A stretch of 64,000 bases of DNA. Origin: an uncultured Gammaproteobacteria bacterium. GTDB taxonomy: Bacteria > Pseudomonadota > Gammaproteobacteria > Arenicellales > CALHMG01. The position numbers and the translations under genes were made by a program. Below are positions 1 to 64,000 of the stretch, piece after piece. How positions within the stretch are numbered: the stretch's first letter is position 1; the number at the start of each line of letters is the position of its first letter. Where the stretch lies: NCBI GenBank assembly GCA_938034705.1, contig CALHMG010000027.1, forward strand, positions 42,784-106,783. Direction: 5' to 3'. Below the pieces are notes generated by a model. The model was not told the origin of the DNA, did not search any database, and was given only the letters and a program-made list of their open reading frames with translations.

Positions 1-1113
1 GACGAGGCAGTCAAACTCATTTCACGCGCCTCGCGTCAGCGACCCCGCAGCGTCGATGAGTCAGAACAGCCGAATGCCACTGGCGCTGCATCGGGTACCG
101 AGATTATTGGCGAAGCACCCGCGATGCAGGATGTTTTCCGAGCTATTGGTCGTCTGTCCGGGTCGCATCTGAACGTGCTGCTGTCAGGTGAGTCAGGCAC
201 CGGCAAGGAACTTGTCGCGCGCTCGCTCTTTGAAAACAGCCCACGCGCGGACGGGCCCTTCGTGTCGATCAACATGGCGGCGATACCGTCAGAGCTGCTC
301 GAGTCGGAACTCTTTGGCCACGAGGCCGGTGCATTCGCCGGTGCTGACAAACAGCGCCAGGGGCGCTTTGAGCAGGCCAACGGCGGCACGCTGTTTCTCG
401 ATGAAATTGGCGACATGCCGGCCGACCTACAGACTCGACTGCTGCGTGTTCTTTCCGACGGACATTTTTATCGCATGGGTGGACACGAGCCGATCTCGAT
501 CGACGTACGCATCATTGCCGCGACCAACAAGGATCTTGAGGCGCTGGTACACGCATCGAGGTTTCGCGAGGATCTGTTCCACAGGCTCAACGTGATTCGC
601 ATTGCATTGCCGTCGTTGCGCGAGCGACGCGAAGACATCCCGTCTCTGGTCAATCGATTTCTCAGCCATTGCGCTTCCGAGCTCAACGTCGAACCCAAGG
701 CGGTTGACGATCAGGCGATGAAATTCCTTGCCGAACACGCCTGGCCGGGCAACGTGCGCCAGCTCGAGAATGTCTGTCGCTGGATCACCGTCATGGCGCC
801 TGCGCGTTCGGTCACGGTTCGCGACATGCCAGACGAGCTGAACGTGCGCGAAGTTGACGAACTTCCGGTATCGACGGACTGGACGCGGAGTCTGGGTGCC
901 GTCGTTGAAAGGCGTCTGCAGAACGGCGAAACCAGAATCCTCGACTCGCTCAGCCCCGAGTTCGAACGACTGATGATCGAGGTGGCCCTGCGCCACACCC
1001 GTGGCCACAAGCAGGAAGCGGCCCGTCGGCTTGGCTGGGGCCGCAACACCCTCACCCGAAAACTCAAGGAACTGGGCATCGACAGTAACGCTGCGGCGAC
1101 CTTACAGCGCTAA
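1..1113 (+). CDS. ntrC: NtrC-family sigma-54-dependent response regulator, 5' truncated by window edge
   Basis: Frame open from base 1; GESGTGKE Walker A, ESELFGHEAGAFAGAD loop, GGTLFLDEIGD Walker B, WPGNVRQLEN, C-terminal Fis-type HTH (QEAARRLGWGRNTLTRKLKELGI). Confidence 0.88.
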   Translation, partial: DEAVKLISRASRQRPRSVDESEQPNATGAASGTEIIGEAPAMQDVFRAIGRLSGSHLNVLLSGESGTGKELVARSLFENSPRADGPFVSINMAAIPSELLESELFGHEAGAFAGADKQRQGRFEQANGGTLFLDEIGDMPADLQTRLLRVLSDGHFYRMGGHEPISIDVRIIAATNKDLEALVHASRFREDLFHRLNVIRIALPSLRERREDIPSLVNRFLSHCASELNVEPKAVDDQAMKFLAEHAWPGNVRQLENVCRWITVMAPARSVTVRDMPDELNVREVDELPVSTDWTRSLGAVVERRLQNGETRILDSLSPEFERLMIEVALRHTRGHKQEAARRLGWGRNTLTRKLKELGIDSNAAATLQR

Positions 1114-1160
1114 AGCGCGGTAAAACGTGTCGTCTGTGCATAATTCCAGACGTTGATGAC

Positions 1161-1182
1161 GATATAAAGATATGTTTATATC
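1161..1182. promoter_or_regulatory. Perfect inverted repeat GATATAAA-GATATG-TTTATATC upstream of metK; candidate operator
   Basis: 8-bp arms with 6-bp spacer read directly; AT-rich palindrome in the metK upstream region. Confidence 0.5.
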
Positions 1183-1356
1183 CTGCTGGTGAAGCGGGGT
1201 GACACCTGTTCGCCAACGGTGCTGGTCCCGGGCCTGTTTGCTTTCGAGACTTGTTGATCCACTCGTTCATTTACTGACACGTTTTAAGCGGCATCGCTGA
1301 TGCGCGCATGGCTGCTTCGTACGCCATCGCGAGCGGTGCCGACAGGAGACTATCTA

Positions 1357-2544
1357 ATGTCGCGCAGTTATATCTTTACCTCGGAATCCGTATCTGAAGG
1401 CCACCCGGACAAAGTCGCGGACCAGGTTTCTGATTCTATTCTTGACGCCCTGCTTACCCAGGATCCCGCTTCTCGCGTCGCGTGCGAAACCATGGTCAAT
1501 ACGGGCATGGCCGTGATCTCGGGCGAGATTACGACCAACGCCGTGATCGACGCACCGGAAATCGTGCGCAACACGATCCGCGAGATTGGCTACACCAGTT
1601 CAGAGATGGGCTTTGACGCCGATTCGTGCGCGGTAATCGTGTCTCTGGACAAGCAGTCTGTCGACATCGCTCAGGGCGTTGACGAAGGCACCGGCCAGGT
1701 TGATCTCGACCAGGGTGCGGGTGACCAGGGTCTGATGTTCGGATTCGCGTGCACCGAGACCGATACGCTGATGCCGTTTCCGATCGACTATTCACATCGC
1801 CTCGTCAAGCAACAGGCCGAGGTTCGCAAGGCCGGCAAGCTGCCGTGGCTGCGACCCGACGCGAAGTCACAGGTCAGCGTGCGTTACGAAGACGGTAAAC
1901 CTGTCGCTGTCGATACGGTCGTCCTGTCAACACAGCATGCCGACGAAGAAGGCCTCACATGGGAACGCATTCAGGACGCCGTGATTGAGGAAATCATCAA
2001 GCCAATTATTCCTGGCGACATGATGAGTAACGACACCAAGTTTCTCGTGAACCCCACCGGTCGTTTTGTGATCGGCGGTCCCGTTGGTGACTGTGGCCTG
2101 ACCGGCCGCAAGATTATTGTTGATACCTACGGCGGCTATGCACGCCACGGCGGCGGCGCGTTCTCGGGTAAAGACCCCTCAAAGGTTGACCGCTCGGCCG
2201 CGTATGCCGGTCGCTATGTCGCGAAGAACATTGTTGCGGCGGGACTTGCTGACAAATGCGAAGTACAGGTCGCGTACGCGATCGGTGTAGCAAAGCCGGT
2301 CTCGGTCCTGGTCGAGACCTTCGGCACCGGCGTTGTCGCCGACGAACGAATCGAAGCTCTGGTGGACGATCACTTTGACCTTCGGCCCAAAGCCATCATT
2401 GCGCAGCTCGACCTGCTGCGACCGATCTATCGCAATTCGGCGGCCTACGGTCACTTTGGCCGCACCGAACCCGAGTTCACCTGGGAAATAGCCGACAAGG
2501 CGGTCGCGCTTCGTGAGGCGGCTGGCCTGTCAATGGCGAGCTGA
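1357..2544 (+). CDS. metK: S-adenosylmethionine synthetase
   Basis: [59 protein letters not shown]-like AGGAG upstream of ATG 1357 (ORF track starts at 1300). Confidence 0.97.
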
Positions 2545-2555
2545 TTGATCCGACT

Positions 2556-2600
2556 CCCGTCAGCGTTCGTAAGCGCTGACGGGAACGCACATTTTTTATT
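2556..2600 (+). terminator. Hairpin CCCGTCAGCG-ttcgtaag-CGCTGACGGG followed by T-rich tract between metK and ahcY
   Basis: 10-bp perfect stem at 2556-2565/2574-2583, then ATTTTTTATTTT. Confidence 0.6.
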
Positions 2601-2636
2601 TTCACGTCTTTGTTCTTCTTAAGGAAATCCCCCGAC

Positions 2637-4055
2637 ATGGCAACTCAAACCGCTCAACGCATCGACAACGACTATCTCGTCGCCGACATGAGTCTGGCAG
2701 ATTTTGGTCGACGCGAGATTCGTATCGCCGAAACCGAAATGCCCGGACTGATGGCGACACGCAAGGAATATCAGGCATCCAAGCCGCTCGCAGGGACCCG
2801 CATTGCTGGATGCCTGCACATGACGATTCAGACCGCTGTGCTGATCGAAACGCTGGTCGATCTTGGCGCCGATGTGCGCTGGGCGTCCTGCAACATCTTC
2901 TCGACTCAGGATCACGCTGCTGCGGCGATCGCAGCTGCCGGTGTACCGGTTTTCGCCAAAAAGGGTGAGACCCTCGACGAGTACTGGGAATACGTTCACC
3001 GCATCATGGAGTGGCAGGACGGTGGCACACCGAACATGATTCTCGACGACGGTGGTGACGCAACGCTGCTTTCAATTCTTGGTTCCAAGGCCGAGAAAGA
3101 CCCTTCTGTTCTCGACAACCCGGGCAGTGAAGAAGAGATTGCGCTCTACAAGTCAATCAAAGAGCGTCTCAAGACCAAGCCAGGCTGGTACTCAACGATC
3201 AAGGACAGCATCCGTGGCGTAACCGAAGAAACCACGACCGGTGTTCTTCGACTGCGTCAAATGGCCGACGATGGCGATCTGCCGTTTCCCGCTATCAACG
3301 TCAACGACTCGGTAACGAAGTCCAAGTTCGACAACCTGTACGGCTGTCGCGAGTCTCTGGTTGACGGCATCAAGCGCGCCACCGATGTCATGGTTGCCGG
3401 CAAGATTGCTGTTGTCTGCGGTTACGGTGACGTTGGCAAGGGTTCAGCGCAATCACTGCGCGGCCTTGGCGCTACAGTCTGGGTGACCGAGGTTGACCCA
3501 ATCTGCGCACTGCAGGCAGCGATGGAAGGCTACCGTGTCGTCACGATGGATGACGTTGCGAGCGAAGTTGATATCGTTGTCACGGCAACGGGCAACTATC
3601 AGGTCATCACGCATGAGCACCTGAAGCAGATGAAAGATCAGACGATCGTCTGCAACATCGGTCACTTCGACAACGAAATCGATGTCGCGAGCCTCGAGCA
3701 GTATGAGTGGGAAGAGATCAAGCCTCAGGTTGATCACATCATTTTTCCGGACGGCAAGCGCATTATTCTGCTTGCTCAGGGTCGACTGGTTAACCTGGGC
3801 TGCGGCACGGGTCACCCGAGTTTCGTGATGTCGAACTCGTTTACCAACCAGGTGCTGGCCCAGATTGAGCTCTGGCAGAATGGCAAAAACTACGACAACG
3901 ATGTCTACGTCCTGCCAAAAGCACTCGACGAAAAAGTAGCCCGACTGCACCTCGACAAGATCGGCGCCAAGCTGACAACCCTGTCAGATCAGCAGGCGAG
4001 CTACATTGGCGTGACGCCTGAAGGCCCTTACAAGCCCGAGGCCTATCGCTACTAG
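2637..4055 (+). CDS. ahcY: Adenosylhomocysteinase (SAH hydrolase)
   Basis: [49 protein letters not shown]-terminal [20 protein letters not shown] upstream. Confidence 0.97.
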
Positions 4056-4114
4056 GTCGCCAGCGCGATCGCGCTTTTTTCATCGGGTCGATCCGGTGAA
4101 AAGCAGCGTCAGAG

Positions 4115-4147
4115 AAAAGGCGCGGTCATAACGACCGCGCCTTTTTT
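4115..4147. terminator. Intrinsic terminator after ahcY, likely bidirectional
   Basis: AAAAGGCGCGGTC-ataac-GACCGCGCCTTTTTT; 9-bp perfect stem with A and T tracts. Confidence 0.9.
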
Positions 4148-4246
4148 AGTGCCTTGCTGTTGCCTGTGGTGCACAGGCGTATCGACTTGATTCTTCGTAT
4201 TTGAACGAAAGCCTGCGGAAAATGGGTAATCGAGTCCGCAGCTTCG

Positions 4247-4453
4247 CTACGCGACCGAGTCGGAGCGCAGCTGGCTTTCGAGTTCGGTGATGGAGTCTTT
4301 GAGTTGCAGCTTGCGCTTTTTCAGGCGTTTGACCTGTAGATCGTCGCTGAGATTGTCGCGCGTCATGCGCTGGAGCATGTCGTCGAGGTCGCGGTGTTCG
4401 GTATTCAGTGAATCGAGGCGGGCATGTAGTTTTTGGCTACTCGGCTCAGACAT
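4247..4453 (-). CDS. YdcH/DUF465-family small coiled-coil protein
   Basis: LHARLDSLNTEHRDLDDMLQ...LKKRKLQLKDSITELESQL. Confidence 0.8.
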   Translation of the reverse strand: MSEPSSQKLHARLDSLNTEHRDLDDMLQRMTRDNLSDDLQVKRLKKRKLQLKDSITELESQLRSDSVA

Positions 4454-4708
4454 AAGCGATTACTCCTGTAGTTCCGGTGGGGGACGGTACAGTCGTCTGC
4501 CTGTCACAGGACCGGCAGTCGGTCTGTACACACTGCTCAGTGTAGATGACGGGGTCTGCGATCGCTTGTCTATCCGTCGCCCCAGCATGGCAAACTCATG
4601 GTTCCCGAGGGATGGAAATCCCTTAAAGTGCCCGCATTTACCCATCAAAGAGGTGGAATATGAGACAGTTTCCGCCCCATCTGTCGTAGCCCTGAGGACG
4701 TTAATAAC

Positions 4709-4903
4709 ATGGAAGATTTACCCACCTGGGAACTCATCGCCGGCGGCCTGCTGATGGTTGCACTCGTGTTCTTTTCGCGTGGCGGCGTCAAGAAGATGCT
4801 CAAAGACAGCGAGGACGCACCGAAGGACTGGATGGGCTTCCTGTTACCCATGGCTTTTGTTGTCATTTTCGTTGTGTTGGTTATCGCGATGTTACGCGGC
4901 TAA
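4709..4903 (+). CDS. Small membrane protein of unknown function
   Basis: 64-aa ORF with two hydrophobic segments, located between annotated genes. Confidence 0.55.
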   Translation: MEDLPTWELIAGGLLMVALVFFSRGGVKKMLKDSEDAPKDWMGFLLPMAFVVIFVVLVIAMLRG

Positions 4904-4923
4904 AACCAGGATCCCCTGACCCG

Positions 4924-5637
4924 ATGTCGAACAAGATTCTTACGCTTCGCCACATGCCCGGTGAGCGCGATGACCGTGTCAGTCGCTGGTTGAAAGATCA
5001 GGGCTACGAAATAACCCCGAGCAATCCGGCGCACGGCGTACCGATGCCGGAGGACGACTCGGACTTCGCCGCGATGGTGATTTATGGCGGGGTACAAAGC
5101 GTCAACGACACGTCGCTGGATTATCTGAACCTCGAAAGAAAAGTGATCGATCGCTGGCTTCAGGATGATCGGCCCGTACTTGGACTGTGTCTTGGCGGGC
5201 AGCTGATCGCCCAGGTCCTGGGCGCGACCGTTGCGAATCACGCCGACGGCCTTCACGAGGTTGGCTACGTGCCGATTGAGTCGCTGGACAGGGATTTCAT
5301 GTCGGAGTCGATGTATCAGTATCAGTGGCACAACGAAGGCTTCCAGATACCTGAAGGTGCCGTGAAGCTTGCACGTGGTGCAAACTATGACAATCAGGCC
5401 TATCGCTACGGCAGCAACACCTACGGCTTTCAGTTCCATCCTGAAGTGACCGCTGACCTGGTACGCGTCTGGAACTCCGAAGTGGATCCGGTAAAGCTCG
5501 ATGTGCCCGGCGCGGACCCGCAGGAAAAACAGTTCGCCGACGCGGACTATTATGACCCCGCGGTGGACAACTGGACGCGTGGTTTTCTGAAAACCTGGAC
5601 AAGCCGGTTCGCGTCGAACCTGAACTCAACTCAATAA
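4924..5637 (+). CDS. Class I glutamine amidotransferase-like protein
   Basis: GLCLGGQLIAQVLGA nucleophile elbow; YGFQFHPEVT His motif. Confidence 0.9.
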   Translation: MSNKILTLRHMPGERDDRVSRWLKDQGYEITPSNPAHGVPMPEDDSDFAAMVIYGGVQSVNDTSLDYLNLERKVIDRWLQDDRPVLGLCLGGQLIAQVLGATVANHADGLHEVGYVPIESLDRDFMSESMYQYQWHNEGFQIPEGAVKLARGANYDNQAYRYGSNTYGFQFHPEVTADLVRVWNSEVDPVKLDVPGADPQEKQFADADYYDPAVDNWTRGFLKTWTSRFASNLNSTQ

Positions 5638-5652
5638 CAAGCCTGTATTTCT

Positions 5653-8283
5653 ATGGATCGATCTCAAGCGACACCTGTTACTCACCGTCTGGCCGACTAC
5701 ACGCCGCCCGCGGTGATGATCGACGCGCTGGACCTGCGATTTGATCTGGACGCCTCTGACACCTGTGTTGTAGCGACCATGGATATTCGGCGGCGAGACG
5801 CAAAGGCGACCGGACCGATAACGCTGCAGGGCGATGAGCTTGAGCTTGCTTCGGTGAGTGTCGACGGTCAGCTGCTTGAGAGCACACGTTACAGCGTCGA
5901 CGGCAATGATCTTGTCATCAAGGGTCTGCCGCCCCGGTGTCGGCTTCAGATAGAGACCCGAATCAAGCCGGATCAGAACACCTCGCTGATGGGTCTGTAT
6001 GCGTCATCCGGAAATCTCTGCACCCAGTGCGAAGCAGAAGGGTTCAGACGAATGACGTTTTACCCTGATCGCCCCGATGTATTGACGATATTCACGTGCA
6101 CCCTCGTGGGTTCCCGGCGCGACTATCCGGTGCTTTTATCCAACGGCAATCTTGTGGACAGCGGCAAGATTGGCGACGACAGACATTACGCGACCTGGCA
6201 CGACCCCTGGCCAAAGCCGAGCTATCTGTTTGCGCTTGTGGCGGGCAAGCTTGAATTTGTAGAAGACACGTTCACCACCGTCGGTGGCCGCGTGGTCACG
6301 CTGCGCGTATACGTTCAGGCGCACAACATCGATAAATGCGATCACGCCATGGCCTCGCTGATCAAATCGATGAAATGGGATGAAGACGTTTATGGCTGCG
6401 AATACGATCTCGACATCTATAACATCGTCGCCGTTGACGATTTCAATATGGGCGCGATGGAGAACAAGAGTCTCAACGTGTTCAATTCAAAATACGTCCT
6501 CGCCAGCCCACAGACGGCAACCGACACCGACTATCAGCAAATAGAAGGTGTGATCGGTCACGAGTACTTTCACAACTGGTCTGGCAACAGGGTGACCTGT
6601 CGTGACTGGTTTCAGCTGAGCCTGAAGGAAGGCTTCACAGTTTTCAGAGATCAGGAATTCTCGGCAGATACGTTCTCCCGTGGTGTAAAGCGCATAGAAG
6701 ATGTCAACGTGCTGCGCACCCACCAGTTCAGGGAAGACGCCGGCCCCATGGCGCATCCCGTGCGTCCCGACTCGTACGTTGAAATCAACAATTTCTATAC
6801 GTCCACCGTCTACAACAAGGGGGCCGAGGTGGTGCGAATGCTGCATTCGCTGCTTGGGCACGATCGCTTTATTCAGGGGACAACGCTTTACTTCCAGCGC
6901 CATGATGGCGCGGCCGTGACCATTGAGGAATTCATCAGCGCACTGGAGGACGCCAACGACGTCAAGTTCGACCAGTTCCGGCGCTGGTACTCCCAGGCCG
7001 GCACGCCTCGGCTGCAGGTTTCTCGGACCTACGACACGGATACCCGCGTGCTTAAGCTGACGGTAGAACAGAGCTGTCCGGACACCCCGGGCCAGACGGG
7101 CAAGCAGGCCTTTCACATGCCGCTTCGCGTTGCGATGCTGGGTAAGAAAGGCAAACGGCAGCCTCTTGATGCGCACGGCAACGATGAGGTTGTTCTGGAG
7201 GTCAAAAAGAACACCCAGACATTCGAGTTCAGGGACATGGAAAAGGGAACGGTGCCATCGCTGTTGCGTGGCTTCTCCGCACCCGTCGTGCTGGAAACGG
7301 ACCTTGGCGACCGTGAACTGAATTTCCTGATGAGCTTCGATGACGATCCGTTTAATCGCTGGGAAGCGGGACAGAAACTCGCGACACGGGTGTTTACCAG
7401 GATGGCGAAGGCGGTGAAGGCCAATCGCACACCGGAGGTGCCCAAGTCCTATGTCGAGGCCTGGACCAGTGTGCTTGAAGCGGAAATGGATGATCTGAAC
7501 TTCAAGGCCGAGGCGCTGCGACTGCCGTCGGAGATTGTGCTCGCAGAATCAATGTCAACGGTCGATCCCGGTGTCATCCATATCGCGCGCAACCACCTTG
7601 TCAGAACACTGGCTCAGGAGGCCAGCGACAGACTTGCGGATCTCTACGATCAGCTCGCAACCACAGAGCCGTTTCATCCCGACGCAGCCAGCGCGGGTCG
7701 ACGTGCGCTGGCAAACACCTGTCTGTCACTGCTCGCCGCCACAGACGCGACGACGGCGGAGGCGCTTTGTCTGGAACAGATCAAGACCGCCAACAACATG
7801 ACCGATGAACTCAATGCGCTCACCTGTGTAGCGCACTCAAACTGGTCTTCAAAGGACCGGACCGTTGAGGCGTTTTACAAGCGCTGGAAAAACGAACCCC
7901 TGGTCATGGACAAGTGGCTGCGGGTACAGGCGACTTCACCTGCACCAGATACCGTTGAGCGTGTTATCGCCCTGACTTCCCATGCGGCCTACAGCGAACG
8001 CAACCCCAACAAGGTGTACTCGTTGATCGGTGGATTTACGATCGGGAACCCGGCCCGCTTTCACGCCGAGGACGGCAGCGGCTATCGGTTCGCGGGTGAC
8101 TATATCCGCAAGCTCGATTCGTTTAACCCGCAGGTCGCTGCAAGAATGATGTCGGCCTTTACGCCCTGGCGACGTTACGACAAGGATCGTCAGGCGCTGA
8201 TGCGGGCGGAGATCGAAAAGATCGTGGCCAAGCCAGAGCTGTCCAAAGATGTTTTCGAGATTGCCAGCAAGAGTCTGAAATAA
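5653..8283 (+). CDS. pepN: Aminopeptidase N (M1 family)
   Basis: GAMENKSLNVFNSKYVLA, VIGHEYFHNWSGNRVTCRDWFQLSLKEG (HEXXH-18-E), PepN-type architecture. Confidence 0.97.
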   Translation: MDRSQATPVTHRLADYTPPAVMIDALDLRFDLDASDTCVVATMDIRRRDAKATGPITLQGDELELASVSVDGQLLESTRYSVDGNDLVIKGLPPRCRLQIETRIKPDQNTSLMGLYASSGNLCTQCEAEGFRRMTFYPDRPDVLTIFTCTLVGSRRDYPVLLSNGNLVDSGKIGDDRHYATWHDPWPKPSYLFALVAGKLEFVEDTFTTVGGRVVTLRVYVQAHNIDKCDHAMASLIKSMKWDEDVYGCEYDLDIYNIVAVDDFNMGAMENKSLNVFNSKYVLASPQTATDTDYQQIEGVIGHEYFHNWSGNRVTCRDWFQLSLKEGFTVFRDQEFSADTFSRGVKRIEDVNVLRTHQFREDAGPMAHPVRPDSYVEINNFYTSTVYNKGAEVVRMLHSLLGHDRFIQGTTLYFQRHDGAAVTIEEFISALEDANDVKFDQFRRWYSQAGTPRLQVSRTYDTDTRVLKLTVEQSCPDTPGQTGKQAFHMPLRVAMLGKKGKRQPLDAHGNDEVVLEVKKNTQTFEFRDMEKGTVPSLLRGFSAPVVLETDLGDRELNFLMSFDDDPFNRWEAGQKLATRVFTRMAKAVKANRTPEVPKSYVEAWTSVLEAEMDDLNFKAEALRLPSEIVLAESMSTVDPGVIHIARNHLVRTLAQEASDRLADLYDQLATTEPFHPDAASAGRRALANTCLSLLAATDATTAEALCLEQIKTANNMTDELNALTCVAHSNWSSKDRTVEAFYKRWKNEPLVMDKWLRVQATSPAPDTVERVIALTSHAAYSERNPNKVYSLIGGFTIGNPARFHAEDGSGYRFAGDYIRKLDSFNPQVAARMMSAFTPWRRYDKDRQALMRAEIEKIVAKPELSKDVFEIASKSLK

Positions 8284-9012
8284 ATGGTACGCGTCATTCT
8301 TGCTCTGCTGGCCGTAGCCGGGCTGATGGTCTTTTTCTCCAAGCTTGGCCGTCTTTCCGGCGCCGAGCGTTCTGCGTATCTCAAACGAGCGGCGGTGTAT
8401 GGCGCGGTCGCGCTGGTTTTGCTGATGGTGGTGACCGGTCGCGCACCCGCCCTGTTTGCGCTGGCTGCGGCAGCGATTCCGTGGATGCAGCGGGCGATGC
8501 TGCTGCGGGGTCTCGCCGGGCGTCTGAATTCCATGGGCATTCGCATCCCCGGACTCGATCGGGTTGGCGATATGTTCGCGGGCGGTGCTGTCAAAACAGA
8601 GTCGATCGAATTCTCCCGCGACCACGGTAGCGGTCGCCTGACCGGTCGCGTCCTTAAAGGTCGCTTCGCGGGCAGTCAGCTCGATACGATGAATCTGAAC
8701 AATCTGCTGGCGCTGCGAGAAGAAGTCGCCGCTACGGATCCCGCTGCTGAAGTCGAGCTGGTGAAATATCTCGACGCGACCTTTGAGGACTGGCGTGAAA
8801 GCAGCAAGGGCGTTGCGGCGAACAACGCGCCCATGACCTACAGCGAGGCACTTGAAGTGCTGGGGCTACAGCCCGGGGTATCGAGAGAAGAAATTGTTGA
8901 GGCCCATCGCAAACTGATCGCCAAGGTGCACCCCGATCGCGGTGGCGTTGACTGGATGGCGACAAAATTGAATCAGGCGCGAGACGTTTTGCTCGGACCA
9001 GACGGCCGCTAG
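8284..9012 (+). CDS. Membrane-anchored DnaJ-domain protein
   Basis: N-terminal hydrophobic segments; C-terminal J-domain with KVHPDRGG (HPD); starts directly after the pepN stop. Confidence 0.85.
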   Translation: MVRVILALLAVAGLMVFFSKLGRLSGAERSAYLKRAAVYGAVALVLLMVVTGRAPALFALAAAAIPWMQRAMLLRGLAGRLNSMGIRIPGLDRVGDMFAGGAVKTESIEFSRDHGSGRLTGRVLKGRFAGSQLDTMNLNNLLALREEVAATDPAAEVELVKYLDATFEDWRESSKGVAANNAPMTYSEALEVLGLQPGVSREEIVEAHRKLIAKVHPDRGGVDWMATKLNQARDVLLGPDGR

Positions 9013-9030
9013 CCCGGGGACCGACGACGC

Positions 9031-9207
9031 GTGGGCCGGACCGTCAAAAAAGCAGATCTGCCTCACAAGACCTGCCCGGTCTGCGGTCGGGCATTCAGCT
9101 GGCGCAAGAAGTGGCGGCTTGTCTGGGACCGGGTGGTCTATTGCAGCGAACGCTGTCGCCGGACAAAGGGGTTCAAGTCACCGGAGCAATCAACCGGGAC
9201 CGAGTGA
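9031..9207 (+). CDS. DUF2256-like small Zn-ribbon protein (58 codons, GTG start; not in ORF track)
   Basis: Manual translation: MGRTVKKADLPHKTCPVCGRAFSWRKKWRLVWDRVVYCSERCRRTKGFKSPEQSTGTE. Confidence 0.75.
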   Translation: MGRTVKKADLPHKTCPVCGRAFSWRKKWRLVWDRVVYCSERCRRTKGFKSPEQSTGTE

Positions 9208-9253
9208 CGACAAGTGCGATCTGAACAAACCGCGTTACCGGGCGAGAACCCGC

Positions 9254-9781
9254 TCAGTGATCGTGGGACTCACCGTTCAGGGAAATTTTGCAGCCCGGAC
9301 ATTCACCAATGCGGTGAATCGTGACGGCACTGTGGTAAAGACCCGGCGCAATTTTTACGTCACAGGCAGGACAGCGCCAGAAGTTACGTTCAAACATGAA
9401 CCACCAGGCGAAGAACGACAGAAAGAACCACCGACCGGCGGGATGCACATTCGCGAGGTAGTAGCTTGCGATGAGAACACTTGCGAGAACAAACACCGTC
9501 GCGATAACCCAGCCACGATGTTTTTCGGCAGTTGCCTGGAGTCGATGAGCTACCTCGGCATCCAGCGTCTGCTGGTTGGACGAAGATTTGCGGTTTTTCT
9601 TCGCCTTACGAGGGCGTGCAACGTCGCGCAGTGATTCCCACAGGAACTGTTCGGAACGCAGTTTCGACTGTGTGGACTGGGCCCAGACAAAATCTTCCGC
9701 TGCGTTTCTTGTTGCAAAGCGACGACCGAATACCATGTAGCCGTCGACAGTTTTTTCGATCTGGATTGCTTGATCGGACAT
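9254..9781 (-). CDS. Predicted membrane protein with C-terminal CPACD...CPGC zinc-ribbon-like cysteines
   Basis: Two hydrophobic segments; two CxxC pairs; preferred ATG at 9781 (MSDQAIQIEKTVDGY). Confidence 0.6.
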   Translation of the reverse strand: MSDQAIQIEKTVDGYMVFGRRFATRNAAEDFVWAQSTQSKLRSEQFLWESLRDVARPRKAKKNRKSSSNQQTLDAEVAHRLQATAEKHRGWVIATVFVLASVLIASYYLANVHPAGRWFFLSFFAWWFMFERNFWRCPACDVKIAPGLYHSAVTIHRIGECPGCKISLNGESHDH

Positions 9782-10193
9782 TTTCAGACACCTTCTTGAC
9801 AGATGAATGTGGCGTCGTTCGTTCACCCCCGTGACGAAACTGTCCCACATCGTTCAAGACTTCCCACCGTTGACCGGTGCTCAGTCACCCCATGAACTGC
9901 ATTTCAACAGTCTCAACGCCGCATCGCCGTAACACGCATCACACAAAAAGCGGTACTCGCAAGTGATGGGTTACAGAGAATTTTCCAGACACGTTACAGA
10001 CTTAAACGCGCGAATTTTCGAATAGTTTGGGCGTTACCCGGGTGCGGCTGTGGAAAAGGCTCAATAAACTTTATCCGTACCTCCAGTGTAGTTGCGCCAA
10101 AGCAACCATACCCCCGGGATCAATTCCTTGAACAATCATGACCGAACGGTAATTGAGTGAGATAATCACAGCAGGACAAATGCCCGATAAACG

Positions 10194-11177
10194 ATGAATC
10201 AAAAAACTGAACAGCAGTACGTGCTTTCGCAGATCAATATCGCGCAACCCGTTTCGTCATTGCAAAGCAAACAGCTGCAGGGTTTTGTTTCGCGTCTCGA
10301 CGAAATCAACGCGCTGGCTGATCGTTCTGAAGGTTTTGTCTGGCGCCTGCAGGATGAAGCGGGCGTCGCGACCTCTGTGCAATCAGACAGCTGCCCTGAT
10401 GCGATTATCAACATGTCCTTGTGGCGTGATATCGAGTCTCTGCGCGCCTATGTTTTTGAGACCGCCCACCTTGAAGTTCTGCAGATGAAATCGCAGTGGT
10501 TCGTGCGCAGATCCGACACGACGGCCGCAATGTGGTGGCGCCCGAACCACCAGGTTTCCGGGCGCGCGGCGCAAGCGGGCGCGTCCGGGCCGCCAACCGT
10601 TGACGAGGGGATGGCGAAACTCGCCGAGCTTGAGCAACGCGGGTCTACTCCTTTTGCGTTCAGCTTCGGGCAGCCCTGGCCGGCGCCATTCAATCTCGCA
10701 TCCCGGGCCGAACTGCAGGCGGATGATTGTCAGTTTGCACCCGTCGAGGAATCCGATCTCCCCGCGGTAGTCGAACTGCTTGATGCCTGTGATCTTGTGA
10801 CCGAGGATCTTGAGTCCAGCTGGCAACAGGGTGGGTTTGCCTACTTCATCAAGGGCGTCGATGATGATGGTCGCATGGTTGCAATCGGTGGCCTCGAGCC
10901 TCGCAAGACAAATGCGATTGTGCGGTCCGTAGCCGTTGCCGACGATGCGCGCGGCAAGGGAGCGGGCCGCGCGCTGGTCACGGTGCTGGAGCGCCTCGCG
11001 CACGACCGCAAGCTCAACAAGCTGTTTCTGTTAACCGAGTCAGCCGAACGGTTTTTTCGCCTGCGGGGCTTTAAACCGATTGAGCGCAATCGCGTGCCGC
11101 GTGAAATTGGTGAGCTGGCGCAGTTCGCATCCCTGTGTCCTGATTCGGCGGCCTGTCTCGTCAAGCAGCTGCCATAG
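10194..11177 (+). CDS. DUF3291-like domain fused to ArsN2-like GNAT N-acetyltransferase
   Basis: N-terminus: INIAQPVSS...FVSRLDEINALADRSEGFVWRLQDE...NMSLWRDIESLRAYVFETAHLEVL...MWWRP; C-terminus: VRSVAVADDARGKGAGRALV...LLTESAERFFRLRGFKPIERNRVPREIGELAQFASLCPDSAACL. Confidence 0.82.
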   Translation: MNQKTEQQYVLSQINIAQPVSSLQSKQLQGFVSRLDEINALADRSEGFVWRLQDEAGVATSVQSDSCPDAIINMSLWRDIESLRAYVFETAHLEVLQMKSQWFVRRSDTTAAMWWRPNHQVSGRAAQAGASGPPTVDEGMAKLAELEQRGSTPFAFSFGQPWPAPFNLASRAELQADDCQFAPVEESDLPAVVELLDACDLVTEDLESSWQQGGFAYFIKGVDDDGRMVAIGGLEPRKTNAIVRSVAVADDARGKGAGRALVTVLERLAHDRKLNKLFLLTESAERFFRLRGFKPIERNRVPREIGELAQFASLCPDSAACLVKQLP

Positions 11178-11213
11178 GTTTGCCGTGAGAGGTGCGTGAT
11201 AAGCTGTAAGCCT

Positions 11214-12218
11214 ATGGATCATCTGCGCCGTTCACTTCTTAACTGTTACACCATGCAGGGTCTCGACCGAAAGGCCGAGCTGCGTTCCAACACGGACTGG
11301 ATCGCCGAACAGTTCGGTCGATCGGACGTTGGCGTCATGCCGATCTGGCGTGGTCATACGCTGGTGTCGGGAACAAAGGACGATCGTCGTATCGCCCCGC
11401 TCGACACGGCGGGTCTGGAAGAAATGCAGTCCCGGTGCCGTGTCGGCAAACCGATTTTTCTCGGGCTCCATCCCGACGGACCCCGTTTTGCGCTGACCGT
11501 AGACGGTGAGACAGCCGATGCGCCGGATTTGCTGGCGCCGTTTGGCGAGATGATGGACCTGCGGACGGCCGGGCGGGAGCTGCACCCTGCCGAGGCGAGC
11601 GTCTTCGCCCACGCCAAAGCGCTGAGTGAATGGCAGGACAGACATCGTTTTTGCCCTGCCTGTGGCAGCACCAATGAACCCGTCGATGCCGGTCACGTCC
11701 TGAAGTGTTCGGGCGAAGGCTGCGGCAGATCCCAGTTTCCACGCATGGACCCGGCGATTATCGTTCGCGTGGTTTTTGAAGATCGAATCCTGCTCGGGCG
11801 ACAGGCCGTCTGGGCACCCCATCAGTACTCCGTTGTCGCAGGCTTTGTGGAGCCCGGTGAGTCGCTGGAACAGGCGGTGGTCCGGGAAGTGGAGGAAGAA
11901 GCCGGCGTACCTGTCGTGGAGGTCCACTACCAGAGCTCCCAGCCCTGGCCCTTCCCCGGCAACATCATGCTCGGTTTTGCGGCGGTGGCGTCGGATGATC
12001 AGATCAGCCTCAACGACAACGAGCTGGAGCACGCCCGCTGGTACACGCGTGAGGAGATTGTGACGGGTCTGAACGAACGCAGCCTGCGGGTTCCGCCCAA
12101 TATCTCGATCTCCTTCAGGCTCATCGAGCACTGGTTCAACGACGCCGGTGGCGACACGCTGCTCGAGGTGACCGAGCGTGCTGGCTATGAGTGGACCCCG
12201 CCGCCCCGGTCCAGTTAG
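11214..12218 (+). CDS. nudC: NADH pyrophosphatase
   Basis: Zinc ribbon FCPACGS...CSGEGCG; Nudix box GFVEPGESLEQAVVREVEEEAGV; SQPWPFPGNIMLGF. Confidence 0.95.
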   Translation: MDHLRRSLLNCYTMQGLDRKAELRSNTDWIAEQFGRSDVGVMPIWRGHTLVSGTKDDRRIAPLDTAGLEEMQSRCRVGKPIFLGLHPDGPRFALTVDGETADAPDLLAPFGEMMDLRTAGRELHPAEASVFAHAKALSEWQDRHRFCPACGSTNEPVDAGHVLKCSGEGCGRSQFPRMDPAIIVRVVFEDRILLGRQAVWAPHQYSVVAGFVEPGESLEQAVVREVEEEAGVPVVEVHYQSSQPWPFPGNIMLGFAAVASDDQISLNDNELEHARWYTREEIVTGLNERSLRVPPNISISFRLIEHWFNDAGGDTLLEVTERAGYEWTPPPRSS

Positions 12219-12602
12219 CCACTTCTTCGCCATGACTTGGCGACGAACGGTCATCCCCAACCGTTGATAGCACCAGAATTCGCCATTCTCGCGCCGTGAC
12301 GAGTGGCTCATCACTTGTTTTGAATACCGGATAATAGGTTTACAATAACCGCTCGGCGCAAGGTTTCCCCCGATGTGGGGCCGGCGCTTTTGTTAGCCAC
12401 AAAAGCCCCTGTCTAGTTTCAAGGCATTGCGTCAAAGAAGGACCGTTCAGCAGGATGCAGACGAACGGTGAGGAGTAATCGAGTAGCAGTGTGTGCGGTC
12501 AGGGAGTCAGCGCGTCCGGTCAGGACGTGCAGGGCGACCTAAAAAAAATATAACAGCAACACACCACGCGCTTCGAAGCATTTGACCCCAAGGGGAGTCT
12601 TA

Positions 12603-12854
12603 ATGATTGATGATCGTCAATCCGGAACCGTAAAGTGGTTTGACAATAAAAAGGGTTATGGCTTTATCGTTCGTGACAACGAAGATGAAGACATATTCGT
12701 TCACTACCGAGAGATTCGCGGTCAGGGGTATCGCACGCTCAACGAGGGGCAGAAGGTGGAATTCACTTTGAACAAGTCCGACAAGGGGCTTGCTGCTCAG
12801 GACGTTGAAGTGGACGAGGACGAGGCGGCAGCGCCGCCTCCGGTAGCGAACTGA
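12603..12854 (+). CDS. Cold-shock-domain protein with acidic/proline C-terminal tail
   Basis: SGTVKWFDNKKGYGFIVRDNEDEDIFVHYREIRGQGYRTLNEGQKVEF; AAGGGGAGT SD before ATG 12603. Confidence 0.93.
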   Translation: MIDDRQSGTVKWFDNKKGYGFIVRDNEDEDIFVHYREIRGQGYRTLNEGQKVEFTLNKSDKGLAAQDVEVDEDEAAAPPPVAN

Positions 12855-13075
12855 TCGCGTTGACAGGCTGACCGACTGCAGTGCCCGGGTCAGTCTGTGT
12901 CAAACCCGGATGGACACGCGCTCTGCACCTGAAGAGCGCCGAAGACACACTCGGTCTGCTATTTGACCGTGTAACCACAGTGGGTGGCGCGTACCCGGTT
13001 GCCCGGATTGCCGCTGTGCGCCATCAGCAGCCACGGTTCTGAATCTGAATCTGCCGCGTGGCTTAAGGTCTGGCG

Positions 13076-13993
13076 TTACGCGTCGGTGCGCCGCATGCCC
13101 ATCAGCTGCGCGTGATCAATCAGGGCAATACCGTCTTCGCCACTCGATGTCGCGAGCCACATGGGCGCCGAATCTGGCCACGCCTGTTCCATCGCCAGTC
13201 TGGCGGTGCCGGCTTCAATGATGAAATGGCCACCGGGTTTTAGGCGGCTCTGGGCGCCGGTAACAATACGTTCAATGATATCCAGCCCGTCGCTCCCGCC
13301 GCGAAAGGCCATATCGGGTTCGTGATGATATTCATCCGGTAAATCCGACATCGTGGTGTCGTCGACGTAGGGTGGGTTGGTGACGATCAGATCCCACATT
13401 CCCGCGCCATCTGCGCTAGCCGTTGGGTACAGATCGCACTCGTGGAGAGTCACGCGTTCGGCGAGACCGTAGCGATCGACGTTGCGTTGCGCTACTTCCA
13501 GGGCTTCTCCGGAAAGATCGGTTGCGTCAACGTGCGCTTGCGGAAAGGCAAGCGCCAGCGAAATTGCGATGCAGCCGCTGCCGGTGCCGATATCAATGAT
13601 TCGCTGGATCGGATCAGGGTCAAGCCAGGGTGCGAACTGATCCGGTATCCACTCGCCCAGATGGGATCTCGGCACAATCGCTCTTTCATCGACAAAAAAC
13701 GCATTGCCGGCAAACCATGCTTCGCCAATGAGGTACGCCAGCGGTTTGCGCGTTTGAATTCTTTCACTGGCGAGTGCCGCCGTCTTCGCTCGGTGCGCCT
13801 CGTTGACCGAGGCATACTCGCCGCTTGCGATGAGATCGATGTCGGTCCGGGTGGCCGCGCTGAGCGTCCACACGGCCTCTTCCCACGCCGAGGTCGTGCC
13901 ATGTCCAAACCAGATTCCGGCTTGTGTGTAAGCGTCCTCAAGAAAATTGAGCAGCGCCTCGGTTTCAGTCGGCAGGTTTTCGGTTCTGATCAT
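13076..13993 (-). CDS. prmB: 50S ribosomal protein L3 N5-glutamine methyltransferase
   Basis: WFGHGTTSAWEEAVW N-terminus, VPRSHLGEWI, DIGTGSGCIAI, VTNPPYVD. Confidence 0.93.
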   Translation of the reverse strand: MIRTENLPTETEALLNFLEDAYTQAGIWFGHGTTSAWEEAVWTLSAATRTDIDLIASGEYASVNEAHRAKTAALASERIQTRKPLAYLIGEAWFAGNAFFVDERAIVPRSHLGEWIPDQFAPWLDPDPIQRIIDIGTGSGCIAISLALAFPQAHVDATDLSGEALEVAQRNVDRYGLAERVTLHECDLYPTASADGAGMWDLIVTNPPYVDDTTMSDLPDEYHHEPDMAFRGGSDGLDIIERIVTGAQSRLKPGGHFIIEAGTARLAMEQAWPDSAPMWLATSSGEDGIALIDHAQLMGMRRTDA

Positions 13994-14040
13994 ACGCGTG
14001 AGTATGACAAAAGCCGTTGCTAAAGACGCGGACTATGAAG

Positions 14041-14080
14041 CATAAAAAAACCGGGTTCGGCAGCAATCCGAAACCCGGTT
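14041..14080 (-). terminator. Intrinsic terminator downstream of rpmE
   Basis: CCGGGTTCGG/CCGAAACCCGG inverted repeat with AAAAAAA on + (T tract on -). Confidence 0.8.
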
Positions 14081-14148
14081 CTTTCGATTCGGTCAGGTCA
14101 CGTCAGATGAGACTCATGGACCTGAACGAGCGCTTCGCGACAGCGCGT

Positions 14149-14358
14149 TTACTTTTTGCCGCGACGATACTTGTCGCGGAATTTGCCGACACGACCTTCG
14201 GTATCGACGATCTTCTGCTTACCCGTGAAAAACGGGTGGCATGAAGAGCAAATTTCGACCGTGAGATCCTGACCGAGTGTGGAGCGCGTCTCGAACGAGT
14301 TGCCGCACGCGCAGGTCACTTTGATGTCACTGTAATCTGGATGTATTTCTGGCTTCAT
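14149..14358 (-). CDS. rpmE: 50S ribosomal protein L31, zinc-binding (C+) type
   Basis: [27 protein letters not shown]...[30 protein letters not shown]. Confidence 0.96.
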
Positions 14359-14449
14359 GATCTAACCTCTTGTGCGCTTTGGGAGGACCGTTTTGGCGGT
14401 CGCTCCACGCCTGGTAAGTGTTGTCCCGGCCGACATGGCGCGGGCGCAA

Positions 14450-14478
14450 ATAGTAGGGAATCCCGGGGGGTGTGTAAA
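14450..14478 (-). promoter_or_regulatory. Candidate sigma-70 promoter of rpmE (TTTACA-N17-TACTAT)
   Basis: Minus strand: TTTACA (14473-14478), 17-bp spacer, TACTAT (14450-14455), ~90 nt upstream of the rpmE start. Confidence 0.55.
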
Positions 14479-14689
14479 CCTTGGGCAGTCGCTTTTGAGC
14501 GGGCCTCTGTCTGATTGAGACCGGGCCGGCGCCATAAAGCCGCGTCAGCCCTGCTGGGAGGCGATTTATGCCTTTGCAGGCATGATCATAAGCGCAGCCG
14601 GAGAGCCCTGGAGATCAGGGTACACGGGGGTTTGCGCGCTCACAGGACGCCTCGTTGTCCCCGGAGCCCGCAGTTCAAGTCAGATTTCA

Positions 14690-14722
14690 GGCCGGAATCC
14701 GGCCCGGGGCCAGGCCCCGGGC
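14690..14722. repeat. Two adjoining GC-rich perfect hairpins downstream of rho, no T tract
   Basis: GGCCGG-aat-CCGGCC (14690-14704) and GCCCGGGGCC-a-GGCCCCGGGC (14702-14722). Confidence 0.7.
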
Positions 14723-14745
14723 GAAGATTTCGATAACAAGGTGCG

Positions 14746-16008
14746 TCAGCGGTTCATCGATTTGAAGAACGCCGCGTTGTTCTTGGTCGCCTTGAGCTTG
14801 TCGAGCAGGAACTCGATGGCCTGGCCATCTTCCATCGGATGCAGCAGCTTGCGCAGCAGCCAGATCTTCTGCAGCTCGGCCGGGTCGGTGAGAAGCTCCT
14901 CACGACGGGTGCCGGACTTGCTGACGATAATGGACGGGTAGACGCGCTTCTCGGCAATCTTTCTGTCCAGATGGATTTCCATATTGCCCGTGCCCTTGAA
15001 TTCTTCGTAGATCACGTCGTCCATCTTTGAACCGGTCTCGATCAGCGATGTCGCGAGGATGGTCATGCTGCCACCTTCCTCGATATTGCGGGCGGCGCCA
15101 AAGAAGCGCTTGGGGCGCTGCAGTGCGTTCGCGTCCACACCACCGGTCAGAACCTTGCCCGAAGCTGGCGCGACAGTGTTGTAGGCCCGCGCAAGTCGCG
15201 TGATCGAATCGAGAAGAATCACCACGTCTTTCTTGTGCTCGACAAGCCGCTTGGCTTTTTCGAGCACCATCTCGGCAACCTGGACGTGGCGTGAGGCTGG
15301 CTCGTCAAACGTTGAAGAGACAACTTCTCCGCGAACCGAGCGCTGCATCTCGGTGACTTCCTCGGGTCGTTCATCGATCAGCAACACCATCAGATACACA
15401 TCGGGGTTGTTGGCCGAGATTGAGTGGGCGATCTGCTGCAGCATCACGGTTTTGCCGGACTTTGGCGATGACACGATCAAACCGCGCTGTCCTTTGCCGA
15501 TCGGTGCAACCAGATCGATGACGCGGCCGGTGAGACTTTCTGTAGATCCACCCTCGGACTCCAGTCGCAGACGGTCGTCGGGGTGAAGCGGAGTAAGGTT
15601 TTCGAACAGGATTTTGTTCTTCGCCTCTTCGGGCGTCTGGAAGTTGATGGACTCAACCTTCAGCAGCGCGAAGTAACGTTCCGACTCCTTGGGCGGTCGG
15701 ATCAGGCCCGTTACGGTATCGCCAGTTCGCAGATTGAATCTGCGGATCTGACTCGGAGACACGTAGATGTCGTCCGGTCCGGCGAGGTAGGAGCCACTTG
15801 CCGAGCGCAGAAAGCCAAAGCCGTCTTGCAGAATTTCGACGACACCTTCGCCCATGATCTCGTCGCCCTTCTTTGCGTGGGCTTTGAGGATCGCGAAGAT
15901 CTGGTCCTGGGTTCGCATACGACCGACGTTTTCGAGTTCAAGCTCGATCGCCATTTCGGCGAGTTCGGTTGCGGGTTTTTGTTTTAGTTCAGAAAGGCTT
16001 AAAGCCAT
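14746..16008 (-). CDS. rho: Transcription termination factor Rho
   Basis: [75 protein letters not shown]. Confidence 0.98.
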
Positions 16009-16138
16009 GGCTTGGGACACCGAATAGGGTTGGAGAAATCGAGATTGGAAATCATGCGCATCATTGCGCGCGATGTTTCTGGCCCCTGAATCTGTACGCC
16101 TGAATCCTTACGCTTAAATCAATGCGTGGATCAATTTG

Positions 16139-16156
16139 CGTGTTCGCTCGAACACG
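16139..16156. repeat. Perfect inverted repeat CGTGTTCG-ct-CGAACACG in the rho leader
   Basis: Read directly; 8-bp arms, 2-bp centre. Confidence 0.6.
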
Positions 16157-16458
16157 GGCAACTCAGAGGCGATCTAATCTCTAATTAGAAATGAGGTGAA
16201 TCAAAAAAGGGTAAGTGAAGCTTGTCTGGGCTTTTTCCTGGCTCCGCGACATGGGGGAGCAATCTGGGCCGGATGGCCGGAAAAGCAACGTTCTGTGGTA
16301 TCACCATATCACCCCGTTTCAGGGTCGTCCAGAAGTCGTGTACCGGCGGTTAGCGCTGAAAAGGGCCAAAAATCGCCTTAAAACAGCTAGCGATGGCCCC
16401 ACAGCCGCGTTGCCGCAGGTTTAACCGGCCTCCATCGACGGCACATCGTGGAACCGGC

Positions 16459-16485
16459 CACACGCCGGTCATCTACCGGCGTGTG
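16459..16485. repeat. Perfect hairpin CACACGCCGGT-catct-ACCGGCGTGTG downstream of trxA, no T tract
   Basis: 11-bp arms read directly. Confidence 0.7.
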
Positions 16486-16530
16486 TCGGCGCAAAGTCCG
16501 GCGCCAGGCCGGTAGCGCCTGACCCCAAGC

Positions 16531-16857
16531 TCAGATATGGCCGTCGATAAACGCGGTCAGTTGCGACTTCGAAACGCTGCCGACTTTGGTTGCTTCGACG
16601 TTGCCGTTCTTGAACAGCATCAGCGTCGGGATGCCGCGAATGTTGTATTTGGGGGGCGTCAGCGGGTTGTCGTCGATATTGATCTTCACCACGCGCAGTT
16701 TGCCGTTGTATTCCTCAGCAACCTCTTCAAGGATCGGCGCAATCATCTTGCAGGGACCACACCATTCGGCCCAGTAGTCGATAAGAACCGGTTCGGAGGA
16801 GTTCAGTACCTCGTTATCGAATTCGGCGTCTGAAATGTTTTGAATATTTTGGGACAT
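16531..16857 (-). CDS. trxA: Thioredoxin
   Basis: [33 protein letters not shown]. Confidence 0.97.
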
Positions 16858-17229
16858 GGCGTATGAGTTACCTCAGGTTCCGGGCTCAAGAAATTTTAGG
16901 TGTGACAGACCCGTTTTCTGGCTGGCACATTGGCAGTCGCGTCGTCTCGGATGTCGTCGCTCGCGGGGCATGAGTTTAAGACAAATCCGTGACCTCGGCA
17001 CGGCCTGCGATCACACTAAATGGGGGCTTTCTCACCGCAACTCAAGTGGCTGTTTTGACTGCTGTGGCCGCGCTGGCCGCATGTTGGCGGCTTTCGTGTA
17101 CGTTTTGGCCGTAATTTCCGCTTTTGAGCGTTATTTCGGTTGATCTGATGTGCAATGAGGCTACAGTACGGCCGAACGATGTATCCCTTGCCAGAGGCCC
17201 TGGCCGAAGCCTGCGAAACAGCTGAAAAT

Positions 17230-18759
17230 ATGAGTGAAAAACACCTGACCGAGACGCGCTTCAGCGAACTCGATCTGCCGCCCCAGTTGATGAGTGGTCT
17301 TGCGGCGACCGGGTTCGACTACTGCACGCCGATTCAGGCTGACAGTCTGCCGCTGCTGCTGCGCGGCGAAGATGTCGCCGGCCAGGCTCAGACCGGGACC
17401 GGCAAGACCGCCGCATTTCTGCTCGCGACTTTCAGCCGCCTGTTGAAAAACGAAGCGCCCGCGGAACGCCATGCCACCCAGCCGCGCGCTCTGATACTCG
17501 CGCCGACCCGCGAGCTTGCGATTCAGATTCACAGCGACGCGCTGGAACTCGGTCGAGATACCGGTCTTAAGCTCGTGCTGGTTTACGGTGGCACAGGCTA
17601 CGACAGCCAGCGCAAGGACCTGGTCGATGGCGTCGACATACTTATAGGCACACCCGGTCGCATCATCGACTATTACCGACAGGGTATTTTCGATCTTTCG
17701 CTGATCGAAGTCGCCGTTCTCGACGAAGCCGACCGGATGTTTGATCTCGGGTTCATCAAAGACGTTCGCTACATGCTGCGGCAGATGCCGCCACCGGAAA
17801 AACGACTGAACATGCTGTTCAGCGCGACACTCTCGCACCGCGTGGCAGAGCTTGCTTACGAGCACATGAACGAGCCGACTGAAGTCACCGTCGAGGCGGA
17901 GAAGCTGACGGCTGATAACGTCAAAGAACGCGCGTTTTATCCGTCCAACGAAGAAAAGATTCCACTGCTGCTTGGCATCATGCGTGATATCGACGCTGAG
18001 CGCGTGGTGATTTTCAGCAACACCAAACACATGACAGAAACCGTCAACCGATGGTTGACCGCGAATGGCAACAAGTCGGGCGTTATATCAGGCGACGTGC
18101 CGCAGAAAAAACGCGAACGACTGCTTGAAGATTTCAAGGCAGGCAAGATTCGCGCGCTGGTCGCGACCGATGTCGCTGCGCGCGGGCTGCATATTCCCAA
18201 CGTGAGTCACGTCATCAACTTCGACCTGCCTCAGGACGCGGAAGACTACGTTCACCGAATTGGCCGCACGGCACGGGCGGGTGCCAGTGGCGAAGCGATC
18301 AGTTTCGCTTGTGAGAAATACGCGTTCTCGATGATGGACATCGAACAGTACATCGGACATTCGCTGCCTGTTGAGCCGGTCACACCGGAGTTGATGCTCG
18401 AGGATGCGAAATCCCCACGGGAGTCGTCGCGTGATTCAAGACGCGATTCTCGCGGACGCGATCGATCTGATCGCGGCGGTCGTGGTCGGTCCCGAGAGCC
18501 GCAAAAGCCGGCCCGTTCAGGCGGACCGGATAAACATCGTTCTTCAGGCGCTGGTGCCAAAGGCGCGGCTGTTGCCACGGCGGCGGTAGCGGCAACGGCT
18601 GCCGCGACGTCTGCTTCAGGACCTCGCGGCGATCGCGGCGATGATGCGAACGACAAACGCGAAGCGACAGAACGCAAGCCGAGTCCGGATCGCCACAAGG
18701 AACCGGCCAGGAAAAAGACGGGTGGCAGATCGGATCCTGAAGTGCCGGCGATTGGCTGA
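17230..18759 (+). CDS. rhlB: DEAD-box ATP-dependent RNA helicase, RhlB type
   Basis: [46 protein letters not shown]; divergent from trxA-rho. Confidence 0.92.
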
Positions 18760-18776
18760 GATCCTTTCGACACCGC

Positions 18777-18798
18777 CGACACCGCGATCGCGGTGTCG
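18777..18798. repeat. 22-bp perfect palindrome CGACACCGCGATCGCGGTGTCG 3' of rhlB
   Basis: Read directly; between convergent rhlB and GNAT gene. Confidence 0.7.
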
Positions 18799-18818
18799 TC
18801 AATGCCCCTTGCGGGCTG

Positions 18819-19262
18819 TCAGGAAGATGTAAGACTCATGCGCATGCTTCTGTGAGGCATGCCGGCATCGTCAAAAATCTCTCCGTACGCGGTGAAGCCC
18901 AGCTCTTCGTAAAATCCAATCGCGTGAGTCTGGGCCCCCAGTGTCACCTGTTCGATCCCCTGATCTGCCGCGATGGCCAGAAGCTGACGCATGATCGCCC
19001 TGCCGATGCCGTGACCGCGATACTGTTTCAGGACGGCCATTCTTCCGATTTTGCCGTCCGCCGTGAGCCTGCCTGTTCCGCACGGTATGTCATCGCCATC
19101 AAACGCTATCGCGTGCAGACAGGCATCGTCAGTGCCGTCCCATTCCAGCTCCGGAGGTACGTTCTGTTCGTCTATGAACACAACGGCCCGTATGGCCTGC
19201 ATGTCACTGGCATCTTCGGGCCATCTGGCACGGCGAACGGTAAATTTCGGATCGTTGCTCAT
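18819..19262 (-). CDS. GNAT-family N-acetyltransferase
   Basis: IGRMAVLKQYRGHGIGRAIMRQLL, LGAQTHAIGFYEELGF. Confidence 0.9.
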   Translation of the reverse strand: MSNDPKFTVRRARWPEDASDMQAIRAVVFIDEQNVPPELEWDGTDDACLHAIAFDGDDIPCGTGRLTADGKIGRMAVLKQYRGHGIGRAIMRQLLAIAADQGIEQVTLGAQTHAIGFYEELGFTAYGEIFDDAGMPHRSMRMSLTSS

Positions 19263-19275
19263 CTAGGCTTAAGTC

Positions 19276-19779
19276 ATGGTTACTCAGAAATTTTCAATGC
19301 ACGCACGAGTGTATCAACGCTGCTGGCTCGCGACGACGCTTGTTGTCGCGATGCTGCTCCAGGGCTGTTCGGACGAGGTGACGCCGGAGCAGGAAATTCG
19401 GCAGTGGATGGACACACTGGAGACAGCGGCGCAAGAGATGACAATTGCGCCAATACGCGAGGCGGTTGCTCCGGGGTTTGTCGACAACCACGGCAACAAT
19501 CGCGAGGCGATTATCAACATCACCCGCGGCGTTCTGCTCGCGCGTCGTCCACTGCATATTTTCAGGCGCGAGATTTCACTGCAGGTTGTGGATCCGCTGA
19601 CCGCGGAACTCACGACGATTGTCGTTGGTGCGCGAACGCCCATTGACGATATCGAAGGTGCGCGAGACGCGGGCGTCGATTTTGCCTGGCTGAAGCTCGT
19701 ACTGACCAAGTCCAGTGGCGAGTGGCAGGTCGCTAGCGCGGCGTGGCGAGCGGCGACGGCCGACGACCTTCTCCAGTAG
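19276..19779 (+). CDS. Predicted lipoprotein of unknown function
   Basis: Signal segment with lipobox LLQGC followed by a globular domain. Confidence 0.7.
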   Translation: MVTQKFSMHARVYQRCWLATTLVVAMLLQGCSDEVTPEQEIRQWMDTLETAAQEMTIAPIREAVAPGFVDNHGNNREAIINITRGVLLARRPLHIFRREISLQVVDPLTAELTTIVVGARTPIDDIEGARDAGVDFAWLKLVLTKSSGEWQVASAAWRAATADDLLQ

Positions 19780-19790
19780 ACCTTGCGCTG

Positions 19791-21440
19791 TTACAGGCTG
19801 GCGGCGAGTTTGCCGGCCGCTGCCGCCAGGTCGGTACCCGCTTCAACTCGTACGACACGTCGTTCGCGCGCCTGCAGCACCTGATAGTCACCCAGGGCCT
19901 GGCATGCGTTGAGTTGCCCGAACGTATAGGCTTCGCCCGGTATCGCAAGATCATCTTCGGTATCACTCGAAATCTGAACAAAAATGCCATTGGCCGCTCC
20001 ACCCTTGTGAAGCTGTCCGGTCGAGTGAAGAAAGCGCGGACCAAAACCGAGTGTTGCAGGCAAGCCAGACGTTGAGCCAAGCGCATCGCGAAGTTGTTCC
20101 AGCTGCTGTGCAGTAGCCGCATCGATCGCGCCATAGGCAAGCACCGCGATATAGTCGCCTGCGCCCGCCCAGTTCCTGATGGCTGCGGCAAAGTCCGACG
20201 CGCCAAAAAGCGCGAGACCGTCGTGGGTGCCGTCCGCGGTGCCCTTCTCGAGATCGTTTCCGGCTTCAACCAGCGCCAGCAGTTCGCCGGTCTTGTTCTT
20301 GCTTTCGGTAACGTTGGGTTCGTCAAACGGGTTGATGCCCATGACGACGCCGGCAACGGCCGTCGCGAGTTCCCATCGAAAAAACTCTGCGCCAAGATCC
20401 TCGGGGCCGCCAACCGTCCACTCGAACACCGGGTGACCGTCACCGCGAAGCCGCTGCGCCAGATCCGCCAGCGCCTTGTCACTTTCAAGCCGTGTGATGG
20501 CAAAGACACGATCGTCGTTGTAGGCGCTTCGGGACGCTTCGCCAGTAACCGGCAGGATTCCAACACCCTGTTTTCCCGTGCTCTCGGCAACGAGCTGCTC
20601 AATCCAGACACCCAGTGGTTCAAAGGGACTGCTTGCGAGCAGCGTCAGTTTGTCGCGACCAGCCTGTGCCAGCACGCCGAGCCCTATACCAAGATCCACG
20701 GCGGGACAGCCCGCTTCGACCGTGGCGGCATCGCTGTGTGACTTGAATGCGTTAGCGGTATTCACTAGCGCAGCGATATCGACACCACAGGCTGCGGCGG
20801 GTACCAGACCGAAGTAGCTCAACGCCGAATAGCGTCCGCCAATGTCTGACGGATTGACAAAGATTCTGGAGAATTTTCGTTCGCCGGCCTGCTGTTGAAG
20901 GTCTGATCCTTCGTCTGTGATCGCGATGAAGTGCTGACCGGCGTTGCCGCCATGACGTTGTTGCATCTTCTCGAAGAAGTAGTCGGCAAAGCAGCGTGTT
21001 TCGATCGTTGATCCGGACTTGCTCGCGACCACAAAGACCGTGTGATCTGGATCGATCGCACTTTCCACAGCGCTGATAGCGCCCGGATGAGTGTTGTCCA
21101 GCACATGCAGTCTGGGGGTTGAGTCACCGCGCTCAAAGACGTCGCGGCAGACTTCCGGCGCAAGACTGGAGCCGCCCATGCCGAGCAGCACGACGTCGGT
21201 GCAACCGTTGGCGACGAGGGTGTCAGCCCAGCTCACAATGTCACCGATCTGCCCGGTCGCCCACTGCGCGCAGTCTATCCAACCGAGTCGGTTTGCCACG
21301 GTGGCAATGACGGCTGGCTCGTCGGCCCACAGTGATGGATCGTGCTCACGCAGCCGAGGCAGCTCAGACTTGTAAAATTTGTGTCGGCGACTGCTGTGTG
21401 GTTCAGCAGGAACGTCTTGGCGCATGGTGTATGAAGTCAT
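19791..21440 (-). CDS. pgi: Glucose-6-phosphate isomerase of the Tal-PGI subtype, standalone
   Basis: VVLLGMGGSSLAPEV, ASKSGSTIET, GRYSALSYFGLVPAA, HSTGQLHKGGAANGIFVQI, IPGEAYTFGQLN. Confidence 0.85.
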   Translation of the reverse strand: MTSYTMRQDVPAEPHSSRRHKFYKSELPRLREHDPSLWADEPAVIATVANRLGWIDCAQWATGQIGDIVSWADTLVANGCTDVVLLGMGGSSLAPEVCRDVFERGDSTPRLHVLDNTHPGAISAVESAIDPDHTVFVVASKSGSTIETRCFADYFFEKMQQRHGGNAGQHFIAITDEGSDLQQQAGERKFSRIFVNPSDIGGRYSALSYFGLVPAAACGVDIAALVNTANAFKSHSDAATVEAGCPAVDLGIGLGVLAQAGRDKLTLLASSPFEPLGVWIEQLVAESTGKQGVGILPVTGEASRSAYNDDRVFAITRLESDKALADLAQRLRGDGHPVFEWTVGGPEDLGAEFFRWELATAVAGVVMGINPFDEPNVTESKNKTGELLALVEAGNDLEKGTADGTHDGLALFGASDFAAAIRNWAGAGDYIAVLAYGAIDAATAQQLEQLRDALGSTSGLPATLGFGPRFLHSTGQLHKGGAANGIFVQISSDTEDDLAIPGEAYTFGQLNACQALGDYQVLQARERRVVRVEAGTDLAAAAGKLAASL

Positions 21441-21654
21441 AGTTAGATTCGGTCGAAATGGTCGGGTCGGTGCTGCTCCAGTGTTACTTTAGACGGTGAT
21501 TGCAGTCTTGACCTCTTTTTGACGTAATGTCCGGCTGCGCGGTCACCGCCGGCCCCTCGTGCCGCTTACCGGTTGTTCAAGCAGTCAAGCGCGACGCGCC
21601 CGGGCTCGATTATACTGCGCCCTCGCGGGCCGACCGCGGTAACTTTGCAAACTC

Positions 21655-23193
21655 ATGAATCGTCTAAACACCGGCATATTCTCAATCGAATATCGCGCCA
21701 TCACTCTCGGGGTGCTGGTGGTGAGTCTGCTGTTGTCGGCCTGGGGGATCTGGGTCGACGACGTGATCAACAATGATGGCGTGGAGTATGTGCGCGCAGC
21801 CAGGCTGATAGAGGCCGGCGACATCGCAGGCTCGCTCAAGGTTTTCAAGTGGCCGGCCTATCCATCACTGCTTGCCTTAACGTCTACCGTCACGGGGCTC
21901 TCACACGAGTATTCGGCACACGTCGTTAACGCACTGTTTATCGGTGTGCTGTTACTCGCGTTCCTCGCAACCGTGCTTGAGCTTGGTGCAGATCGGCGAA
22001 CGTATATCGCCGCTGCGATCGTGATTTTGCTCGCACCCCGTATCAACGACTGGCGACCGTTTGTGATCCGGGACCCGGCGTATCTGGCTTTTTACACACT
22101 GGCAATGTTGTTCATGTTCAGGCAGATCAGATACGGAGGAATCGCCAACGGGTTAAAGAGTCTGGTCATGATGCTTGGCGCCGTGGCTTTTCGAATGGAA
22201 GGCATCGCATTTATCGTGCTGATGCCGCTGATGCTCGCGTTCAGTAACGCACAGAATCGATCGCGACGCGCGATGTTGATGCTCGCAGGCGGCGCGGCTT
22301 GTCTTGTACTCACCGCAGGCTTTGTCCTGTGGTTTGTTTCCCTTGGTGGTGGTTTGTCCGGCGCAAGAGAAGTCGAGACTCTGGGAGGTCTCTTTGCAAT
22401 ATCGTGGGAACAGCTCACGGCGACGCTTGCGGACAAACTCCATGTGATCGAAGAAGATCTGCTCGGAAAATATTCTGCGGACTATTCGGTAGCCGTGCTG
22501 CTGCTGACGCTTGTCGTCATCGTGTTCACCGAAGTCATCAAATCGGTGTCTCTGTGGACCGGGCTACTGGTGTTCTGGGCCTGGAGTCGCGACATGCTGT
22601 TTCCGGTGCAGGGTATGCGCAAGCCGTGGCTGCTGTTGCTGCTGGTTCACATGCTGGTGTTGATCATGTTCACACTGGTGAAGCTGTTTCTGAGTGAACG
22701 TTACTCGCTGGCGTTGACCGTAACGCTCCTGCTGGCGGCGCCATTCGGTTTGCTCGGGATCTATGAACTCTGGCGCCGAAACGTCAACAACGACCGAATG
22801 GTGCGCTATGCGTATCCGGTCCTGGTCTTTCTGATCGTTGTAGCCGGTATCGAAAGTCTTGGCCTGTTCACCGAGAAGCGTCACGTCAAGGCCGCCGGGC
22901 ACTGGGTCAGCGAGAACGCACGTCCCGGCGACCGTCTGTTTACCAACAGCAAGATTCTTGCTCACTACGCCGAACCGGCCAGCGCAGACGTCCGGGACGA
23001 ATGGCATCAGGTCATGTCGATGGTTCGCGCGGGGGACTGGAAGAACTACAGGTATCTCGCGATACGCGTGGGCCGACATAAAACGTTTCGGGCCGAGCGA
23101 TTGATTGACGCGATGAAATTAAAACCGCTTGAGCGATTCAAGAACGAGCGTGATGACCTGATTCTCGTGTTTCGAACGGCAGATACCGGCTAG
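21655..23193 (+). CDS. Polytopic membrane protein, GT-C/PMT-like glycosyltransferase candidate
   Basis: Many hydrophobic segments; NNDGVEYVRAARLI motif and RDPAYLAFYTLA loop. Confidence 0.6.
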   Translation: MNRLNTGIFSIEYRAITLGVLVVSLLLSAWGIWVDDVINNDGVEYVRAARLIEAGDIAGSLKVFKWPAYPSLLALTSTVTGLSHEYSAHVVNALFIGVLLLAFLATVLELGADRRTYIAAAIVILLAPRINDWRPFVIRDPAYLAFYTLAMLFMFRQIRYGGIANGLKSLVMMLGAVAFRMEGIAFIVLMPLMLAFSNAQNRSRRAMLMLAGGAACLVLTAGFVLWFVSLGGGLSGAREVETLGGLFAISWEQLTATLADKLHVIEEDLLGKYSADYSVAVLLLTLVVIVFTEVIKSVSLWTGLLVFWAWSRDMLFPVQGMRKPWLLLLLVHMLVLIMFTLVKLFLSERYSLALTVTLLLAAPFGLLGIYELWRRNVNNDRMVRYAYPVLVFLIVVAGIESLGLFTEKRHVKAAGHWVSENARPGDRLFTNSKILAHYAEPASADVRDEWHQVMSMVRAGDWKNYRYLAIRVGRHKTFRAERLIDAMKLKPLERFKNERDDLILVFRTADTG

Positions 23194-23930
23194 CGGTCGA
23201 GTATGGCCTGCAGCCGACTTTCAAACGTCTGGTGAATTTCGCTGGCGCTATCGAAGTTTCTCAGAAACCGGCGCCTGTCACGGGCGATTCTCGCAGTGTG
23301 CAGCGATTCATTCTGATAGTGGCGGGTGCTGTCGAGGTCGAGAAGATAGACGCGGCGTTTGTGAATCAGCCAGTTGGTTGCCTTGGTGTCTCCGTGGGCA
23401 ATGCGCGCCTGCTTGAGGCGAGAAAAGACCTGTTCAACCTGTTCGACAACGGGCTCGTCCTCTTGGTCGAGCGTCGTACGATTCGCAAACCAGTCCGAGA
23501 GCAGCATGCCAGGCAGGTACTCACACAGGTACCACGAGCGCAGTTTGACCGGTCCAAGGCAGTGCTCGACCGCTGCGATTGGCTGCGGGGTAAGAATGCC
23601 TGCGTCGAGTAAACGGTGCGCGTTGCGATAGCAGTGCTCTGCGCGGGATACGCGCAGCGATCGCTTCAGGGCGTGTTGTAACCCCTTGGTGTTGTAGCGT
23701 TTCACAACGACCGCACGACCATCGAAAGACGTAACGCCTACCGTGGATGTCCGGTCGTCCTTTAATATTTCGAGCCCCTGGCGCTGGCAGAACCGGTCTG
23801 GATCGATCATGAAGCGATCTACCGCCTGGGTGGCGACAGGCACATGACTCAGCAGTCGACGTCGCAGCGAACGGTGTTCGTGCGAGACCGCGGGCCCTGC
23901 TGGTGAGTGGACTGGCGACACGGCACTCAT
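23190..23930 (-). CDS. LPS-core WaaP/Kdo-kinase-like protein kinase fold
   Basis: VVVKRYN, RSWYLCEYLPG, IAHGDTKATNWLI, VYLLDLDST; ATGA overlap with the upstream gene. Confidence 0.8.
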   Translation of the reverse strand: MSAVSPVHSPAGPAVSHEHRSLRRRLLSHVPVATQAVDRFMIDPDRFCQRQGLEILKDDRTSTVGVTSFDGRAVVVKRYNTKGLQHALKRSLRVSRAEHCYRNAHRLLDAGILTPQPIAAVEHCLGPVKLRSWYLCEYLPGMLLSDWFANRTTLDQEDEPVVEQVEQVFSRLKQARIAHGDTKATNWLIHKRRVYLLDLDSTRHYQNESLHTARIARDRRRFLRNFDSASEIHQTFESRLQAILDR

Positions 23931-26026
23931 GTGACGTCAACGGATTCCTGACGCGAATTTTCCGCGCTCTGGCGAGCCCGTCGGCGGGCGGCGCGGCGGG
24001 CCTCCGTCTGGTACAGGGTTTTCGCCTTGCTGTCGACGCGTGTCCAGAACCCATGTTCGTTTTCCAGAATCTCACGCAAAGGCTTGGCGCGGTAAGCGCG
24101 CATGAAACGAAACAGGTCGCGCTGGCTGAGGCCGATCTCCATGCTCGAGTAATAAAGTCCGGCGATGTCTTTGATGATCCACCGTTGCGGTGTGCGTTTG
24201 CGAAGTTGCATACGGTGCAGATCGATGACAAAGAGACGTGAACTGTCGTCTACAACAATGGGTTCAGACGGCGTCTGGGAGTTGACGGTGGCGCGGGACT
24301 CGGCGTGATTTTGCGTGTCGTCGCCTTTGAGCAGGAAGTGACAGAGATAAAAGTCACGATGATTGGCACCGCTTGAGTGTAACGCTCTGCCGATACTGGC
24401 GACCTTATTGATAAGCCAGCGCTTGGTTTTCAGCGCCTCACCGCGCCGCGGCGGGTTTTCGTTCCAGCTGCGGCAGTAGTCTTCGAGGCTGATGGCAGAC
24501 GCGATCTCGTCCGTAAGGATAAATGAGTGGCGGCGAGCGGGATTGCCGGCGCTCGTGCCGTAGCCTGCGACATCGAGGGTGTCTATACCCAGACGCTTAA
24601 GCCAGTGAATGCCGTGCCATTCGTTTGTCGCGCCAAGAACGGGGAGTCTGAAGTAGGCGATGTTCTTGATGATTTCGCGCCAGCCGACACCGGTATGCGC
24701 TTTGAGGAAATAACCTGACCCTGATCCGTTGTCGCTTTCGAATCTGATTGTCTTGCGACCGGGCGCTTCGCGAAAGGTTTCGCCATGCAGTGCCATGATT
24801 TGTTCAATATTCGCGTCGTCGCCAAGAAGTTCGCGGATGTCATCGCGCAGATACAGCGAGTTTTTGTCCGTGATGTCTTCCACGACGGGTGGCGGAACAT
24901 CTGCGCGCTTGCGCGCCCAGTTCTCGATCTGATCGGCTGCGCTCTCGGGCATTCGATAAAGATCAGGGTCCTGACTGTAGGCTAGGCCGTTATCGCGCCA
25001 CGCAGGCATCGAACTGGACTCGAGCATCTGGGCCAGTCGCGAGTTGAGTCTGTCCTGGGAAAACGGTGACTTGAGAACCATGCCCGCGTTGGCACGCGTG
25101 ACGTGTGACGCATAGCCACACACGTCGGTGGTCAGTACTGGAAGCCCGGCGGTGATCGCCTCAAGCAGTACCGTGCCGGTATTTTCGCTGTACGCGGGAT
25201 GGATCAACAGATCTCCTGCAAACATCAGCTCGGCGATGTCATCACGGCCGCCCAGAAACCGCACCTTCGTCGCGAGGCCCAGGCTCTGCGCAAGGCGTCT
25301 GTAGCTTGATTCGTTGTCCTGACCGACGACAAACAGATTCACTCTGTCGAGCAGCGCTGGCGGCAGTGCTGCGGTAGCGCGAATGGCTCGATCGAGTCCC
25401 TTGGTTCTGAAGCCGGACCCGATAAAGAAAAGTGCCAGATCGTTCGGCGCGACTTCGAGCCTGGCACGCATGCTGTTTCTGATTTGCTCGCGGTCACCGT
25501 CGAGCAGACGCTGTCGATCCAGCGTTGGCGGTAACAGATGAAACCGACTTTCAGGTGTCGCGTAGTAATTCTGATAAACGTCCTTCTCACGTTCTGATAG
25601 CGACAGGATGCCGGTTTTGCTCTGAACGCCGAAGACAGCGCGCTCAAAGCCCGCCATGTTGTGGTAGCGCGGAGTCAGGCGATACAGGACAGGATATTTC
25701 GGTAGCGCGCGGCCGATGTAGCAATAGTCAGCGCCGTAGTACAGATCGAGCCCGGGCATTTTGTTGAAGCCGATGACGGCATCAAAGTCATGCTTCGCCA
25801 GTTCCTGTCGAAGCCGTCGATGGAACAGTGCATTTTGCGAGTGATTCATCCAGCGATGCGTTGGCAGCAGCGTGACGTCGATATTATCCGGACGGTCACC
25901 GTCCCACTCCGCTGCGAACACACTGACATCGTGGCCGCGTTGCTTGCACTCAAGTACCACACGCAGGAAATCCCGCGACAGGCCGCTATAGGGAAAGTAC
26001 TTGAAAAGACAGAAAGCGAGCTTCAT
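23927..26026 (-). CDS. WaaG-like LPS glucosyltransferase fused to WaaP-like heptose kinase (single ORF)
   Basis: N-term MKLAFCLFKYFPYSGLSRDFLRV...VIGFNKMPGLDLYYGADYCY...LLEAITAGLPVLTTDVCGYA (WaaG); C-term GYFLKAHTGVGWREIIKN...NHRDFYLCHFLL...VIDLHRMQLRKRTPQRWIIKDIAGLYYSSM (WaaP). Confidence 0.9.
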   Translation of the reverse strand: MKLAFCLFKYFPYSGLSRDFLRVVLECKQRGHDVSVFAAEWDGDRPDNIDVTLLPTHRWMNHSQNALFHRRLRQELAKHDFDAVIGFNKMPGLDLYYGADYCYIGRALPKYPVLYRLTPRYHNMAGFERAVFGVQSKTGILSLSEREKDVYQNYYATPESRFHLLPPTLDRQRLLDGDREQIRNSMRARLEVAPNDLALFFIGSGFRTKGLDRAIRATAALPPALLDRVNLFVVGQDNESSYRRLAQSLGLATKVRFLGGRDDIAELMFAGDLLIHPAYSENTGTVLLEAITAGLPVLTTDVCGYASHVTRANAGMVLKSPFSQDRLNSRLAQMLESSSMPAWRDNGLAYSQDPDLYRMPESAADQIENWARKRADVPPPVVEDITDKNSLYLRDDIRELLGDDANIEQIMALHGETFREAPGRKTIRFESDNGSGSGYFLKAHTGVGWREIIKNIAYFRLPVLGATNEWHGIHWLKRLGIDTLDVAGYGTSAGNPARRHSFILTDEIASAISLEDYCRSWNENPPRRGEALKTKRWLINKVASIGRALHSSGANHRDFYLCHFLLKGDDTQNHAESRATVNSQTPSEPIVVDDSSRLFVIDLHRMQLRKRTPQRWIIKDIAGLYYSSMEIGLSQRDLFRFMRAYRAKPLREILENEHGFWTRVDSKAKTLYQTEARRAARRRARQSAENSRQESVDVT

Positions 26027-26167
26027 TGAGCGAGTGAGAAAAACCGGCTGTGCGTGAAGCCGCTTTAAACACAGCCGAACGCATGGGTGATGCGCTGTAG
26101 TATACGTTTGCGCGCACACATTGCATCCGCAAGTCTGTACGGGTGATATGCAAACGATGAGTAAAAC

Positions 26168-27241
26168 TCAGCCGCGGCCGTTCTTTTCCCATTCAACAGC
26201 CGACCTGCAGATCAGCTCAAGGTCGTCAAATTTCGGCGAAAAGCCCAACGACTCCTTGATTCGGGTATTTGCGGCAACCAGCTCTGGCGGGTCGCCGGCG
26301 CGCCTCGGTCCATCGTCGACCTGAAAGTCGACGCCGCTGACACGCTTCACCGTGTCGAGAACTTCGCGAACGCTGTATCCGTGTCCATAGCCGCAGTTAT
26401 AGACATCGGAGCCGCCACCGTCGAGCAGATGCGAAAGTGCAGCAAGGTGTGCGGCAGCCAGATCCTCAACGTGAATGTAGTCACGGATGCATGTGCCATC
26501 GGGCGTGTCGTAATCATCGCCAAAAACCGTCACGTTATCCCGGGTGCCGGCCGCAGCCTGGCTGGCGATCTTTATCAGATGGGTCGCCGCCGGCGTGGCC
26601 TGTCCGAGCTCACCACTTGAGTGAGCGCCGGCGACGTTGAAGTAACGCAGCGCGACGTGTTTGAACTTTGAATTGCTTAGCGACACATCTCGCAAGAGCC
26701 ATTCGGTGATGAGCTTGGTCGCGCCGTAAGGGTTAATGGGACTAAGCGGGAGATCTTCGTGTGCCGGAATTTCCGGCGGCATGCCATACACCGCGGCGCT
26801 GGAGGAGAAAATAAAATTGTTTACGTCGTTTGCGACGCATTGTTCGACCAGGGTCTGCGACACGCGAACGTTGTTGCCGTAATACTTAAGCGGGTTTTCG
26901 ACAGACTCCGGAACAACGATGTGACCGGCAAAGTGTATGACCGCATCTATGGGGCGTGACTCGAAGATGCCGCTGATAACCGCGGGATCGCCGGCGTCGC
27001 CTTCAACGAACGTCGCGCCGTCGGCAATCGCCCATGCGTGTCCTGAATAAAGATTATCGACGACCGTGACCTCAAAACCGGACTCTCTGAGCAGCCTCGA
27101 CGTGTGTGATCCGATATAGCCGGCGCCGCCGGTGACAAGAACATGAGGCGAGGCGTTTGATGTTGCGTTGATGGCTTCAGTCCTCTTCGAGTTGGTTGGT
27201 AGCCTGATCAGCCTGGGGCAATTGTTGCGCCGCTGGCGCAA
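26168..27241 (-). CDS. galE: UDP-glucose 4-epimerase (start codon uncertain)
   Basis: VLVTGGAGYIGSHTSRLL, SSSAAVYG, INPYGATKLITEWLL, NCGYGHGYSVREVLD; 27241 is TTG, alternative ATC at 27172 has SD AGAGGA. Confidence 0.93.
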   Translation of the reverse strand: MRQRRNNCPRLIRLPTNSKRTEAINATSNASPHVLVTGGAGYIGSHTSRLLRESGFEVTVVDNLYSGHAWAIADGATFVEGDAGDPAVISGIFESRPIDAVIHFAGHIVVPESVENPLKYYGNNVRVSQTLVEQCVANDVNNFIFSSSAAVYGMPPEIPAHEDLPLSPINPYGATKLITEWLLRDVSLSNSKFKHVALRYFNVAGAHSSGELGQATPAATHLIKIASQAAAGTRDNVTVFGDDYDTPDGTCIRDYIHVEDLAAAHLAALSHLLDGGGSDVYNCGYGHGYSVREVLDTVKRVSGVDFQVDDGPRRAGDPPELVAANTRIKESLGFSPKFDDLELICRSAVEWEKNGRG

Positions 27242-28247
27242 TCGCGTCCAGTGCGGTGATCACAAGATCGGGGTGCAGCTTGTTCAGGCAGTCCATGTGT
27301 TCGAGCGGACACTCGCGTTTAAAACACGGTCGACACTCGAGTTCGATACTGACACTTTGAGCCAGGGTCGACAGTGGTGGTGTCATCGTTGGCGACGTTG
27401 AGCCATAGACGGCTGCGACAGGAAGTCCGAGCGCCGCCGCTACGTGCATCAAGCCGGAGTCGTTGGTGACGACAGCGTCGCAACCGGACAGCAGATCTAT
27501 CGCGTCTTCAAGGCGTGTGTCGCCAGCGAGATCGCGACCACGGCCGTCTATCATTCGATTGATTGTCGCGGTGACGTCGGCGTCTTTTTCGGATCCAAAC
27601 AGCCACACCTGCCAGCCGGCCTCAAGTCGGCGCTTTGCAACTTCGGCAAAGTGGGATTCAGGCCAACGCTTTGATGCGCCGAATTCTGCACCGGGTGCCA
27701 GGGCGAGCACCGGAGCGTCACTGCCGCCGAGGCCGAATCTCGCGCACGCGGATGCGAATGCATCAGCCGGTGGTTGCAGCCGCGGGATGGGCGGGTGTTG
27801 GGGTGGTTCTTCGTCGGCTTCACCAGCGAGGGAGACAAAACGTTGCACCGTTAACGGTAGCGCCTGCTTGTCGAGTTTGCGCAGGTCATTCAAAAGTCCG
27901 TAACGCTGCTCGCCGACGAAGCCCGTGCGTGTCGGGATTCTGGCAAAAAACGGCACCAGCGCGGCTTTGATCGAGTTAGGCAAAACGATCGCGTGATCGT
28001 ACCCCTGTCGAATAAGGCTACGGCCGAGTCGGCGCCGCGCCGCCAGTTTCAGCTCGCCATGGCCGAACGGTGACGCAATCGCGCTGGCGACTTCGGGCAT
28101 GCGATCGAGCAGGGGACGGGTCCAGGCAGGTGCGAGGACGTCGATATGGGCGGCTGAATCCATCGACTTCAGCGTCATGAACAGACTCTGTGCCATGACC
28201 ATGTCGCCCACCCAGGCGGGGCCTACGATGAGATAACGGTTCGCCAT
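27177..28247 (-). CDS. waaF: ADP-heptose:LPS heptosyltransferase II
   Basis: RYLIVGPAWVGDMVMAQSLF, LAPGAEFGASKRWP, VTNDSGLMHVAAALGLPVAAVYGSTSP. Confidence 0.95.
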   Translation of the reverse strand: MANRYLIVGPAWVGDMVMAQSLFMTLKSMDSAAHIDVLAPAWTRPLLDRMPEVASAIASPFGHGELKLAARRRLGRSLIRQGYDHAIVLPNSIKAALVPFFARIPTRTGFVGEQRYGLLNDLRKLDKQALPLTVQRFVSLAGEADEEPPQHPPIPRLQPPADAFASACARFGLGGSDAPVLALAPGAEFGASKRWPESHFAEVAKRRLEAGWQVWLFGSEKDADVTATINRMIDGRGRDLAGDTRLEDAIDLLSGCDAVVTNDSGLMHVAAALGLPVAAVYGSTSPTMTPPLSTLAQSVSIELECRPCFKRECPLEHMDCLNKLHPDLVITALDAIAPAAQQLPQADQATNQLEED

Positions 28248-28284
28248 GGAAGCGGAGTTTAGCGCGCCTTGGTGGACCGCTGGG

Positions 28285-31074
28285 TTAAATGTTCTCGCTG
28301 ACTGTCAGCAGACGTTTCCAGATATCTCGCACTCGCCGGGCGTGGTCGCTGATTTCGTCGGAAGCTGCGACTGCAGGCAGTTCCATCATCCGCAGACGGT
28401 TTATTTCGCCCAGGAAAAATTCGAATATGGCGACAAGATCCCGGGTTTCCGAACCGTCCAGCATGCCGATTTCCCCAAGTTTGCGGATCAGCCAAACGGT
28501 ATCGGTGTTCTCGGCAAGTTCGGGGTGGCCGGTGGTGTGCAGCAGAACACCGTACTGGACGATAAATTCGATATCGACCAGAGCGCCTCGTCCCAGCTTG
28601 AGATCCAGCAGCTCGCCATCGCTGGCGTCGTTTGCGCTGATCATTTTTGTGCGCATGCTGGTGATATCCCGAGCGAGTGAATCCCGCTCCCGGGAAGCGC
28701 CAAGAACCGCCTTTCGGATGTCACCAAACTGATTGCCGACGTCAGCATTGCCGCTTACAGGGCGCGCCCGAACCAGAGCCTGGTGTTCGAATGTCCAGGC
28801 ATCGGTCGATTGATAGTTGCGAAACGCGTCAAGGGAAGAAACCAGCAGGCCCTTGCTGCCACTCGGTCGCAGCCGTACGTCAACCTCATAGAGCAGACCG
28901 CTTGCCAGTCGTGTAGTCAGCAGGCTGATCATGCGCTGGGCGATTCGTGCGTAGCCTGCTGCGAGTTCATCGTTGTACTCACCCCCGTCGTCGTACAGAA
29001 AGACGATATCGATGTCAGATGTGTAGCCCATATCGAAACTGCCGAGCTTGCCGTAACCGACGACGCAGAGCCTCGGGTCATCGGCGATGGATTGGGGAAT
29101 TCGTGATCGGCACAGTTCGATTGCACATTCTCGTACCTTGTCGATGACGACGTCGGCGATGGTGGTCAGAGTCTGGGTAGTTGCCCGAACAGGCTGGTCG
29201 AGACGCAGAGCCGCTGCGGCTACTCTGAAAACCTGGGAGTGACGATACTCGCGAAGGCGGTGCATGACGGCTTCGGTGTCATCGGCGTCGATGCTTGCAA
29301 GCTCGCGATCGATTTCCGTGTTCAACGTAGGCGCGTTGACGGTCTCTTCGGTGATGGGTGCGAGCAATTCGTCGAGCAGCATTGGATTTGAGCCGAGCCA
29401 GTGGCCCAGCCAGGGGCTTGCGTCGCACAGGGACACCACCTGTTTGAGCGCCACGGGATATTCGATGAGCGCGGAGAAATAGGTTGGTCGACGTCCAATC
29501 TGCTCTAGCAGCTTGATGACTTCGCCAAGACACCGAGACGGTCCGGTTGACTGCGCACATTCGGCAATCAGCAGGGGCATGAGTGTGTCGAGGCGTTGTC
29601 GTCCTTCCGTGGACAGCGACTGAACCATCGCGCCGCTGTGAAACTCCCGGACAAGCCTGGACGTTTCTGCCGGATCGTCGTAGCCGGCCACTTCGAACTG
29701 AGCGGTGAGGTCTTCTTCAAGATCACCCGCTCCCCACGCATTCGTGTTCGCCGATTCGTTTGCATCAATTCTGAACGTCGCTTTGAACTCGGTGTCGACC
29801 CGGGTGCGCAGTTGTTCAAAGTCCTGATCGAATTCCTCGACGGTCCTGTAACCCATCGCGACAGACAGCGTCAGTCTGGGCAGGTGTTCATCGGGTACGG
29901 CATGCGTTTGCTCGTCGGCGACGATCTGCAGACGGTGCTCGACACGTCGCAGAAAACAGTAGTCAGCGTAAAGCTGGGCGCGAACCGCCTCGTCCATCTC
30001 GCCAAGCTCAGTCATGACCGAGAGCGCACCGACGAGGCGGGTCGTCTGCAGGGCCGGTTCGCGTCCGCCTCTGAGCAGCTGCTGGCTCTGGGCCATGAAC
30101 TCGATCTGCCGGATACCGCCGCGGCCACGCTTGACGTCGTTTTGAATGCCTTTTTTCTCAAGCTCGCCGTCAATCATGGCGTGCATGCTGCGGATCGCTT
30201 CAAACGCCCCGAAATCGAGATATTTGCGGTAAACGAACGGCCTTATGTTTTCCAGAAACCGTTCGCCGGCTTCGAGGTCACCGGCGATGGGACGTGCCTT
30301 CGTGAGGGCGTAACGTTCCCAGTCTCTTCCGTGGGTCTGATAGTAGTGCTCCATGGCGTCGGTCGAAAAGATAATCGGTCCGGCTTTGCCATGAGGACGC
30401 AGTCGCGTATCAACTCGAAACACAAAACCGTCGGCCGTTTGTTCGCCAAGTACCTTTGTCAATTTCTGGGCGAGGCGCAGTTGCGAACGCGCAGGTTCGT
30501 TTTCTCCTTCAACGGCGAACATGATGTCGATGTCCGAGGAGAAGTTGAGTTCGCCGCCACCCAGCTTGCCCATCCCCAGAACGAAGAAGCCGGTTGGATC
30601 GACATCCATGTGCGTGGCGGTGTGCGTCAGGGCCAGCTGCACGCATGCATCTGCGAAGTGCGACAATGTCGCAATCACCTCGGCGACATCGGCGTCGCCG
30701 GCGAGATCGCGCCAGCCAATGCGAACCCATTCGCGAATGCGCAGTTCCCGAAGCGCGCGCATGAGCGAGGCCTCATTGTCGCAGTCGGCGGTTGCAACAC
30801 GTGTGCGCTTGATAATCTCGATGTCGTCAAGCTGCCGTCGAAAATCGTCGCCTTCGATCATGGCGGTCAGCGCGGCCGGGTTCGCCGCACACCAGCGAGC
30901 GATAAACTGACTGGTGGCGAGGATTCGCGCGACATGTTCATTGCCGCTCATCGCGGCCAGTGCGTCAGCCGCATCGGGCCCCGCCTCACGGATGTCCACC
31001 CATGCGGCCACGGCCTTCTCGGCCAGCTCGGGGGGCAGGCTGTTCAGACCGGGAGGTTCAGGGGCGACGGACAT
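28285..31074 (-). CDS. glnE: Glutamate-ammonia-ligase adenylyltransferase
   Basis: Two nucleotidyltransferase motifs: GMGKLGGGELNFSSDIDIMF and GYGKLGSFDMGYTSDIDIVFLYD; KRGRGGIRQIEFMAQ. Confidence 0.97.
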   Translation of the reverse strand: MSVAPEPPGLNSLPPELAEKAVAAWVDIREAGPDAADALAAMSGNEHVARILATSQFIARWCAANPAALTAMIEGDDFRRQLDDIEIIKRTRVATADCDNEASLMRALRELRIREWVRIGWRDLAGDADVAEVIATLSHFADACVQLALTHTATHMDVDPTGFFVLGMGKLGGGELNFSSDIDIMFAVEGENEPARSQLRLAQKLTKVLGEQTADGFVFRVDTRLRPHGKAGPIIFSTDAMEHYYQTHGRDWERYALTKARPIAGDLEAGERFLENIRPFVYRKYLDFGAFEAIRSMHAMIDGELEKKGIQNDVKRGRGGIRQIEFMAQSQQLLRGGREPALQTTRLVGALSVMTELGEMDEAVRAQLYADYCFLRRVEHRLQIVADEQTHAVPDEHLPRLTLSVAMGYRTVEEFDQDFEQLRTRVDTEFKATFRIDANESANTNAWGAGDLEEDLTAQFEVAGYDDPAETSRLVREFHSGAMVQSLSTEGRQRLDTLMPLLIAECAQSTGPSRCLGEVIKLLEQIGRRPTYFSALIEYPVALKQVVSLCDASPWLGHWLGSNPMLLDELLAPITEETVNAPTLNTEIDRELASIDADDTEAVMHRLREYRHSQVFRVAAAALRLDQPVRATTQTLTTIADVVIDKVRECAIELCRSRIPQSIADDPRLCVVGYGKLGSFDMGYTSDIDIVFLYDDGGEYNDELAAGYARIAQRMISLLTTRLASGLLYEVDVRLRPSGSKGLLVSSLDAFRNYQSTDAWTFEHQALVRARPVSGNADVGNQFGDIRKAVLGASRERDSLARDITSMRTKMISANDASDGELLDLKLGRGALVDIEFIVQYGVLLHTTGHPELAENTDTVWLIRKLGEIGMLDGSETRDLVAIFEFFLGEINRLRMMELPAVAASDEISDHARRVRDIWKRLLTVSENI

Positions 31075-31159
31075 GGCTCAAGTTTGGCACTGAATTGACG
31101 AGTACCAAAATGCGACTGCCCGGGTGCAGCGTGATCGATCGCAATTGCGGCGATAAGCC

Positions 31160-31190
31160 AAAAAAAACCCGCGGTCGCCCGCGGGTTTTT
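31160..31190. terminator. Intrinsic terminator after groEL
   Basis: AAAAAAACCCGCGG-tcgc-CCGCGGGTTTTT. Confidence 0.88.
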
Positions 31191-31238
31191 CTGACTCTGA
31201 GCCAGGTCTTACGAAAAAGACCCGCACAGATGACACGA

Positions 31239-32912
<1,674 letters not shown>

Positions 32913-32959
32913 TCAGATGTTGTGGAGTCGCGGCCGGGGATTCACCCCGGGCAACGCGC

Positions 32960-33247
32960 TTATTCGATGACGCCCATGATGTCGTCTTCACGCATCACCA
33001 GCAGGTCTTCGCCATCAACTTTGACTTCGGTGCCCGAGTACTTGCCGAAAAGCACGCGGTCGCCTGCTTTGACGTCAAGCGGACGAACGTCGCCTGTCTC
33101 GCTTACCTTGCCGTTACCGGCAGAAACAATCTCACCCTGCATGGGCTTTTCGGCAGCGCTATCCGGGATAACAATGCCGCCCGGGCTGGTGCGTTCGTCT
33201 TCCAGACGACGAACCACAACACGGTCATGAAGTGGACGGATCTTCAT
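32960..33247 (-). CDS. groS: Co-chaperonin GroES
   Basis: [42 protein letters not shown]. Confidence 0.99.
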
Positions 33248-33497
33248 CAGTTCTAACTCCTCGAATTATTTTTCGAACCGGAGCGAAGCCAACCGCCCGG
33301 GTCGTTCAGATTGATTCGATTCACACGAAATCAAAGTGAAGACTTTCGGGTCGGTGCGCCGCTTCGGCGGTGGTCAATTAGTTGTTCACTCGACAGCCGG
33401 CGATTGCCGGGTGGTAGGTGCCTGACGCCGTTCAGATCGGGTGCGGCCCGGAGGCCGTCGTCGCCGGCTATCGCCGAAAACTCCCCGGTCAGCGTTG

Positions 33498-33524
33498 TTA
33501 GCACTCACCTCAAGTGAGTGCTAA
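33498..33524. promoter_or_regulatory. CIRCE element (HrcA operator) upstream of groES
   Basis: TTAGCACTC-ACCTCAAGT-GAGTGCTAA, exact match to the TTAGCACTC-N9-GAGTGCTAA consensus. Confidence 0.97.
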
Positions 33525-33551
33525 TAATATGGATCGGTAACGGATTGTCAA
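33524..33551 (-). promoter_or_regulatory. Sigma-70-like groES promoter TTGACA-N16-TATTAT abutting CIRCE
   Basis: Minus strand: TTGACA at 33546-33551, TATTAT at 33524-33529. Confidence 0.85.
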
Positions 33552-33615
33552 CAGGGCCGGGGTTTTAGCGGCTGTTGTTAAGAAAGCCGGGCAATTTGGC
33601 CGCTGCCGGGCTGGT

Positions 33616-34131
33616 CTAGTGCCCGGATTTCGGCGGATCGGGGTCCGCCGGGTCCACGCGCCGGTAGTCCGATTCGAGGGTGCGACCACCTCCGGTGTCC
33701 GATCGGGATTCTCGGGTCGCCCCGGGGCCGCCGTCAAAGCCGCCGCCGGGCGCTACGCCGCCCATCGAGCGCACCACGCCGCGCCTGATCCCGGCACGAA
33801 TCAGCAATCGCCGCAGGGGTGGGATGAGGCACGCAAAACCGATGGCATCGGTCACGAATCCCGGCGTCATCAGCAGCGCGCCGGCGATGAACAGAAACAG
33901 GCCCTCGAACATTTCCACCGCCGGTACGCGTCCTTCGGCCATCTGGCTCTGGGCCCGTGACAGCGTTGACATGCCCTGGGCGCGGATCAGAAAGGCGCCG
34001 AGAACGGCAGTCCCGACAACCGCCGCAATCGTCCACCACGCACCGATGACCTGTCCGACGTTGATCAACGCGAAAATCTCCACCAGCGGGATCAGGAAAA
34101 ATGCGATTAACAGCAGGGGGAAGATGCGCAT
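33616..34131 (-). CDS. fxsA: FxsA-family membrane protein
   Basis: PLVEIFALINVGQVIGAWWTIAAVVGTAVLGAFLIRAQG, GALLMTPGFVTDAIGFACLIPP; next to groESL. Confidence 0.9.
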   Translation of the reverse strand: MRIFPLLLIAFFLIPLVEIFALINVGQVIGAWWTIAAVVGTAVLGAFLIRAQGMSTLSRAQSQMAEGRVPAVEMFEGLFLFIAGALLMTPGFVTDAIGFACLIPPLRRLLIRAGIRRGVVRSMGGVAPGGGFDGGPGATRESRSDTGGGRTLESDYRRVDPADPDPPKSGH

Positions 34132-34330
34132 GTTCGAGTGTTGCTCTCAGATGATATCGACGCGGTCAGTATGACGCTGCGGTCCGTTGATTTTTGCACA
34201 AAGTCGCCCGTTTGCCGGACAGCCAGCTTAATCTTTGCAGGAACACTATAATAAGACTGTAATCGGCTCGGGGGCGTTGTGAGCCAGTGTGGCCGGGACT
34301 TGACCTCAACTGACAGGAACTGACAAATGG

Positions 34331-34368
34331 GACCACTGTCCGGGAACCTGTGGTTGGTTCCGGTGGTC
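34331..34368 (+). repeat. Compound stem-loop in the dsbD upstream region
   Basis: GACCAC(34331-34336)/GTGGTC(34363-34368) enclosing GGAACC(34343-34348)/GGTTCC(34356-34361). Confidence 0.5.
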
Positions 34369-34526
34369 TTAAACCCATAGCCGCGCTGACACCTGCACCC
34401 GGGACAAACTCCGTGTGTGAACAGCTTGTCATGGGGCCGGCGCCTCGCTGATTCAATACCGGCCAGGCAATTCCTCTGGGCTGTCACAGCCGGTAACAAC
34501 TTCGAACATTGAGCACATCCAGGATC

Positions 34527-37025
34527 ATGGTACGTATCTTCAAATCCTCAGCAGTCTCAACCTCCGCGTTGCGTTCTCGCTGGCGTCTCGCCCTGGTTCG
34601 CGCGTTTGTGACGGGTTTGATCAGCATCTCGATCTCACTGGCAACAGTGATGACGACGGGTGGAATAGCCACGGCCCAGGGTCTGCTGTCCGGATTGTTA
34701 GCGCCTGAAGACAAACCACTGCTCGAGGCTGAAAAGGCCTTCGCCGCCGATGTGACTCCGCAAGCGGACGGCACCGCTGTAGTCAGCTGGGTCATTGCCG
34801 ATGACTACTATATGTATCGTCAGCGTTTTGCCGTCACAAGCGACACCCCTGGCGTCACGATCGGGGCGCTCGACATACCGGCCGGCAAGGTTAAATCAGA
34901 CCCGGCGTTTGGCGATGTTGAGACCTATGAAAAATTCGTCAGTATCAAGGTGCCTCTCGAAGGCGCCGGCGGAAAAAAAGTTGCGCTCAAGCTTGCCGGT
35001 CAGGGCTGTAACGAACCCGTAGGCGTTTGCTACCCGCCGATAACGCACGACGTTGTTCTTGATCTTTCGACCGCGACCGCATCAACGGACGTTCCCGCGG
35101 GCACCCTCAACGTTCAGTCCACGGATACGGTGTCTGCCTCGAACTCGACGGGTCTGATGTCTTCCGGGGATGCATCCAGTGGTGGCGCGTGGGGTTCATC
35201 ATCGAATTCGACGCCGATCAATTCGCTTTCCGAGCTCACAACGATTCTGGGCGGCGGCGAGCCGCAGTTTCTTGAAGTCGACGAGGCATTCAAACTCAAT
35301 CTGGTGGCGACCGGACCGGAAGCGCTGCTGGCCGATTTTGTGATTGCCGACGGCTACTATCTGTACCGCAATCAGATGGCGTTCGAAATCGATGCCGGTG
35401 AAGGGGCACTCGGCACGCCGGAGTATCCGACGGGCAAGGAAAAGGAAGACGAGTTTTTCGGCAAGACCGAGGTGTACTACAACAGCGTTGTGGCTCCCGT
35501 GTCCGTTGCGCGGCGCAGCGCCGACGCTCACAACATCACCGTCACCGCGAAGTATCAGGGTTGCGCCGAGGCCGGTATCTGCTATCCGCCGGTGACCAAG
35601 AAGTTTACGTTGCAACTTCCGCAACTGATCGGTCAGGCGGTTGCCTCCACCACCGATACGAATTCAGGTCTGGCGAAAGACGCCAGGACCGACGCTGACT
35701 CGACACAATCTACGGGCGGGCGCTTTGCTGACAAGGGCTTCTGGGGTCTGCTCGCCGCGGCGTTTGGAATTGGCGTCCTGTTGACGTTCACTCCCTGCGT
35801 GCTGCCGCTGATACCGATTCTCGCCAGTGTGATTGGTGGTCAGGGAGAAAACGTAACGCGTGCCCGTGGTGGCTTACTCGCGGCAATCTACGTTCTCGGT
35901 ACCGCGGTGACCTACGCGGCCATCGGCTACGTTGCCGGTGCAACCGGCGAACAGCTGCAGGCGTACTTCCAGAACGCGTGGGCCGTGGGCACGCTGGTCG
36001 TCATTTTTGTCGTGATGTCGCTGTCCATGTTCGGGCTGTTTGAGTTGCAGATGCCGGGATTTGTTCAATCGCGACTTCAGTCGAGTACCCAGGACATCAA
36101 AGGCGGCGCGTTTGGTGGCGTGTTCGTGCTTGGTCTGGTTTCGGCGCTGATTGTGGGCGCCTGTGTTTCGCCCCTGCTGATTTCGGCGCTGTCAGTTGCG
36201 ATCGCTCGCGGTGATGCGTGGCTTGGCGCGTCAATGATGTTTGCGATGGCCATGGGCATGGGTGTTTTTCTCATCGTCTTTGGATTCGGTGCGGGTCATC
36301 TGATGCCCAAAGCGGGTGCCTGGATGGACCGCGTGAAGCAGGGCTTCGGCGTGGTTCTGCTCGGCGTCGCCATCTACATGCTGAACATCTTCCCCGAGGT
36401 TCCGGTGCTGCTGCTGTGGGCCGCGTTGTTCATCGTGGTTGCCGTTTACCTTGGGGCCACCCAGTCGCTGCCCCAGGGCAGTTCGGGCTGGCGCTATCTC
36501 GGCAAGGGCGTCGGTACGGTACTGCTGGTATGGGGTATTGCGGCAATGCTTGGCGGGTTTACGGGCAACCGCGATCTGCTTAACCCGCTTCCGGGATTCG
36601 CCGGCCGGGTCGCAGGCTCCGGATCAGGCGTCGCCCAGGTGGGTGCGACCAAATCTCACGATGAGCTGTTTCAGCGCGTCAACAATGCTGACGAACTGGA
36701 CGCCGCCCTGGCCACCGCGCAAAGCAATGGCAAGATGGTCCTTCTCGACTATTACGCTGACTGGTGTGTTGACTGTAAACGCATGGAAGCTTCGACGCTG
36801 GTCGATCCAGCCGTGACAAAGATTCTCGACAGTCGATTTACAATGCTTCAGGTTGATGTGACGGATCCCAACGATCCAGCGACCAGCGCGCTGAAAAAGC
36901 GCTACGGTGTGTTTGGTCCACCGGCCATACTGTTTTTTGACACATCAGGCAGGGAGCTCAAGGACAAGCGTCTGTACGGATTCCGAGACGCCAAAACGTT
37001 TGCCGCGATTCTTGACGGTGTCTGA
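34527..37025 (+). CDS. dsbD: Thiol:disulfide interchange protein DsbD with duplicated N-terminal alpha domain
   Basis: Two N-terminal domains ending in GCNEPVGVCYPP and GCAEAGICYPP; transmembrane region with FTPCVLPLIPIL and VGACVSPLL; C-terminal YYADWCVDCKRME. Confidence 0.93.
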   Translation: MVRIFKSSAVSTSALRSRWRLALVRAFVTGLISISISLATVMTTGGIATAQGLLSGLLAPEDKPLLEAEKAFAADVTPQADGTAVVSWVIADDYYMYRQRFAVTSDTPGVTIGALDIPAGKVKSDPAFGDVETYEKFVSIKVPLEGAGGKKVALKLAGQGCNEPVGVCYPPITHDVVLDLSTATASTDVPAGTLNVQSTDTVSASNSTGLMSSGDASSGGAWGSSSNSTPINSLSELTTILGGGEPQFLEVDEAFKLNLVATGPEALLADFVIADGYYLYRNQMAFEIDAGEGALGTPEYPTGKEKEDEFFGKTEVYYNSVVAPVSVARRSADAHNITVTAKYQGCAEAGICYPPVTKKFTLQLPQLIGQAVASTTDTNSGLAKDARTDADSTQSTGGRFADKGFWGLLAAAFGIGVLLTFTPCVLPLIPILASVIGGQGENVTRARGGLLAAIYVLGTAVTYAAIGYVAGATGEQLQAYFQNAWAVGTLVVIFVVMSLSMFGLFELQMPGFVQSRLQSSTQDIKGGAFGGVFVLGLVSALIVGACVSPLLISALSVAIARGDAWLGASMMFAMAMGMGVFLIVFGFGAGHLMPKAGAWMDRVKQGFGVVLLGVAIYMLNIFPEVPVLLLWAALFIVVAVYLGATQSLPQGSSGWRYLGKGVGTVLLVWGIAAMLGGFTGNRDLLNPLPGFAGRVAGSGSGVAQVGATKSHDELFQRVNNADELDAALATAQSNGKMVLLDYYADWCVDCKRMEASTLVDPAVTKILDSRFTMLQVDVTDPNDPATSALKKRYGVFGPPAILFFDTSGRELKDKRLYGFRDAKTFAAILDGV

Positions 37026-37232
37026 CGGGCAACCACCGGTTGCCGCGTGCCCGAAAAAGTTTTCCGGAACTTTAAAGGCGTCCACAACCTCGCAAAACCC
37101 ACCCACAACAAGTTGACGCCGGGGTGGTAAAAAGGGATTGTCCCGAATGAAGCGAAACCGTTTCGCCACCTGCGCGATCGACGTAAACTTCCGAAGGTTG
37201 TTCTCTTCTTTTTTTGCCATCGCGAATTCTTC

Positions 37233-37793
37233 ATGCCTTTGACTCGATCGACACAGCTGATCATTCTCGTCGTCGCCGGTATCGGTGCGCTTGCCACCGG
37301 CATACAGCTGTCGCGATCGATGCACGATGATCGGGTGGGTGCGGCACCACGCCCCGTCGCGGCAGTGCCCTCCAGTTTCGCCCCCCTGACCTTGCCCGAC
37401 GTGAACGGCGTAAGCGTTGATTCAAGCGAATGGGCCGGCCAGACGCTGCTCATCAACTTCTGGGCGTCATGGTGTGCGCCGTGTCGCGAAGAAATTCCGG
37501 TCTTCGCCAGAATCGGTGCACAGTTTCAGGACCGAGGCCTGAAGGTGATCGGAATTGCACTGGATGATGCGCAGACGGCTCGTCGACTCGGCGATGAAAT
37601 AGGCCTCGACTACCTGTCGCTGGTGGCGGAGCGAGATGCCGGGTACAGCCTGCTCGAGCAGTACAACCCGGGCGGCGCGCTGCCCTTTTCCCTGCTGGTC
37701 ACGCCTGACGGCAAAATCATCGATCACAAGCTCGGTATCTGGCACGCGCAACCGCTGACCCAGGCCGTTGAGGCAGCCCTTCAAACGCAGTAG
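37233..37793 (+). CDS. TlpA/ResA-family thiol-disulfide oxidoreductase
   Basis: N-terminal TM anchor; LINFWASWCAPCREEIPVF. Confidence 0.92.
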   Translation: MPLTRSTQLIILVVAGIGALATGIQLSRSMHDDRVGAAPRPVAAVPSSFAPLTLPDVNGVSVDSSEWAGQTLLINFWASWCAPCREEIPVFARIGAQFQDRGLKVIGIALDDAQTARRLGDEIGLDYLSLVAERDAGYSLLEQYNPGGALPFSLLVTPDGKIIDHKLGIWHAQPLTQAVEAALQTQ

Positions 37794-38082
37794 CCATCGC
37801 GCATCGACGGGTCGGTCGGTTCGGTTAATGGTCTGTGGCGTTGTCTAAATCGCCAATCATGAGTTTATCTTCGGCGAACTGGACAATATCGTTGCGCTAA
37901 CACACACTCGCGCCCGGAGATTGCGCCAGCTCGGAGCCGTTGTGTACGGCTGACTGCCGGGTAGCGCCCTGGGCCGGTGTTTCGCCCCGGATCCTCCACG
38001 ATGACGGGCTCGGGTCACTCCGGTCAGTCAAGATCTCATACAACTATCGAAACCCCGGCACACGGACACCGCGGACTGAATC

Positions 38083-38523
38083 ATGGCAAAGCTGCTTCTC
38101 CTTAATGGCCCCAACCTGAATCTGCTGGGAACCCGCGAACCCGGTATCTACGGGGCGACCACCCTCCCCCAGATTGAGGCTCGATTTGCCGAGCTGGCAG
38201 CGGCCCGGGGTCATACGAGTAGCGCGCTGCAGAGCAATCGCGAGTACGAGATCGTAGAGGCGATTCATCAAGCCGCCCGTGACGGCGTCGATTTCATCGT
38301 CATCAACCCTGCGGCGTTCACCCACACGAGCGTGGCGATTCGTGATGCCTTTTCGGGAACGGGGATACCGTTCATTGAAGTGCACATATCAAACGTTCAC
38401 GCGCGTGAGCCGTTTCGCCATCACTCCTATCTGTCGGATATTGCCCGGGGGACGATTGTCGGTCTTGGCACCCAGGGTTATGAACTCGCTCTGGACGCGC
38501 TGTCAGATATCCTTGGCGGCTGA
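38083..38523 (+). CDS. aroQ: Type II 3-dehydroquinate dehydratase
   Basis: [53 protein letters not shown]. Confidence 0.97.
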
Positions 38524-38593
38524 CGCCGGGAGTGCGTGGCCACGCAACTGCAACTGAATTCTCAAAGACACAGAGACTTAAGACATCAAGAAA

Positions 38594-39049
38594 ATGGATC
38601 TTCGAAAAATCAAAAAGCTGATCGAACTCCTTGAGGAGTCCGATCTGGCCGAGATGGAAATTCGCGAAGGCGAAGAGTCAATCAGACTCTCACGCTCAAC
38701 CAGCGTTGTTCAGGCGCCAGCCTATGCCCAGCCCATGCCAATGGCCGCAGCGCCCGCTCCCGCGCCGGTAGCCGCGGCTCCTGCTGTGGCCGAGCCGGCC
38801 GCGGATGAGCCAACGGGCCACACCATCACGTCACCGATGGTAGGGACGTTCTATGCGTCTCCGGATCCGGAGTCGCCAGCGTTCGCAAGCGTTGGATCAA
38901 ACGTTAAAACAGGCGACACCCTGTGCATCATCGAAGCGATGAAAACCTTTAATCCAATCGAAGCTGATCGTGCCGGAGTAGTTAAAGCCGTACATAAACA
39001 GAACGGGGACCCCGTCGAGTTCGGCGAAGTGCTCTTTGTTATTGAATAA
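38594..39049 (+). CDS. accB: Biotin carboxyl carrier protein of acetyl-CoA carboxylase
   Basis: MDLRKIKKLIELLEESDLAEMEI; SPMVGTFY; CIIEAMKTFNPIEAD. Confidence 0.97.
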   Translation: MDLRKIKKLIELLEESDLAEMEIREGEESIRLSRSTSVVQAPAYAQPMPMAAAPAPAPVAAAPAVAEPAADEPTGHTITSPMVGTFYASPDPESPAFASVGSNVKTGDTLCIIEAMKTFNPIEADRAGVVKAVHKQNGDPVEFGEVLFVIE

Positions 39050-39076
39050 CGACGAATTAAAGGCAGTTCCACGATC

Positions 39077-40435
39077 ATGACCGGTTCCATAGAAAAACTT
39101 GCGATCGCCAACCGCGGTGAGATTGCGCTGCGCATCCTGCGCGCCTGTCAGGAGCTGAATATCCGAACGGTGGCGCTGTATTCCGAAGCGGATCGTGAAG
39201 CGATGTATGTTCGTCTCGCTGACGAGGCTGTCTGTATTGGTCCTGCCGCGGCGAGCGAGAGCTACCTGAACATTCCGTCCGTGATTGCCGCCGCCGAGGT
39301 CACCAACGCGAACGCGATTCATCCGGGTTACGGCTTCCTGTCGGAAAACGCGGATTTTGCCGAACGCGTTGTCGAAAGCGGGTTCACTTTCATTGGCCCA
39401 CCGGCCTCGGCCATCCGCACCATGGGCGACAAGATCATGGCGAAACAGGCGATGGTCGAAAACAATGTGCCGTGTGTGCCTGGATCAACGGGCGCAGTCG
39501 GCGCCGATATCGACGCCGTGTCCGAGCTTGCGGCTGAAATCGGTTACCCCGTCATTATCAAGGCGGCTGGCGGTGGCGGCGGTCGCGGGATGCGAGTTGC
39601 CCACACCGAAGCGTCGCTTCGTGACGCGATTGCGCTGACTCAGTCCGAGGCGGAGGCCGCATTTGGTAACGCGACGGTGTATCTCGAAAAATTTCTTGAA
39701 CGACCGCGTCATGTCGAATTTCAGGTCCTGGCAGACACCCATGGAAACGCGATTCACCTCGGCGATCGTGACTGTTCAATGCAGCGCAGACACCAGAAGG
39801 TCGTCGAAGAGGCACCTGCTCCGGGCATCAGCGACGAGTCCCGAGAGCGCGTTGGCAAACTCTGCGCCGACGCCTGCAAGCGGATAGGTTACGTCGGCGC
39901 CGGTACTTTCGAGTTTCTGTATCAGGACGGTGAGTTTTATTTTATCGAGATGAATACCCGAATCCAGGTTGAGCATCCGGTGACAGAACTGATCACAGGG
40001 ATCGATCTGGTCAAGGAACAAATCAAGGTCGCCTCTGGCCAGCCTCTTGAATACACCCAGGATGACGTTGTGCTGCAGGGCCACGCAATCGAATGTCGAA
40101 TCAACGCGGAAGACTCCAAGACATTCATGCCTTCGCCGGGCAAGGTCACCCAGTTTCATGCGCCGGGTGGTCCGGGAATCCGTGTGGACTCGCACCTCTT
40201 TGATGGCTACACGGTACCGCCACACTATGACTCGATGATCGCCAAACTGATTTCATCGGGGAGCACCCGTGACGAAGCGATCCGGCGAATGCGCCGGGCG
40301 CTCGGTGAAATTTTTATCGACGGCATCAAAACCAATATTCCGCTGCAGCTGCAGATCATGAACGATCCCTCCTTTGGCGAAGGCGAGCTCAGCATTCACT
40401 ATCTTGAGAGCAAAATTTCCCAGACCGGGAGCTGA
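39077..40435 (+). CDS. accC: Acetyl-CoA carboxylase biotin carboxylase subunit
   Basis: [45 protein letters not shown]. Confidence 0.98.
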
Positions 40436-40436
40436 C

Positions 40437-41303
40437 GTGAGCTGGCAGGAACTCCGCGTCAGCGTCAGTGGCGAACTCGAGGCTTCAACGGCCGAGCTGT
40501 TTGAAAGTCTTGGCGCGCTCGCCGTGACCACCGAGGGCAACAGCAGCGAGCCCTGGCTGGAGGCGGGGCTGCCTACCCCTCCCAAGTGGAGTGACGTCAC
40601 TGTGATCGGGCTGTTCCCGTCCGATGCCGATGGCGATGCACTGATCGCCACCGCTTCCTCGCGCCTTGGCGGTGTGCCCGTCCTGCGCAGCCTGCTTGAG
40701 GACCGCGACTGGGAACGCGAACACCTGCAGCACTTCAAACCGATTCACATCGGGCGCGATTTCTGGGTGGTGCCCAGTTTCGCGGAAACCGAAATCGAGG
40801 CCCGTTTTCAGCTTCAGCTTGATCCTGGTCTCGCCTTTGGCACGGGTAGCCATGAGACCACCGCGATGTGTCTGGACTGGCTGACTCGCCAGAATCTTTG
40901 CGGCAAACGCATTATCGACTTTGGCTGTGGCTCGGGAATTCTTGCCATAGGCGCATTGATACTTGGCGCCGACCACGCCTGGGGTGTCGACATTGATCCT
41001 CGTGCGCTGCCGGCGGCCCGGGAGAACGCCCGGGTCAACAACGTGGATGAGCGCCTCGACCTTGCCATTACACCGGACTTCCCCGACGACGTGACCGGGG
41101 ATATCGTTATTGCCAATATTCTTGCCGGCACCCTTGTTGATCTACAACCACAGCTGTCACGGCTCGTTCGTCCAGGTGGACGGTTGCTCCTGTCGGGTAT
41201 TCTCGCGCAACAGACAGACTCGGTCACCGCCGCTTTCGCTGAACACGGTAAATTCTGCAGCTGGCGCCGCGGCGACTGGATGCTCCTGTATAACTCCAGC
41301 TGA
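40437..41303 (+). CDS. prmA: Ribosomal protein L11 methyltransferase
   Basis: PGLAFGTGSHETTAMCLDWL, DFGCGSGILAIGA, ANILAGTLVDL; GTG start one base after the accC stop. Confidence 0.95.
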   Translation: MSWQELRVSVSGELEASTAELFESLGALAVTTEGNSSEPWLEAGLPTPPKWSDVTVIGLFPSDADGDALIATASSRLGGVPVLRSLLEDRDWEREHLQHFKPIHIGRDFWVVPSFAETEIEARFQLQLDPGLAFGTGSHETTAMCLDWLTRQNLCGKRIIDFGCGSGILAIGALILGADHAWGVDIDPRALPAARENARVNNVDERLDLAITPDFPDDVTGDIVIANILAGTLVDLQPQLSRLVRPGGRLLLSGILAQQTDSVTAAFAEHGKFCSWRRGDWMLLYNSS

Positions 41304-41331
41304 AGCGCTTTCTCTGACTTGAACAGGCTTT

Positions 41332-42588
41332 ATGTACGCACAGTGCCCAAGTTGTAATACGACATTCGCGATCACGGTTGCGCAGCTTGATGCTCGTGAC
41401 GGTGTCGTGCGCTGTGGTCGATGTTTTGATGTGTTCAACGCTCGCTGGAATCTGGTCGATCGTCAGGATCACGAAAAACAGAAAACGACAGCTGCGCCTG
41501 AACCCGGACCTTCGGCGCCGCGTGAGAAAGTGAAGCGGCCGGCGGCGAAGAAAACCGACGCCACACCGTCGGTGCGTGTCAAAAAACCGGGCGCAGCACA
41601 ACCGCCCCAAAACAAGGCATCAACCGGTCGTGCAGCAACAGAGTCGGCCGAGACCGCCAAACCTGCGCCTTCAACGCAGGAAAACACGCGAAGCTCCCTC
41701 GTCTCAATGCGAACAGGTGGTCACGGTCGCGCGGCTTCGCGATCGGCGCGAAATCTCGGCGATGCGTTTGGCAAGGGTGAAGTGCAACCCGGTCGGCGGA
41801 TGAGCGCGCTGGACGCGGCAACCGAGGCACCACAGACTGACTCGCTTCAAAAAAATGTCGGACCCTCGCCCGGTCAGGAGTCCGGGAAGAAAATTGAGAC
41901 AAAGCCCGCCAGGCAGCCGAAGCCGTCGTCCAGGAAAAGACCGCAGAACAAACCGACGGAACTCGCTCAACTGGGTGATACCGACGAAGGAACCGCCACA
42001 GCGTCACGAAATGCCGTCATTGATCGCAGTCAGTTCGAAGATCTGTCGGTTCCAACGCTGGGCGACGGGTCCAGCGAGCATGCAGACGGTCACAGCGGCC
42101 GCCGGATTCCTGCGGTTTTCTGGATTCTGGGCTCGTTAATGCTGCTCGGCCTGCTGGCGCTGCAGGCAAAGACGTTTTACCTGCATGACATTGCCCAGCG
42201 GCAGGCGCTGCGCCCGGCCGGCAAGATTTTATGTCTCGCAATGCGATGCGAATTGCCCGCACCGGTGAGGTTCGATGAATACCAGATCGAAAAAACTCGA
42301 ATCGCTTTTCATCCGGATGCGCCAGCCGCAATTCGAATCAGTACTTCCGTGCGCAATCGCGCAGATGTAGAACAACCGTATCCGGATTTGCAGCTTACGT
42401 TGACTGACAAGACCGGCAAGATCGTCGGAAGACGTAACTTTCGCCCCGCACAATATCTTGGCCCCGAGTTTCGTGCTGAAAACAAACTGGCCGCTGAATC
42501 AGTAACGATCATCGATCTTGATCTGGCCGAGCCTGCGCAAAGTGCGATTGGATTCGAAGTTCAACTTGTCAAGCCGTTGGCTCAGTAA
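41332..42588 (+). CDS. MJ0042-type zinc-ribbon/DUF3426 protein
   Basis: MYAQCPSCNTTFAITVAQLDARDGVVRCGRCFDVFNA; single TM; C-terminal DUF3426-like domain. Confidence 0.88.
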   Translation: MYAQCPSCNTTFAITVAQLDARDGVVRCGRCFDVFNARWNLVDRQDHEKQKTTAAPEPGPSAPREKVKRPAAKKTDATPSVRVKKPGAAQPPQNKASTGRAATESAETAKPAPSTQENTRSSLVSMRTGGHGRAASRSARNLGDAFGKGEVQPGRRMSALDAATEAPQTDSLQKNVGPSPGQESGKKIETKPARQPKPSSRKRPQNKPTELAQLGDTDEGTATASRNAVIDRSQFEDLSVPTLGDGSSEHADGHSGRRIPAVFWILGSLMLLGLLALQAKTFYLHDIAQRQALRPAGKILCLAMRCELPAPVRFDEYQIEKTRIAFHPDAPAAIRISTSVRNRADVEQPYPDLQLTLTDKTGKIVGRRNFRPAQYLGPEFRAENKLAAESVTIIDLDLAEPAQSAIGFEVQLVKPLAQ

Positions 42589-42863
42589 GTTTCGATCATC
42601 TAAAAAACCTGTTGTCAACGATTCTGCAAATTTTCTGTGGTGTTCTCTGACCCAATCTGAAAACGTTTTCGATTTCAAGGTGTCAACGCTATGTTTGAGA
42701 ACTTACTTTCACAGATAAAAATAATCGCGCCGAAACTGGCCAAGAGTTTCCGACGAGTCGCAGTTCAAATTTGTGGATTGCCTTTGCCTGTCGCGTCGCG
42801 GCTCGTTAAAATCACCAGCCGCCCCGAGTGACTACAGGCCGATTCACCGTCGACTAAAAATTT

Positions 42864-43880
42864 ATGAACATCGGCCCCTACCAACTTGAAAACAATCTGA
42901 TCGTCGCGCCAATGGCCGGCGTTACAGATCGTCCTTTCAGAAAGTTGTGTCGACGTCTCGGCGCCGGGTTTGCGGTATCGGAAATGATTACGGCGAATTG
43001 TCAGCTCAACGGCGCCAAAGCAAGCGCCCGCAAAGCTGATCACACGGGTGAACCCGGACCTTCTTCCACTCAGATCGCTGGCGCCGACCCGCAGATGCTC
43101 GCGGACGCGGCTCGTTTTAATGTAGAGCTTGGTGCCGAGATCATCGACATTAATATGGGATGCCCGGCAAAAAAGGTCTGCAAGAAGCTGGCCGGCTCGG
43201 CGCTGCTCAAGGACGAAACCCTGGTGACCGATATTCTTGAGGCGGTTGTCGGCGCGGTTGACGTTCCTGTAACCCTGAAGATCAGAACCGGCTGGGACCT
43301 TGAAAATCGCAACGGTCCCAAAATCGCGCATATTGCTCAGGAGTCAGGCATTGCCGCGCTTGCAGTGCATGGCCGCACTCGCGCGTGCAAGTTCATGGGC
43401 GAGGCGGAATACGAAACTATCGCGGACATTAAATCCCGCGTATCGATCCCGGTCATCGCCAACGGCGACATCACTTCGCCCGAGCGCGCAAAACAGGTTA
43501 TCGAACAGACCGGCGTTGACGCCGTGATGGTTGGACGTTCCGCCCAGGGGCGACCATGGATATTCAAACAGATCGACCACTATCTGAAAGCCGACGAGAT
43601 TCTTGGTGATCCCGAGTTCGCGGTTCAGCGCGATCTGTTACTGGGCCACCTGGAAGAGCTGTATGACTTTTATGGTGAGTTTATTGGCGTTCGTACCGCT
43701 CGCAAACACATCGGGTGGTACGTCAAAGGTATTGAAGGAAATTCAGAATTTCGAGCACGGGTTAACGTTGTTGAAACTGCCGAAGAGCAGTCGCAGCTGA
43801 CTCGTGATTATTTCGATTGGCTTATTGAGGAATACAACAAGCCGGGGGATTACGGAGTGCAAAAACTGGCAATTCACTGA
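42864..43880 (+). CDS. dusB: tRNA-dihydrouridine synthase B
   Basis: APMAGVTDRPFRKLCR, INMGCPAKKVCKKLAGSALL, HGRTRACKF, NGDI; upstream of fis. Confidence 0.95.
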   Translation: MNIGPYQLENNLIVAPMAGVTDRPFRKLCRRLGAGFAVSEMITANCQLNGAKASARKADHTGEPGPSSTQIAGADPQMLADAARFNVELGAEIIDINMGCPAKKVCKKLAGSALLKDETLVTDILEAVVGAVDVPVTLKIRTGWDLENRNGPKIAHIAQESGIAALAVHGRTRACKFMGEAEYETIADIKSRVSIPVIANGDITSPERAKQVIEQTGVDAVMVGRSAQGRPWIFKQIDHYLKADEILGDPEFAVQRDLLLGHLEELYDFYGEFIGVRTARKHIGWYVKGIEGNSEFRARVNVVETAEEQSQLTRDYFDWLIEEYNKPGDYGVQKLAIH

Positions 43881-43992
43881 CACCCAGTCGACGTCGATTC
43901 GTCGTGCGAGACCAGGTCATGTGGCCTGTCCGTGTAGAACCGGTTAGCCGCTGCGCAAAGCAACAACACCAGCAAAGAGAGAACACTAAAGA

Positions 43993-44481
43993 ATGAAAAC
44001 AACAGGGAGCATGGAGGGGCCACTCAGTGATGTTGTCGCACGATCGTTGCGTCGATACCTGAGTGATTTGAACGGCGAGAGCCCAAGTGAGCTTTACGCT
44101 CTGGTGCTTAAAGAAGTTGAAGCACCGATGCTTGCCGTCATTATGGAGCACACGGCCCAGAATCAGTCTCGGGCTGCCGAGATGCTGGGAATCAATCGCA
44201 ACACTCTTCGCAAGAAGCTCAAGGCCCACGGCCTCGATCGCGGTGCGATCGCCAGCCGTACTGTCGCGCAGACAATGAACGCCAACAATGTCGCAAACGC
44301 GGGCAGCGTCAGCCCTGCGGTTCCCGGCGCCCCCACCGGCGTTAGCGGTGACCATGTTCGCCGCGACAATTATGCGACGTCGGACAACAACGTTTCTGCC
44401 GTCAACGGCTCTGTGAATGGAGCCAATGGTACGACAATGCCGCGCGTCAACGCGCTCGGCGAAGTCGACGACCATCGCTAG
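43993..44481 (+). CDS. fis: Fis-family DNA-binding protein with ~80-aa C-terminal extension
   Basis: [38 protein letters not shown]; dusB-fis order; ORF continues to residue 162. Confidence 0.92.
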
Positions 44482-44538
44482 CAGTCGTTAAGGTCCGCAT
44501 CCGCGCGAGCAGGCTAAGCCTGATCGCGCGACGTGATC

Positions 44539-46113
44539 ATGAGCGATATTCGCAAGATCCGACGCGCGCTCGTCAGCGTGTCGGACAAAACCGGCCTTAC
44601 TGAACTCGCCCGCTGTCTGAAAGACGCGGGCGTCGCCGTGTTGTCGACCGGCGGAACCGCAAAGGCGTTGTCTGATGCCGGCGTCGGTGTGACGGAAGTC
44701 TCTGCGTACACCGAATTTCCCGAGATGATGGATGGCCGCGTCAAGACGCTGCACCCCAAGGTGCACGGCGGCATCCTGGGACGCCGCGGCACTGATGATG
44801 ACGTCATGTCGTCGAACGACATAGACGCGATCGATCTGGTTGTGGTCAATCTTTATCCGTTCGACACCGCGACCAGTGATCCTGATTGTGATCTTGCAAC
44901 GGCGATCGAGAACATCGATATCGGTGGGCCTGCAATGATTCGCTCGGCCGCAAAAAACCACAATGATGTTGCCGTGGTCGTCGATCCGGCTGACTATGAT
45001 CAGATCGTTGCCGAAATCCAGGCCAGCGGCGGCATCTCGCGAGACACTCGCTTTGCGCTGGCGGCCAAGGCGTTTTCGCACACCGCCCGGTATGACGGTG
45101 CCATCAGTAACTGGCTGACCGCTCGAGATTCGGCGGGAGAGTCCAAAGCCACATATCCCGAGGTGCTGAACCTGCAGTATCACAAGGTGCAGGACATGCG
45201 ATACGGCGAAAACCCTCATCAGGATGCGGCGTTTTACTCTGCCGCCTCTCCTGCGTCCGGAAGTCTCGCGGCCGCCACGGTCGTTCAGGGCAAGGCGCTG
45301 TCCTACAACAATGTCGCCGATGCCGATGCGGCGCTGGAATGCGTCGGAGCATTCAAGGACGATATTGCCTGCGTGATCGTGAAACACGCCAACCCCTGTG
45401 GCGTTGCTCTTGGTGCCACCTTGATGGAGGCGTACGACCGTGCTTTTAAAACCGACCCGACGTCTGCGTTCGGCGGGATTATCGCGTTCAATCGAGTTCT
45501 GGACGCCGAGACCGCGGCCGAGATCGTTGCGCGACAGTTTGTGGAAGTGGTGATCGCACCTGACTTTGAACCGGGCGCCCTCGAGGCGCTGGCGAGCAAA
45601 ACCAATGTTCGGGTCCTGCGCACCGACCGGGTTACCGGTCCCGTGTCCGATCGCATTATCAAGCGCGTGTCGGGTGGTGTGCTGGTTCAGGACAATGATC
45701 TTGGCGCGATCACACAAGCCGACGTCAAGGTCGTTACCCGTCGTGCGCCGACAGAGCAGGAGATGGCCGATCTGTTGTTTGCCTGGAAGGTCGTAAAATT
45801 CGTCAAGTCCAACGCCATTGTCTATGTGCGTGATGCCATGACGATTGGGGTTGGCGCGGGTCAGATGAGTCGGGTGTATTCAGCCCGCATCGCCGGTATC
45901 AAGGCCGCAGACGAAAATCTTGAAGTTGCAGGTTCGGTCATGGCATCGGACGCATTTTTTCCGTTTCGCGATGGCATCGATTCAGCCCACGACGTCGGAA
46001 TTACGGCTGTCATCGAACCCGGTGGCTCAATGCGGGACGATGAGGTTATTGCGGCGGCCGACGAGCATGGCATGGCGATGGTGTTTACCGGGATGCGTCA
46101 TTTCAGACACTGA
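44539..46113 (+). CDS. purH: Bifunctional AICAR formyltransferase/IMP cyclohydrolase
   Basis: [56 protein letters not shown]. Confidence 0.98.
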
Positions 46114-46161
46114 TCGCGGCCCGGGTCAACGCGACCACCGTATAAACGGAGAACAATCACG

Positions 46162-47478
46162 ATGAGAGTGCTGATCGTTGGAGGGGGCGGCCGTGAACAC
46201 GCGCTGGCCTGGAAGTGTGCTCAGTCCGAGAAGGTTACCGAGGTTCTCGTAGCGCCGGGTAATGCCGGCACCGCGCGCGAGCCCGGGGTGAGCAACGTAG
46301 ATGTTGGTGCCGAAGACATCGCCGGTCTGCTCGAGCTGGCGAAGTCCCGCAGCGTCGACTTGACGATTGTAGGACCGGAAGTTCCGCTCGTGAACGGCAT
46401 TGTCGACCAGTTTCAGGCGGCCGAGCTTCGTTGTTTTGGTCCGATAGCAAGTGCAGCAAGACTCGAAGGGTCCAAGGCGTTCACCAAAGAGTTTCTTGAG
46501 CGACACAACATCCCCACAGCCGGTTACGAGAGTTTTACCGATTTTGATCTCGCGAAAACTTACATCGAGTCGCGAGGTGCGCCCATCGTCGTGAAAGCGG
46601 ACGGACTTGCCGCGGGAAAAGGTGTCGTTGTCGCGAACACCGTCGAGGAAGCCGTCGACGCCGCTCAAAGCATGCTGGTCGGTGGTGAGTTTTCAAACGC
46701 GGGTGCGCAAATTGTCGTAGAAGATTTTCTTGAAGGCGAAGAGGCGAGCTTTATCTGTATCGTCGACGGGACCACCGTGTTGCCTCTGGCGACCTCCCAG
46801 GATCACAAGGCGCGGGACAATGGCGACAGTGGACCTAACACGGGTGGGATGGGTGCCTATTCGCCAGCACCTGTTGTCACGGATACTGTTCACGAACGGA
46901 TCATGAACGAGATTATCGAGCCTACCGTGGCGGGACTTGCAGAAGATGGTGATCCGTACACGGGGTTTCTGTACGCCGGCGTGATGATCGATGCCGAGAA
47001 CAATCCACGAGTGCTGGAGTACAACTGCCGCTTCGGGGACCCCGAAACGCAGCCGATCATGATGCGACTGGAATCAGATCTTGTTGAGCTGTGCGAAGCC
47101 GCAATCGATCACAAGCTGGGCGACGTGCGTGTCGAATGGGATTCCAGGCGCGCGCTGGGTGTGGTCATGGCTGCGGGTGGTTACCCCGCTGATTACCGCA
47201 AGGGCGACATTATTACCGGTCTTGATGCGGTGACGTCCGACGGCAGCACTGAGGACGTCAAAGTATTTCATGCGGGCACGGTTCTTGATGGCGACAACAT
47301 CTGCACCAGTGGCGGCCGCGTACTCTGCGTGACGGCTTTGGGTGAGACGGTTGAAGCGGCGAGCGCCGCTGCCTATCAGTCGGTTGCGTCAATCAACTGG
47401 CCGGAGTGTTTTTGCCGTACTGATATTGGCTACCGGGCGGTTGCTCGGGAGCAAGAGGCTCCAACAGAAAAATCCTGA
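46162..47478 (+). CDS. purD: Phosphoribosylamine-glycine ligase
   Basis: MRVLIVGGGGREHALAWK, SQDHKARDNGDSGPNTGGMGAYSP, EYNCRFGDPETQ. Confidence 0.98.
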   Translation: MRVLIVGGGGREHALAWKCAQSEKVTEVLVAPGNAGTAREPGVSNVDVGAEDIAGLLELAKSRSVDLTIVGPEVPLVNGIVDQFQAAELRCFGPIASAARLEGSKAFTKEFLERHNIPTAGYESFTDFDLAKTYIESRGAPIVVKADGLAAGKGVVVANTVEEAVDAAQSMLVGGEFSNAGAQIVVEDFLEGEEASFICIVDGTTVLPLATSQDHKARDNGDSGPNTGGMGAYSPAPVVTDTVHERIMNEIIEPTVAGLAEDGDPYTGFLYAGVMIDAENNPRVLEYNCRFGDPETQPIMMRLESDLVELCEAAIDHKLGDVRVEWDSRRALGVVMAAGGYPADYRKGDIITGLDAVTSDGSTEDVKVFHAGTVLDGDNICTSGGRVLCVTALGETVEAASAAAYQSVASINWPECFCRTDIGYRAVAREQEAPTEKS

Positions 47479-47530
47479 ACCGCAAAGGGGTACAAGCGTC
47501 ATCGACGAACCTGCCCCATAGTCCGTGCGC

Positions 47531-48151
47531 ATGAACGACACACCAATACAGACTCCCGAAGATTCCCAGGCACAGGATCTACTTAAAGCGGCAGACGTTA
47601 TTGCCCGTGGGGGCGTGGTCGCGTATCCAACTGAATTCTGCTTTGGGCTTGGCTGTGATCCGCGCCAACCGAAGGCGTTGGCCAAAGTGCTTCGTATCAA
47701 ACGCCGGGATCGCGCGATGGGCATGATTCTGATCGCAGCAAACGTTGTTCAGCTGACGCCATTTTTGCATCCGGACATTTTTGCGGCCGATCGATCTCTG
47801 CTCGATGAAGCAGAGCAAACCTGGCCCGGGCCGGTCAGCTGGCTGTTGCCTGCCCATCCCGGCGTTCACCACATGGTACGAGGCGATCACGAAAAACTCG
47901 CCGTTCGAGTCACCGCCCATCATCTCGCGGCGCGTCTGTGTCTCGCGGCCGGAATGGCGCTGGTGTCCACCAGCGCCAATGCGCATGGTCAGCCTCCAGC
48001 GAGAACCGCGGCGCAGGTTGATCTGATCTTCGGGGACGCCGTGGACTATGTGCTATCGGGTCGGGTGGGATCCGCGGCCGGTCCGAGTGAACTGCGCGAG
48101 GCCGGAACCGGCCGAATCCTGCGCGCTGCACCTGACGACGCAGCATCCTGA
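47531..48151 (+). CDS. tsaC: Sua5/YciO/YrdC-type threonylcarbamoyl-AMP synthase
   Basis: GGVVAYPTEFCFGLGCDP, WPGPVSWLLPA, STSANAHGQPPARTAAQV. Confidence 0.93.
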   Translation: MNDTPIQTPEDSQAQDLLKAADVIARGGVVAYPTEFCFGLGCDPRQPKALAKVLRIKRRDRAMGMILIAANVVQLTPFLHPDIFAADRSLLDEAEQTWPGPVSWLLPAHPGVHHMVRGDHEKLAVRVTAHHLAARLCLAAGMALVSTSANAHGQPPARTAAQVDLIFGDAVDYVLSGRVGSAAGPSELREAGTGRILRAAPDDAAS

Positions 48152-48163
48152 CATAATCGGGCA

Positions 48164-49447
48164 ATGACCCGATCTCTCTACACCCTTGTCTGGAAAATCG
48201 TTCGTCCGCTGATACCGGTCCGACTGTGGTTGCGCAGTTTTCGTAACCGGGCCTACCTTGACCGCTGGGACGAACGTTTTGTAAAAGCGCTGCCACCCGC
48301 CGCCAGCCCCGGGACAAGACTCGCATGGCTGCACGCGGTTTCTGTTGGCGAAGTCAATGCGGCCGCTCCTTTTGTTCGAAAGCTGCTTGAAGTCGAAACA
48401 GATCTGGAAATTCTGCTCACTACCTCTACGCCCACAGGCTCAGATCAGCTTGCGCGGTTGTTTGCGCAGGATCTGGGTCAGAGAATCAAGCATGTGTACG
48501 CACCCTATGACGTGCCCGCGGACATAGCGCGGTTTCTCGATGCGTCGCGACCCGTTGCTGCGATGTTCATGGAGACCGAAATCTGGCCAAACTGGCTGCT
48601 GGCTTTGCGCGAACGCTCGATACCGTCAATGCTCATCAACGCAAGAATGAGCGAAAAATCCTTTCGCGGTTACTCGCGAATGAGAAGTCTCTGCTTACCC
48701 GCCGTTTCAAGTTTCGCCAGGATTGGCGCTCAAACCGAAGACGATGCCGATCGCCTCAATAACCTTGGCGCAACCGAAGGGGCGATAAGTGTGACCGGCA
48801 GCATCAAATACGATGTCGAGCTCGATGATGAGCAGGCAGAGCGCGCTCGGGAGCTGCGCACAGCTATCGGTGATCGACCGGTCTGGATCGCGGGCAGCAC
48901 CCGCGAAGGCGAAGAGATTGCGGTGTTTCAGGCCCATGCCAAGATACGGATGGCGAATGACGACATTCTTCTGATCCTTGTGCCACGACATCCAGAGCGG
49001 TTCGAACTGGTGGCACGGATGTCGATGGTGCGCGGTAACGTCACCAACCGGCGCAGCGAGAACGAGCCCGAGGAGCTGCACAACGCGTCGGTCTATGTGT
49101 GCGACACGATGGGCGAACTCGGCATGCTCTACGCGGTTGCCGACGTGGCGTTCGTCGGAGGGTCTCTGGTTGAGACCGGTGGACAAAATGTTCTTGAGGC
49201 CGTCGCTGCAGGAGTGCCGCCGGTGTTTGGACCACACACGTGGAATTTCGCTGAAATCTGTCAAGAGGTTGCAGCATCCGGCGCCGGGTTTCGCATCGAG
49301 GACAATCTCGCCCTGGCGGACAAAATTATTGAACTGCTCAAAGATCCCGAAGCGCGAGGCGAAGCCAGGGTGGCGGGTGCACGATTGCTCGAAAAAAATC
49401 GTGGTGCAACGGAACGCCTGGTAGCCATGACCCGTGAACTGCTGTGA
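48164..49447 (+). CDS. waaA: 3-deoxy-D-manno-octulosonic acid transferase
   Basis: WLHAVSVGEVNAAAPF, ETEIWPNWL, VGGSLVETGGQNVLEAVAAGVPPVFGPHTWNF. Confidence 0.96.
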   Translation: MTRSLYTLVWKIVRPLIPVRLWLRSFRNRAYLDRWDERFVKALPPAASPGTRLAWLHAVSVGEVNAAAPFVRKLLEVETDLEILLTTSTPTGSDQLARLFAQDLGQRIKHVYAPYDVPADIARFLDASRPVAAMFMETEIWPNWLLALRERSIPSMLINARMSEKSFRGYSRMRSLCLPAVSSFARIGAQTEDDADRLNNLGATEGAISVTGSIKYDVELDDEQAERARELRTAIGDRPVWIAGSTREGEEIAVFQAHAKIRMANDDILLILVPRHPERFELVARMSMVRGNVTNRRSENEPEELHNASVYVCDTMGELGMLYAVADVAFVGGSLVETGGQNVLEAVAAGVPPVFGPHTWNFAEICQEVAASGAGFRIEDNLALADKIIELLKDPEARGEARVAGARLLEKNRGATERLVAMTRELL

Positions 49448-49493
49448 CCCTTGCGATCTGAGCCCGAGGAACAATCAAAGAGGATCCTGAAAC

Positions 49494-49820
49494 ATGATTC
49501 ACGAACTACGAATTTACACCTGCGTGCCCGGCAAACTGCCCGATCTCAACGCCCGGTTTAACAACATCACGTTGAAAATCTGGGAACGTCATGGCATCAG
49601 GCAGGCTGGTTTCTGGACCACACTTGTTGGAGACAACAACCAGAATCTGATTTATCTCCTTGAGTGGGAGAGTCTTGCCGAGCGTGAGCAGAAATGGGAT
49701 GCCTTTCAGGCTGACCCCGAGTGGCAGGAAAAACGCGCCGAAACCGAAGCGGCTGGTCCCATCGTCGCCGCGATCAGCAATCAGTTTCTGATTCCGACAC
49801 CTTACTCTTCGGTACAGTAA
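49494..49820 (+). CDS. NIPSNAP-family protein
   Basis: MIHELRIYTCVPGKLPDLNARFNNITLKIWERHGIRQAGFWTT; LLEWESLAEREQKWDAFQADPEW. Confidence 0.88.
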   Translation: MIHELRIYTCVPGKLPDLNARFNNITLKIWERHGIRQAGFWTTLVGDNNQNLIYLLEWESLAEREQKWDAFQADPEWQEKRAETEAAGPIVAAISNQFLIPTPYSSVQ

Positions 49821-49908
49821 GTACACCCAGGCTGCTTTGTGGCCCCGGTTCGTGGCGCCAGGGCAGCTTGATTTCGCAACGCTTTCACTCATCAAGGAAC
49901 GATTGAAC

Positions 49909-50343
49909 ATGAATGCAACAACGAAAAAATCTGGAACAGCGCTGTCACTGGCAGCCCTGGTGTTTCTGCTTGCCGCTTGCGGTGGCGGCAGTTCCAGCAG
50001 TGGCAGCGGATCGTCTTCAGGTGCCACAGGCGTGAACGGCGCGTTTGCGGGTGACTGGGTTTCTGCGTCAACCAACAACGGCGAGCTGGCTGGAAATTTC
50101 AACGCGTCGGGCAGTACCGTGACCGCGACCGTCACTCGCCACACGGTCTCGGCATGCCCCCTGTCGTCATTCAGGGGCACCTGGAACGAATCATCCTCGA
50201 GTCTTGACGGAACGTTTACCGGCAGCAACAGCACAGTTGCGTGGAATGCGAAGCTGGTCGGTGGTCGACTGAGTGGCCCTTACTCGGTGACGTCGGGAGG
50301 CTGCGCGGGCGACACGGGCACGATTACCCTGAACCGCGGTTGA
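49909..50343 (+). CDS. Predicted secreted lipoprotein with Ser/Gly linker
   Basis: Signal peptide with lipobox LLAACGGG, then GSSSSGSGSSSG. Confidence 0.7.
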   Translation: MNATTKKSGTALSLAALVFLLAACGGGSSSSGSGSSSGATGVNGAFAGDWVSASTNNGELAGNFNASGSTVTATVTRHTVSACPLSSFRGTWNESSSSLDGTFTGSNSTVAWNAKLVGGRLSGPYSVTSGGCAGDTGTITLNRG

Positions 50344-50348
50344 TCCGT

Positions 50349-50771
50349 CTAGTGCACCGCAGCCGGTTCGGGTTCGGACGGGTTGCTTGTGGGTTCCGTC
50401 GGCTTCGGTGACCCGTGATGCAGCGTCATGCGCCACTCGCCACCTTCCAGACGAAAGACGTTGGTGGCGAGTGTTTCACCTCGTACGTCACGCGATTTGA
50501 TCAGGATGTGTTCGGTGACAACGAGGGTCGCTGATTCTGGCGTCGCCCAGGTCTGAATCGGCGTGCTCTGGATCTGCATGGACTCACCCTGTCCAAGAAT
50601 CAGATCCCAGCTGTGGCGAACTGCGATGACACCAGCAAGAGCCGCATTACCGGGGTGGATGCAAATGATGTCATCGCGTTCAGACCACACCGACATCATC
50701 GCGTCCACGTCACCGGCGGAAAATGCCTGGTAGAACGCGATCTGGGCGTGTTCGGGAGTGGCGAGATTCAT
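50349..50771 (-). CDS. SnoaL-like/NTF2-fold protein
   Basis: FYQAFSAGDVDAMMSVWSERDDIICIHPG...WRMTLHHGS. Confidence 0.8.
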   Translation of the reverse strand: MNLATPEHAQIAFYQAFSAGDVDAMMSVWSERDDIICIHPGNAALAGVIAVRHSWDLILGQGESMQIQSTPIQTWATPESATLVVTEHILIKSRDVRGETLATNVFRLEGGEWRMTLHHGSPKPTEPTSNPSEPEPAAVH

Positions 50772-50831
50772 CGGGTCGAGCGGTCGCGTGTTTCCGGGAG
50801 CCGGCGTGCGCCGCGTTGTGCCCTGCAGGGG

Positions 50832-52277
50832 TTACTCGAGCCAGCCGTTGATTCTGGCCACGTCATCGTCGTCGAGCAGGCCAGCGGCCTGATCCAGATT
50901 GAGACTCGTGAGAACGTAGTCGTAGCGTGCGCCGAGGTAGTCACGCTGGGCCCGGAATAGATCGCGTTGCGCATCGAGCACGTCAATGTTGGTGTTAACA
51001 CCAGCATCAAACCCTTCCTTTTTGGCGTCGACGGTAGCCTGACTGGCTTCCACGGCCTGGCGCAGCGCATCGACTCGTTCGATGGTGCTGGTGACATCCA
51101 GAAAAGCGTCGCGGACCGAGCGTTCGGTCAACCGAATCAGTGCATCAACGTTTTTAAGCGCCGCTCGATATCTGAACTCGGCCTCTTCGATGCGCGAACT
51201 CACGGCGCCACCCTGATAAAGGGGTACCGAAAACTGGATAGCCAGCGAGCGTGACTCCCGCTCACTGCCAAATCCTCCGAGGCCGCCGCTGGTGTCCGAG
51301 AGGTTTTCATTAAAGACAAGATCAACCGAAGGGTAACGACCGTCTCGCTGGCGCTCGATATCCTGACGCGTGATCGCCGCCTGCTGTCTGGACTGACGAA
51401 TCGCCAGGCTGTTTTCCCGCGCGATCTCGAGCCAGGTTTGCAAATCGGTTGGTGTTGGAGGATTCATTGGCGCGTCATCGGACAGCGGCGCGAGCTCGGC
51501 CGGGGATGACCCGGTCAGTTCCTGCAGCGCTCGCAACGCGTCGTCGATCTCGTTGCGCGATTCGATTTCGCTCACCTGGGCGAGCTTGAATCGTGACTCG
51601 GCCTCAGTGAGATCCGTTCGTGTACCGAGCCCAACGTCGAGACGCTCGCGCGCGAGATCCAGCTGTCGGCCCACGGCGGCGACCTCGCGCTTGGCAACAT
51701 TGAGATTGTCCATGGCACGAAGCGCGGCAAAATAACGCTGCGCGATAGCCAGAGCGAGGTCCTGGCGCGATGCGGTCAGGTCCAGTGAAGCCAGTCGTAC
51801 CTGATCTTTGGCAATGGCGACACCGGTGCGCAGCGAGCGGTCGTAGAGATTCTGTCGCGCGCTGAGACCGATTGACCCGCTCGCGAAGTGGCTTTTGCCG
51901 CCACCCGTTTCGGCGTTTGTCCAGACCCTCTGATGCTGACGCCCATAGCTACCGGTCAGGGACACGTTTGGCCTCATCTGCGCTCGAGCCTGGACGATTT
52001 TCTGTTGCTCTGCCTGATACAGGTAGCGTTGGCGTGCGAAGGTCGGGTCGTTCTCGACGGCCTGCTCATACAGCGTCCAGAGATCGGCCGCCGAAGCAGA
52101 CGTGGGCGCTCCGAGCATCGGTATCGCCAGCGCAGCGGCGGTTGCAAATGTTGCTACTGCACGCCCACCTGAAACCGCGATCAGAGACTTGCCAATCGAT
52201 TTGCCGATAAATGAGATCAATGGATTCACTGGAGTTACTCGTTCCCTGACAGAGTTAATGGCCGCTTGGATCACCAC
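50832..52277 (-). CDS. tolC: TolC-family outer membrane efflux protein (start uncertain)
   Basis: ADLWTLYEQAVENDPTFARQRYLYQAEQQKI; GLGTRTDLTEAESRFKLAQ; GVNTNIDVLDAQRDLFRAQRDY. Confidence 0.93.
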   Translation of the reverse strand: MVIQAAINSVRERVTPVNPLISFIGKSIGKSLIAVSGGRAVATFATAAALAIPMLGAPTSASAADLWTLYEQAVENDPTFARQRYLYQAEQQKIVQARAQMRPNVSLTGSYGRQHQRVWTNAETGGGKSHFASGSIGLSARQNLYDRSLRTGVAIAKDQVRLASLDLTASRQDLALAIAQRYFAALRAMDNLNVAKREVAAVGRQLDLARERLDVGLGTRTDLTEAESRFKLAQVSEIESRNEIDDALRALQELTGSSPAELAPLSDDAPMNPPTPTDLQTWLEIARENSLAIRQSRQQAAITRQDIERQRDGRYPSVDLVFNENLSDTSGGLGGFGSERESRSLAIQFSVPLYQGGAVSSRIEEAEFRYRAALKNVDALIRLTERSVRDAFLDVTSTIERVDALRQAVEASQATVDAKKEGFDAGVNTNIDVLDAQRDLFRAQRDYLGARYDYVLTSLNLDQAAGLLDDDDVARINGWLE

Positions 52278-52366
52278 TTTGACTTTGGGTTCTGTTGGCG
52301 AGTCGTTAAAGAAAGGCAGATTACGCGTCGTCCGCGCAGCGTGTTGCTGTGGTTCGCACGCGTGCG

Positions 52367-53020
52367 TCAGAACTCAAACGCAGGCTCGGCGCTGGCACCA
52401 CCGAGTGCAGGCACTATCGTGTCAAACAACGACTGGCTTCTGAAGCTGCTTGGCCCGAGTCTTGTCACTACGGTCGCCTCCATGATCGGTTCTGAACCGA
52501 CAACGGCGACAAGGCGGCCACCCTCCGCGAGAGACTGCTTGATGTTGTCGTCGATCGCGCCAACCGATCCTGTCAGCAGAATCGCATCCCATGGCGCTCC
52601 ATCTTTCCAGCCACCCGATGCGTCCCCCTGGATCAGTCGTACGTTGTCAAAGCCCTGTTCGACCAGTTTCGCTTTCGCGAACTCAACCAGATCTGCTTTG
52701 AGCTCAACGGCCGTTACTTCGCCACCGAGTGCTGCCAGAAGCGCGGCGACGTGACCGCTGCCAACGCCAATCTGAAGCACTTTGTGACCCGCACGGATTT
52801 CGAGGGACTGGATCAGACGGGCTTCAACTTTCGGCTGCAGCATCGCTTCACCGGACGGTAGTGGCAGGCTCATGTCCGCGAACGCCAGCTCACGGTGTTC
52901 GGCGGGTACGAATTCTTCGCGACGCACCGTCTCCAGTGCACCGAGAACGGCGGGATCCAGCACCTCCCAGGGGCGGATCTGCTGCTCAATCATGTTGAAA
53001 CGTGCTTGCTCGAAATCCAT
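52367..53020 (-). CDS. Protein-L-isoaspartate O-methyltransferase family protein
   Basis: MIEQQIRPWEVLDPAVLGAL, VLQIGVGSGHVAALLAALGGEVTAVEL, DAILLTGSV; next to tolC. Confidence 0.9.
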   Translation of the reverse strand: MDFEQARFNMIEQQIRPWEVLDPAVLGALETVRREEFVPAEHRELAFADMSLPLPSGEAMLQPKVEARLIQSLEIRAGHKVLQIGVGSGHVAALLAALGGEVTAVELKADLVEFAKAKLVEQGFDNVRLIQGDASGGWKDGAPWDAILLTGSVGAIDDNIKQSLAEGGRLVAVVGSEPIMEATVVTRLGPSSFRSQSLFDTIVPALGGASAEPAFEF

Positions 53021-53311
53021 GGTCTTTTCAAGTGCCTGAAACGGGAGCAAAGGGTAAGAGTTTGCGGGAACTGGCGCAAGTCAGGAGCACCCGACGTGTC
53101 GATAAAACCGCTTCGGACCAGCGGGTTGTTTCGAATATCTGATGCTAAAGGTGATCAAGGCCGTCGCCGGGGTCTCAGGCGTGAACCGGACGGTGGGTCC
53201 GTGACCGAGCAGCCGTGAACAAACGATATTAGCCAAAGTCCGGCTGACCCGGAGATTACCCCGAACGGGTGGATGCAGCGTGGACCGGGACCGGCCCGGA
53301 TGAGGCGAAGA

Positions 53312-53329
53312 TCACCGGCGGACCGGTGA
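53312..53329. repeat. Perfect hairpin TCACCGG-cgga-CCGGTGA just 3' of hspQ, no T tract
   Basis: 7-bp arms and 4-nt loop. Confidence 0.55.
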
Positions 53330-53330
53330 C

Positions 53331-53705
53331 TCAGTGAACCGCGTTTTGCAGAGGCTCATACATTCCGTCAGCAAGGCCGCCGAACAGCTCTTCGACTGCC
53401 GGATGCTCGACCGGTTCACCCGTCTGGTCGACCAGAAGATTCTGTTCCGAAACATAGGCAACGTAGGTCGTCTCTTCGTTCTCGGCGAGCAGATGATAGA
53501 ACGGCTGATTTTTCTCGGGCCGAATATTTTCGGGAATGGATTCGTACCACTCGTCCGTGTTGTTGAACTCGGGGTCAACGTCAAAGATGACGCCACGAAA
53601 CGGGAACGTCTTGTGGCGAACAACCTGGCCAATGTGAAACTTCGCGATTCGATCGTCCGAAGGCGATTGAGGTTGTTGCATGCTTTCAGTTTCCGTCATA
53701 GACAT
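53331..53705 (-). CDS. hspQ: Heat shock protein HspQ
   Basis: AKFHIGQVVRHKTFPFRGVIFDVDPEFNNTDEWYESIP...PFYHLLAENEETTYVAYVSEQNLL. Confidence 0.95.
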   Translation of the reverse strand: MSMTETESMQQPQSPSDDRIAKFHIGQVVRHKTFPFRGVIFDVDPEFNNTDEWYESIPENIRPEKNQPFYHLLAENEETTYVAYVSEQNLLVDQTGEPVEHPAVEELFGGLADGMYEPLQNAVH

Positions 53706-54219
53706 AAGGTTTTCTTCCGCGCTCTCAACTGCGCGCCGTCTGGCGCATGATCCGACTGATGTAATCCAAATCTAACCGACTTTGTCTCTTTCAGTAGTAG
53801 GCCGCGAAAGCACTAATTTCAATGCATACGTCTCGCCATGCGTCGATTCCTGATCAACATCGGAACTGACTGGACAGACAACTATCTGATGCTAAAGCAG
53901 CGAGCCTTCGAATCCTTGAACGCATTGCATCGCTGGTAGTTCTCGGCCGATCAGGGCACCTGCGCTGTTTTTACTGCCGTTTTCCACATCGCCTGCTGTG
54001 AGTCGTCGCACATTTTCGGTCACGCATGACGTCGGAGAAAGATCCTACCGCCTGGTATTGAACAAGTTGTCACAACCCGAAATCGGGACAAACACCTGTG
54101 TTCGCAATGCGCTGCGGTAGACTTATTGCGACACAACGTGTGTGTTTAACCTCGTTACGCTTTCGTCCCTCGCTGCAATTCCTGGACGCTTGAGTCCGGT
54201 GTCTTACCTCCGCCTGTCC

Positions 54220-54885
54220 ATGACCCAATCTGTCACCACTGTTTTCTATATCACAGATCCCATGTGTGCCTGGTGCTGGGCCTTCAGTGCGCCATGGTCT
54301 GCGTTGAAGGCTTCTTTGCGCAACCATGAAGGCATCAACACAAGACTGATCATGGGAGGACTGGCTCCAGACAGCGACGAGCCTATGGACGACCAGATGA
54401 AATCCACAATGCGTGAGAGCTGGGAACGTATTCACGTAATGTCGGGCGCGCGGTTCAACATGAACTACTGGGATCAGAACGTGCCGCGACGTTCAACGTA
54501 TCCAGCCTGCCGAGCCGTTCTTGCCGCCGGGATTCAGCGGGAAAACGGCGGCATCGCCATGTTTGAAGCGATTCAGCAGGCGCACTACCTTGATGCGCAA
54601 AACACAGCGGACGACAAGGTGCTTGCTGAGGTGGCGACTTCAGTGGATCTGAATGCCGATCAGCTGATCGCAGACATGCAGTCGGAACCTGTTCACGCAC
54701 GACTCACCAGTGACTTCATGATTCGGGATCAATTCAAGGTAACCGGATTTCCAAGCGTCGTGGTAACGACGCAGGCTCATGCCTGGACGCTGTCGGCCGG
54801 CTACACCGATGAGGCAACGCTGCTCAATCGCTGGGATCAGCTGCGAGAAAAACTGCCGGCGTCATCAGGCTTTACTGTGCAGTAA
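54220..54885 (+). CDS. DsbA-family (FrnE-like) oxidoreductase
   Basis: FYITDPMCAWCWAFSAPW CxxC motif, VTGFPSVVV cis-Pro loop. Confidence 0.88.
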   Translation: MTQSVTTVFYITDPMCAWCWAFSAPWSALKASLRNHEGINTRLIMGGLAPDSDEPMDDQMKSTMRESWERIHVMSGARFNMNYWDQNVPRRSTYPACRAVLAAGIQRENGGIAMFEAIQQAHYLDAQNTADDKVLAEVATSVDLNADQLIADMQSEPVHARLTSDFMIRDQFKVTGFPSVVVTTQAHAWTLSAGYTDEATLLNRWDQLREKLPASSGFTVQ

Positions 54886-56052
54886 CTGGCGCATTGCCGC
54901 ATCGAGCCCCTCGATAGTGAGCGGGAACATCCTGTCCTGCATGATCTGCGTGGTGATTTCGATCGAGGGTGTGTAGTGCCAGGTCGTCTGGGCGCGCGGG
55001 TTTAACCAGACGCAATGTGGAAAAACTTCCAGCAGCCTCGACATCCACACGGCCCCCGGTTCTTCGTTCATGTGTTCGACGCTGCCACCGGGATAGGTAA
55101 TCTCGTAAGGACTCATCGTGGCGTCTCCAACAAAGATGACCCGATAATCCTTGCCATAGGTTCGCAGTACTTCTGCGGTCGAGATACGTTCGGTGTGTCG
55201 TCGCCGATTGTTTTTCCACACACGTTCGTAAAGAAAGTTGTGAAAGTAGTAGTACTCGAGATATTTGAATTCAGTTCGCGCTGCAGAAAAAAGTTCTTCG
55301 CAAACGCGTACGTGATCGTCCATGGAACCACCGACGTCAAGAAACAGCAGTACCTTAATCGCATTACGCTTTTCAGCGACCATCTTGATGTCAAGATAAC
55401 CCGCGTTTCGCGCGGTTGAGCTTATGGTGCTGTCCAGATCAAGCTGGTCGGCTGCACCCTCTCGCGCAAACTTGCGCAGTCGTCTCAGCGCAACCTTCAT
55501 GTTGCGGGTGCCAATTTCCCGCGTGTCGTCGAGGTTTCGGTACTCGCGCTTGTCCCAGACCTTGACCGCCCGTCGATGGCGCGATTCATCCTGCCCGATG
55601 CGCACACCTTCGGGGTTGTAGCCGTAGGCGCCAAAGGGAGATCGTCCCGCGGTTCCGATCATCTTGTTGCCGCCCTGATGACGCTTTTCCTGATTCTTCA
55701 GTCTTTCCTTGAGTGTCTCCATCAGTTTTTCGAAACCGCCGAGTGACTCAATCTGGGCCTTTTCCTCGTCTGTCAGGAGCAGCTCTGCCTGCTTGCGAAG
55801 CCATTCTTCGGGGATCTCGCCGACAACGGCCTCAAACGCGTTCTGCTGTCCTTCGTACCAGGAAGAAAAGGCCTGATCGAAACGATCGTAGTGACGTTCG
55901 TCTTTGACGAGCGCGGAGCGCGAAAGAAAATAGAAGTCGTCTACAGAAAAATCACAGACGCCAGCTTCCATCGCACCCAGCAGCGTCAGCAGCTCGGTGA
56001 TGGAAACCGGGACCTGATGCGTGCGCAGTCGAAAAAAGAAATCAACGAGCAT
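54865..56052 (-). CDS. VWA-domain (CoxE-like) protein
   Basis: IKVLLFLDVGGSMDDHVRVCEELFSAAR (MIDAS-like), CVWLNPRA; overlaps upstream MoxR ORF. Confidence 0.92.
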   Translation of the reverse strand: MLVDFFFRLRTHQVPVSITELLTLLGAMEAGVCDFSVDDFYFLSRSALVKDERHYDRFDQAFSSWYEGQQNAFEAVVGEIPEEWLRKQAELLLTDEEKAQIESLGGFEKLMETLKERLKNQEKRHQGGNKMIGTAGRSPFGAYGYNPEGVRIGQDESRHRRAVKVWDKREYRNLDDTREIGTRNMKVALRRLRKFAREGAADQLDLDSTISSTARNAGYLDIKMVAEKRNAIKVLLFLDVGGSMDDHVRVCEELFSAARTEFKYLEYYYFHNFLYERVWKNNRRRHTERISTAEVLRTYGKDYRVIFVGDATMSPYEITYPGGSVEHMNEEPGAVWMSRLLEVFPHCVWLNPRAQTTWHYTPSIEITTQIMQDRMFPLTIEGLDAAMRQLLHSKA

Positions 56053-56896
56053 TGCGCCGATTCATGAATACAAGCTTTTCGAAAAGATGGACGTCCTGCT
56101 CGTTTTTGAGCAAGGCGCCGTGCAACGGCGGGATCAGCTTGGACGGGTCATCGCTGTTCAGGGCCTCGGGTGGAATATCTTCGGCAACCAGCAGCTTGAT
56201 CCAGTCGAGCAGCTCCGAGGTCGACGGCTTTTTCTTTAAGCCTGGAACCTCGCGGAGATCAAAAAACGACTCAAGTGCAGCAGACAGCAGTTCTTTTTTC
56301 AGTGTCGGAAAGTGCACGTCCACAATGCTTGTCATCGTTTCGCGATCGGGAAACTGGATGTAGTGGAAGAAGCATCGCCGCAAAAAGGCGTCCGGCAGCT
56401 CTTTTTCGTTGTTACTGGTGATAATGATAATCGGTCGGTGTTTTGCCTTTACCGTGGTTTGGGTTTCGTAAACGAAAAACTCCATCCGGTCGAGTTCGAG
56501 CAGCAGATCGTTAGGAAATTCGATATCGGCTTTGTCGATTTCATCGATCAGCAGAACCGGTTGTTGCTCGCTGTCAAAAGCTTCCCAGAGTTTGCCCTTG
56601 ACGATGTAGTTGCCAATGTCGTGCACCCGGTCATTGCCAAGCTGGGAGTCACGCAGTCTGGCGACGGCGTCATACTCGTACAGACCCTGCTGTGCCTTGG
56701 TGGTTGATTTGATATGCCACTGAATAAAATCACGCCCGAGGGCCGCGGCTACCTCTTCGGCGAGCATGGTCTTGCCTGTTCCGGGCTCCCCTTTGATCAA
56801 CAGCGGGCGCCCGAGCGTGACGGCCGCGTTCACGGCCATCATGAGGTCTTCTGTGGCGACGTATTTGTCGGTACCGGTAAATCGTGTATCAGACAT
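56042..56896 (-). CDS. MoxR-family AAA+ ATPase
   Basis: LLIKGEPGTGKTMLAEEVA, PVLLIDEIDKADIEFPNDLLLELDRMEF, IITSNNEKELPDAFLRRCFFHYI. Confidence 0.95.
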   Translation of the reverse strand: MSDTRFTGTDKYVATEDLMMAVNAAVTLGRPLLIKGEPGTGKTMLAEEVAAALGRDFIQWHIKSTTKAQQGLYEYDAVARLRDSQLGNDRVHDIGNYIVKGKLWEAFDSEQQPVLLIDEIDKADIEFPNDLLLELDRMEFFVYETQTTVKAKHRPIIIITSNNEKELPDAFLRRCFFHYIQFPDRETMTSIVDVHFPTLKKELLSAALESFFDLREVPGLKKKPSTSELLDWIKLLVAEDIPPEALNSDDPSKLIPPLHGALLKNEQDVHLFEKLVFMNRRNAR

Positions 56897-57017
56897 TGTT
56901 TGCTCTTGAAATATGGGTTCACAGCGTATGCATGCAATCATAAACTGTCGATGCGTCTTACTCCATGAACCTGGGCCGACCGAGGCCGGGTGACGAGATC
57001 CGGGCGGAGAATCGGCT

Positions 57018-57665
57018 ATGTGTGGACGAATGAACATCAGTGATCATCCAGGCATTGAAACGCTGCTCGACGAGGTTGGGTTGAGCCTTGGCGATCGTTC
57101 TTTCAACCCGCGCTTCAATGTGGCGCCGACGGCCAGTCTGCTGTGTATTGCTCAGCAGGATGAAATGACTCTGGTAGACATGCACTGGGGGCTTATTCCG
57201 CCCTGGGCAAAACCTGGCAAGTTTTCAGGTCCGATTATCAACGCCCGCTCGGAGTCGGTTCGGGAAAAGCCGTCGTTTCGAAAACCGATTGTCGAATCAC
57301 GGATCGTGATACCCGCGAACGGATTTTATGAATGGCGCCGTGAAGGCAAGGATCGCGAGGCCTGGTATATCGCGCCGCGAGCGGCGAGCGGCTTTTACCT
57401 TGCAGGGCTGTCATCGATCTCAAAGGAAGGAGAGCCCCAGGCTTGTGTCCTGACCACCGAAGCAAACAGCGCGATGGCAAAAGTGCATCATCGAATGCCG
57501 GTGATTCTTGATTCCACCGATGTCGAGACCTGGCTGCAGTCCGATGACACCACTCGGATTGATGCGTTGATGCAGCCGGCTGGTGACGTACTTGAACTGA
57601 CCCCCGTGACGAATTTTGTAAACAACGCACGCAACGACGGCCCGCGCTGTATCGCCCCCGCCTGA
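57018..57665 (+). CDS. SRAP-domain (HMCES/YedK) DNA-protein crosslink protein
   Basis: MCGR catalytic Cys2, INARSES, PANGFYEW, HHRMPVIL. Confidence 0.95.
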   Translation: MCGRMNISDHPGIETLLDEVGLSLGDRSFNPRFNVAPTASLLCIAQQDEMTLVDMHWGLIPPWAKPGKFSGPIINARSESVREKPSFRKPIVESRIVIPANGFYEWRREGKDREAWYIAPRAASGFYLAGLSSISKEGEPQACVLTTEANSAMAKVHHRMPVILDSTDVETWLQSDDTTRIDALMQPAGDVLELTPVTNFVNNARNDGPRCIAPA

Positions 57666-57668
57666 GAG

Positions 57669-58760
57669 TCAGGCTTTCTTTTCTCGAGCGAGATATTCCC
57701 TGGACTGCATCTCGATGAGTCGACTTGTGGTTCGTTCGAACGGTTTCTCGAGGCGACGCCCTGTGTAAAGCGACACGGGATCGGCATCGGCGGAGACAAC
57801 AAGATTGATGTTGCGGTCGTAAAACTCATCGATCATTTCGATAAACCGGCGTGCTTCATCATCACGAGTTCTGTCAAAAACCGGGATACCGGAAATAAGG
57901 ACCGTGTGAAATTCCTGAGCAATCTCGATGTAATCGTGACTTGATCGCGGTCCGCCACAGATACGTGCAAAGTCGAACCAGACAATGCCGTCACCGCGTG
58001 CACGGTACTCGATCTCCCGACCAAGGATGGAAATGGCCCCAGCCATTTCGGTTCGACTGTCGGCGACGGCTCTGAACGTCTCCATCAGCTGTTCGTCGGC
58101 GTCAGTCCCGGCCGGCACGTGATAAATCGCGTCGGTATCCAGCGCGCGAAGGCGATAGTCGTCACCGTCAGGTATGCGCATCACTTCGGTGTGCTCATTG
58201 ATCAGCGCAATCGCCGGCTTGAAACGTGCCCGCTGCAGTCCGTCCTTGTACAGATCATCTGGCGCTGTGTTGGAGGTTGCGACAAGCGTGACGCCCCGTT
58301 CAAATAGCGCAGTCAAAAGTCCGGACAGAATCATCGCGTCGCCAATGTCCTCGACCACGAATTCATCGAAGCACAGGACGCGAAACTGACTCGCCTGTTG
58401 TTCGCCTACGGCGTCCAGCGGGTCCGTGGTGCCGCTCAGTTTCTTCAGCGATTCGTGGACGCTCTGCATGTAGCGGTGAAAGTGAACGCGACGTTTGTCC
58501 TCAAACGGCAGTCCTTCAAAGAACACGTCCATCATCCAGGTTTTGCCGCGCCCGACTCCGCCCCAGAGATAAAGACCCCTGGCAGGTGCAATGGGCTTCT
58601 TCGAGCCAAAGAATCGGGTCAGCAATCCGGCTTTCGGTTCTTCCCGACCGACCAGTGCGTGATGAACACGATCAAGTTCAGCAACCGCCGCCGCCTGGGA
58701 AGGGTCTTTGTGAAACTCGCCTGATTCGATCAGCCTGGTGTAGGCCTCGATTGGGCTCAT
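57669..58760 (-). CDS. zapE: AFG1-like ATPase / cell division protein ZapE
   Basis: GLYLWGGVGRGKTWMMDVFF, HFHRYMQSVHESL, LCFDEFVVEDIGDAMIL, VATSNTAPDDLYKDGLQRARF. Confidence 0.95.
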   Translation of the reverse strand: MSPIEAYTRLIESGEFHKDPSQAAAVAELDRVHHALVGREEPKAGLLTRFFGSKKPIAPARGLYLWGGVGRGKTWMMDVFFEGLPFEDKRRVHFHRYMQSVHESLKKLSGTTDPLDAVGEQQASQFRVLCFDEFVVEDIGDAMILSGLLTALFERGVTLVATSNTAPDDLYKDGLQRARFKPAIALINEHTEVMRIPDGDDYRLRALDTDAIYHVPAGTDADEQLMETFRAVADSRTEMAGAISILGREIEYRARGDGIVWFDFARICGGPRSSHDYIEIAQEFHTVLISGIPVFDRTRDDEARRFIEMIDEFYDRNINLVVSADADPVSLYTGRRLEKPFERTTSRLIEMQSREYLAREKKA

Positions 58761-58795
58761 CTGGCAATACTGCTCATAGGCGCAAGGAACAAAAC

Positions 58796-59455
58796 TTAAG
58801 TTCGCTGAATGACGAGATCGTCGAAGTGCGCGATGGTATCAAATTCGTGATCGGTCACAGCCGGTCTCTGACTGTCTGGCCTGGCCGGAGCGAGCAGATG
58901 GCCGATTTTGCTGCGTCTTGCCGAACGCAGCACGGCAACACTGTCGTCGATCAGCAAGGTTGACGCTGGATCAAAGTCGATATGCTGATGCAGCGTGTCC
59001 CAGAAACTCGCGTGTTCCTTCGGAAAACCAAAGTCGTGGGACGAGAAAATTTGCGAAAACTGTTCGTCGATCCCGGTCAGGCCGAATTTCAGACCCATGA
59101 CATGACGATCAGCGTTGGTCACCATGACGGGTTTGTAGTTCTCGGCAATCAGTCGTTGCAGCAGCGCTCTTGCGCCCGGCCGCAGTCCGACACGGCTGCT
59201 TGTCTCGGACTTCAGCTGCATGACGTTTACACCCAGGTGCGCCGACCAGTAGTCGGTGCAGTACCAGTCAAGCGTTCCTTCGCGTTCGCGCATGTGCGCC
59301 AGCAACACGCTGTCGATCTCCTGGGCCGAAAGGTCGCGTAGTTGCGCAACCCGATTCGGGAGATGCTGCAACCAGAAATGAGTATCAAAGTGCAGGTCAA
59401 GCAGTGTGCCGTCCATGTCCAGCAGCACGGTTTCGACCGGTTTGATTGTGATCAT
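58796..59455 (-). CDS. yrfG: HAD-family nucleotidase, YrfG type
   Basis: VLLDMDGTLLDLHFDTHFWLQHLP; VMVTNADRH; LLIDDSVAVL. Confidence 0.9.
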   Translation of the reverse strand: MITIKPVETVLLDMDGTLLDLHFDTHFWLQHLPNRVAQLRDLSAQEIDSVLLAHMREREGTLDWYCTDYWSAHLGVNVMQLKSETSSRVGLRPGARALLQRLIAENYKPVMVTNADRHVMGLKFGLTGIDEQFSQIFSSHDFGFPKEHASFWDTLHQHIDFDPASTLLIDDSVAVLRSARRSKIGHLLAPARPDSQRPAVTDHEFDTIAHFDDLVIQRT

Positions 59456-59496
59456 GGGTTAAGATTACGTCTTTGTACGAGCCACCGACAGTCAGC

Positions 59497-60051
59497 ATGC
59501 GAACACCTCCTGAAATCACTGAAGTTCGACAGGTCGCAAAAACGCGACTGTTCGAGATTGAACAGGTGGAGCTGAAATTCTCCAACGGCGTCGAGACTGA
59601 CTACGAACGACTCGCCGGAGCGGGCGGGGCCGTGATGGTTATTGGTCTTGCTGGCGCTGACGATGATCGTCAAATCGTATTGATTCGTGAATACGCAGTC
59701 GGGCTGGAACAATATGAACTTGGGTTTCCCAAGGGTCGGATAGATCCAGGCGAAAAACCCGAGACGGCCGCGAACCGCGAGCTTACCGAGGAAGCAGGTT
59801 TTGCCGCGGGTCGACTCGAGGCTTGGGGTGAGGTGACCGTGGCGCCGGCGTACGCCAGTTTCCGTACACATGTTTTTCTTGCAACAGATCTTCACGCCGC
59901 GACTGCACAAGGTGATGAACCGGAGCCGCCGGAAGTTGTATTCTGGCCGCTTGAGGACGCACGCGCCCTGCTCGAGCGCGACGACTTCAGCGAGTCGCGT
60001 GCCCGTCTTGGTGTGTACATGCTTCTCGACAGATTTACACACTCCAGATGA
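59497..60051 (+). CDS. nudE: ADP compounds hydrolase (Nudix), NudE type
   Basis: LIREYAVGLEQYELGFPKGRIDPGEKPETAANRELTEEAGF; next to yrfG and cysQ. Confidence 0.92.
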   Translation: MRTPPEITEVRQVAKTRLFEIEQVELKFSNGVETDYERLAGAGGAVMVIGLAGADDDRQIVLIREYAVGLEQYELGFPKGRIDPGEKPETAANRELTEEAGFAAGRLEAWGEVTVAPAYASFRTHVFLATDLHAATAQGDEPEPPEVVFWPLEDARALLERDDFSESRARLGVYMLLDRFTHSR

Positions 60052-60081
60052 CATTCACGAACAAAGCGGGGACCGCTTCCT

Positions 60082-60909
60082 TTGACTGACCAACTGCTAC
60101 TCGACGTGCTCGAGATTTCCCGGCGCGCCGGCAACGAAATTCTCGATGTCTATAACGGCGCCTTCGACGTCGAAACCAAGGGAGATGGCTCACCGCTGAC
60201 GATGGCGGACCAGCGGGCGCACAATCTTATCGTCAGGGAACTTGCGGAACTGACGCCGGATATTCCAATTCTTTCTGAAGAGTCCGCCGGCAACGAACAG
60301 ATTGATCGCTTCAACTGGCCGAGGTTCTGGCTTGTTGACCCTCTCGACGGGACCAAGGAATTTGTGAAACGCAACGGCGAGTTCACGGTCAACATTGCGC
60401 TGATCGACAACCGCCTTCCGGTGATGGGTGTTGTTCACGTGCCGGTGACAAACGAAAGCTATGTCGGCGAAGTGGGTAAAGGCGCCAGTTTCTTTGCCGG
60501 TGACGGCAGCAGTCGTGCGATCAACACACTGGCGTACGACGGCGGAACACCGATTGTTGTTGCGAGTCGATCCCACGCCGGCGGTTCTACCGGCACCTAC
60601 CTTGAAAACCTCCAGCGCGATATCGGCGAACCCGATGTCCAGTCCATGGGCAGTTCGCTGAAAATCTGTCTGGTTGCTTCAGGCGACGCCCACGTGTACC
60701 CGAGACTCGGGCCAACGTCGGAGTGGGACACGGCGGCTGCGCATGCTGTTCTCGCCGCGGCGGGTGGCAACATCCTCGCGCCTTCAGGCGACGAGCTTGC
60801 CTATAACAAGGAGTCGGTACTGAACCCCTGGTTTTTTGCAACCGGCGGAGGCGCCCACGACTGGCTCAAATATCTCGACAACATCGAGGTCCCTGAAAAG
60901 AGCGCGTGA
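60082..60909 (+). CDS. cysQ: 3'(2'),5'-bisphosphate nucleotidase
   Basis: SPLTMADQRAHNLIV, ILSEESA, FWLVDPLDGTKEFVKRNGEFTVNIALI, GPTSEWDTAAAHAVL. Confidence 0.95.
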   Translation: MTDQLLLDVLEISRRAGNEILDVYNGAFDVETKGDGSPLTMADQRAHNLIVRELAELTPDIPILSEESAGNEQIDRFNWPRFWLVDPLDGTKEFVKRNGEFTVNIALIDNRLPVMGVVHVPVTNESYVGEVGKGASFFAGDGSSRAINTLAYDGGTPIVVASRSHAGGSTGTYLENLQRDIGEPDVQSMGSSLKICLVASGDAHVYPRLGPTSEWDTAAAHAVLAAAGGNILAPSGDELAYNKESVLNPWFFATGGGAHDWLKYLDNIEVPEKSA

Positions 60910-61008
60910 CGGGGCGATGCGGGCCTCAACGGATCGACTGAGCCGTGTTCAGCTCTTGCCGACTGGATGCGCGGCGTGGTGACTGATCTGCAACTTTCGG
61001 CCAGGTTT

Positions 61009-61299
61009 TTATTTTCTCGATCGAAACTTCTGACCAATTCGGCGGATCCAGTCCCAGCGACTCTTTTTGTACTCGGTCGCTAACCCTTTAAACCACCGCT
61101 TCATCGCGGCGGTCGCGCGACGCGCCCAGGCATAGTCGACGGACAGAATCGCAAGCCCGAGCGGAATCATCCAGAAGCCAAGTATCGGCAGCGCACCAAG
61201 TACGCCGCCGACAATCAGCAGAACGCCGACGCTGACGCGAACGCCTTTGTTCGGCATGCGTTTGATGCGTTCTACATAGTTTTGGATTCGGGCTTTCAT
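61009..61299 (-). CDS. Small PGPGW-like membrane protein
   Basis: VSVGVLLIVGGVLGALPILGFWMIPLGLAILSVDY. Confidence 0.65.
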   Translation of the reverse strand: MKARIQNYVERIKRMPNKGVRVSVGVLLIVGGVLGALPILGFWMIPLGLAILSVDYAWARRATAAMKRWFKGLATEYKKSRWDWIRRIGQKFRSRK

Positions 61300-61331
61300 G
61301 TACCATAGGCGCTGCGAGGGGTATCGGTCGT

Positions 61332-62174
61332 ATGCAGCTTCAATTCACAAAAATGCAGTCACTCGGAAACGACTTTGTCGTTCTTGATGCGGTGACACAG
61401 TCTATCGTTCTCGATGAGACAAGCGCGCAACAAATTGCCGATAGACACAAAGGTATTGGTTGTGACCAGATTCTGGTCGCTGAGCCCGCGACCGACCAGA
61501 CCAGCGACTTTCGATTCCGGATTTATAACGCTGACGGCAGCGAAGTCGGTCAGTGTGGCAATGGCGCCCGGTGTTTTCTGAAGTTTGTTATCGATCAGGG
61601 TCTCACCGATCGCGACGAGATCACGGTGCAAACGAGCACCGCGACGATGCAGCTGCGCCAGAGCACGGACGGTCGGGTCACCGTGGACATGGGTGAGCCC
61701 GTGTTTGAGCCATCCAGAGTGCCGTTTAAAGCCGACGAACAGGCGCTGGAGTACCCGCTGGAGATTGAATCCGGTACGATTCAGATAGGCGCAGTTTCCG
61801 TCGGTAACCCGCACGCGGTTCAGATTGTCGACGCGTTGTCAGATGATCTGGTGTCGATCCAGGGACCGCAGGTGGAAAACCATAGCCGCTTTCCGGAGCG
61901 CACCAACGCCGGGTTCATGCAGATTGTCAGTCCCGAGCACGTTCTTCTTCGCGTTTTCGAACGTGGCGTTGGCGAAACTCAGGCCTGTGGCAGTGGAGCA
62001 TGTGCAGCGGTAGCCGTCGGTCGAAATCAGGGACGTCTGGGCGAGGACGTCACGGTGGAGTTACCCGGTGGCGTGCTGGGGATTCGCTGGCCGGGTCCCG
62101 GGAGTTCGCTATTGATGACCGGCCCTGCCGAAACAGTTTTTCAGGGACACATAAACATTGATCAGAATGATTAG
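61332..62174 (+). CDS. dapF: Diaminopimelate epimerase
   Basis: FTKMQSLGNDFVVLDAV, GCDQILVAEP, QCGNGARCFLKF, TQACGSGACAAVAVG. Confidence 0.97.
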   Translation: MQLQFTKMQSLGNDFVVLDAVTQSIVLDETSAQQIADRHKGIGCDQILVAEPATDQTSDFRFRIYNADGSEVGQCGNGARCFLKFVIDQGLTDRDEITVQTSTATMQLRQSTDGRVTVDMGEPVFEPSRVPFKADEQALEYPLEIESGTIQIGAVSVGNPHAVQIVDALSDDLVSIQGPQVENHSRFPERTNAGFMQIVSPEHVLLRVFERGVGETQACGSGACAAVAVGRNQGRLGEDVTVELPGGVLGIRWPGPGSSLLMTGPAETVFQGHINIDQND

Positions 62175-62191
62175 CAGTGGTTAGCAGCGCT

Positions 62192-62884
62192 ATGAGCGAC
62201 GACAACATCACCCGAATCAACCTCGATGAATCGATGATCGTGCAGTGGATTGAGAACAATCCCGATCTGCTTGAGCGCAATCCACAACTGCTCGCAACGC
62301 TTCACGTGTCCGACCAGAATTCCGGCGGCGCCGTGTCCTTGATCGAACGACAGGTTCAGGTACTGCGTCAGCAACTCGACACGATGCAGGAACGGTTCGA
62401 TCAGATGGTATCGACCGCTCGCGAGAACGAAGCACTGCAGGAGCGCCTTCACAGCATCTCTCTGGTTGTTGCGCGTGCTGCAAGCTTTGAGGCGGCACTG
62501 TCGACGCTGTCAGAACTTCTGAAAAAAGAATTTGAAATCGAACACGTGTGCATCGAGTTCGCGGCAGATCACGGCGCCGGGAAAGACTCCGCTGAAGGAT
62601 GGGGACTGCTCCATGATCGTGTGAGCCATGGCAAGAGCGTTTGCGATGATCGTCTGCCCGGTCGCGCGCTTGAGGTTCTGTTCCGGGAAAACGCATCTGA
62701 AGCCGCGTCCTGCGCGGTGATTCCGCTGCCCGACGACAGTGGCGGTGTTCTTGGTGTTATCGGACTCGGCTCGACCGATCGTTCACGGTTCAACCACGCG
62801 ATGGGCACGATCTATCTCGACAGGCTCGGCGAATTGATCAGCACCGGCCTGCAACGTCTGAAAGCCAGCGCGCGCGCCGCTTAA
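62192..62884 (+). CDS. DUF484-family protein
   Basis: IVQWIENNPDLLERNPQLLATLHVSDQNSGGAVSLIERQVQVLRQQ; between dapF and xerC. Confidence 0.92.
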   Translation: MSDDNITRINLDESMIVQWIENNPDLLERNPQLLATLHVSDQNSGGAVSLIERQVQVLRQQLDTMQERFDQMVSTARENEALQERLHSISLVVARAASFEAALSTLSELLKKEFEIEHVCIEFAADHGAGKDSAEGWGLLHDRVSHGKSVCDDRLPGRALEVLFRENASEAASCAVIPLPDDSGGVLGVIGLGSTDRSRFNHAMGTIYLDRLGELISTGLQRLKASARAA

Positions 62885-62913
62885 GAAAGCCTCGGACCAT
62901 CGAGGCAACCGCC

Positions 62914-63927
62914 TTGAGTTCACGATCCCGCAAGGCGGGTAAATCCGACAAGCCCGGTCCTGCCAAACACAGCTCGGGTAAAGCTGATCCAACTCTGGAA
63001 CAGTTTCTGGCTCACCTTGTCAACGAACGAAGACTGTCTGCGCACACCGTCGACGCCTACCGTCGCGATCTTGGTCGACTCAACGACTGGCGAGCAACGC
63101 GCTATGCGGGTTCATGGAAACGTCTCAAGGCCGGTGATGCACGGGCGTTCGCGTCGTCGCTGCATTCATCAGGATTGTCCGGCCGTTCCATCGCGAGAGC
63201 GCTGTCGGCCGCGAGAAGTTTTTACGTCTGGATGCGGCGAGAAAAACTCGCGGCGAGTGATCCCTTTGCCGGAATCAGTGCGCCGAAGTCATCGAAGCGA
63301 CTGCCCCGGACGCTGAGCGCCGAACAGGCGACCTCGCTGGTGTCCATCGACGGCGATGATTTCATAAGCGTGCGCGATCGCGCGATTATCGAACTGATGT
63401 ATTCGTCAGGATTGCGTCTGTCAGAGCTTACGGATCTTGATATCGACAGCGTCGATGACGCCGACGCCACCGTGCGTGTCATTGGCAAAGGATCGAAAAC
63501 GCGAATCGTTCCGGTTGGCCAGCACGCCCGCAGGGCGATCAGCGCCTGGTTGCCGATACGACGCGGTGCTCTGATCGACGCTGGTCAGTCGACACCTCAG
63601 GAAAAGGCCTTATTCATCAGCGCCCGTGGCACGCGCCTCGGGCCTCGGGCCATCCAGCAGCGTCTTCGCCAGTGGGCCGTGCGCTGCGGGCTTCCCGAGG
63701 ATGTTCACCCACATATGCTGCGCCACTCATTTGCCAGCCATATGCTTGAATCGAGCGGTGATCTGCGGGCCGTGCAGGAGCTGCTGGGGCACGCCAATAT
63801 CACCACCACCGAGGTCTACACACACCTCGACTTCCAGCACCTGTCCAAGGTCTACGACAAAGCCCATCCGCGAGCGCGAAAACGCAGGGGTTCCGCCCCT
63901 GATTCGGACCCAGAAAGCGCCGAATAG
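62914..63927 (+). CDS. xerC: Tyrosine recombinase XerC
   Basis: IELMYSSGLRLSELTDLDI, HPHMLRHSFASHMLESSGDLRAVQELLGHANITTTEVYTHLDF; TTG start with GAGG SD. Confidence 0.95.
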   Translation: MSSRSRKAGKSDKPGPAKHSSGKADPTLEQFLAHLVNERRLSAHTVDAYRRDLGRLNDWRATRYAGSWKRLKAGDARAFASSLHSSGLSGRSIARALSAARSFYVWMRREKLAASDPFAGISAPKSSKRLPRTLSAEQATSLVSIDGDDFISVRDRAIIELMYSSGLRLSELTDLDIDSVDDADATVRVIGKGSKTRIVPVGQHARRAISAWLPIRRGALIDAGQSTPQEKALFISARGTRLGPRAIQQRLRQWAVRCGLPEDVHPHMLRHSFASHMLESSGDLRAVQELLGHANITTTEVYTHLDFQHLSKVYDKAHPRARKRRGSAPDSDPESAE

Positions 63928-64000
63928 CACCCGCAAGGGAAAACTGCCGCTTCACCGGCGGCACAAACGCCTTTAGATGCGGCAGGTTGGACCCTACGTT

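Follow-up and report, generated by a model that had tools for sequence, protein, structure and literature searches.

The window (the whole stretch of DNA analysed here, 64,000 nucleotides) carries an LPS core operon with the gene order glnE, waaF, galE, waaG::waaP and a gene for a further kinase (kinase 2), and the same order was found in relatives (Table 1). The fused gene waaG::waaP, with galE directly upstream of it in the operon, is read from an ATG at 26026 to a stop codon ending at 23927 with zero internal stops. An upstream GTG at 26119 would give a longer frame; the ATG is the likely start, because relatives begin with M(K/R)LAF. WaaG-type enzymes transfer a hexose to O-3 of HepII and WaaP/RfaP-type enzymes phosphorylate O-4 of HepI, and each is a textbook enzyme.

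Table 1 Features of the LPS core operon in the window
Feature	Coordinates	Strand	Basis or remark
waaF, heptosyltransferase II	27177..28247	-	TIGR02195, 448.6 bits
galE, UDP-glucose 4-epimerase	26168..27241	-	TIGR01179, 449 bits
Fused gene waaG::waaP	23927..26026	-	699 aa; domain and structure matches, kept in relatives
WaaG domain (GT4), residues 1-369	24920..26026	-	Structure matches and pocket residues
WaaG donor-pocket residues of the fused protein			R18, D19, Y97, R173, T208, K209, R261, E281, N282, T283, T285, E289
Interdomain linker, residues 370-391 (WARKRADVPPPVVEDITDKNSL)	24854..24919	-	Unconserved
WaaP/RfaP domain, about residues 392-681	23984..24853	-	NCBIfam, structure match, residues
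Kinase 2, 246 aa, Kdo/WaaP family	23190..23930	-	Pfam, 44.5 bits; 4-nt overlap with waaG::waaP

An earlier note on this DNA had described one uninterrupted ORF in which a complete WaaG-like part and a complete WaaP-like part meet near 24880-24960. This description was borne out, since both halves of the 699-aa product score above family cut-offs and keep their catalytic residues, and the linker lies inside or beside that interval. Pfam placed GT4 domains at residues 15-340 and a Kdo/WaaP domain at residues 409-645. In a search of solved structures, residues 3-367 matched P. aeruginosa WaaG (8b5s, E 3.5e-113) and residues 2-367 matched E. coli WaaG (2iv7, E 2.1e-99). Residues 393-673 matched P. 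aeruginosa WaaP (6dfl, E 7e-64), the C-terminal part alone giving E 3.2e-65, and the NCBIfam model RfaP (NF011703, curated cut-off 170 bits) scored 323.9 bits over residues 391-680, covering profile positions 3-266 of 268. Judged by its sequence, the fused protein is a complete WaaG-type GT4 glycosyltransferase and a complete RfaP/WaaP heptose-I kinase on one chain. It is the sole WaaP in the window genome, and further GT4 matches elsewhere in that genome are weak. An AlphaFold model made from a two-sequence alignment (pLDDT 39.7, pTM 0.28) was discarded.

The 22-residue linker showed a mean pairwise identity of 11% among 41 fused proteins of the order, compared with 55% for the WaaG domain and 53% for the WaaP domain. 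Since the linker is unconserved, no specific interface between the domains is indicated. Neither the in-frame GTG (residue 382) nor the ATG (residue 411) near the junction has a Shine-Dalgarno-like sequence upstream, and an internal start making free WaaP is thus unlikely.

Kinase 2 fell below the cut-off of every NCBIfam model, with Bud32 and Kdo kinase as the best at about 35 bits, and its orthologue is kept beside the fusion in relatives. Relatives often have a second heptosyltransferase gene between waaF and galE, which the window lacks; another family-9 glycosyltransferase of the window genome is located on contig C54. Convergent with the core operon, positions 21655-23193 (+) encode a 512-aa hydrophobic protein that is probably a multi-spanning membrane protein. 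It had no Pfam or NCBIfam match, is kept beside the core operon in relatives (L021, L092, L107, L113), and might be a membrane glycosyltransferase.

Occurrence of the fusion and possible coupling of the two steps

Relatives were searched for the same architecture, as the earlier note had advised. The order of the window genome comprised 110 genomes, 74 of which matched the query, and by our count a single open frame spans both halves in 62 of the 74 (40-62% identity). The remaining 12 consist of six cut by contig ends, one with a frame break (G410), two in which WaaG is joined to another kinase (G004, G014) and three unfused relatives from one genus (f9/g20) with WaaG or WaaP alone. Six f12 genomes of the order (G011, G019, G025, G029, G031, G036) gave no WaaG or WaaP match at E 1e-30, and could thus differ considerably in their LPS core. 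Two of these six are single-contig genomes.

Outside the order, both halves were found in 38 genomes of an even class-wide sample of 369 (our own count). They are encoded by separate genes in 32 of the 38, mostly adjacent in the order waaG-waaP. In the other six they are joined or were once joined: G367, G155 (family f127), G090 with its frame-broken relative G332 (both f62), G396 (f163) and G132 (f104), the last being a contig fragment with a linker of about 100 residues. WaaG is joined to kinase 2 in G004 and G014 (family f5), which have no WaaP above cut-off in the genome, G014 being only about 75% complete. WaaP is joined to kinase 2 in G056, G118, G150 and G266. Proteins of about 730-805 aa from G175, G042, G401 and G381 join WaaP and kinase 2 through a middle part whose similarity to kinases was only weak in a profile scan.

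Several individual loci display these arrangements. At L054:2918-4804 (-) and L055:3093-5003 (-), from genomes that have no WaaP above cut-off, WaaG runs straight into the second kinase and the WaaG half carries D19V and R173N. WaaP-kinase 2 loci with no middle domain lie at L106:2673-4172 (-), L132:2962-4344 (+), L129:4294-5877 (+) and L130:3898-5469 (-), and apparent WaaP-middle-kinase 2 loci occur in other families of the class at L107:3351-5534 (+), L124:4902-7127 (+), L128:4129-6546 (-) and L131:3851-6088 (+).

In trees based on the WaaG half, G004 and G014 branch within the order's fused clade. This suggests loss of their WaaP domain, after which the WaaG part ran on into kinase 2; placing f5 outside the fused clade was not rejected (p 0.354). 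For WaaG alone, the AU test gave no clear decision on whether the WaaG–WaaP fusions all go back to one event (p 0.215). On the concatenated halves, grouping the order with G396 was rejected (p-AU 0.029), whereas grouping all fusions (p 0.117) or the order with f127 (p 0.687) was not, and the unfused sister G191 grouped with G396 at 98% support. The value for G396 supports a fusion that arose separately from that of the order. With several tests made, the trees point marginally to at least two independent WaaG–WaaP origins.

The neighbours waaG, waaP and kinase 2 are joined in several combinations across related bacteria, and WaaG and WaaP therefore probably act side by side as a unit in the cell. 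It is possible, though doubtful, that in Gram-negative bacteria at large WaaG and WaaP associate physically with the next kinase, and that the fusions are covalent versions of such an assembly; the inner core would then be handled by a multienzyme unit and not by free enzymes.

E. coli WaaP is known to work poorly in the absence of WaaG. Mutants of E. coli that lack waaG lose about 60% of their HepI phosphorylation (PMC8510554), and another account gives a decrease of 80% in inner-core heptose phosphorylation upon loss of WaaG (PMC4810412), so the kinase step depends on the sugar step. The coupling of the two steps that the earlier note read from the fusion is thus plausible. However, the "obligate coordination" it suggested is too strong, since the three f9/g20 relatives are unfused and most class members with both enzymes keep separate genes. 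Nothing that we found supports its other suggestion, substrate channelling, in a strict sense; the short, unconserved linker fits better with a flexible tether than with a built tunnel or a conserved interface.

A fusion that is neutral, or that matters at the level of expression only, is a less probable, though by no means remote, alternative to coupling by proximity. It would result from read-through of two overlapping genes, supply the two enzymes in equal amounts and perhaps improve WaaP folding, with no kinetic gain from proximity. The unconserved linker agrees with it, as does the insolubility of P. aeruginosa WaaP without acyl-ACP (PMC6147952), and the fusion is mutationally easy, because waaG and waaP are already adjacent and often almost touching or overlapping in unfused relatives. 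However, the fusion is kept across most of the order, and the same neighbours have repeatedly been joined otherwise in other families, suggesting a benefit of togetherness.

Catalytic residues and the probable donor sugar

Residues G15, R18, D19, R173, K209, R261, E281 and E289 of the WaaG nucleotide-sugar site, with roles as described previously (PMC10579960), are all identical in the window protein, as is G284, and F13 of the uracil pocket is replaced by a conservative Y. Positions 97, 208, 282, 283 and 285 separate the UDP-GalNAc-using WaaG of P. aeruginosa from the UDP-Glc-using WaaG of E. coli (PMC10579960). The window protein has Y, T, N, T and T at these positions, five out of five being of the P. 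aeruginosa type, and lacks the E. coli-type UDP-Glc set (F97, R208, A282, A283, I285). Given these donor residues and the adjoining galE, the name "glucosyltransferase I" used in the earlier note is probably wrong for the WaaG half, and UDP-GalNAc is the better guess for its donor, with GalNAc as the transferred sugar.

Transfer of glucose, as in E. coli, or of galactose appears unlikely. The adjoining GalE also yields UDP-Gal, and crystals of P. aeruginosa WaaG show that its pocket can take up UDP-Glc, UDP-Gal or UDP-GalNAc (PMC10579960). However, T208, N282 and T283, and not R208, A282 and A283, accompany the use of UDP-GalNAc, and P. aeruginosa WaaG given the E. coli residues came to use UDP-Glc instead (PMC10579960). 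A P. aeruginosa variant, PaWaaG-5mut, failed to complement E. coli ΔwaaG (PMC10579960).

In the WaaP half, K51, E78, H161-R162-D163, Y165, H168, D188-L189-H190 and R191 (P. aeruginosa numbering) are all identical; in P. aeruginosa, WaaP that has lost one of these residues mostly fails to support growth (PMC6147952). Of seven residues in contact with acyl-ACP, six are kept (K140, R141, R222, R226, R229 and R237), and the seventh, R221, is replaced by Q. The WaaP half also has a variable, poorly conserved loop at about residues 567-596 of the window protein and a basic C-terminal tail. Across 44 fusions from the order, the kinase residues hardly vary, and those of WaaG are mostly constant too.

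A lack of catalytic residues in either half, which the earlier note had named as grounds for rejecting its reading, was not seen in the alignment to the P. aeruginosa enzymes. Halves can decay, as shown by the relatives of family f5, in which WaaP has been lost and the WaaG half has D19V and R173N, but an inactive half that serves only as a docking platform is very improbable here, because the window protein keeps every tested catalytic residue of both halves and the change from F13 to Y is conservative. That an assembly error or a frameshift joined waaG and waaP has a negligible probability: although the window genome is a draft of 380 contigs and frame breaks are present in two relatives (G332, G410), the same full-length frame in 62 genomes of the order rules it out, sequence conservation extends to either side of the junction, and a public MAG contig (CAMYJT010000001.1, L021) also has the fusion, in the same gene setting (the one relative returned by a scan with one query sequence).

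Frame breaks within the fused gene lie at L134:1155-3244 and L042:1091-3015, in two draft genomes. An apparent 262-residue N-terminal extension at L005 is a low-complexity, out-of-gene reading and was ignored.

Proposed mode of action and comparison with known systems

We propose with good confidence that the fused protein is a bifunctional inner-core LPS enzyme in which the WaaG step and the WaaP step are held together by a flexible tether and not by a closed channel. On the cytoplasmic side of the inner membrane, HepII of the heptosylated lipid A-Kdo core would receive one sugar from the WaaG domain; most likely this is GalNAc, its donor UDP-GalNAc being provided through GalE. The tethered WaaP domain would then use ATP to phosphorylate HepI on the same acceptor or on one nearby, probably with acyl-ACP bound to it as a structural cofactor. 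The fusion would set the two activities at 1:1 and keep both together on the membrane, with proximity provided by the tether. It would have arisen when read-through merged two genes that lie side by side, waaG before waaP, in most other members of the class, and it is maintained across the order.

In the open literature searched, with subscription papers and domain-architecture databases outside the scope, there was no description of a WaaG–WaaP fusion or of the related joinings; automatic annotation may well list such fused proteins already. The joined form appears to be new, and the separate halves were already known. The integrity of the outer membrane depends centrally on HepI phosphorylation, and P. 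aeruginosa cannot do without WaaP (PMC6147952). The natural WaaG–WaaP fusion and the repeated fusions of neighbours provide comparative-genomic evidence that the enzymes act as a unit, and the fused protein supplies single-chain constructs for structural and enzymatic study of two drug-target enzymes. If the general assembly were true, LPS inner-core modification would be done by a multienzyme unit and not by free enzymes.

The fused protein resembles known WaaG/RfaG (2iv7 of E. coli; 8b5q, 8b5s, 8b62 and 8b63 of P. aeruginosa) in its full-length match, the E-X7-E motif (E281/E289), K209 and the UDP-contacting residues, and its donor pocket resembles that of the P. aeruginosa enzyme. However, known WaaG is a separate chain of about 370 aa, whereas the fused protein carries a C-terminal kinase. 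With WaaP/RfaP (6dfl; NF011703) it shares all mutation-tested P. aeruginosa kinase residues and most acyl-ACP contacts; WaaP as previously known forms a chain of its own, about 265 aa long, whereas here WaaP comes after WaaG. HldE, a bifunctional heptose kinase/adenylyltransferase, likewise performs two LPS heptose-handling steps on one chain. It is an analogy only, since HldE acts on a soluble sugar and its domains are unrelated to those of the WaaG–WaaP protein. Compared with the Pseudomonas core cluster waaF-waaC-waaG-waaP-wapP-wapQ (PSPTO_5003-4997 in P. syringae; PMC8005017), the window has waaG and waaP fused, galE inserted, one further kinase gene and no second heptosyltransferase in the cluster, but both share the order of heptosyltransferase, waaG, waaP and further kinase or kinases.
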